Assembly: GCA_030608465.1 (NCBI GenBank)
Contig: JAUWEC010000007.1
Coordinates: 1-33,180 of the forward strand
Reading direction: 5' to 3'
From: Chloroflexota bacterium
Lineage (GTDB): Bacteria; Chloroflexota; Anaerolineae; Anaerolineales; UBA11858
Length of the DNA stretch: 33,180 bases
The position numbers and the translations under genes are program-made. This document shows, piece after piece, positions 1 through 33,180 of the stretch (its first letter is position 1; every line of letters starts with the position of its first letter). The notes beneath the pieces were generated by a model. The model was not told where the DNA came from. It was given only the letters and a program-made list of their open reading frames with translations, and ran no database searches.

Positions 1-66
1 AAGGCCCACGGCAAGTATGTTTTTACATCCCGCTCATTACTGAATTCTTCGAGGTCTTTAGGCAAG

Positions 67-1485
67 ATGCAGAAAGAACATACGATCCCAGAATCGGAAG
101 GTGCAAACATCAGAGCTGCCATGCGTGATGATCCTGTTCAGATGTACCTGAACGACATCGGGACCATCGATCTACTGGATGTGCATCAGGAATTCTGGCT
201 TGGCGCCCGATTGTTATCAACCCGACGGATAGATCGTTTAAAGAGAGAACATCCGCTGATTGATATAAATAAGCCAAAAGATCGCGATATCTACTTGGCA
301 ATTTATGATGATTTACGAGTTATGCACCGCCGTATCAGAGAAGATGTGAAACGGCTTCGACTGGAATGTCCCGATTGGAATAAGATCATAGAGGAAGCCC
401 AGATGCTGCGGTCAACCTGGTACTTGGAACCGCCTTCCTACACCCGGAATTACCTGGATAATGGATTGTGGGGGGAAAATGAAGAATGGGGCACTGTTGC
501 CCGCAACGTTTTCCATTTTTATGTGTCCTTTTATTCTTTCCCTGAAGTAATTACAGAATGGCTTAAAACCTGGCTTCTGGAGAAGAAAAAATTACCTTCC
601 TTAAAGAAATTTAAAGACCAGCTGCCAGCAGATGATAAACTCCAGATCGAGATTGAAGACCTGTGGAGCCGTTATTACGAAGCTTACCAGGCACTGATCC
701 GCCGCAACCTCAAACTGGTTGTCAGTGTTGCCAAACATTATATCGGGCGGGGAAATTCTTTCCTGGACCTGATCCAGGAAGGTAACGTTGGGTTGCTTCG
801 GGCTGTCTCCAAGTTTGACCCTACCCGGGGATTTAAATTCAGCACTTATGCAACCTGGTGGATCCGCCAATCTGTCAGCCGCTCAATTGCAGACCAGGCG
901 CGGACTATTCGGATCCCGGTTCATGTGTTTGAAACGGTTACCCAGCTGCTCAGGATCCGACGGCGTTTAACGCAGGAATTGGAACATGAGCCCAGCTTAA
1001 AAGAAATTGCCCTGGAAACCGATTATTTATCTATCGAGGATAATAAGGCGATTAAAGAACATCTCCGAAGGCAAGATTCTCTTCCCCCGCAGTTACTCCG
1101 TAAATGGCGGGAAGCCACCAGTAAAGTCCACCGCTACTTAAGGGCTGCGGAAGACCCCATGTCATTAGATCGACCGGTTGGAGACGAGGATGATAATCAG
1201 CTGGAAGATTTTATCCACGATGAAGATGCCATGTCCCCGGTTGAAGCCACAGCACAGGAAATGATGCGGGAACACCTTGGGAAAGCTTTGGATAATCTTT
1301 CCGTTCGGGAGAGACAGGTTCTGGAACTCCGATTTGGCCTGATGGATGGAAAGGTCCACACCCTGGAGGAAGTGGGAGCTTATTTTGATGTTACCAGGGA
1401 GCGGATCCGCCAGATAGAAGCAACCGCACTCCGGAAACTGCGCAGTCCAAATGTGTCGTACAAACTGGAGGATTATGTTGAATGA
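67..1485 (+). CDS. RNA polymerase sigma-70 family factor (RpoD/SigA-like)
   Basis: Directs RNA polymerase to promoters. Region 1.2 is visible at residues 21-31 ([12 protein letters not shown]). Region 2 lies at about 206-276, with the core-binding [17 protein letters not shown] stretch and the -10 recognition [11 protein letters not shown]. Region 3 follows, and region 4 at about 413-465 carries the -35 helix-turn-helix ([18 protein letters not shown]). Two parts are longer than in E. coli-like factors: a roughly 170-residue non-conserved stretch between regions 1.2 and 2, and a charged helical insert of about 40 residues between regions 3 and 4, which I recall from Chloroflexota RpoD proteins. 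The frame stays open from base 1 and the ATG at 67 has no convincing ribosome binding site, so the true start may lie upstream of the window. It could be the primary factor or one of several paralogues; no region 1.1 is visible. Confidence 0.93.
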
Positions 1486-1530
1486 GTCTGGTTGGAGTAA
1501 AATTCCTGCCGGATTCCTTTGGGCTGAAAG

Positions 1531-1761
1531 ATGAAAAACAGATTGGGTAATTTTTCTCTACTGAGCGGTTTAGTTTGTCTTGTAATTTTCTTTTCCTCCT
1601 CCTCATTTGGTTCGGATTATGCATATTTCTTATTTGGGGGCATTTGTTTAACTGCTCTTGGTTTTCTATTAAAACGAAGACCCAGATCAAATAGGGAAAA
1701 GCGTGGTTGGTTTCGAAGAAGATCGCGTGAAAATTCAGAAGTGGATGAAGTGAATGATTGA
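1531..1761 (+). CDS. Small membrane protein, function unknown
   Basis: Seventy-six residues. Two hydrophobic segments, at about residues 8-27 and 30-47, are followed by a strongly basic Arg/Lys-rich stretch (49-66) and an acidic end. A two-helix membrane protein with a cytoplasmic basic tail fits. The stop overlaps the start of the alpha/beta hydrolase by 8 bases, so the two are probably translationally coupled; the sigma-factor gene ends 46 bases upstream. No family recognised. The overlap and composition make it a credible gene rather than a chance frame. Confidence 0.6.
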   Translation: MKNRLGNFSLLSGLVCLVIFFSSSSFGSDYAYFLFGGICLTALGFLLKRRPRSNREKRGWFRRRSRENSEVDEVND

Positions 1762-2626
1762 CCCCCTGATCCTCAGCAATAACGGTCCCCTGTTCCTGTT
1801 TGCTCATGCCAACGGATATCCCCCGGAAGCTTATCGAACGTTCCTTACCCCCTTTATAGATGATTTCCAGGTGATGGCGTTATCTCTGCGGCCCTTCTGG
1901 CCGGGGTCAGATCCTGATCGTCTGAAAGACTGGAAGGATTTCCGGGATGATTTTCTGGGCTTTCTGGATGAACTGGAATCCAATCAGAGTTTGTCTGGTC
2001 ACTCAAATATTGGATCTAGCCAGGTCCTCGCAGTGGGGCATTCTGTTGGAGCGATGACAATTTTAATGGCTGCTATCGAACGCCCGAAACTGTTCCGGGC
2101 GATCGTGTTGATTGAACCGGTATTGTTTCCTCTCTGGCAGGGCGCCATCATGCGGGCACTGGCGCCGTTCAACCTGCTGCGCAGGGTTCATCCGTTGATC
2201 CGCGGCACCCTTCGGCGAAAAGTGAACTTTCCGAGCCGTGAGGTTATGTTTACCAACTACCGTGGTAAACGTATCTTTAAGGGGTTATCTGATGATGTGC
2301 TGCGGGATTATGTTGCCGGTCTGGCGAATGATAATCCTGATGGAACGGTAGACCTGAAGTATAGTCCAGCCTGGGAAGCAAAAATCTATGAAACCAGTGG
2401 AATTCCAGACGCCTATGTATGGAGGAACTTGTCCAAAGTCTCCTGTCCGGTTCTGGTACTACGCGGCGGGGATTCCGAAATCTTAAAACCAAGAGTGGTC
2501 CAGTCGATGATGAAGAAGCTGCCGGAAGGACGGGCATATTCTCAACCGGAAGCAGGACACTTATTGCCATTAGAACTTCCAAATCGGACTGCGAGTTTGA
2601 TTGCAGACTATTTAAAGTCAATTTGA
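1754..2626 (+). CDS. Alpha/beta hydrolase
   Basis: A 290-residue single-domain serine hydrolase, apparently cytoplasmic (no signal peptide). The oxyanion-hole strand is HANGYP at 18-23, the nucleophile elbow GHSVG puts the catalytic serine at 97, the acid is Asp240 or Glu242 in LRGGDSEIL, and the catalytic His is 269 in EAGHLLPLE. A cap region lies at about 125-215. Family members cleave esters, amides or haloalkanes; the substrate cannot be read from sequence. Its start overlaps the preceding small membrane protein gene, and a weak GC hairpin follows before the convergent neighbour. Family call certain, substrate unknown. Confidence 0.9.
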   Translation: MIDPLILSNNGPLFLFAHANGYPPEAYRTFLTPFIDDFQVMALSLRPFWPGSDPDRLKDWKDFRDDFLGFLDELESNQSLSGHSNIGSSQVLAVGHSVGAMTILMAAIERPKLFRAIVLIEPVLFPLWQGAIMRALAPFNLLRRVHPLIRGTLRRKVNFPSREVMFTNYRGKRIFKGLSDDVLRDYVAGLANDNPDGTVDLKYSPAWEAKIYETSGIPDAYVWRNLSKVSCPVLVLRGGDSEILKPRVVQSMMKKLPEGRAYSQPEAGHLLPLELPNRTASLIADYLKSI

Positions 2627-2648
2627 AATATAAAAGCCAGCTTGAACA

Positions 2649-2666
2649 GGGGGAGAGAATGCTCCC
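2649..2666. terminator. Weak hairpin between convergent genes
   Basis: GGGAG at 2651-2655 and CTCCC at 2662-2666 enclose a six-base loop, with extra G residues on the left side. It sits between the ends of the hydrolase and the minus-strand MetH-activation-like gene. There is no long T-run, so termination activity is uncertain. Confidence 0.35.
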
Positions 2667-2685
2667 ATCTCCCGTAAACCATCCC

Positions 2686-3366
2686 TTATTGATATTTCGT
2701 TTTTAGAAGATTCTGATCGTACGCAGCCCGCCGATGAGAACAATTATCCCTAGGGCAGAGTTCACAGCTTGAAAAACCACTTTCGGAAACAAAACGAATA
2801 CCGGATACCGTCTGGTTTGGAATCATCAGCATACTGTCAAGCAGTTTGACGCCAATAGCTTGCTCTGGATTTCCCAGTAATTTAAATAAGGATGTCTGGG
2901 CAGAGATGGGCCAATCTTTCAACGAACCTGGGTTCATGGAGGCAGTTTTACCCAGCTGGTAGGTTTCTTTCAAATGGGAGAGCAGCGTCTCGTCGGCTGC
3001 CCGGAGCGCCATTTGACTGATCTCTTCCGCATAAAATTTTTCCAGGAGTTCATTCTTGGATTGGGTCCATTCGTATAGCTCTTTGCCGCTGGTTGATATA
3101 TAAGGAAACACCCGGTGAACATCACTCAGGTTTACGCGCATGACCCGGCTTTCCATGCGGATGACGCCCAGAAAAACACCAGTATCGTCTCTTTCATCGA
3201 TGCCAGTGATGGCATACATTGCCCGCGGACGGCTGATACTGCGGGCTTCTTCCACCAGTTCAAGGACCAGAACCTCATTATTACTGTCCTTTTTTACGTG
3301 CAGTTTCTTAAAAATTCTTTTTAAAGATGGATTAAATTCGATTTGATCCAGGATGATAATATCCAT
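2686..3366 (-). CDS. Stand-alone MetH activation-domain-like protein (corrinoid reactivation)
   Basis: 226 residues. The C-terminal half resembles the activation domain of vitamin B12-dependent methionine synthase: a MNPGS-LKDWP segment, a hydrophobic LFKLLG, then IGVKL-DSMLMIPNQTVSGIRF. In MetH this domain binds S-adenosylmethionine and helps re-methylate cob(II)alamin. A short tail motif CELCPRDNC (about 201-209, CxxCx4C) is absent from full-length MetH but is the type of cysteine motif seen in stand-alone anaerobe versions, so a metal or Fe-S site is possible. I chose the ATG at 3366 because AGAGGA lies 6-7 bases upstream; an earlier ATG at 3405 lacks this. No MetH or corrinoid protein gene is adjacent, so the partner is unknown. 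Confidence 0.75.
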   Translation of the reverse strand: MDIIILDQIEFNPSLKRIFKKLHVKKDSNNEVLVLELVEEARSISRPRAMYAITGIDERDDTGVFLGVIRMESRVMRVNLSDVHRVFPYISTSGKELYEWTQSKNELLEKFYAEEISQMALRAADETLLSHLKETYQLGKTASMNPGSLKDWPISAQTSLFKLLGNPEQAIGVKLLDSMLMIPNQTVSGIRFVSESGFSSCELCPRDNCSHRRAAYDQNLLKTKYQ

Positions 3367-3403
3367 GATGTTTCCTCTGTTCCTGTATGTTTGATAATTA
3401 CCC

Positions 3404-3518
3404 ATTGTAGCATGTTGGAAGAGGAAGATGACATATTCCAGCGCTGCTGGTTTGAGGGTCTTGTTTTACTTTCTTGGTGGGAGCTTAATAGAAGGTCCGA
3501 ATCTATCCATGCTACAAT
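3404..3518. promoter_or_regulatory. Divergent pair of extended -10 promoters forming an 11-bp inverted repeat
   Basis: ATTGTAGCATG at 3404-3414 and its exact reverse complement CATGCTACAAT at 3508-3518 face away from each other. Each contains TGCTACAAT, an extended -10 element (TG-N-TACAAT). The left copy points to the MetH-activation-like gene (5' leader about 31 bases) and the right copy to the lactate permease (about 30 bases). No -35 consensus stands out at 17 bases, as expected for extended -10 promoters. The shared flanks could also be a regulator site. Confidence 0.55.
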
Positions 3519-3553
3519 AGATAACAATTGCTGAGAACAATATTAATTGAACC

Positions 3554-5077
3554 ATGTTTATACTTGCAATTTTGCCCATACTTGTCATTCTGCTCCTGAT
3601 GGTCGGTTTCCGGTGGGGAGCATCTAGAGCCGGAGGAGCCGGTTATCTGACCGCTTTTCTGGTTGCCTGGATCTGGTTTGGAATCAATCCGGAAACCCTA
3701 TCCTATGCTCACGCCAAGGCAGTTTTTCTGATCCTCGATGTGCTTCTCATCATCTGGACTGCGTTTTTATTATTCCGGGTGGTCGACGAAGCGGGTGGTA
3801 TCCAAATCTTAAGTAAATCACTTCCTTACTTAACCGCTGATAAAGGAATGCAGGCCTTAATTATTGGCTGGATTTTTGCTTCCTTTTTACAGGGCGTGGG
3901 AGGGTTTGGTGTCCCGGTAGCAGTGATTGCCCCTATCCTGATTGGTTTGGGTTTTTCTCCTCTCAGCGCAGTGGTAATTCCATCCCTGGGCCACAGCTGG
4001 GCGGTTACATTTGGATCGCTGGGAGCATCCTTTAATGCCATGATGGCAGCCACAGGACTGGATTGGCAAGTTCTGGCTTCCCCTGCTGCAATTTTTCTGG
4101 GTATTGCCGGGATCTGTGTTGGGTTTGCTGCGGCTTTTGCAGCCGGGGGTTGGAAAACTATCCGGCGTTTAGCGCTGCCGATCTTAATCATAGGGGTGGT
4201 CATGTCGACTGCGCAATACCTGACAGTCACTCTGGGATTATGGAATATTGGCGGATTGATAGGTGGTACGGCAGGGCTGCTGATTGGTATCCCTCTCGCC
4301 TGGGTTTACAAAGGAAAGACAAAATCCTCGGAAAAATTGGACTGGAAACCACTGCTGATTTCTCTGTCTGGATATGGGGTCCTGGTGGTCCTCACTCTTG
4401 TTATCCAGCTGGTTCTTCCGCTGAACGGTTTCCTGAGTCAGGTGCAGTTTGGTTTTGATTTTCCGGCTACGAGAACTCTGGCAGGGTACATAGTGCCGGC
4501 TGGTCCTGGTAGGCAGATAACTATTTTCCGTCATGCCGGTATGATTCTACTGGTTTCTTCAGCTGCCGCTTACTTGTTTTTTAAAAGCGCCGGATGGTAC
4601 AAAAATGGTGCGCTCTCCAGGATCCTGGCCACTACAGGGAAACGTGTAATCTCTTCCAGTGTGGGCATCACTTCCATTGTGATGATGGCGGTAATCATGC
4701 AGCATGCGGGCATGACCGATACTCTGGCCCGTGGTTTTTCCACCTCACTTGGCTGGTTTTACCCAGCCTTATCCCCCTGGATCGGCGCTCTGGGGGCGGT
4801 GATGACGGGCAGCAACGCCAATTCAAATCTGGTTTTTTCTGCCCTGCAGCTGCGGACAGCTGAACTGTTGGGTCTGCCTGCTGCGATTATCCTGGCTGCC
4901 CAGACCACTGGCGGCGCGCTGGGATCTGTCGTTGCGCCAACAAAGATAATAGTGGGCGCAAGCACTGCAGGGCTGGAGGGTCGGGAAGGGGATATATTAA
5001 GAAAACTGCTGCCAGCAATTTGTGTGCTGCTCTTGATAGTCAGCATCATGACCATGATTGGGATAATACTCTTATGA
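3554..5077 (+). CDS. L-lactate permease family transporter (LctP/LldP)
   Basis: A 507-residue inner-membrane protein with about 12-14 hydrophobic segments, close to the normal length for LctP. Diagnostic stretches are FLQGVGGFGVPVAV (about 111-124), LGHSWAVTFGSLGASF (about 144-159), MTGSNANSNLVFSALQ and QTTGGALGSVVAPTKI near the C terminus. These are typical of lactate/glycolate:proton symporters. It is likely to import or export lactate; no lactate dehydrogenase lies nearby, so the link to fermentation or oxidation is inferred. The start is the first ATG, 36 bases after the promoter -10; the ribosome binding site is weak. It ends in an ATGA overlap with the next small gene. Confidence 0.92.
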   Translation: MFILAILPILVILLLMVGFRWGASRAGGAGYLTAFLVAWIWFGINPETLSYAHAKAVFLILDVLLIIWTAFLLFRVVDEAGGIQILSKSLPYLTADKGMQALIIGWIFASFLQGVGGFGVPVAVIAPILIGLGFSPLSAVVIPSLGHSWAVTFGSLGASFNAMMAATGLDWQVLASPAAIFLGIAGICVGFAAAFAAGGWKTIRRLALPILIIGVVMSTAQYLTVTLGLWNIGGLIGGTAGLLIGIPLAWVYKGKTKSSEKLDWKPLLISLSGYGVLVVLTLVIQLVLPLNGFLSQVQFGFDFPATRTLAGYIVPAGPGRQITIFRHAGMILLVSSAAAYLFFKSAGWYKNGALSRILATTGKRVISSSVGITSIVMMAVIMQHAGMTDTLARGFSTSLGWFYPALSPWIGALGAVMTGSNANSNLVFSALQLRTAELLGLPAAIILAAQTTGGALGSVVAPTKIIVGASTAGLEGREGDILRKLLPAICVLLLIVSIMTMIGIILL

Positions 5078-5253
5078 AAAAGCTATTTCCCTGGGTAAGG
5101 GCAAATCCAAATATCTTCTATCTGGCATTGTTTATTTTGATGATCGTTCCGGGTTTGATCTTGTTTTTTGCTGTTGAAAATGACAGCGGCTTCTGGATAT
5201 ATATTTGTTTGAGCACAGTGGTAATAGCAAACGTGGTCGCGGTTACTCAATAA
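5074..5253 (+). CDS. Small membrane protein coupled to the lactate permease
   Basis: Fifty-nine residues starting at an ATG that shares ATGA with the permease stop codon, a classic translational-coupling arrangement. It begins with a short basic segment (MKKLFPWVRANPN) followed by two hydrophobic helices at about 14-33 and 41-58. It may be an accessory subunit or stabiliser of the permease, but I recognise no family. The overlap argues strongly that it is translated. Confidence 0.6.
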   Translation: MKKLFPWVRANPNIFYLALFILMIVPGLILFFAVENDSGFWIYICLSTVVIANVVAVTQ

Positions 5254-5321
5254 AACTTCAAAGCAGACAATTGGGGGTTTGAAAGTCTTTTATTCTGAGT
5301 CCTCTAGTGTGGATTGAAATC

Positions 5322-5340
5322 ACCCTGTTTGAAGGGTTTT
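5322..5340 (+). terminator. Possible terminator of the permease operon
   Basis: ACCCT (5322-5326) and AGGGT (5333-5337) enclose a six-base loop and are followed by TTT. The stem is short, so this is tentative. The wider gap 5254-5658 otherwise holds only a doubtful membrane-protein fragment and AT-rich sequence. Confidence 0.35.
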
Positions 5341-5353
5341 GTATTCCTGCCCG

Positions 5354-5545
5354 ATGTATTCAATCAGCATTTTTTATCTGCCCAGGCCGGGTTTCCCAAG
5401 TTTAGATATTGATCTGAATTCATTTGTTAAATTTATATCTTCAATATCTGGTCGGATCACTCGGATTGTTGCAGGTATTGCCTTGATTGTCTGGGGTATT
5501 CTAGGCTTGACCGGAACGGCTGGAATCATAACCCATGACTCATAA
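5354..5545 (+). pseudogene. Possible fragment of a DUF2892-like small membrane protein
   Basis: The frame encodes about 63 residues. Its last third (RITRIVAGIALIVWGILG) resembles the first helix of small YgaP/DUF2892-type membrane proteins, but the second helix and the usual cysteine-containing end are missing. There is no ribosome binding site and the N-terminal part looks non-descript. A truncated remnant is as likely as a functional gene. Confidence 0.3.
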
Positions 5546-5658
5546 ATCAATGAATATCAAATTAAACTAATCCAAAACTGATATTATTGAGATTTTAATT
5601 TACGAAATAATTTTAGATCTCAGGTCATCATTGATATAGAAACCAAATTTGGCGCATT

Positions 5659-6111
5659 ATGGAAAATCATCAAAAAAACTATATTAAATCATTTCTCTTT
5701 GTTGCAGTTCAATTCATTGGTCTTGGATTAATTGCAGGCACTGGACCGATTATCCCAACTAACAAATATCTTCTAACAGTTGAATTGATAGGACTGGGGT
5801 TGGGAATTTGGGCAGTTGCCACAATGCGTATCGGAAATTTTAATATAATACCTGATCTATTTGCCTGGAGCAAACTCGTAACGTCAGGACCTTACCGAAT
5901 AATCCGACACCCAATGTATTTGGCTCTATTATTGACCACAATTCCACTGATTATAAATAGCTTTAGCACTTTCCGCCTTTTCCTCTGGATAATATTACTT
6001 GTAGATTTAATCCTGAAAATTAACTATGAGGAAAATTTACTGGTTGCGGAATTGGATGGGTATGAAAGTTATGTTAATTTTTCTTACCGATTAATTCCAT
6101 TTTTCTATTAA
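5659..6111 (+). CDS. Isoprenylcysteine carboxyl methyltransferase-like membrane methyltransferase
   Basis: 150 residues with about four hydrophobic segments. The family signature is clear: GPYRIIRHPMYLALLL at about 77-92, followed near the C terminus by EENLLVAEL and GYESYVNFSYRLIPF. In ICMT/PEMT-like proteins these elements bind S-adenosylmethionine and the lipid-side substrate. The bacterial substrate is usually unknown. The gene and its flanks are much more AT-rich than the surrounding genes and no ribosome binding site is visible, which hints at horizontal acquisition. It appears to stand alone. Confidence 0.82.
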   Translation: MENHQKNYIKSFLFVAVQFIGLGLIAGTGPIIPTNKYLLTVELIGLGLGIWAVATMRIGNFNIIPDLFAWSKLVTSGPYRIIRHPMYLALLLTTIPLIINSFSTFRLFLWIILLVDLILKINYEENLLVAELDGYESYVNFSYRLIPFFY

Positions 6112-6346
6112 TCTGAATCCTCAAACAACTCAAATTCACAATTCAATTAAATATTCCTTCAGCTCCCCGGGTGCAGCCCGACTAAGTATTAATAAGTAGA
6201 TCCCTTTATTCCTAATGAGGGAGCTTAATAATATCCTGATAGGATTTGAGAGCTGAGATGGACATAATTATTGTTGTAGGCTTAATATTGATTTTCCCGC
6301 CGGATCCAGCAGAGTATCAGGTGGGGGGAAGGATAAAAAAATTATT

Positions 6347-7504
6347 ATGCAGGAAGTAGCGATTATTGGAATTGGACAGGTACCAGTAGCTGAACACTGG
6401 GATAAACGGCTGGTTGAATTGGCCGGAGATGCGGTGTTTGCTGCCTTGGCGGACGCTGAATTAAGCCAGGTTGACGCGCTTTACGTCGGCAATATGATGG
6501 CGGGGCAGCTTGATAAACAGAGTCATTTGGGAGCCCTGGTATCAGATTGGGTGGGTATGCGGGGCATCGAGGCGATGACTGTCGAGGCAGCCTGTGGATC
6601 TGGCGCCTTGGCTTTAAGAACTGCCTTGATGGCAGTCGCATCAGGTATCGTGACCAGCGCGCTGGCAGTCGGGGTTGAAAAAATGACCGATACCTCTCCC
6701 GGAGAGACCACCGCTGCACTGGCAACTGCAGCGAGCGCAGATTGGGAAGGGATACATGGAGTAACGTTTGTGGGATTGAATGCACTCATTATGCGCCGTT
6801 ATATGTACGAATATGGCTGGCAGCATGAAGATTTTGCCCCGTTTTCAATTAATGCCCATGCCAATGGCGTGAATAATCCCAATGCACGTTTCCAGGCACC
6901 AATCACAGCAGAAATTTATAAGAGAGCCACCATGATCGCGGATCCGATCAATTTAATGGACGCCTCACCTATTGGTGACGGCGCTGCTGCAGCTGTGGTT
7001 GTTCCCGCCGATTTGGTAAAGGGTCGTAAGGGAAAACAGGTTATAAAAATTGCTGGATCTGCTGTTGCTACGGACAGCCTGGCGGTCCATGATCGGCAAG
7101 ACCCCCTGTGGTTGACCGCAGCTGAAAAATCAGCGAAAGAAGCTTATCTCCAGGCAGGTATCAAACCGGAAGAGATTGATTTCTTTGAAGTCCATGATGC
7201 TTTTACGATCATGTCCGCCTTATCCTTGGAAGCATGTGGATTTGCCGAAAGGGGACAGGGTCCCCGCCTGGCTCTGGAAGGAGAGATTTTTACCCAGGGA
7301 AAGATCCCGGTTACAACCATGGGAGGATTAAAAGCCAGGGGGCATCCCGTAGGCGCGACAGGCATGTATCAAATTGTTGAAACTGTTCTACAATTACGCG
7401 GCGAGGCAGGTCCAGCCCAAATTGATGGAGCAAAGATCGGCATGGCGCAAAATATCGGCGGCAGCGGTGCGACTGTCATCACGCACATCTTAAAAGCCGA
7501 TTGA
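6347..7504 (+). CDS. Thiolase family protein (acetyl-CoA acetyltransferase, archaeal/SCP2-like type)
   Basis: 385 residues, full length. It would condense or cleave acyl-CoAs in the cytoplasm. The nucleophilic Cys83 lies in EAACGSGALA; His283 is in EVHDAF, and His333 in GGLKARGHPVGATG. The usual second catalytic cysteine is not seen: the CxG position is replaced by QNIGG (about 368-372) and the SCP2-type HDCF cysteine is Ala285. That pattern occurs in the archaeal-type acetoacetyl-CoA thiolases, which normally pair with a DUF35 zinc protein and HMG-CoA synthase; neither is present here. A GGGGGAAGG stretch about 14 bases upstream is a rather distant ribosome binding site. The 235-base gap before it holds no clear gene. 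Confidence 0.88.
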   Translation: MQEVAIIGIGQVPVAEHWDKRLVELAGDAVFAALADAELSQVDALYVGNMMAGQLDKQSHLGALVSDWVGMRGIEAMTVEAACGSGALALRTALMAVASGIVTSALAVGVEKMTDTSPGETTAALATAASADWEGIHGVTFVGLNALIMRRYMYEYGWQHEDFAPFSINAHANGVNNPNARFQAPITAEIYKRATMIADPINLMDASPIGDGAAAAVVVPADLVKGRKGKQVIKIAGSAVATDSLAVHDRQDPLWLTAAEKSAKEAYLQAGIKPEEIDFFEVHDAFTIMSALSLEACGFAERGQGPRLALEGEIFTQGKIPVTTMGGLKARGHPVGATGMYQIVETVLQLRGEAGPAQIDGAKIGMAQNIGGSGATVITHILKAD

Positions 7505-7561
7505 AGTACAACCTGGCAATTTATTAATATGGTTCTAATCTGAAGCTAGAGACCGGACCCG

Positions 7562-8053
7562 ATGGTTTATTCGTTATCTCCCATTTCCCCAAATTTTGCC
7601 CAGCAAATATCAACCTGGACATATGATTCACCCTATGATTTATATGATTTTTCCGGGAACCATTTACCGGGATTATTAAAACCGGAATACCGCTATCACG
7701 TTGTACTGGATGAGAACAATGAATTGGTAGGATATTGCTGTTTCGGAGAAGATGCCCGGGTTCCGGAAGGAGACTACCTTAAGGGAGAACCGCAAGTTCT
7801 GGACTTGGGGATAGGTTTACGTCCGGATCTTACTGGACAGGGATTTGGACAGGATTTTGTACGGGCGATATTGGCTTTTGCTTCCCAAACTTACCACCCC
7901 GATAGTTTCAGAGTGACCGTGGCGGCGTTTAATCAGAGATCCTTAAAAACCTTCAAGGCTTTAGGATTTATGGAAACACATACCTTTACACGGGACCTGG
8001 TCGAAATAGGTTTCATCCAGCTGGAACGGCCAACCCCAGAGGAGATTTCCTGA
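7562..8053 (+). CDS. GNAT family N-acetyltransferase
   Basis: 163 residues. Motif A, which binds acetyl-CoA pyrophosphate, is seen at about 83-100 as GIGLRPDLTGQGFGQDFV. The downstream VTVAAFNQRSLKTFKALGF segment is motif B. It is a single-domain acetyltransferase; the acceptor (amine, peptide or aminoglycoside) cannot be inferred. No good ribosome binding site precedes the ATG. It lies between the thiolase and the pterin dehydratase on the same strand and may share transcription with the latter, 30 bases downstream. Confidence 0.85.
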   Translation: MVYSLSPISPNFAQQISTWTYDSPYDLYDFSGNHLPGLLKPEYRYHVVLDENNELVGYCCFGEDARVPEGDYLKGEPQVLDLGIGLRPDLTGQGFGQDFVRAILAFASQTYHPDSFRVTVAAFNQRSLKTFKALGFMETHTFTRDLVEIGFIQLERPTPEEIS

Positions 8054-8083
8054 CGATCGCAGGCAATCGAAGGAGTTTTTAGC

Positions 8084-8455
8084 ATGGATAGCCCAAATAA
8101 GGATGGATTGGCTTCAAAGACTTGTATCCCCTGCCGGGGGGATGAAAAACCGTTGACTCAGGAGCAGATTAATGAGTATCTGGCTACCCTGCCCTGTTGG
8201 GGAATCGTTGAAAGGGAAGGAATTCCGAGATTAGAAAGACAATTTAGATTTCCAAACTTTCAACAGGCGCTCGTGTTTACCAATATGGTTGGGGAGATGT
8301 CCGAGGAAGTGGACCATCATCCTGCAATTCTCCTCACCTGGGGAATGGCGGCAGTCAGCTGGTGGACCCATGTGATCAATGGGCTGCACGAAAATGATTT
8401 CATCATGGCAGCCAGAGCAGACGAAAAATATCAAACGTTATCCGAAGACGAATAA
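8084..8455 (+). CDS. phhB: 4a-hydroxytetrahydrobiopterin dehydratase (pterin-4-alpha-carbinolamine dehydratase)
   Basis: 123 residues. It dehydrates 4a-hydroxy-tetrahydropterin so the cofactor can be recycled after aromatic hydroxylation. The catalytic core is present: EEVDHHP at 74-80 (His78, His79), then WGMAAVSWWTHVINGLHENDFIMA with His96. A short N-terminal CIPCRGDEKPLT segment (14-25) is frequent in bacterial homologues. AAGGAG sits 9 bases before the ATG. No phenylalanine hydroxylase is nearby, so it could instead serve molybdopterin or another pterin pathway. The cupin gene follows after 17 bases. Confidence 0.9.
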   Translation: MDSPNKDGLASKTCIPCRGDEKPLTQEQINEYLATLPCWGIVEREGIPRLERQFRFPNFQQALVFTNMVGEMSEEVDHHPAILLTWGMAAVSWWTHVINGLHENDFIMAARADEKYQTLSEDE

Positions 8456-8472
8456 ACCTTAAGGAAGACCCC

Positions 8473-8847
8473 ATGCGAGTAACTAGTAAGAATGAGATTT
8501 TAAACGAATTTGTCACACCTCAAGGTGAAAAAATTTATGAATTGATTGGCAAGTCAGCGCTCACAGGTGAGACAACAAGACACAGCCTGGCCCATATAAT
8601 CATTCCGCCGGGAAAATCAAGTGCGCTTCATTTCCATAAAAACTCTGAGGAAACTTATTACATCTTGAAAGGTGAAGGGTGGATGAGAATTGATCAGCAT
8701 GAATTTTCACTTCAGCCTGGCCAGGCTTGTTTGATCGAACCCGGTGAAAAACATCAAGTATTTAACCAGGGAAAAACTGATTTAGAATTCCTCGCGGTCT
8801 GTGCCCCGGCCTGGGTGCCGGAAGATTCGTTTGAAGTTGGGGAATAA
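8473..8847 (+). CDS. Cupin domain protein
   Basis: 124 residues forming one small cupin barrel. Motif 1 is G47 followed by H53-F-H55 and Glu59/Glu60, with G67; motif 2 is PG-(x)n-PGEKHQVFN with His94. These residues bind one metal ion. The function (isomerase, dioxygenase or sensor) is not readable. AAGGAAG lies a few bases before the ATG, immediately downstream of the dehydratase, so the two are probably co-transcribed. A very strong palindrome closes the operon. Confidence 0.88.
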   Translation: MRVTSKNEILNEFVTPQGEKIYELIGKSALTGETTRHSLAHIIIPPGKSSALHFHKNSEETYYILKGEGWMRIDQHEFSLQPGQACLIEPGEKHQVFNQGKTDLEFLAVCAPAWVPEDSFEVGE

Positions 8848-8854
8848 ATACAAG

Positions 8855-8887
8855 AGACCTCCGAGGTCCCCAGGACCTCGGAGGTCT
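8855..8887. terminator. Nested 15-bp perfect palindrome between convergent genes
   Basis: Arms 8855-8869 and 8873-8887 are perfect reverse complements around the three-base loop CCA. Each arm is itself nearly palindromic (ACCTC-C-GAGGT), so the DNA or RNA could also fold as two small hairpins. It lies exactly between the cupin gene end and the minus-strand Fe-S gene end and can act as a bidirectional terminator. The form resembles dispersed REP-like intergenic repeats; only one copy is in this window. Confidence 0.75.
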
Positions 8888-8898
8888 GCTTAAAAAAT

Positions 8899-9714
8899 TT
8901 ATTTCAAATCAACCACTTTTGAAAGCCGGTTGATAGTTTCTTGAATGTTCTTTTCTCCCTCGATAGACAGGACAATGGCATCTTCCGGACAGACTTCAAC
9001 ACAACGTCCGCATCCAAGGCATTCAGCTGTAATTTCAGCCCGTCCGTTCTTGATGATAATCGCGTCCACAAAACAGGTGCCGTCTACGCAGACCTTACAG
9101 CCGGTGCAGTCCTCTGTTACTTCTACCAGAACGCCAGGCATGCTAACGAACTTCCGACCGATTTTCGGATTAAGGTCCGGCACGACACCCCACAAACAGC
9201 AGCAGGGGCAGCAGTTGCAGATCGTCATTAATTCTTTTGCTGGTGTTGCGCCCAACCAGATAGAATCCAGGCGATTGCGCCCGATTGAATGGACCAACCC
9301 GGCATCCCGGCAGCGCCGTGCATGATCAAGAGCTTGCTCTTTGCTGACCAGTCTGCCCAATTTGGAGTTGATCTGTAAAACCGGCTCGCCCAGAAATATA
9401 CATCCCAATTTTTGAGGGAAATCCTGGCAGTCATTCCCTTCCCGGCAGATGCAAAAATCCATAATCCAATGGTGGTTGGCCTGGTTAATATAATGTTCCA
9501 CTATCCGGGAAGGGATGATGACGCTTTCTGGTAAATCGAGGGGGGCATTCACCTGTATAGTTTGATTCAGCGGCAAAAAAACCATCTCATCCCCGCGGAA
9601 AAAGATATGGTCGACAATCTCTCCCACCAAAGAGATTCTTGTCATTTTCGCCAGAACCCGTCGGATGGGGTAGATCCATATTAGAAAATTTACAAACCAA
9701 ATTGGACGGGACAT
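8899..9714 (-). CDS. Cysteine-rich 4Fe-4S ferredoxin-type protein
   Basis: 271 residues with nineteen cysteines. The C-terminal part is a bacterial two-cluster ferredoxin: CTGCKVCVDGTC (203-214) and CLGCGRCVEVCP (232-243). Upstream are two further cysteine clusters: C88, C90, C96, C105 and a dense CNCCPCCC at 166-173, so additional clusters or metals are likely. The hydrophobic N terminus (5-22) could anchor it to the membrane. It is likely an electron carrier or redox-enzyme partner in an anaerobe, but no partner gene adjoins it. The ATG at 9714 has no clear ribosome binding site. Its 3' end abuts the nested palindrome. Confidence 0.85.
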   Translation of the reverse strand: MSRPIWFVNFLIWIYPIRRVLAKMTRISLVGEIVDHIFFRGDEMVFLPLNQTIQVNAPLDLPESVIIPSRIVEHYINQANHHWIMDFCICREGNDCQDFPQKLGCIFLGEPVLQINSKLGRLVSKEQALDHARRCRDAGLVHSIGRNRLDSIWLGATPAKELMTICNCCPCCCLWGVVPDLNPKIGRKFVSMPGVLVEVTEDCTGCKVCVDGTCFVDAIIIKNGRAEITAECLGCGRCVEVCPEDAIVLSIEGEKNIQETINRLSKVVDLK

Positions 9715-9881
9715 AAGTCAGTCAATAAAAGTATCGATTGATAAAAATTTGTTTGATTATACTCGACCGCACCTGCTTGTTGCCAATGTTCAGTAATCAG
9801 TTATTAATTTTCAATAAGGATCAAACTTGTGCCGTCCTGAATAACGTTTACAGCCAATATTACTACTCACTACTTTCTGAC

Positions 9882-9901
9882 AAAACAGCGACAGCTGTTT
9901 T
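9882..9901. other. Perfect 8-bp hairpin upstream of mutS2
   Basis: AAAACAGC (9882-9889) and GCTGTTTT (9894-9901) enclose the loop GACA. It lies just before the putative -10 element of mutS2 and overlaps where the -35 region would be, so it could be an operator or a terminator of upstream transcription. The A/T ends resemble a bidirectional terminator. The rest of the 9715-9924 gap shows nothing else distinct. Confidence 0.45.
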
Positions 9902-9908
9902 CTGAGTA

Positions 9909-9925
9909 TGGTAAACTGACACCGA
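9909..9925 (+). promoter_or_regulatory. Extended -10 promoter, likely leaderless mutS2 transcript
   Basis: TGG followed by TAAACT (9912-9917) matches an extended -10 element (TG-N-hexamer). Seven bases later comes the A of the mutS2 ATG at 9925. No Shine-Dalgarno sequence is present. The spacing is what a leaderless mRNA would need, with transcription starting at the initiation codon. Confidence 0.4.
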
Positions 9926-12309
9926 TGGATAAAAAGACGCTCTCAACATTAGAATATCATACGATTTTGGCTGCGTTGGCAGATCAGTGTCAATTTAATC
10001 CTGCCCGGGAAAGAGCTGTCCAATTGCAGCCGCTAACCGATCTTGATCAGGTCCGGGCTCTTCAGCAGGAGACTGCCGAAGCGTTGTCGTTGATTACCCT
10101 GCATCCCGGTACTACGGTCGGAGGGGCGAGAGATCTTCGCCCGATAGTCGAGGATGCCGTTAGGGGCATTATCCTGGAACCCTCGCGCTTACTTCAGGTA
10201 AAGGGTACGTTGGTTGCTGCCAGGAACCTGCAGCGTTTAATGAGCAAAGAAACTGGTGTATATCCCAAACTAGAAGGTCTCTCCAGTCAACTGCCCGATT
10301 CTATGGGCTTGGTGAGTTTGATATCCAAAGTAATTTCGGAACAGGAAGAGGTGCTGGATACAGCTTCTCAAAAACTAAGTCAAATCCGCCGGGACTTAAA
10401 AGTTCAGCACAGCCGGCTTAAGAAGCGAATGAACCAGATTCTAAAGAAACCGGAGGTTGCTAAACACCTGCAGGAATCTATCATCACCCAGCGGAACGGC
10501 CGATATGTGCTGCCGTTGAAAGTGGATGCCAAAGTGCATATTCCTGGAATTGTGCATGATCAATCCACATCTGGCGCAACGATTTATGTTGAACCACAAG
10601 CCATGGTCGAGGTCAATAACCGCTACCGGAAATTGGAGTTGGATGAGCGGGATGAAGTGCGAAGGATTCTGTTGGATCTCACTCAAAAAGTGGGGGAGCA
10701 GGCGGAAGTATTGAGGGAGTTAGTGGAGACCCTGACAGCGCTGGATTTGGCTTTTGCCCGGGGGAGGTATGCTGCTGTGATTAAAGCCTTCCACCCCACT
10801 ATCCATCCCTTCCCGAAGAAGATGGGAGAAGGTCACCCTGGCGTAATTCTCCGTTTGTTTGGAGCTAGACATCCCTTGTTAGATCCCTCAGATGTTGTGC
10901 CGATTGATATCGCCCTCGACTCCGAAACATATGCCTTGATTATTACCGGTCCAAATACAGGGGGAAAAACAGTAACCCTGAAAACGGTCGGTTTGTTGGT
11001 TCTAATGGCGCAAACCGGATTGCATATTCCAGCATCTGCGGCTTCTGAGTTGAGCTTGTTCTCGAACGTCTTTGCAGATATTGGGGATGAGCAGTCTATA
11101 GAACAGTCTCTGTCAACTTTTTCGGGTCATATCACCAACATCATTGGTATTCTGGAGAATGTTGACCGGAGATCATTGGTCATCCTGGATGAACTGGGGG
11201 CAGGAACAGATCCGCAGGAAGGCGCTGCATTAGCCCGATCCCTGATGTCTAATTTACTGGAGAGAGGCATCACTACCCTGGTTACCACTCATCATCCGGA
11301 TTTAAAAGTTTATGCGCACGCCACTCCGGGCGTAATTAACGCTTCAGTTGAATTTGATTTAAAAAGTTTGCGTCCCACCTTCCATCTGACGGTTGGACTT
11401 CCCGGTCGTTCCAATGCCCTGGCAATCGCCAGCCGGTTGGGACTTCCAGAGCAGATAATCAATACGGCGCGGGGAACATTGGATCCAGCGGACCTGATCG
11501 CGGATGACTTGCTGGATGATATCCATCGCCAACGGAAGTTAGCGGAAGAATCCAGGGGTGCAGCAGACAGGGCTCAGGAAGAAGCGGAAGGTTTGCGCAG
11601 GCAGCTCGCTGACCGTCTGGTAGAGATCGAAGACGAAAGACAGGAAGCCCTTGAAAAAGCCCGCGGTGAGGCGAGAAATTCCCTTCAGATATTGCAGGAG
11701 GAAATCAAGGAGATTAAATCGGAACTGGATAAGGAAGAGGATCCGGGAGAGAAAATTGAGATCCTAAGTGAAAAAACTGACCTGCTAGAAGAAGAACTTT
11801 CTTTACCTGTGCCCCGTAGAAAACAAGCGGCAGCCATCCCGCTGCCATTGGGTCCAATACAGGAAGGGGATCGGATATATATCAGGTCTCTGGGGAAAAA
11901 AGGAGTAGTGCTCTCCGTTGATGGAGAGGGCGTAGAATTGCAGGTTGGAATTATCCGGGTCAGGACTCAAAAGGCGGATCTGGAACATACGCTTGATCAG
12001 GAAAAAACTGAGCCGGAGATTGAACCCCAATCCATTGTACGGACACCAAAAGATACCACCTCGCCTGGAATTGAACTTGATCTGCGCGGGCAGGCGGTAG
12101 ATGAAGCCCTGGAAAATCTGGGGTATTACCTGGACAAAGCCTTTTTAGCGGGACTGCCCTGGGTCAGGATCATTCATGGTATGGGGAAGGGTCGGCTGCG
12201 CAGCGCAGTCCGGCAGATTTTGAAAAACCATCCCCAAATCACAGCCTATGAGCCTGGAAAAGATAATGAAGGGGGCGATGGGGTTACTGTTGTGAGTTTC
12301 ATGGAATAA
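9925..12309 (+). CDS. mutS2: MutS2 family ATPase/endonuclease
   Basis: 794 residues, full length. MutS2 acts on branched DNA, suppresses recombination, and in some bacteria splits collided ribosomes. Order of parts: N-terminal lever/clamp domains (1-300), MutS ATPase with Walker A GPNTGGKT at 342-349 and Walker B ILDELGAGTDP at about 419-430, a TTHH segment after it, a long charged coiled coil (about 525-630), a small KOW/barrel-like segment, and a C-terminal Smr domain from about 715 with LDLRG and HGMGKGRLR, the nuclease motifs. No mismatch-recognition domain is present, as expected. It is monocistronic, with a hairpin and extended -10 just upstream. Confidence 0.96.
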   Translation: MDKKTLSTLEYHTILAALADQCQFNPARERAVQLQPLTDLDQVRALQQETAEALSLITLHPGTTVGGARDLRPIVEDAVRGIILEPSRLLQVKGTLVAARNLQRLMSKETGVYPKLEGLSSQLPDSMGLVSLISKVISEQEEVLDTASQKLSQIRRDLKVQHSRLKKRMNQILKKPEVAKHLQESIITQRNGRYVLPLKVDAKVHIPGIVHDQSTSGATIYVEPQAMVEVNNRYRKLELDERDEVRRILLDLTQKVGEQAEVLRELVETLTALDLAFARGRYAAVIKAFHPTIHPFPKKMGEGHPGVILRLFGARHPLLDPSDVVPIDIALDSETYALIITGPNTGGKTVTLKTVGLLVLMAQTGLHIPASAASELSLFSNVFADIGDEQSIEQSLSTFSGHITNIIGILENVDRRSLVILDELGAGTDPQEGAALARSLMSNLLERGITTLVTTHHPDLKVYAHATPGVINASVEFDLKSLRPTFHLTVGLPGRSNALAIASRLGLPEQIINTARGTLDPADLIADDLLDDIHRQRKLAEESRGAADRAQEEAEGLRRQLADRLVEIEDERQEALEKARGEARNSLQILQEEIKEIKSELDKEEDPGEKIEILSEKTDLLEEELSLPVPRRKQAAAIPLPLGPIQEGDRIYIRSLGKKGVVLSVDGEGVELQVGIIRVRTQKADLEHTLDQEKTEPEIEPQSIVRTPKDTTSPGIELDLRGQAVDEALENLGYYLDKAFLAGLPWVRIIHGMGKGRLRSAVRQILKNHPQITAYEPGKDNEGGDGVTVVSFME

Positions 12310-12654
12310 TCTGACTCATTGGAATTTAATTCGAAATTATTCCTTTATGCCATAGTGAACTTTATGTTTATTTTGTCTCAAATCTGCCGATAGCTGGATT
12401 CGAGACCAATTGGTTATCGTGATCTCAGATGTGCTTCACGATCCTGCCCTTATTACCTGCTTGGTTTTTCTAAAACCCCCAAGTTGTGAAATAAAGAAAA
12501 GGATAAAACAATACGGATTAGTTAAGAAGCCCTACTCAGGGCCTCTTGTCGTTTAAGGCTTCATAATATTCTCACATTCTCTTAATAACTCCTGAATAAT
12601 AGGCATTTATACTGTTGATCAGTACTATCAATAACACAATAAGGAGAATATATC
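12310..12654. other. Intergenic stretch between mutS2 and the secreted protein gene
   Basis: No open frame of note. It contains weak hairpins: GGAAT...ATTCC near 12320-12342, CTTGG-TTTT against AAAA-CC-CCAAG at about 12460-12483, and GCCCT-ACTC-AGGGC near 12528-12541 nested in GAAGCC...GGCTTC. None carries a proper T-run. The last 60 bases hold the regulatory region of the next gene. Confidence 0.4.
12615..12631. promoter_or_regulatory. Operator-like inverted repeat upstream of the secreted protein
   Basis: TTGAT (12615-12619) and ATCAA (12627-12631) flank the palindromic core AGTACT. It lies 24 bases before the ATG at 12655, just upstream of the AAGGAG ribosome binding site (12641-12646), and could bind a repressor or form the start of the mRNA. 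Confidence 0.35.
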
Positions 12655-13164
12655 ATGAAGAAAACTATACTCGTTTTATCTGTACTTGCTATTTCGGTTT
12701 TGGCACTCAGTTTCGCCAGTCCAGCAATGGCAGCCGAATCCTTCAAGGGTGGACCCGGAAACGGTGACGCTGAAGGATTAGGTCTCAGAGGCAACCATCA
12801 CCAGGGAGAATTTGGTACGGAAACTGGTGTGCCTGTCAATCAAAATCTTGAACTCAAGCAAAACATTGCCATGGATGGTTTACTGGATGACATAATCCAC
12901 GAGAATCTGGCAATCGCATTGGGTATCACCCCTGCAGAAATGGCTGATCGTTTAGATGCTGGTGAATCCGTCTATGACATCGCCATCAGCCTGGACTTTG
13001 ATGCTGGTTCATTCAGCGAGATTATGATCCAGGTTCGAAGCGATGCCTTGACTCAAGCTGTTGGTTTGGGTCTGCTCACCCAGGAACAAGCTGTTTGGAT
13101 GGCTTCACGTGGGTTTGGCACTGCTATGAATGTAGGCACTGGAGATTGCGCAGTACAAGACTAA
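12655..13164 (+). CDS. Secreted protein of unknown function
   Basis: 169 residues with a Sec signal peptide: basic start, hydrophobic core to about residue 22, and cleavage after SPAMA (near residue 27). The mature part starts with a Gly/His-rich linker (31-52). A helical domain at about 80-160 has the pattern HENLAIALGITPAEMADRLDAGESVYDIA, then a second helix pair ending LLTQEQAVWMASRG. This two-part ALGIT/DxGESV-DIA pattern recurs in exported proteins of Chloroflexota and Firmicutes, to my recollection without a known function. AAGGAG at good spacing sets the start, and a strong terminator follows. Confidence 0.8.
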   Translation: MKKTILVLSVLAISVLALSFASPAMAAESFKGGPGNGDAEGLGLRGNHHQGEFGTETGVPVNQNLELKQNIAMDGLLDDIIHENLAIALGITPAEMADRLDAGESVYDIAISLDFDAGSFSEIMIQVRSDALTQAVGLGLLTQEQAVWMASRGFGTAMNVGTGDCAVQD

Positions 13165-13238
13165 CTGATGGTCCTGTCGAGTAAACGACAACTAAAACTG
13201 GCTGCGATTGAGTAAAAGATAGATTGCCCGCCGGTTTG

Positions 13239-13295
13239 CCCAACCAGCAAGAGTATTTAGAGGAACGATCAAACTCTTGTTGGTTGGGTTTTTTT
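13239..13295 (+). terminator. Strong intrinsic terminator of the secreted protein gene
   Basis: Arms 13239-13254 and 13273-13288 pair over 16 positions with a single G-T wobble, starting CCCAACCAG and ending TTGGTTGGG. They are followed by seven T residues (13289-13295). Confidence 0.9.
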
Positions 13296-13441
13296 GTTGT
13301 TTTTTATTAGTAAGTGAAGGGAGAGATAGAGTTGCCGTGGTGGGTATTCTGGACTAATCTTTATTTCAGGGAACAAAACCTCCGGGTTTTTCGTCCTAAG
13401 TATGGAAATCAATAGATTCAATCAGTTTGAAGGAGAAGTTT

Positions 13442-14758
13442 ATGTTATTAAAGAAAAACCAACACCATAACTATTATCAACTGCTGGCGGCAGGGTTAAT
13501 CATGGTTTTAGCTGGATGTGCCATACCTGGTCAAGTTTCACCTGGAACCTCAAAATCCCAGGTTTTGGAATCCAATCGTCCGCGGGCTGAGATAGGAGAT
13601 GTGTCAGGGAGTGATCTGGAGAGATTAGCTGATGGAAATACCCACTTCGCTTTTGATCTCTACGGACAACTTCAGTCTCAACCAGGAAACCTGTTTTATT
13701 CCCCCTACAGTATTTCTTCTGCGCTGGCAATGACCTATGCGGGAGCCGAGGGAGGCACAACTGAGGAAATGGCTAGCGTGCTGCACTTTATGCTCGACCA
13801 GAAAAACCTGCACCCCGCATTTAATGCGCTTGGTCAAAAATTAGATTCCCTGGCTGAAATCGAAGTTCCGCAAGATCAGGGAGATCCTTTTCAGTTAAAT
13901 ATTGTCAATGCAATCTGGGGACAGCAAGATTTCCATTTCGAAAATGATTTTCTGGATACCCTGGCTGAAAATTATGGCGCTGGATTGAGGCTGCTGGATT
14001 ATATCTCCCAGCCAGAAGAATCCCGACTGGCGATCAATCAGTGGGTAAGTGATGAAACAAAAGAAAAGATCCAGGATTTGATCCCTCAGGGCGGCATTAC
14101 CCCCGATACCAGACTGGTCTTGAGCAACGCGATTTATTTTAAAGCCACCTGGTTAGAGCCATTTGTAAAAGATCTAACGGAGGAAGGCATATTTTATGGG
14201 TTGAAAGGGGAGGAAATTCCGGTCCAGATGATGAAGACCGGGCATGACGCATCCTTCCGGTATCTTAAGGAAGATGGTTACCAGGCTGTGGAATTGCCTT
14301 ACATTGGCGGCCAGGTTTCTATGCTGGTAGTGGTTCTGGATCAGGGAAAGTTTGAGGAATTTGAAGACCAGTTTTCCATTGAGGAGCTTAATCATATCCT
14401 GGATGGATTATCCTATTCGCCTGTTGTACTGACGTTTCCCAGGTTTGAGTTTGAGACTGAAATCAGTCTGGCGAGCACTCTGTCTGCCATGGGCATGCCT
14501 ACCGCATTCAGTGACGCGGCAGATTTTTCCGGTATGACCGGCGCAAAAGACTTGTTCATTTCTGATGTTTTCCATAAAGCGTTTGTCAGCGTGGACGAGG
14601 AAGGCACAGAAGCTGCGGCCGCGACCGCGGTGGTGATGAGCCTGACTTCCATGCCAGAGTCCCCCATAGAACTTACCGTGGATCGCCCGTTCCTTTTCTT
14701 GATCCGGGAGCATGAGACCGGTACTGTTTTGTTTTTAGGCCGGGTTGTGAGTCCATAA
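13442..14758 (+). CDS. Serpin (serine protease inhibitor) lipoprotein
   Basis: 438 residues. The start at ATG 13442 is supported by AAGGAG six bases upstream; an in-frame TTG at 13427 is less likely. A lipoprotein signal ends in LAGC with Cys26, so the protein is anchored outside the cell. The serpin fold begins with FAFDLYGQL and NLFYSPYSISSALAMTYAGA and ends with RPFLFLIREHETGTVLFLGRV. The reactive-centre hinge is EEGTEAAAATAV (from about residue 386), small residues as in inhibitory serpins. By counting from P15 Gly388, P1-P1' falls near Thr402-Ser403, suggesting a target other than trypsin-like proteases. It is probably protective against its own or foreign proteases. A fragment of this region recurs at 24561. 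Confidence 0.93.
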   Translation: MLLKKNQHHNYYQLLAAGLIMVLAGCAIPGQVSPGTSKSQVLESNRPRAEIGDVSGSDLERLADGNTHFAFDLYGQLQSQPGNLFYSPYSISSALAMTYAGAEGGTTEEMASVLHFMLDQKNLHPAFNALGQKLDSLAEIEVPQDQGDPFQLNIVNAIWGQQDFHFENDFLDTLAENYGAGLRLLDYISQPEESRLAINQWVSDETKEKIQDLIPQGGITPDTRLVLSNAIYFKATWLEPFVKDLTEEGIFYGLKGEEIPVQMMKTGHDASFRYLKEDGYQAVELPYIGGQVSMLVVVLDQGKFEEFEDQFSIEELNHILDGLSYSPVVLTFPRFEFETEISLASTLSAMGMPTAFSDAADFSGMTGAKDLFISDVFHKAFVSVDEEGTEAAAATAVVMSLTSMPESPIELTVDRPFLFLIREHETGTVLFLGRVVSP

Positions 14759-14767
14759 TTAACAAAA

Positions 14768-14800
14768 AGGATGCGTAATCCTTCAAGAATTACGCATCCT
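14768..14800. terminator. 12-bp perfect hairpin after the serpin gene
   Basis: AGGATGCGTAAT (14768-14779) and its exact complement at 14789-14800 enclose a nine-base loop. It lies 10 bases after the serpin stop. The A-run before it and a modest T-rich stretch after it fit an intrinsic terminator. Confidence 0.75.
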
Positions 14801-14983
14801 GCTCGTTTACTTAACCCAATTGATTTCATTCTACTTCTGAGTACGCTTTTCCAGTAGATGAACTTGAAACCATGCCAGCCAGTTAATTATGTTACCGGGG
14901 GAAAATGGATCGGTGATTTGATCGTTGTATGTCGTATAATGTAAAGGGGAAAACATCATTCTCCACCTATCATTTACACTTGG

Positions 14984-17779
14984 TTGAGTATACCGGTGAT
15001 CAACCCACTTCTAGAAACCAAACTCTATATTCCCCCTCCCCGATCTGCATGGGTTCCACGCCAGCGTTTGATTAAACAATTGAACGATGGAACGGATTTA
15101 AAGTTAACTCTGATCTCTGCTCCAGCGGGATTTGGGAAAACAACATTTCTGAGTGCCTGGGTCGCACAAAGTAAGCGCCCAGTTGCCTGGGTATCTCTAG
15201 ATAAAAATGACAACGATTTACATCGTTTCTTGGGATATCTGCTCACAGCTCTTCAACGAATTAATAGGGACATTGGTAAATCAGCCCAATCGATGCTCCA
15301 CTCGCCTCAAATTTCCCCCTCCGATATTTTGTTATCCGGGTTGATCAATGAAATTGCAAATACTCCGGAACCCTTCACACTGGTGCTTGATGATTATCAT
15401 GAGATTATTGATAAGCAAGTTCATGAATTAATCACATTGATCCTGGATGATCAGCCGTCCCAGATGCATCTAGTCATCTCCAGCCGCGCAGACCCCCCCT
15501 GGCCTCTGGCCAGGTTGCGAGGGAGCGGAGAGTTGAGTGAAATACGCGCCGATGACCTGCGCTTTACAACCCGGGAAACGGCGACATTCCTGGACAATGT
15601 TTTGGGTTTTTCCCTCGTATCTGAGGATATTGATACGTTGGAGAATCGTACCGAAGGCTGGATCGCGGGATTAAAAATGGCCGCGCTCTCAATGAAAGGA
15701 CGAAAAGATGTATCGGGCTTCATCAAGTCCTTCAGCGGCAGCCATCGTTTCGTTTTGGACTACCTGGTCGAGGAGGTGCTCGATCAGCAATCCAGCGACA
15801 TCCAGGAATTCTTGCTTTTTACTTCCATCCTTAAGCGGATGACCGCTCCGTTATGCAATTCCGTAATAGGAAGGGATGACAGTCATTTGATCCTGGCTCA
15901 ACTCGAACAGGCCAATCTGTTTCTGGTTCACCTGGACGACGAGCGGACTTGGTATCGATATCATCAGCTCTTTGCAGATTTACTGCGCAGCCGTGTAAAG
16001 CATGCCCAGCCTGACCTGATACCCGCTTTGCATCGCAGGGCAAGCGAGTGGTATGAAAAGGCTGAGCTTGTCGAAGAAGCGGTAGTTCACGCTAATGCTG
16101 GCGGAGATTATAAGCGAGCCGCGCATCTGATTGAGCAGAATGCCATGCAAATGATTATCCGCGGCAAACACCCCGTCGTATATAGATGGCTTGAGGAACT
16201 GCCGGATGAGCTGGTTCGGGCACGGCCCTGGCTGTGTGTCTATCATGCCTGGATGCGGTATTGGAGTGGCATGAGGGAAGAAGTAGAAGAATGCCTGCAG
16301 AATGCTGAACAGGCGCTTGCAAGCACACTATCGCTGTCCGAGTTTAAGAAAAGATCCGCAAAAAACCCATTTCTAACGGAAATTGAGAAGCCTGACATAC
16401 AAAGTCCCCGGCCGGTGGGAGAGGGGAGCGAAGCCGAAAGGAAGCACATAGCCGGATACATTGCTGCCATCCGAGCCCATAATGCCCTGAACAGCGAAAA
16501 AATTCCGCGTGCTTTGGAAATGGCCGAGCAGGCTGTTGAACTCCTGCCAGAAAGGGATTACATGCGGAGCCTGGTCGGTATTGTCCTGGGAGCGGCATAT
16601 GGAAGCCAGGGCGACATTATGGCTGCTCGGCTAGCCTATGCTGAGGCCAGTGAGATTGCCCAGAAATACAGCCATCAAATAATAAGTGTATCGGCTGCCA
16701 CTTACCTGGGAATGGAGCAGGCAAAGCAAGCTCTGCTCCAGGAAGCTTTTGGAACCTACCGTGAGGCACTTGAACTGGCAGTTGGCCCTGATGAAAAGCA
16801 ATTGCCTATTGCCGGGTTCCCCTTGGTGAAACTGGGTGATTTATCACGCGAATGGAATGATTTGGAGGCTGCAAGCAGGGACTTGGAAAAAGGGGTTGAG
16901 GTTTGCGCCCAGTGGGGGCAAACTGATTTCCTGGCTGATGGTTATGTTGCCCTCTCGAGACTTCAACTGGCGGGGGGGAATCTAGGGGACGCACTCAATA
17001 CCCTTCAGAGAGTAGAACGTCTCGTACACAGAGTAGAAGTTGACAAATTTATCATCTGCTGGCTGGATGAGTGCCGCCTCCGGTTATGGCTGTCTGAAGG
17101 GAATCTGGCAGCAGCAGTCCATTGGGCGCAGATGAGTGGATTGAGAGTGGACGGCGATTTGAGTTATCATCACGATTTAGACCATATTAATTTAGCGCGG
17201 GTGCTGATTGCCCAAGGCAGGCAGCACCCATCGGGAACTTTCCTGGAGGAAGCACTGGAGTTATTGGCCCGGCTTTTGGCAGCCGCAGAAAAGGCAGGAT
17301 GGATCCATCAGGAGATCAAGATCCTGATCCTGCAAGCACTGGCGCACCAGTCAGCCGGCGATAAAGAAGAAGCATTAACCGCATTGGCCCAAGCCTTATC
17401 GCGAGCTGAACCGGGAGGTTATGTGCGCACCTTCATAGATGAGGGTATACCTATGGGCAAAATACTGCGGCAAGCAGTTGCGCGGGGAATCGCGGTGGGC
17501 TACGCCGGAAAGTTGCTAGCAGCCTTGGAAGAAGAGACAGAAGGCAAATCGCGAAAGATTAAATCGACTTCCTCCTCTTACCTGGTCGAACCTCTCTCCA
17601 AGCGCGAGCTTGAGGTGCTGAGACTGTTGACCACACACCTTTCAAGTCCGGAGATTGCCAGCGAACTTGTTATTTCCAAGAATACAGTTCGCTCACATAT
17701 CAAGCGTATCTACAGCAAACTGAATGTCCACAACCGAAGGGATGCAATTACGCGGGCTGAGGAGCTCGAATTACTATAG
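14984..17779 (+). CDS. Large ATP-binding LuxR family regulator (LAL/MalT-like)
   Basis: 931 residues. The N terminus (LLETKLYIPPPR) and P-loop SAPAGFGKTT at 45-54 are typical of MalT-like STAND ATPases; LVLDDYHEI at about 138-146 is the Walker B region. The middle (about 360-830) is helical, TPR-like, and probably senses a ligand. The C terminus (about 870-931) is a LuxR/GerE helix-turn-helix: LSKRELEVLRLL, SSPEIASELVISKNTVRSHIKRIYSKL. It should be a ligand- and ATP-dependent transcription activator. The start is non-ATG: TTG at 14984, or GTG at 14996, neither with a clear ribosome binding site. Small genes and an amidohydrolase lie downstream and may be its targets. Confidence 0.92.
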   Translation: MSIPVINPLLETKLYIPPPRSAWVPRQRLIKQLNDGTDLKLTLISAPAGFGKTTFLSAWVAQSKRPVAWVSLDKNDNDLHRFLGYLLTALQRINRDIGKSAQSMLHSPQISPSDILLSGLINEIANTPEPFTLVLDDYHEIIDKQVHELITLILDDQPSQMHLVISSRADPPWPLARLRGSGELSEIRADDLRFTTRETATFLDNVLGFSLVSEDIDTLENRTEGWIAGLKMAALSMKGRKDVSGFIKSFSGSHRFVLDYLVEEVLDQQSSDIQEFLLFTSILKRMTAPLCNSVIGRDDSHLILAQLEQANLFLVHLDDERTWYRYHQLFADLLRSRVKHAQPDLIPALHRRASEWYEKAELVEEAVVHANAGGDYKRAAHLIEQNAMQMIIRGKHPVVYRWLEELPDELVRARPWLCVYHAWMRYWSGMREEVEECLQNAEQALASTLSLSEFKKRSAKNPFLTEIEKPDIQSPRPVGEGSEAERKHIAGYIAAIRAHNALNSEKIPRALEMAEQAVELLPERDYMRSLVGIVLGAAYGSQGDIMAARLAYAEASEIAQKYSHQIISVSAATYLGMEQAKQALLQEAFGTYREALELAVGPDEKQLPIAGFPLVKLGDLSREWNDLEAASRDLEKGVEVCAQWGQTDFLADGYVALSRLQLAGGNLGDALNTLQRVERLVHRVEVDKFIICWLDECRLRLWLSEGNLAAAVHWAQMSGLRVDGDLSYHHDLDHINLARVLIAQGRQHPSGTFLEEALELLARLLAAAEKAGWIHQEIKILILQALAHQSAGDKEEALTALAQALSRAEPGGYVRTFIDEGIPMGKILRQAVARGIAVGYAGKLLAALEEETEGKSRKIKSTSSSYLVEPLSKRELEVLRLLTTHLSSPEIASELVISKNTVRSHIKRIYSKLNVHNRRDAITRAEELELL

Positions 17780-17794
17780 TCCTTCCTCCCTTTC

Positions 17795-17834
17795 ATCCTC
17801 ATCTTCCTTCGCCTAACACGCGGAGGATTTTTTT
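17795..17834 (+). terminator. Possible terminator after the LuxR-type regulator
   Basis: ATCCTC (17795-17800) can pair with GAGGAT (17823-17828) over a long loop, followed by seven T residues. The large loop makes it weaker than the other terminators here. Confidence 0.4.
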
Positions 17835-17872
17835 ATCTCTCGGATGGACCTCCCTGTCAGCTTAGCGGGGTT

Positions 17873-17919
17873 GTGAAATCACCTACCCCATTCACCCACT
17901 TTTAGTGATGACAACTCAC
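17873..17919. promoter_or_regulatory. Cluster of GTGA/TCAC half-sites
   Basis: Five copies of TCAC or its complement GTGA occur within 47 bases: GTGA 17873, TCAC 17879, TCAC 17892, GTGA 17905, TCAC 17916. Several form short inverted pairs (GTGA-aa-TCAC). The cluster lies between the LuxR-type regulator and the next small gene, where an operator for that regulator would be expected. Confidence 0.35.
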
Positions 17920-18003
17920 CCGGTTGAGGACTATTCTTCAGGTACAGCAGAGCGGGTAAAGAAAACCGACCACATTGAGCAAGAATTTCACATGGAGGCA
18001 CAG

Positions 18004-18231
18004 ATGATGACCGATGGTCGAAATCTAAACAAACCGGCTATCTATCTAATCAGGGTAGAAGCGAATCTCGACATGAAATGGTCAGACTGGTTCGACGGTT
18101 TCACAATCACCCCGCTGAGAAACCATGAAACATCTCTAACCGGATTGGTTGCCGATCAAGCTGCTTTACATGGCCTGCTGGGCAAGATCCGCGATTTGGG
18201 TCTGCCCTTACTGCTGGTCAAACGAATGTGA
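18004..18231 (+). CDS. Small conserved hypothetical protein linked to LuxR-type regulators
   Basis: About 75 residues. The start at 18004 (or the ATG at 18007) follows GGAGG at 17994-17998; longer frames from 17905 lack this. The core reads as YLIRVEANLDMKWSDWFDGF, then TGLVADQAALHGLLGKIRDL. I recall this as a frequent Chloroflexota and actinobacterial small protein (WSDWFDG ... DQAALHGLL) found near signalling and regulator genes, function unknown. The helix at the end suggests a small alpha/beta fold. Its position just after the regulator and the repeat cluster hints at shared control. Confidence 0.7.
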   Translation: MMTDGRNLNKPAIYLIRVEANLDMKWSDWFDGFTITPLRNHETSLTGLVADQAALHGLLGKIRDLGLPLLLVKRM

Positions 18232-18250
18232 GCAGAGACTGAACACGATC

Positions 18251-18355
18251 ATGAGCAAATTCCTGGATGAGCGGACAGATCCCAAACTTGTCCTGACCAT
18301 CGACGTATTTTTTAAAGGAGGAAAAACAACTCAAGTAAATTGGGAGGTGAAATAA
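18251..18355 (+). CDS. Very small ORF, possible gene
   Basis: Thirty-four codons from ATG 18251, 19 bases after the preceding gene. The product starts MSKFLDERTDPKLVLT and ends in a Lys/Gly-rich stretch and NWEVK. The ribosome binding site is poor. It could be a short peptide gene or the leftover of a longer one; there is no family support. Confidence 0.25.
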   Translation: MSKFLDERTDPKLVLTIDVFFKGGKTTQVNWEVK

Positions 18356-18444
18356 GATAACACGATGCCACTGAGACACATGTCAATATCTAAAAAATGC
18401 TGTCTGAATTTAAGAAACTTTCGATAAATAAAAGGAGAAACATC

Positions 18445-18636
18445 ATGAAGGAAAATCAAGTTAAATTGCTGCCTCGTTGGGTATTCCTGTTCATATCTGT
18501 AGGTACATCCTGGGCTTCAGGACTTTATCTGGGGATGCAAATGGTTGAGGGCACTTCAACAGCATATCTGATCCGCATCATCGGATTTGGTGCCCTTGCT
18601 TTAGTGATGGCATGGGGGGCATACTCTAATCACTGA
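18445..18636 (+). CDS. Small two-helix membrane protein, function unknown
   Basis: Sixty-three residues from ATG 18445, with AAAGGAG 9-15 bases upstream deciding the start over an in-frame ATG at 18397. Hydrophobic segments lie at about residues 12-31 and 41-58, separated by a polar stretch. No family recognised. It belongs to the cluster of small genes behind the LuxR-type regulator. Confidence 0.6.
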   Translation: MKENQVKLLPRWVFLFISVGTSWASGLYLGMQMVEGTSTAYLIRIIGFGALALVMAWGAYSNH

Positions 18637-18757
18637 GTTATTTAATATCTCTGGCTATGGTTTCCGCTGCGAACGACTTAGGGGAATCCAAAGCCAAGAA
18701 TGGACAACTTCCGAAATTGAGTGGGCATGCTAGAAATATTGTCTTGAACTATAAGGT

Positions 18758-18774
18758 ATCCCTTAAAAAGGGAT
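18758..18774. promoter_or_regulatory. Perfect 7-bp hairpin in the leader of the amidohydrolase gene
   Basis: ATCCCTT (18758-18764) and AAGGGAT (18768-18774) flank an AAA loop, about 12 bases before the AAGGAG ribosome binding site. It may be an operator or a structure affecting translation. TATAAG at 18750-18755 could be a -10 element. Confidence 0.35.
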
Positions 18775-18803
18775 CTGGTGAAAGATAAGGAGAATTGGGA
18801 GCA

Positions 18804-20255
18804 ATGAAAAAGATCATTTGGGCGATGACGTGGTTGTTTATACTTGGCGCCATACTGTCAGGTTGTTTGGTGGAAGAGCAGGTCAATCCACAGCAGATTT
18901 CAGATCTGGGGTATACGGCTTTCATCCACGTTAATATGGTTCCCATGATTAGCGAGATCATCATAAAGGATCAGACCGTACTCGTTAAGGGGGATCGGAT
19001 CATCGCCGTTGGTCCTGGGAGAAGTGTAACGATACCAGAGAATGCCACGGTCATCGATGGAGAGGGAGCCTACCTCATGCCTGGCCTGGCGGATATGCAT
19101 ATGCACACCAGCCAGGATTGGGATACAAACGCGTGGCCGGTGTCGCCTCTCGTTCTTTATCTTGCCAATGGCGTGACCACAATCCGAGATTTTGGTCCAT
19201 CAGGGGAAGTTTTAACGTACGCACTCGAATGGCGAAATCAGATTAAGGCTGGGAGCCGCGTAGGACCCACAATCTATGCTTCCGGTAGAATTCTTTTCGC
19301 CAGCCCTTTAGGCGGTCCCCAGGGTCTCGTTCGGGAGAACCACGATCTTGGTTTCGATTTCCTCAAGCTCTATTCCTACCTGTCTCCGGAAGACGCGCGC
19401 GAGGCTCTGACAACAGCTAAAGAGCTCGAAATGTACAGCTCGGGTCATGTGCCTTATGCCATAGGGCTGGAGAACATATTGGCCGCCGGTATGGACGAGA
19501 TTGCACATGTTGAGGAGCTGCTGTTCGCGTTCATCGAATATGATCGGAAACAGCAACTTGCCCCTGATGCATGGCTGAGCTATCTAATCAAATCGGCCAT
19601 GGAGCAATTCGATTTCGCTTCAGGTTTTGATGAAGCTGAGTTTGCCTATTTGCATGCGGAGACCATGCAGCATATCCTCGAGGTGTTGAGCACATATGGA
19701 ACTCCATTATGTACCACGATGGTGGTCGACGATGTAATTTCGCAAAAATTGTTTGAGCTGGAAGCTTTCCTCGCCCGCCCCGAGATCGGTTTTCTCCCAA
19801 CGACCTACCTTGATCTTCTACTGCTCGGCGAAGAAAAACATCTAGTTCAATTCAGAGGGATTGAGGATCTGGCGGTTTATAAATACGACATCGATCGCTG
19901 GCTGCTTACCGAATTGCATCAAGCGGAAGTTCCTCTATTATTAGGGACCGACTCAGGAATTTTGGCGATTGTCCCTGGATATTCCATCCACGATGAGCTG
20001 CAAATCCTGGTAGAAAATGGGTTTTCACCCTATGAGGCCATTAAGACCGGGACGGTCAACGCTGCCGATGTCATCGAAGCGATGGTTGGGGAGGGTAATT
20101 TTGGGACAATCGAGGTGGGACAAAGGGCGGATTTGATCTTAGTGAATAACAATCCCTTGGAAGACGTCGCGAATATTAAAGACCCTCACGGGGTTATGGC
20201 AGCTGGCAGGTGGTATTCGAGGGAAGAACTCTCCCAGATGATTGCTCTTGAGTAA
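18804..20255 (+). CDS. Amidohydrolase-superfamily lipoprotein
   Basis: 483 residues. I chose ATG 18804 over TTG 18795 because AAGGAG would be too close to the latter. A lipoprotein signal ends in LSGC (Cys21), so the enzyme acts outside the membrane. The metal-binding HMH motif is at His99/His101 (GLADMHMHT). Later ligands are present: a Lys near 186 (FLKLYS), His near 214 (SSGHVP), His near 233 (IAHVEE) and Asp near 383 (LLGTDSG). The C-terminal segment GTIEVGQRADLILVNNNPLEDV is typical of imidazolonepropionase/dipeptidase-like amidohydrolases. It probably hydrolyses a cyclic amide or dipeptide; the substrate is unknown. Confidence 0.9.
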   Translation: MKKIIWAMTWLFILGAILSGCLVEEQVNPQQISDLGYTAFIHVNMVPMISEIIIKDQTVLVKGDRIIAVGPGRSVTIPENATVIDGEGAYLMPGLADMHMHTSQDWDTNAWPVSPLVLYLANGVTTIRDFGPSGEVLTYALEWRNQIKAGSRVGPTIYASGRILFASPLGGPQGLVRENHDLGFDFLKLYSYLSPEDAREALTTAKELEMYSSGHVPYAIGLENILAAGMDEIAHVEELLFAFIEYDRKQQLAPDAWLSYLIKSAMEQFDFASGFDEAEFAYLHAETMQHILEVLSTYGTPLCTTMVVDDVISQKLFELEAFLARPEIGFLPTTYLDLLLLGEEKHLVQFRGIEDLAVYKYDIDRWLLTELHQAEVPLLLGTDSGILAIVPGYSIHDELQILVENGFSPYEAIKTGTVNAADVIEAMVGEGNFGTIEVGQRADLILVNNNPLEDVANIKDPHGVMAAGRWYSREELSQMIALE

Positions 20256-20413
20256 TAAATCGAAAGCAACACGAATAATAACTATAAAGAGTGGGTCGAG
20301 AATATGTCATACTACAATAGAGTGATTGATATCCGGATTGAATGCGGGTTTATCATCTCTGATCTGAGAGAAGGGCGGTCTGTTGGGCGACCATTGAAAC
20401 CAGGGAGTTAATT

Positions 20414-20839
20414 ATGACAAGTTTGAAAGAAGAAATTCAAGAAATCATCGACAGGGAAACACAAGCCTGGGATACGCAGGACGTCGAGTTGCTGCTGTCA
20501 ATATTCCATCCGGACATGGTCTGGCCCTGGCCGCCTACCAGGGAAGACCACGATCCGATGAATTGGATAATGATCCTGGGCAAGTTTGACCACCAACGCT
20601 GGAAACATTTTTATCAGCAGTTCTTTAAGGAACACAAACTTGTCCATAATGAAAGGGAGACACTGAGAATAGAGATTTCTAAAGAAGGGGATGGCGCCCT
20701 GGCTGTGGTAGACATTAACACATTATGGGTAGATACCAGGGGGCATGAGGTAAGCTGGCTGGGTCGAGTCTGCAAAGTGTATGCCAAAGTGAGTGAGGGG
20801 TGGAAGATAACGATGCATACCGGAGTATTAAGCTACTAA
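20414..20839 (+). CDS. SnoaL/NTF2-like protein
   Basis: 141 residues with the cone-shaped NTF2-like pattern: an N-terminal helix (EEIQEIIDRETQAWDTQD), LLSIFHPDMVWPWPP, then beta strands ending WLGRVCKVYAKVSEGWKITMHTGVL. Such proteins are small isomerases, binding proteins or immunity-like factors. GGGAG lies 8 bases before the ATG. It is 25 bases upstream of the S66 peptidase and probably the first gene of that operon. A TACAAT -10-like element sits near 20314. Confidence 0.8.
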   Translation: MTSLKEEIQEIIDRETQAWDTQDVELLLSIFHPDMVWPWPPTREDHDPMNWIMILGKFDHQRWKHFYQQFFKEHKLVHNERETLRIEISKEGDGALAVVDINTLWVDTRGHEVSWLGRVCKVYAKVSEGWKITMHTGVLSY

Positions 20840-20864
20840 TGTTACTCAGAGAGGAAAATAAATC

Positions 20865-21950
20865 ATGAAAACTACTATGTTGAAACCGGAAAAACTGCAA
20901 CCTGGCGACAAGGTAGCTACAGTCTCTTTATCCTGGGGTGGGCCAAGAGTGTTCCCCCATCGTTACGAAGCGGGTAAACAGCAGCTGGAGGAAGAATTCG
21001 GAGTGACCGTTGTAGAAATGCCCCATACTTTGAGTGACCCTTCTTGGCTTCAGAACAATCCTCAAGCAAGAGCTGATGATTTAATGCAAGCGTTCGCTGA
21101 CCCGTCTATCAAAGCCGTCATTTCTACCATTGGCGGCGATGACTCGATTCGAATCCTGCCTCTCCTGAATTTAGATGTCATTCGTTCAAATCCCAAGATC
21201 TTTATGGGGTATTCTGACACGACCGCCACCCATCTGGCCTGCTTAAAAGCAGGGTTGGTCTCATTTTACGGACCGGCCATTATGGCAGGGTTTGCCGAGA
21301 ATGGAGGGCTGTTCCCCTATATGGCTGATTCAGTGCATAAAACGCTGTTCTCGTCAGCGCCCATCGGAAAGGTTGCCCCCAATAACGAAGGCTGGACCGT
21401 CGAGTTTCTTGACTGGGCAGATCCTGAGAATCAATCGCGCAAGCGCAAGCTCACTCCATCCACAGGATGGAAATTCCTCCAAGGGAAGGGGGTCCATCGC
21501 GGGCATTTGATTGGCGGCTGCTTTGAAGGGCTGGATTGGCTGCGTGGTACGGATTTTTGGCCTGAGCCTGAAATGTGGCAGGATGCTATCCTGTTCCTGG
21601 AAACATCTGAGGAAGCTCCTTCGCCAAATGAGGTTCTGCGGGGGCTTCGCACTTACGCAGCGATGGGTATTCTGAAGGAACTATCAGGCATCTTGTTCGG
21701 TCGACCAGGGGGGCATGTCCAACCAGAGCAATTCGAGGAATACGATAAGGTCATCTCCCAGGTGATCTCTAATGAGGAAGGCCTGTCAGATTTACCGGTC
21801 ATCACCCAGATGGATTTCGGTCACACCGACCCCATGTTTGTCTTGCCCTACGGTATTCAGGCTGAGATCGATTGCGATGAACAACAGTTCACAATTATCG
21901 AAAGCGCAGTAGGAGAGACTGGAAAACGAGAAAGAGAGCTGGAAAACTGA
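20865..21950 (+). CDS. S66 family peptidase (LD-carboxypeptidase / MccF-like)
   Basis: 361 residues, full length. The family includes LdcA, which trims murein tetrapeptides, and MccF, which cleaves microcin C-type toxins and gives immunity. The catalytic triad is visible: Ser117 in GYSDTT, Glu246 in FLETSEE, His320 in FGHTDPMF. The GILFGRPGG segment (275-283) and lack of a signal peptide fit the cytoplasmic MccF-like branch better than a periplasmic enzyme. The methyltransferase gene starts one base after its stop, and an ABC exporter follows. Its C-terminal tail is duplicated in a pseudogene at 24636. Confidence 0.88.
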
Positions 21951-21951
21951 T

Positions 21952-22761
21952 ATGGAAATTCGAGAATATAACCGCACTGCGTGGGATAAAGAAGTTGAAC
22001 GTGGAAATAAGTGGACAGTTCCGGTCAGCGAGGTGGTGATCGCTGCCGCAAGACAGGGACAATGGGAAATCCTCTTGACGCCTTCGAAGCCGGTTCCCGG
22101 GGATTGGTTCCCTGATTTGGAAGGTCTAGACGTTCTCTGCCTGGCTTCAGAGGGAGGGCAGCAAGGGCCAATCCTCGCTGCGGCTGGAGCAAAGGTAACC
22201 GTCCTCGATAACTCACCCAGGCAGTTGGAGGGGGATCGGCTCGTCGCCGAGCGGCACGCGCTCGACATCACCACAGTTGAGGGTGACATGGCTGACCTTT
22301 CCATGTTCAGCGATCAGAGTTTTGATCTCATCGTTCACCCGGTCTCCAATTGTTTTGTCCCTGATGTCCTCCCAGTGTGGGCAGAGGCATTCCGCGTGTT
22401 GCGTCTTGGGGGAGGACTGCTAGCTGGTTTTTCGAACCCTGTGATTTATCTTTTCGACTATGATCTTGCCGACTGCACAGGCGTCCTCCAGGTCAAGTAT
22501 GCGCTCCCTTACTCTGATTTGACCAGCATTACCGAGGAGGAAAGGCAGCGGGTTATCAAAAAGGGAATACCTCTCGAGTTTAGCCATACACTGGAGGATC
22601 AAATTGGCGGGCAGCTCGACGCCGGCTTGACCCTCACTGGTTTTTTCGAGGACGCTTACCCTGAAGACGAAAACGACCTGCTTACAAACTACATGCCAGC
22701 TTTCATAGCCACGCGAGCGGTAAAGCTGGATCACAAAATAGGAGAGAAGGATCTTACATGA
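21952..22761 (+). CDS. SAM-dependent methyltransferase, class I
   Basis: 269 residues. The S-adenosylmethionine-binding motif I is [21 protein letters not shown] at 60-80, with acidic Asp86 in VTVLDNSP and a later [11 protein letters not shown]. The N-terminal [20 protein letters not shown] and the C-terminal [10 protein letters not shown] are typical of a widespread small-molecule methyltransferase family. The usual ASGGGQQ is ASEGGQQ here. The acceptor is unknown. It overlaps the ABC ATPase start by ATGA, so it is translated as part of the peptidase-methyltransferase-exporter unit. Confidence 0.88.
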
Positions 22762-23693
22762 CTGATATAGCTATTCGTATCGAGAACATCACTCGTGACT
22801 TCGAGACAGGAAGAGCTGTGGATGACATCTCATTGGAAGTGCCTTCCGGTATCATCTTCGGCTTCCTGGGTCCCAACGGCGCGGGTAAGACCACTACCAT
22901 CAATCTGCTGCTGGGTTTGCTGGAGCCGACCAGCGGGCGAGCCGAGGTGCTGGGCTTCGATACCCGTACCCAAGCGAACGAGGTCCGCACCCACACTGGA
23001 GCACTGCTCGAACACCCTGGTCTCTATGAACAATTGAGCGCCGAGGACAACCTGGAGTTCTACGGTCGGATTTGGTGTATGCCGGAGAACGAACGGAGGG
23101 CTCGTATCAAAGAACTGCTCACCCACATGGGGGTGTGGGAGAGACGAAAAGAACGGGTGGGGACGTGGAGCAAAGGGATGAAGCAGAAACTAGCCCTGGG
23201 TAGGTCCATGCTTCACCGTCCATCCCTGGTCTTCCTGGACGAGCCGACAGCTGGCCTCGATGTGGTCGCTGCGACGGCAGTCCGCGACGATCTGGAAACC
23301 CTGACCGCCCGCGAAGGGGTGACAGTCTTTTTGACCACCCACAACATGGCGGAGGCAGAGAGATTGTGCGAACAGGTGGCAGTGATCCGTGATGGCGAAC
23401 TGGTGGCGATTGGCCACCCCGATGAGTTGCGAGCACGAGCTGGCGATCCTGGTTTAGAGATCTTGGGGCATGGGTTCGAAGATAATGTGTTGAACCTGCT
23501 GCGAACGCACCCAAATGTAGTTGCCGCTGAATTGCTAAACGAAGAACACTTGACCATTGACCTGCGCGAAGGTATGAACGCTGCTCCACTGGTTAGCCTA
23601 GTGGTAAGTGCAGGTGTCCAGGTGGAAGAGGTTCGTCGGAGTAAAGCAAGCCTGGAAGAAGTTTTCTTGACTTTGATGGAGGAAGAAAGATGA
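22758..23693 (+). CDS. ABC transporter ATP-binding protein (ABC-2 / drug-export type)
   Basis: 311 residues. Walker A is GPNGAGKTT at 38-46, the signature [11 protein letters not shown] follows, and Walker B with the D-loop is [12 protein letters not shown]; His is in TTHNMAEAE. The C-terminal extension (about 220-311) is typical of BcrA/NatA-like ATPases serving ABC-2 permeases. AGGAG precedes the ATG and the start overlaps the methyltransferase stop. This gene is visibly more G+C-rich than the genes around 24-27 kb, which may mean separate acquisition. Substrate unknown; export of a drug, peptide or lipid is likely. Confidence 0.94.
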
Positions 23694-24439
23694 GGTTTAA
23701 CGATATCTGGACAGTGATGTGGAAGGAAATGAAAGGCCTGCTCCGTTACCAGGGAAGTCGAACCAGATCCCTGTTGGGCTTTTTAATCCCAATGGTTATG
23801 CTGGGAATCTATCTTCCCTTGCAAATCGGACGCGCTTTGGTGGAAGGGCCCTGGTCGCTCCTGATCTCTGTGTTTATCCCTATGATGATGGTGGGGATGA
23901 CGATTCCCGAATCATTTGCTGGCGAACGGGAAAGGCATACACTGGAAACGCTGCTGGCCAGCCGCCTGACGGACCGGGCTATCCTTTTTGGCAAAATCGC
24001 AGTGTCGGTGGGTTATTCGTGGGGAATCACGCTGATGCTTCTCCTTGTGAGCCTGGTGATGGTAAATGTCATCCACTGGGATGGCCAGGTATTGTTCTAC
24101 ACCCCAATTATGACTCTGGCCAATGTGGCTATAAGCCTGCTCTTGGCAATCCTCGTGGCAGGCATCGGCGTCCTGAAATCACTGCGAGCCGCGACTGTAC
24201 AAGAGGCTCAACAGAGCTTGATGACTTCTACCCTGTTTCCTCTCGTGCTTCTGCAGATGATTCCTCTCTTGCTGCTTAACCTGGTGCCGGATGGCAAAGC
24301 GCTGCTTATAAAACTGGTGGATGCTGCCAATCCCCCCCAGATCATTCTTATTGTCATGACCGTTCTGGTTGTGTTGGATCTGGTATTGCTTGTGACCGCG
24401 ATGGTTCGCTTCCAACGAGCGCGGTTGATTCTTGATTGA
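23690..24439 (+). CDS. ABC-2 type transporter permease
   Basis: 249 residues with about six membrane helices (near 28-48, 57-77, 105-128, 137-163, 178-199 and 217-241). The motif PESFAGERERHTLETLLASRLTD after the second helix is characteristic of ABC-2 permeases. Its ATG overlaps the ATPase stop (ATGA), with GGAGGAAG upstream, so the two are made together. It forms the membrane half of the exporter, probably as a dimer. The downstream graveyard begins right at its stop codon. Confidence 0.92.
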   Translation: MRFNDIWTVMWKEMKGLLRYQGSRTRSLLGFLIPMVMLGIYLPLQIGRALVEGPWSLLISVFIPMMMVGMTIPESFAGERERHTLETLLASRLTDRAILFGKIAVSVGYSWGITLMLLLVSLVMVNVIHWDGQVLFYTPIMTLANVAISLLLAILVAGIGVLKSLRAATVQEAQQSLMTSTLFPLVLLQMIPLLLLNLVPDGKALLIKLVDAANPPQIILIVMTVLVVLDLVLLVTAMVRFQRARLILD

Positions 24440-24539
24440 GACAGAGAAGTATGATCCCAGCTTTCCGCTGGCGTTCAAGATGGAGGAACTATTTAGAAGA
24501 ACCATTAAGGAAATTTTTAAACCAGATAATGTGGCGTGA
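24429..24539 (+). pseudogene. C-terminal fragment of an unrecognised gene
   Basis: About 36 codons read through without a start: ETEKYDPSFPLAFKMEELFRR at the front, then TIKEIFKPDNVA and a stop. Composition and codon choice look protein-like, but the frame overlaps the permease end and has no usable initiation site. It directly precedes three further gene tails, so a decayed remnant is the most economical reading. Confidence 0.35.
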
Positions 24540-24560
24540 ACAAAACCAGTGCAAATTTTT

Positions 24561-24761
24561 TCTGCCACAACGACCGCGGTGGAGATGAGCCTGACTTCCA
24601 TGCCCGAGTCCCCGGAAGATCTTCCCGTGGATCGCACCCAGATGGATTTCAGTCACACTGACCCTATGTTTGTATTGCCTTATGGTATCCAGGCTGAGAT
24701 CGATTATGACTCACTACAGTTCACAATCTTAGAAAGCGCAGTAGTAAAGACAAATAGTTGA
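24561..24761 (+). pseudogene. Chimeric remnant: serpin reactive-loop fragment fused to S66 peptidase tail
   Basis: The open frame (from GTG 24549, no ribosome binding site) encodes two unrelated pieces. From Thr at 24573 to Arg at 24633 it matches the serpin reactive loop of the gene at 13442: 17 of 21 residues agree (shared MSLTSMPESP and VDR). From 24636 to the stop it matches the C-terminal tail of the S66 peptidase: 32 of 40 residues agree, including the catalytic-His stretch [17 protein letters not shown]. The DNA agrees closely too; the junction falls in the short shared string ATC-C-CC near 24630-24640. Neither fold can be formed. It is a deletion or recombination scar between paralogues. 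Confidence 0.75.
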
Positions 24762-24784
24762 GAGGGAGGGTATGGCTCAACGGG

Positions 24785-24832
24785 AATGATTCGCTGATCG
24801 CCCAGTACATGCCGTTATCCATCGCAACCCGG
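24785..24832 (+). pseudogene. Methyltransferase tail remnant
   Basis: The frame NDSLIAQYMPLSIATR corresponds to the end of the methyltransferase at 21952 ([14 protein letters not shown]). The copies share YMP and IATR and similar hydrophobic positions. It follows the S66 peptidase tail by 23 bases, the same gene order as in the intact operon. No start or upstream part survives. The remaining bases to 24896 hold only the ribosome binding site (AGGAG) of the nitrilase. Confidence 0.6.
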
Positions 24833-24896
24833 TCTCAAAAACAAGGCTTGGTGAGGTATCAACGGAAAAAAACAATTTAAAAATCAGGAGTTCTCG

Positions 24897-25736
24897 ATGG
24901 ACAGGATTATTGTTGCAGCGGCTTCAATTCGGAATGAGTTTGGATGTGTAGCCCAAAGCATAACGAGAATGAAGAAATGGATCGAAATCGCGCAAGAACA
25001 GTTTGCTGATCTCATCCTTTTTCCTGAGTTGAGTGTTTCCGGGTATATTCCAGAATCAATTGCTGTTGAGATTGCCGAAACGATTCCAGGACCATCAACT
25101 GGTCGAATTTGTGATATCTCACGTGAGAGAGGAATCTATATTGCATTCGGCATCATCGAGAAAGATCGTGGAGATCTTTTCTGCAGCCATGTATTGGTTG
25201 GTCCACAAGGCATCCTTGGCAAACAGCGGAAAATCCATATTCCTGCTCATGAGCAAACGACATGGAAGTCTGGAAACTCGATTGAAGTTTTTGATATTGG
25301 CAAAGCAAAAGTTGGAATTGCGATTTGTCGGGATGCCTTCTTTGATGAACTGACCCGAACGTTATATTTCAAAGGTGCTGAAGTTGTTTTGATGCCCTTC
25401 ACCTACTACAATGTCCCGAGAGCTAAGTACCTCAGGGGAACAATTCACGGTATGTCACTCCGTAAAACATGTTGGACAAACGGTTATTATGCCGTTGTCT
25501 GCAACAGTGCAGAGGGGCGTGAGCAGAGTGAGTGGGAGCCGAAAGGAAGGCGTTTCCCTGGTTGGGCTGGTGTCATCAGCCCCTGGGGTCGTGTAATCTC
25601 ATTTATTGATGATGAAGGTAATAACGAGGCTATCGTAATTGAGGAGTTGGATCCTGCGGAGTTAGTGGATCGCCGCAGTCATCCAAACTTCCTGGCGGAA
25701 GAACTCCGTCCTGAACTTTATAAATTTAGCGATTGA
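24897..25736 (+). CDS. Carbon-nitrogen hydrolase (nitrilase superfamily)
   Basis: 279 residues. It hydrolyses a C-N bond of an amide, carbamoyl or nitrile substrate in the cytoplasm. The triad is complete: Glu44 (LFPELSVSGY), Lys112 (GKQRKIHIP), Cys144 (GIAICRDAFFDELTR). The length and the conserved MPFTYYN stretch after the cysteine suit the amidase/N-carbamoyl hydrolase branches; the exact substrate is unknown. AGGAG is seven bases before the ATG. It lies behind the gene graveyard with its own ribosome binding site. A second member of the family starts at 32847. Confidence 0.9.
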   Translation: MDRIIVAAASIRNEFGCVAQSITRMKKWIEIAQEQFADLILFPELSVSGYIPESIAVEIAETIPGPSTGRICDISRERGIYIAFGIIEKDRGDLFCSHVLVGPQGILGKQRKIHIPAHEQTTWKSGNSIEVFDIGKAKVGIAICRDAFFDELTRTLYFKGAEVVLMPFTYYNVPRAKYLRGTIHGMSLRKTCWTNGYYAVVCNSAEGREQSEWEPKGRRFPGWAGVISPWGRVISFIDDEGNNEAIVIEELDPAELVDRRSHPNFLAEELRPELYKFSD

Positions 25737-26045
25737 GGGGCCTTCTGTTACTGGAACAGCGGTTGTGGTTGATGGAAAGGATTTCCTGCAGAGAACTCGC
25801 TGAGCTGCCACTCGAAAAACCACCCGCAGATTAAAACCTTTGAAACAGAATAGGAGAATGAATGGGGAAATTTCACAATCTTTTCATTAATACCTGCCTG
25901 GTCTTTCCAGAACATTTCCAGAGTGTATTGATCTGACGTATCTGGATTCGGCTATATTTTTATCTGCTTCTCTAGAAAAGAGTGGATGAATAATTGAATA
26001 TAGATAAGATTTCAATTAACCTAGAAAAATTGGAATAATCTCAAC
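25737..26045. other. Gene-free stretch downstream of the nitrilase
   Basis: AT-rich towards the right. The only frame of note is a 24-codon one from ATG 25863 behind AGGAG, too short and featureless to call. No repeat or hairpin with a T-run was seen in this part. Confidence 0.4.
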
Positions 26046-26074
26046 TTTCCTATACATGTTGAATAAAGTATAAT
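26046..26074 (+). promoter_or_regulatory. Sigma-70 type promoter with consensus -10
   Basis: TATAAT at 26069-26074 is a perfect -10; TTTCCT at 26046-26051 is a poor -35 at exactly 17 bases. Predicted transcription start is near 26081. It drives either a short RNA ending at the terminator at 26161 or the membrane protein gene at 26222. Confidence 0.5.
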
Positions 26075-26080
26075 AGAAAT

Positions 26081-26188
26081 CATAATCATGTAGACGGATC
26101 ATTGCCACGTTAAGCAAAACAGGCGGTTGTTAAAAAATATAGTTGCGTGGTTCTCTCGATAAACTGTTGTGAAAACAACAGTTTTTTT
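26081..26188 (+). ncRNA. Candidate small RNA or transcription-attenuated leader
   Basis: About 108 bases between the predicted transcription start and an intrinsic terminator, with no open frame of useful length. CCACG near 26106 can pair with CGTGG near 26145, giving a long-range stem that precedes the terminator hairpin. No known RNA family was recognised. It may be a regulatory RNA or the leader of the membrane protein gene 33 bases downstream. Confidence 0.35.
26161..26188 (+). terminator. Strong intrinsic terminator upstream of a membrane protein gene
   Basis: AAACTGTTG (26161-26169) and CAACAGTTT (26176-26184) are perfect complements around a six-base loop; the run of T continues to 26188. 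It could end the transcript from the 26046 promoter, or read-through from the nitrilase gene. Confidence 0.85.
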
Positions 26189-26221
26189 AATCTTTGACTC
26201 AGAGGTGAAAAAGAAGCCAAG

Positions 26222-27040
26222 ATGAAGGCAAAATGGTTAAAGTACAGTGTATTTATAGTCATCCACCTTGCTACGTCTTATTTCTTGGGTAGGATGTGTA
26301 ATCAGCTGTCTTTGTCCTATGAATTGATCCTTTCACCATCCAAAGAGCTGTTGGAAAAGTTGGTATTTCTTTTAATTTCCCTTGGAGGTGTAATAATATC
26401 TGCCGGTATTGTGTCTCTTTTAATGAAGCCGTTGTGGGCTGCAATAATAGCATTTCTACTTTCTTCCATGTCAATTATTTTTGGATGGCAGCAGTTTACA
26501 ATAACAGTGGGCATTATCTTGTTTTTTTATTTCGTTATTTGCTGCTATGCGGCTCACTGCGTTCATGCGGAGCAAGAAGAACGCATTCGTTTTTCTATCA
26601 AACCATTTAAGGATTCCCTTAGTCTTTTCTCAATTGCGCTCTTGATTGTCGCCTGCGGAAGTATATTTATTGGCAGCAAGGATGCGATCGATAAAAATGG
26701 TTTTGAAATACCAACATCCTATTTTGAAATTTTCATGGATCCGTTAAAGGAACAAGCATTGTCACAGGTACCAACTAATGAACGAAGTCAGGTTGAGGAG
26801 GAATTTGAAGAACAGATGCAGGGGATGATAGATGGATTTACCGAGAAGATAAAGCCAATCGAGAAATACATCCCCCTGATAATAGGCGCCATGTTTCTTA
26901 CACCGCTATTAGCCATCAACCAAATTCTATCCTCTATCTGGCTGTTAGTTTTACAAGGTGTGATAAAGGTATTCATCGCTGTCGGAATTATAAAGATTGC
27001 CACAGAGACAAGGGATGTAGAAAAAGCAATTATTGATTAA
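26222..27040 (+). CDS. Polytopic membrane protein, function unknown
   Basis: 272 residues, with about six or seven hydrophobic segments: near 8-24, 44-65, 68-85, 92-112, 132-151, 214-232 and 236-258. Between the fifth and sixth lies a soluble charged loop (about 155-210) rich in Glu and Gln (EEEFEEQMQGMIDGF), possibly helical. Two cysteines and a His cluster (CCYAAHCVH) follow the fourth helix. No family recognised. The gene is AT-rich compared with most of the window. A weak AGAGGTG is 13 bases upstream of the ATG. It is preceded and followed by strong terminators, so it is an isolated unit. Confidence 0.7.
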   Translation: MKAKWLKYSVFIVIHLATSYFLGRMCNQLSLSYELILSPSKELLEKLVFLLISLGGVIISAGIVSLLMKPLWAAIIAFLLSSMSIIFGWQQFTITVGIILFFYFVICCYAAHCVHAEQEERIRFSIKPFKDSLSLFSIALLIVACGSIFIGSKDAIDKNGFEIPTSYFEIFMDPLKEQALSQVPTNERSQVEEEFEEQMQGMIDGFTEKIKPIEKYIPLIIGAMFLTPLLAINQILSSIWLLVLQGVIKVFIAVGIIKIATETRDVEKAIID

Positions 27041-27050
27041 TAAAGAAAAG

Positions 27051-27091
27051 AAACACCCTCTGTGAGAGAATCAAAAACAGGAGGTGTTTTT
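27051..27091 (+). terminator. Intrinsic terminator of the membrane protein gene
   Basis: AAACACCCTCTG (27051-27062) pairs with CAGGAGGTGTTT (27078-27089), with one mismatch and one wobble, followed by five T residues. It lies 10 bases after the stop codon. Confidence 0.8.
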
Positions 27092-27133
27092 GTTGTCAGA
27101 TAAGGAACTTCCGATTTCCAGCTGCCAGTGCTC

Positions 27134-27187
27134 CCTCACCCGTCCTCGGGTGAGGATTTATTACCAAACGCGCCCGGGGACGGGCGC
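27134..27187. repeat. Two adjacent GC-rich hairpins in a convergent intergenic region
   Basis: Hairpin 1: CCTCACCCG (27134-27142) against 27147-27155, loop TCCT. Hairpin 2: GCGCCCG (27170-27176) against CGGGCGC (27181-27187), loop GGGA. Both stems are perfect and sit in otherwise unremarkable sequence between the ends of two convergent genes (27092-27344), where I see no credible coding frame. They may be part of a structured RNA, or simply transcript ends. Confidence 0.55.
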
Positions 27188-27344
27188 TCAGAGCATCTGG
27201 GGTTTTTCCGCTACCTGGCACCTAGAATGGACACGAAATTCATACTTCCAGTGATAAATCACCAGGCAATAAACTGCGCCCTCAGAAGGGGCTTTACAAA
27301 GACAACCAACCCTTTACAATCATGACCGGATCCAGCTTAAAACA

Positions 27345-27377
27345 AAACTGACGCCATTTGAATTCAGGCGTCAGTTT
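27345..27377 (-). terminator. Intrinsic terminator of metG
   Basis: AAACTGACGCC (27345-27355) and GGCGTCAGTTT (27367-27377) form a perfect 11-bp stem. On the minus strand it is followed by TTTTGTTTT equivalents, about 90 bases after the metG stop. Confidence 0.85.
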
Positions 27378-27468
27378 GTATAATATGCTTTGAGAGGGTT
27401 TTATTTAATTATCCGTTTTATTGGGTGCACTCCATCTAAGGATTACGGTTTATCTTACGTTTCCTATA

Positions 27469-29253
27469 CTACTTACCCAACCGATTGTATTCCTCATCCG
27501 CAACTTCGGGATCCAGTTTCTGGAACAGTGGCTGCGGTTCCCTGAAAGGACTGCCTGGACTGATTTCACTTGGCTGCCACTCACAGCAAACTTCTCCCTC
27601 TCGATATCGCAGCACCTCATGTGTGCCGAGATTGTCGTCCACAGATTCCGTGTATTGTTCCTCAAAGAGCGGTTTATTGTATCCTAGCGTTTGATGCAGC
27701 TGTTCACAGCTAAAGGGGAGTACTGGCGCAAAGAGTATTTTTAGTGAATCAATTGCCCTGATCGCAGTGAAAATAGTTTTCCCTGCCGCATCTTTATCTT
27801 CTTTAATCTCAAACCAGGGAGCCTGATTATCGATGTACTTGTTTACTTCGCCGGCCAGATGCATAGTTTCTGTCAGGGCTGCCCGCAGTTTTACTCTGTT
27901 GTACAGGTCTCCTGCTTTTTTAAATCCTTTCTGAATAACCTCCAGGATAGCCTCGTCCTCCGGGCGCAGGTCTCCCGGATCGGGGATCTTACCTTCCCAC
28001 TGTTTGTGCGCAAAAGACAATACACGGTTGACTAGATTGCCCCAGGTGGCGACCAGCTCATTATTATTGCGGGTGACAAACTCCTTCCACTCCCAATCAG
28101 CGTCCCGGGTTTCCGGCATATTGGCAGTCAGGTAGTATCGAAGAGGATCGGGGTCATAACGGGAGAGAAAATCCAGTCCGTCAACCACCCAGTTCCGGCT
28201 GCCGGAAATTTTCTTTCCTTCCATATTGAGAAATTCGTTGGCAGGAACATCATAGGGAAGCACCAGATTGTGTTTATCGTCTTCGTCAAACAGGGCGCCA
28301 AATGTGTTCCCCACCCCTGCTAATTCTGCCGGCCAGATGACTGCATGAAAAGGGATGTTATCCTTGCCGATAAAATAATAAACCCGGCTGTCGCTGTTGT
28401 ACCACCAGTCCTTCCAGAGCTCTTCATCCCCGCTAAGCGCAGCCCATTCAATGGTAGCCGAAAGATAACCAATGACTGCTTCAAACCAGACGTAGAGGCG
28501 CTTATCTTCCCAGCCATTCACCGGTACCGGAATGCCCCACTTTAAGTCTCTGGTGATAGCCCGACCATGCAAATCTTCGGCCAGGATTTGCCCCAGAGAC
28601 TGACGGATGACATTCGGCCGCCAGTAATCCTCGCGTTCTTTCAGGAAATCCACAATTTTGGATTGCAATGCTCCCAGATCAAGATAAAAATGTTCTGTAT
28701 CCCGCAGTTCCGGTGTCGATCCATCCATCTTGGACCGGGGATTAATCAACTCGTTTGCCTCCAGCAAGTTCCCGCATTGATCACATTGGTCTCCGCGGGC
28801 GTTTTCAAATCCGCAGATATAACAGGTCCCTTCTACATACCGGTCGGGAAGGAAACGCTCCTGCGAGGTTGAATACCACTGCTCCTGGGTTTCGGCATAC
28901 ATGTACCCTTTTTCTTTTAAAGCGCTGAACATAGTCTGTGCAACCCGGAAATGGTTTTCTGTGTGAGTGCTGGTGAAGAGGTCGTAGCTCAAACCTAATT
29001 TTTGAAATAAATCCAGGAATCTTTTGTGATATCGTTGGTAAACTTCTTCCGGAGTGCTGCCATCCTCATCCGCCCGCACAGTGATGGGGGTGCCGTGAGA
29101 ATCAGATCCGGAAACCATCAACACATCGTTGCCTTGCAGGCGATGGAAGCGAGCGTAAATATCTGCCGGCAAATAGGATCCGGTGATATTCCCTACATGT
29201 ATATCAGCGCTGGCGTACGGCCAGGCAACTGCAATAAGGATATTTCTCTTCAT
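27469..29253 (-). CDS. metG: Methionine--tRNA ligase
   Basis: 594 residues. It charges tRNA-Met in the cytoplasm, a class Ia synthetase. The HIGH-type motif is HVGN at 19-22 and the KMSKS-type motif is KKISGS near 345-352. Four cysteines at 144, 147, 157 and 160 (CxxC-x9-CxxC) bind zinc as in the MetG1/E. coli-like group. There is no C-terminal tRNA-binding EMAP domain; the protein stops after the anticodon-binding helical domain. GGGAG lies about seven bases before the ATG. Upstream is a Met-rich leader ORF and a terminator, so expression is probably set by methionine supply or charged tRNA-Met. Only the synthetase itself is present; no methionine biosynthesis gene is nearby. Confidence 0.97.
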   Translation of the reverse strand: MKRNILIAVAWPYASADIHVGNITGSYLPADIYARFHRLQGNDVLMVSGSDSHGTPITVRADEDGSTPEEVYQRYHKRFLDLFQKLGLSYDLFTSTHTENHFRVAQTMFSALKEKGYMYAETQEQWYSTSQERFLPDRYVEGTCYICGFENARGDQCDQCGNLLEANELINPRSKMDGSTPELRDTEHFYLDLGALQSKIVDFLKEREDYWRPNVIRQSLGQILAEDLHGRAITRDLKWGIPVPVNGWEDKRLYVWFEAVIGYLSATIEWAALSGDEELWKDWWYNSDSRVYYFIGKDNIPFHAVIWPAELAGVGNTFGALFDEDDKHNLVLPYDVPANEFLNMEGKKISGSRNWVVDGLDFLSRYDPDPLRYYLTANMPETRDADWEWKEFVTRNNNELVATWGNLVNRVLSFAHKQWEGKIPDPGDLRPEDEAILEVIQKGFKKAGDLYNRVKLRAALTETMHLAGEVNKYIDNQAPWFEIKEDKDAAGKTIFTAIRAIDSLKILFAPVLPFSCEQLHQTLGYNKPLFEEQYTESVDDNLGTHEVLRYREGEVCCEWQPSEISPGSPFREPQPLFQKLDPEVADEEYNRLGK

Positions 29254-29282
29254 GGTAAACTCCCGATATGATAACGAATAAC

Positions 29283-29310
29283 AAAAAAAAAGCTGTCCGT
29301 GATGGACAGC
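29283..29310 (-). terminator. Attenuator terminator in the metG leader
   Basis: On the minus strand GCTGTCC (29310-29304), loop ATCAC, and GGACAGC (29298-29292) form a perfect 7-bp GC-rich stem followed by nine T residues. It ends only 29 bases before the metG ATG, so it must be bypassed for metG expression unless a further promoter exists in those bases. A competing weaker hairpin (ATGACA against TGTCCAT with one bulge) overlaps its left arm and could serve as antiterminator. Confidence 0.8.
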
Positions 29311-29336
29311 CTGTTGTCATTTTTTCCGAAGATTAA

Positions 29337-29453
29337 TCAACGAGAATTCCCCGGGTGGACGACTGCCCGAATCAAGGTTGGGCGGGACATGCCCATTTGC
29401 ATGGCCATACTCATCACACACACCATCAAAAACACCAGGAACAAGGTACTCAC
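29337..29453 (-). CDS. Met-rich leader peptide upstream of metG (candidate attenuator ORF)
   Basis: Thirty-eight codons from GTG 29453 to TGA 29337. AAAGGA lies about 10 bases upstream. Methionine codons occur at positions 10, 14, 16, 18, 20 and 22, the last five alternating with Ser, Ala, Gln and Gly. The start is hydrophobic (LFLVFLMVCV) and the end is basic and polar (SRPTLIRAVVHPGNSR). Five ATG codons in nine positions is far above what chance gives. Together with the promoter upstream and the terminator downstream it has the layout of a ribosome-mediated attenuator that senses charged tRNA-Met. It could alternatively be a small membrane peptide gene with its own terminator. Confidence 0.55.
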   Translation of the reverse strand: MSTLFLVFLMVCVMSMAMQMGMSRPTLIRAVVHPGNSR

Positions 29454-29493
29454 AATTGTTTTTTCCTTTGTACTCAATCAAAGCTTATCTTGT

Positions 29494-29522
29494 AGTCTAT
29501 ATGGGGATGGATGATTTGTCAA
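29494..29522 (-). promoter_or_regulatory. Sigma-70 promoter of the metG leader
   Basis: On the minus strand a perfect -35 TTGACA (29522-29517) is followed after exactly 17 bases by TAGACT (29499-29494), four of six matching the -10 consensus. Predicted start near 29487, giving a leader transcript of about 205 bases up to the attenuator terminator. Confidence 0.65.
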
Positions 29523-29557
29523 CCCTCCCCAACCGGCATAATACAGGTCTGAAAAAC

Positions 29558-29586
29558 TGAACATAACCCCTCAAATACGGTATACT
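29558..29586 (+). promoter_or_regulatory. Candidate promoter for the CoA-transferase operon
   Basis: TGAACA (29558-29563) and TATACT (29581-29586) are 17 bases apart. A second CGGTATACT copy at 29725-29733 has no good -35 but lies closer to the gene. Either could drive the CoA-transferase, FdrA and nitrilase genes. Apart from this and the metG leader, the 29254-29783 gap holds no gene. Confidence 0.4.
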
Positions 29587-29783
29587 AATTTTATCTGCTA
29601 TAACGTTTCTTGTTGGACATCCGGCAGGAGGGAATTGAACTCATACTATAACGATTTTTTTATAACCCATCTGATCTCGCTTCCCTAGTATAGGAGCATC
29701 AGCCGAATTTACGTTCACCTAATCCGGTATACTGGATGCGGCGCGAGTTGAGAATAAAAGCCATTTTTCTTGAGGAGTTGATA

Positions 29784-30992
29784 ATGTCAGCACTTAAAAA
29801 TGTCCGGATTGTGGACATAACCCGGGCTATGGCCGGACCCTACTGTACGATGATGCTGGGGGATTTTGGCGCCGATGTGATCAAGGTTGAACGTCCCGGT
29901 TCAGGAGACGATAGCCGCGGGTGGGGACCGCCGTTTACGGGGGAGGCTTATGGTCCGTATTCGGGAACGTCGGCTTATTACCTCTCCGCCAACCGGAATA
30001 AACGCAGCCTGACAGTCAATCTGAAAGATCCTGAAGGACAAGAAATCATTCGGCGGCTTGTCCAGATTTCTGATGTATTTGTTGAAAATTACCGGACCGG
30101 CATCTTGGACAAAATGGGATTGGGCGTTGAGGATTTAACCGCAGAAAACCCTGGATTAATCTACTGCTCAATCAGCGGTTATGGCCGGACCGGTCCTTAT
30201 AAAGAACTGCCTGGGTATGATGCCATTGTTCAGGCTGAGGGTGGATTGATGGGGATTACTGGACCTGTTGACGGCCCGCCGTCCAGGGTGGGGATTCCGA
30301 TCATTGATATCACCTCAGGGATGTTTGCTGCTTCAGCGATTATGGCTGCCCTCTATGAACGCGTCCGATCAGGCCAGGGGCAGCATATTGATGTTTCTCT
30401 CTTTGATTCTCAAGTAGCATTATTATCCAATGTCGCATCCAATTACCTGGTTGGCAAGAGTCCACCGAAAAGATTGGGGAATGCCCATCCTAATATTGCT
30501 CCCTATGAAGCGTTTCAGGCTCAGGACAAAGGATTTGTGGTCGCCGCTGCCAATCAGCGGCAGTGGGAACTTCTTTGTGATGCGATCGGCCAGCCTGGGT
30601 GTAAAGAGGACAAACGGTTTAAAACCAACCAGGATCGGGTAAAAAACCGCGCTGATCTGGTAAAGCATTTGAACCAATCCTTTTCTGAACGAAAGGCTGA
30701 AGAATGGCTGAATATTTTCCGTGAGGCCGGGTTGCCTTGCGGCCCGATCAATCAGATTCCAGATGTGTTTGAACATCCCCAGGTTGTTGCGCGTGATTTA
30801 GTCTTAGAGGTTGAGCATCCAGTTGCCGGTTCGATTCCCTTAACCGGTTTTCCATATAAACTATCCCGTACACCAGCTGAAATCCATCACCACCCCCCGG
30901 GGCTAGGAGAGCACAATTTGGAAATCCTGGTGGATTTGTTGGGATATAGCCCAGATCAGGCAGCTTCTTTCCGGGAAAAGGGTGTAATTTAA
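29784..30992 (+). CDS. CaiB/BaiF (class III) CoA-transferase
   Basis: 402 residues from ATG 29784, chosen because GAGGAG is just upstream; an ATG at 29736 is in frame but lacks one. It transfers CoA between acids through an enzyme-bound aspartyl-thioester; the catalytic Asp175 lies in IIDITSGMF. Other family features are RAMAGPYCTMMLGDFGADVIKVE at the start, SANRNKRSLTVNLK, and GRTGPYKELPGYD. Substrate could be formate/oxalate, carnitine or a degradation intermediate. FdrA starts 106 bases downstream and a nitrilase follows, so nitrogen-containing compound breakdown is a fair guess. Confidence 0.93.
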   Translation: MSALKNVRIVDITRAMAGPYCTMMLGDFGADVIKVERPGSGDDSRGWGPPFTGEAYGPYSGTSAYYLSANRNKRSLTVNLKDPEGQEIIRRLVQISDVFVENYRTGILDKMGLGVEDLTAENPGLIYCSISGYGRTGPYKELPGYDAIVQAEGGLMGITGPVDGPPSRVGIPIIDITSGMFAASAIMAALYERVRSGQGQHIDVSLFDSQVALLSNVASNYLVGKSPPKRLGNAHPNIAPYEAFQAQDKGFVVAAANQRQWELLCDAIGQPGCKEDKRFKTNQDRVKNRADLVKHLNQSFSERKAEEWLNIFREAGLPCGPINQIPDVFEHPQVVARDLVLEVEHPVAGSIPLTGFPYKLSRTPAEIHHHPPGLGEHNLEILVDLLGYSPDQAASFREKGVI

Positions 30993-31097
30993 TTTTGATT
31001 ATTTGGGTCGTTGGAGAATTGATAGAACCTTGTTAATCTTAAAGAAACCGGGTTAAGGTAACCCGCGGGAAGTACAGAAACAGTTCAGGAAGGTATT

Positions 31098-32831
31098 ATG
31101 TCCTCTATAAAAACAGAAATTCGTGCCGGCGCATATTACGATTCGGTTATTTTGATGCAGCTGCAGCGCTCGCTTGCGGATTTGCCGAAGGTCATTGACG
31201 CGGGAGTAGTGATGGCAACGGAAGCAAATAAAGATCTGCTGGAGCAAAGCGGCTTATTGGTTGATGAGATCAAAGGAGCCAAAGCGGATGACCTGGTGAT
31301 TGTGGTTAAAGCTGAAAATGCAAAAGATGCCCAGAAGGCGCTTGAGCAAGTGGATGATCTGGTCGCTGCCAGGCGGAGCAGGGATACAGTAGGTCAGGAT
31401 TTCCTGCCTAAAAGCCTGGAAACAGCGGCAAAGACCCTGCCGGATGCTAAATGGATCCTGATTTCAGTGCCGGGCCGCTATGCCGCTGGCGTTTCCCAGG
31501 AAGCCCTGCGATTGGGCAAACATGTCTTCCTTTACAGCGACAACGTCAGCCTGGAGGAGGAAATTGACCTAAAAAAGAAAGGTGCAGAAAAAGGTTTGTT
31601 AGTGATGGGACCGGATTGCGGCACCGCGATCATTAATGGGATTGGACTGGGTTTTGCTAATCATGTCCGCAGGGGACCCATCGGGATGATCGCCGCTTCA
31701 GGTACAGGGCTGCAGCAGGTTTCAGTTCGCGTTCATCAGATGGGAGGCGGCCTTACCCATGCCCTTGGCACCGGAGGAAGGGATCTTTCTTCCCAGGTGG
31801 GCGGTCTCACAGCCCGGATGGGATTGGAAGTATTGGATCGGGACCCGGATACCAAAGTGATTATCCTGCTTTCCAAACCTCCCGACCCAGAAACAGCGGA
31901 CGGGATAATTAGTTTTGCCAGGGGGTTGAGCAAACCGGTGGTGATCAATTTTATCGGCTATGGGTCCACTTTACAGCAGATTGATAATCTTCATTTTACA
32001 ACCACTTTTGATGATACTGCCGCAGCGGCCGTAAGAATAGCTGCCGGAGATGAAACACTTCAGCAGGAGCAGGAATACCCTCTGGATCGATTTAAAGCCG
32101 GTCAGTGTTATCTGCGGGGTTTGTTCTCCGGCGGAACCCTGGCTTATGAAGCCTTATTAATCCTGGATTATTATCTACCAGCTGTTTATTCAAATGCTCC
32201 TATAAACAAAGAATATCGGTTAAAAAACTCGTTGGTCAGCCAAGAGCATACAATTGTTGATCTGGGAGAAGACGAATTTACAGTGGGCCGCCTGCATCCC
32301 ATGATGGATCATGAACTGCGGGTCCAGCGTCTGGAATCCGAAGCAGAGGATCCTGAAACAGCGCTGATCTTATTGGATGTTGTATTAGGATATGGTTCAC
32401 ACCCGGACCCGGCTGCTGAATTGGCGCCGGTGATTAAAGATGCTCGATTAAATGCGGAAAAAGCCGGCCGTTATCTGGAGGTAGTGATCGTTGTTTCCGG
32501 CACTGATGCTGATCCGCAAGATATGAAATCCCAGGAAGAGCGCTTCCGGGAGGCAGGGGCGCGAGTTTTCCGCAGCAATGACAAAGCAGTTCGTTATGCC
32601 GGAGGTTTGGTCCAGGCCCTAGAAGGAAAAAATGAGCCGGTCTCTGCTCCATCATTCACTCCGGTTGATCTAAAATCTTTAACAGGGAAATTTTCTGCCA
32701 TTAATGTGGGACTGGAATCCTTCACTGAAAGCCTATTAGCCCAAAATGTCGGCGCTGTCCAGGTGGACTGGAAACCCGCAGCCGGCGGGAATACCGATTT
32801 AATGGCATTGTTAGAGAAGATGAAAGGGTAA
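31098..32831 (+). CDS. fdrA: FdrA family acyl-CoA-ligase-like protein
   Basis: 577 residues. It resembles E. coli FdrA (AllF) and has the succinyl-CoA-synthetase alpha-like CoA-binding and ligase fold: SVPGRYAAGVSQEAL, then KKGAEKGLLVMGPDCGTAIING, then the nucleotide-type IAASGTGLQQVSVRVHQMGGG and LGTGGRDLSSQVGG. In E. coli FdrA with two partners (YlbE, YlbF) forms oxamate carbamoyltransferase in allantoin use. The other subunits may lie beyond the right end; only a nitrilase follows within the window. AGGAAGG precedes the ATG, and the stop overlaps the next ribosome binding site. Confidence 0.88.
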   Translation: MSSIKTEIRAGAYYDSVILMQLQRSLADLPKVIDAGVVMATEANKDLLEQSGLLVDEIKGAKADDLVIVVKAENAKDAQKALEQVDDLVAARRSRDTVGQDFLPKSLETAAKTLPDAKWILISVPGRYAAGVSQEALRLGKHVFLYSDNVSLEEEIDLKKKGAEKGLLVMGPDCGTAIINGIGLGFANHVRRGPIGMIAASGTGLQQVSVRVHQMGGGLTHALGTGGRDLSSQVGGLTARMGLEVLDRDPDTKVIILLSKPPDPETADGIISFARGLSKPVVINFIGYGSTLQQIDNLHFTTTFDDTAAAAVRIAAGDETLQQEQEYPLDRFKAGQCYLRGLFSGGTLAYEALLILDYYLPAVYSNAPINKEYRLKNSLVSQEHTIVDLGEDEFTVGRLHPMMDHELRVQRLESEAEDPETALILLDVVLGYGSHPDPAAELAPVIKDARLNAEKAGRYLEVVIVVSGTDADPQDMKSQEERFREAGARVFRSNDKAVRYAGGLVQALEGKNEPVSAPSFTPVDLKSLTGKFSAINVGLESFTESLLAQNVGAVQVDWKPAAGGNTDLMALLEKMKG

Positions 32832-32846
32832 AGGAGGAACTTCTTG

Positions 32847-33180
32847 ATGAAAGAATTTACAGCGGCTTGTGTGCAAATTGCGATCACTCCCAACGATCCC
32901 CAAGCCAATATAACCAAAAGCATAGAATGGCTGAAAAAAGCTGTGATGGAATACCAGGCAGAGCTGATCGTATTTCCAGAGACAGTTACCACCGGGTTTG
33001 ATACAGCTATGACTCCTGAGGAATTGTGGGACCTGGTAGATGAAGCGCCTGGCGCTTTAACTGAAGGGATCCAGGATGCAGCCAAAGAATTGAGCGTTCA
33101 TGTGGTTTGGCCCACTTATCGGAGAGCTGATGAAAGAGGAAAAGTATATAATTCCTCCCTCTTGATTGGACCGGATGGGG
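32847..33180 (+). CDS. Carbon-nitrogen hydrolase (nitrilase superfamily), 3' end outside the window
   Basis: The first 111 residues are present; the gene runs off the right end. The catalytic Glu45 is in IVFPETVTTGF. The Lys and Cys of the triad lie beyond the window. AAGGAGG sits nine bases before the ATG and overlaps the fdrA stop, so it belongs to the same operon. It may hydrolyse a carbamoyl or amide compound released or used by the FdrA system. It is a different sequence from the nitrilase at 24897. Confidence 0.88.
   Translation, partial: MKEFTAACVQIAITPNDPQANITKSIEWLKKAVMEYQAELIVFPETVTTGFDTAMTPEELWDLVDEAPGALTEGIQDAAKELSVHVVWPTYRRADERGKVYNSSLLIGPDG

Follow-up and report, generated by a model that had tools for sequence, protein, structure and literature searches.

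The leader region upstream of metG

The window analysed in this study, a 33,180-nucleotide stretch of DNA from a member of the Chloroflexota, belongs to a MAG of 2.75 Mb (264 contigs, 86% complete), the closest named relatives of which are Anaerolineales / Chloroflexi MAGs. On its minus strand lies metG (27469–29253), encoding a methionyl-tRNA synthetase of 594 aa (Pfam PF09334, E = 8e-145; anticodon-binding domain PF19303), and the region upstream of this gene carries a series of leader elements on the same strand, which were confirmed to the base by sequence inspection. A −35 hexamer, TTGACA (29517–29522), is followed after a 17-base spacer by a −10 hexamer, TAGACT (29494–29499); throughout the ten genomes of the genus, the former is invariant and the latter reads TA(G/A)ACT. 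The sequence AAAGGA (29464–29469), likely a Shine-Dalgarno element of only moderate strength, is located 10 nt upstream of the GTG start (29453) of a leader-peptide ORF, MSTLFLVFLMVCVMSMAMQMGMSRPTLIRAVVHPGNSR (29337–29453), which consists of 38 codons and a TGA stop (29339–29337). This ORF has counterparts in relatives, which maintain its frame, and a Pfam search of its product gave no match. Its Met codons 10, 14, 16, 18, 20 and 22 (29388–29426), which we consider to be the control codons, correspond to a Met density found class-wide.

The ORF is followed by an intrinsic terminator, composed of the 5′ arm GGCTGTCC (29304–29311), the 3′ arm GGACAGCT (29291–29298) and a tract of nine T residues (29283–29291), the first of which is also the last base of the 3′ arm. 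The two arms form an 8-bp stem with G-U as the outermost pair. The T run is separated from the metG ATG (29253) by 29 bases, in which inspection revealed no promoter-like site from which metG could be transcribed separately. The terminator motif occurs only once in its own genome, at metG. Other alternating-Met sites of the same genome were found in unrelated short open stretches. A preliminary description, made before any comparison with relatives, had listed the promoter, AAAGGA, GTG, the 38-codon ORF, the positions of its Met codons, the hairpin, the T9 tract and the 29-base distance; all of these held, base for base. It had also read the arrangement as a Met-sensing attenuator, and this reading is supported by the comparisons below, the regulation itself being inferred.

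One alternative is that an undetected tRNA- or SAM-sensing riboswitch (T-box or S-box) controls metG. In favour of this, the genome itself uses both types at other genes: T-boxes were found upstream of pheS, ileS and thrS (G000:C159, C13 and C177; L157–L159) and a single S-box upstream of metK (G000:C70; L144). Furthermore, a Met T-box has been listed for metS of Bacillus cereus (PMC3771891, Table 1). However, the metG leader is largely occupied by the ORF, and neither a T-box (RF00230) nor an S-box (RF00162) was matched by Rfam at metG, either in this genome or in the scanned relatives with or without the leader, in agreement with the preliminary description, which had seen neither motif. A T-box, an S-box or any other Rfam family in the window was rejected, as both gathering and permissive thresholds yielded only noise. 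On the basis of these Rfam scans and of the space taken by the ORF, we regard riboswitch control of metG as extremely improbable.

Conservation of the leader within the genus and the class

The promoter, the Met-rich ORF and the terminator were present ahead of metG in 10/10 genomes of the genus. Across these ten genomes TTGACAAA, TA(G/A)ACT and the terminator arm GGCTGTCC are invariant, while the remainder of the leader has diverged, with a mean column identity of 65%. In one genome (G006; L009/L063), about 250 nt, repeat-like by eye, are inserted between the terminator and metG, and the attenuator elements are intact. Using stop-anchored close pairs of leader ORFs, we counted substitutions by codon position and obtained shares of 31, 30 and 39%. 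Among close pairs, 71% of Met codons were kept in place and other residues were 62% identical. The peptide therefore drifts under a retained Met density, which fits a leader peptide and not a small protein. The preliminary description had expected conservation of the Met run and the terminator, which held both in the genus and in many other lineages; its expectation of silent substitutions outside the Met codons failed, as the changes are not mainly silent, and this further favours a disposable leader peptide rather than a small protein under conservation.

These observations bear on a second alternative, namely, that the ORF is an independent gene for a small (membrane) protein with a terminator of its own, metG being served by a separate promoter. 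The N-terminal half of the peptide is hydrophobic in the genus, and terminators normally end genes. Against this, the peptide is not conserved beyond its Met density (62% for other residues, without a strong third-position bias), the leaders of other families are unlike the genus peptide (for example, MNAMMRMHNTIRQG), a second pairing with the terminator is conserved (see below), and the 29 bases before metG lack a promoter-like site. The substitution pattern and the absence of peptide similarity led us to reject a conserved small protein, and we regard the independent-gene explanation as very improbable.

To define the distribution of the leader, we compiled 123 non-redundant metG upstream regions of the class from 60 relatives of this genome and 80 named loci, and scored them with a detector that requires a terminator downstream of a short ORF with at least three Met in 12 codons. 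A Met-dense ORF with a terminator was detected in 62/123 metG upstream regions, compared with 0/123 reverse complements and 0.2% of dinucleotide shuffles; lowering the threshold to at least two Met gave 74 leaders. It should be kept in mind that the calling rule itself selects Met-dense ORFs, and that the sequences are related. When applied to the upstream regions of other genes at the same loci, the detector gave 15 hits in 352. By inspection, 13 of these represented metG under another start or spurious frames overlapping metG, one was a leader upstream of an acetyltransferase-like gene preceding metG (L134), and one was a probable false positive. With the metG hits set aside by eye, stray hits are estimated at about one in some 340 upstream regions of other genes. 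At L134, the acetyltransferase-like gene lies between the Met-rich leader ORF and metG (near 835–1320), apparently an operon version of the arrangement.

Within the leader ORFs, ATG triplets are mostly in frame (397 versus 43 out of frame). Of the leaders, 82% scored at least 9 of 12 for a promoter, compared with 9% of shuffles, and the distance from the end of the ORF to the terminator is commonly 18–30 nt. Eight further genomes of the same order, all of family f11, carry the leader without exception (8/8), some of them perhaps belonging to the same species as named loci. The leader was absent from two members of the class from other orders and from 30 genomes of other classes. On the MetG tree the trait requires 14 changes, compared with 30.5 for shuffled labels, indicating clustering together with repeated losses or gains. 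Anaerolineaceae proper are mostly without the leader, and in a number of genomes lacking the leader, metG follows closely on another gene of the same orientation, in many cases in an apparent operon.

Two side observations were made during this survey. In four loci of one family (L106, L171, L177 and L178), an in-frame insert with LAPGASAG-like residues is located inside the Met-rich leader; a search of this insert for short inverted repeats gave nothing clear. In G005, a second match to the terminator lies behind a pyruvate:ferredoxin-oxidoreductase-like gene, without a Met leader.

Alternative pairing of the terminator arm and arrangement of the Met codons

The terminator 5′ arm (segment 3) has a second potential partner. 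The sequence GGGCAGTC (segment 2; 29361–29368), at codons 29–31 of the leader ORF, forms a perfect 8-bp pairing with GGCTGTCC, G-U pairs included. This antiterminator and the terminator, formed by segments 3 and 4, are mutually exclusive, since both use the 5′ arm. The key alternative structure is this 8-bp pairing, and not the weak alternative hairpin noted in the preliminary description. In the genus, 93.8% of segment 2:3 cells are paired, compared with 30–53% when the segments are slid against each other. No covariation was observed in the antiterminator among the ten genomes compared, because the terminator 5′ arm is invariant there.

Across the class, an antiterminator partner at 36–50 nt before the terminator was found in 68% of the 74 leaders, compared with 21% in shuffles. 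Leader and terminator co-vary: GGCUGUC arms are paired with GGGCAGCC or GGACAGCC, GGCUGCC arms with GGCAGCC, and CCGUCUGUC arms with GACAGACGG. For these three types, the leader zone paired better with its own arm than with foreign-type arms in 27/28, 10/10 and 12/12 cases. These results show that the antiterminator strand and the terminator 5′ arm change together between lineages, with conserved spacing. For 15 leaders with CGCCAGC-type terminators (for example, L034, L093, L108 and L111), no partner was detected at the usual distance; Met codons and terminator are both present in these leaders.

To model the effect of translation, we folded the RNA between the ribosome and a polymerase that has just finished the terminator 5′ arm, under the assumption that the 3′ edge of the ribosome lies 14 nt beyond the A-site codon. 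For the window, the predicted probability of 2:3 pairing was 0.51–1.00 with the A site at codons 10–24, with a peak of 0.99–1.00 at codons 20–24, and zero from codon 26 onward. The median over the 74 leaders was 0.70 for a ribosome stalled in the middle of the Met run, 0 at the stop and 0.05 in the absence of a ribosome. Thus, the model predicts that a ribosome at the Met codons permits the antiterminator and that one close to the ORF's end blocks it; the folding proposed in the preliminary description, with a ribosome held at the Met codons, accordingly gave predicted antitermination there and not later. In the window without a ribosome, the predicted 2:3 pairing was intermediate (about 0.5), so that an untranslated leader need not lead to termination. 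The full-length fold at equilibrium favours the terminator, and the attenuator model therefore depends on the co-transcriptional order of events. A possible anti-antiterminator is only tentative. GCCC (segment 1; 29380–29383) could pair with GGGC (29368–29365) at the start of segment 2, as in the centroid fold, but this candidate has only 4 bp, and the class-wide signal for a 1:2 pairing is weak (p about 0.01, with 23/43 below shuffles).

The Met codons show a marked alternation (M-x-M-x-M; 29388–29414 in the window). Over the leaders, an offset of 2 between Met codons was seen 144 times against 79 expected, and adjacent Met codons were depleted, with 44 seen against 86 expected in permuted windows; the z-scores of these statistics are inflated by relatedness. 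We found no explanation for the alternation, and contiguous Met codons are also present in leader ORFs. A third alternative is that the (AUG-N3) repeats serve not as codons but as an RNA recognition element for a trans-acting factor, such as a TRAP-like protein, MetRS or tRNA-Met. The strong alternation speaks for it, and triplet repeats with fixed spacers resemble protein-binding repeats such as those of TRAP. Against it, nearly every ATG belongs to a single frame, that of an ORF closing shortly before the terminator, segment 2 is located inside that ORF, contiguous Met codons occur as well, and the ORF is served by a promoter and, in many leaders, by a suitably placed leaderless AUG. We consider this alternative very unlikely. 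A bolder extension of the attenuator, in which the strict Met-x-Met-x-Met alternation of most leaders adds a sensing layer beyond codon supply, for example through a nascent peptide or an AUG-N3 RNA repeat recognized by MetRS, tRNA-Met or another factor alongside stalling, is also improbable, albeit less so; if true, the switch would combine leader-peptide attenuation with direct recognition.

In about 27 leaders (for example, L125, L126, L129, L131 and L133, and further L011, L021, L107 and L117), a sigma70-type −10 hexamer ends 6–7 nt before the leader ATG. The leader mRNA of these relatives is likely to start at the AUG and to encode a leaderless leader peptide, an inference from sequence alone. 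The window itself is not of this form, having a 5′ leader and the Shine-Dalgarno-like AAAGGA. Shine-Dalgarno signals are weak in many leaders and are a poor class-wide marker, partly because many leaders look leaderless.

A fourth alternative is that a general slowdown of translation, or the state of initiation or coupling, is sensed, the Met codons being incidental. Internal AUGs could serve as start codons, and the leaderless appearance of many leaders would tie them to initiation conditions. Against this, what diverged leaders have kept in common is their Met density, the gene that follows is almost always that of the Met enzyme, and the Met codons are placed where, by the folding model, a stalled ribosome permits the antiterminator. 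We consider sensing of a general slowdown unlikely.

Proposed mechanism and relation to known attenuators

Taken together, sequence and comparison show the ORF, its Met density, the terminator and a mutually exclusive second pairing with conserved spacing. We conclude that metG is very likely (probability about 0.87) governed by a ribosome-mediated, leader-peptide transcription attenuator, a conclusion reached without expression, ribosome-profiling or reporter data. Translation of the leader, stalling of the ribosome, termination in the cell and charged elongator tRNA-Met as the signal are all inferred, and the on/off scheme based on Met-tRNA supply is drawn from the known mechanisms of trp, his and pheST attenuation.

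In this scheme, RNA polymerase would start at the conserved promoter, trailed by a ribosome translating the Met-rich leader ORF. With ample charged elongator tRNA-Met, the ribosome would pass the Met codons and reach or pass segment 2; the terminator 5′ arm would then be free for the 3′ arm, and transcription would stop before metG. If charged tRNA-Met runs short, the ribosome would stall at Met codons 10–22 and leave segment 2 free to pair with the terminator 5′ arm, so that no terminator would form and metG would be transcribed.

The arrangement, which occurs in a widespread group of uncultured Chloroflexota, resembles the trp, his, leu and thr attenuators of Enterobacteria in its short ORF rich in the codon of the pathway amino acid and in its mutually exclusive antiterminator and terminator, a stalled ribosome leading (at metG by inference) to read-through. 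It differs in using Met, in targeting a tRNA synthetase gene and in its occurrence in Chloroflexota. Its control codons alternate and are not contiguous, and segment 2, which in trpL comes after the stop, is here located within the ORF, about 20 nt ahead of the stop. Attenuation of a synthetase gene via codons of its own amino acid has precedents. The pheST operon of Escherichia coli has a leader-peptide attenuator; a trpS attenuator has been predicted in Streptomyces (PMC1262725), and leader peptides of hisS/hisZ in bacilli (PMC2965389). The metG leader differs from these in the synthetase and the phylum, and it is conserved over a large part of the class and shares its genome with T-boxes that precede other synthetase genes.

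The mycobacterial polycysteine ORFs, which are leaderless and short, confer cysteine-responsive attenuation on downstream genes (Canestrari et al. 2020, as described in PMC9031893). They share with the metG leaders an ORF rich in one amino acid on a probably leaderless transcript, but the metG leaders use Met in place of Cys and have a terminator/antiterminator pair, and the leaderless form is seen only in relatives, the window itself lacking it. The methionine T-box of Staphylococcus aureus metICFE, which prefers initiator tRNA (PMC3771891), and that of B. cereus metS answer the charging of tRNA-Met by transcription antitermination, as is proposed for metG. A T-box binds uncharged tRNA directly, whereas the internal AUGs of the metG leader would report charged elongator tRNA via the ribosome.

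The principle of attenuation is classical, and it is the amino acid, the gene and the phylum that appear to be new for it; no earlier Met-codon attenuator on metG was found in the literature searched, in which subscription papers were mostly outside coverage. As leader and terminator have changed in concert between lineages, nature supplies ready-made variants for testing. If the proposed mechanism is true, methionine, with an AUG codon that also starts translation, would join the amino acids sensed by classical attenuators, at the gene whose product charges initiator as well as elongator tRNA-Met. Leader-peptide attenuation would then be of old standing and conserved in Chloroflexota, beyond the groups in which it has been described, and a single genome would divide its tRNA synthetase genes between T-boxes (pheS, ileS and thrS) and a leader peptide (metG).
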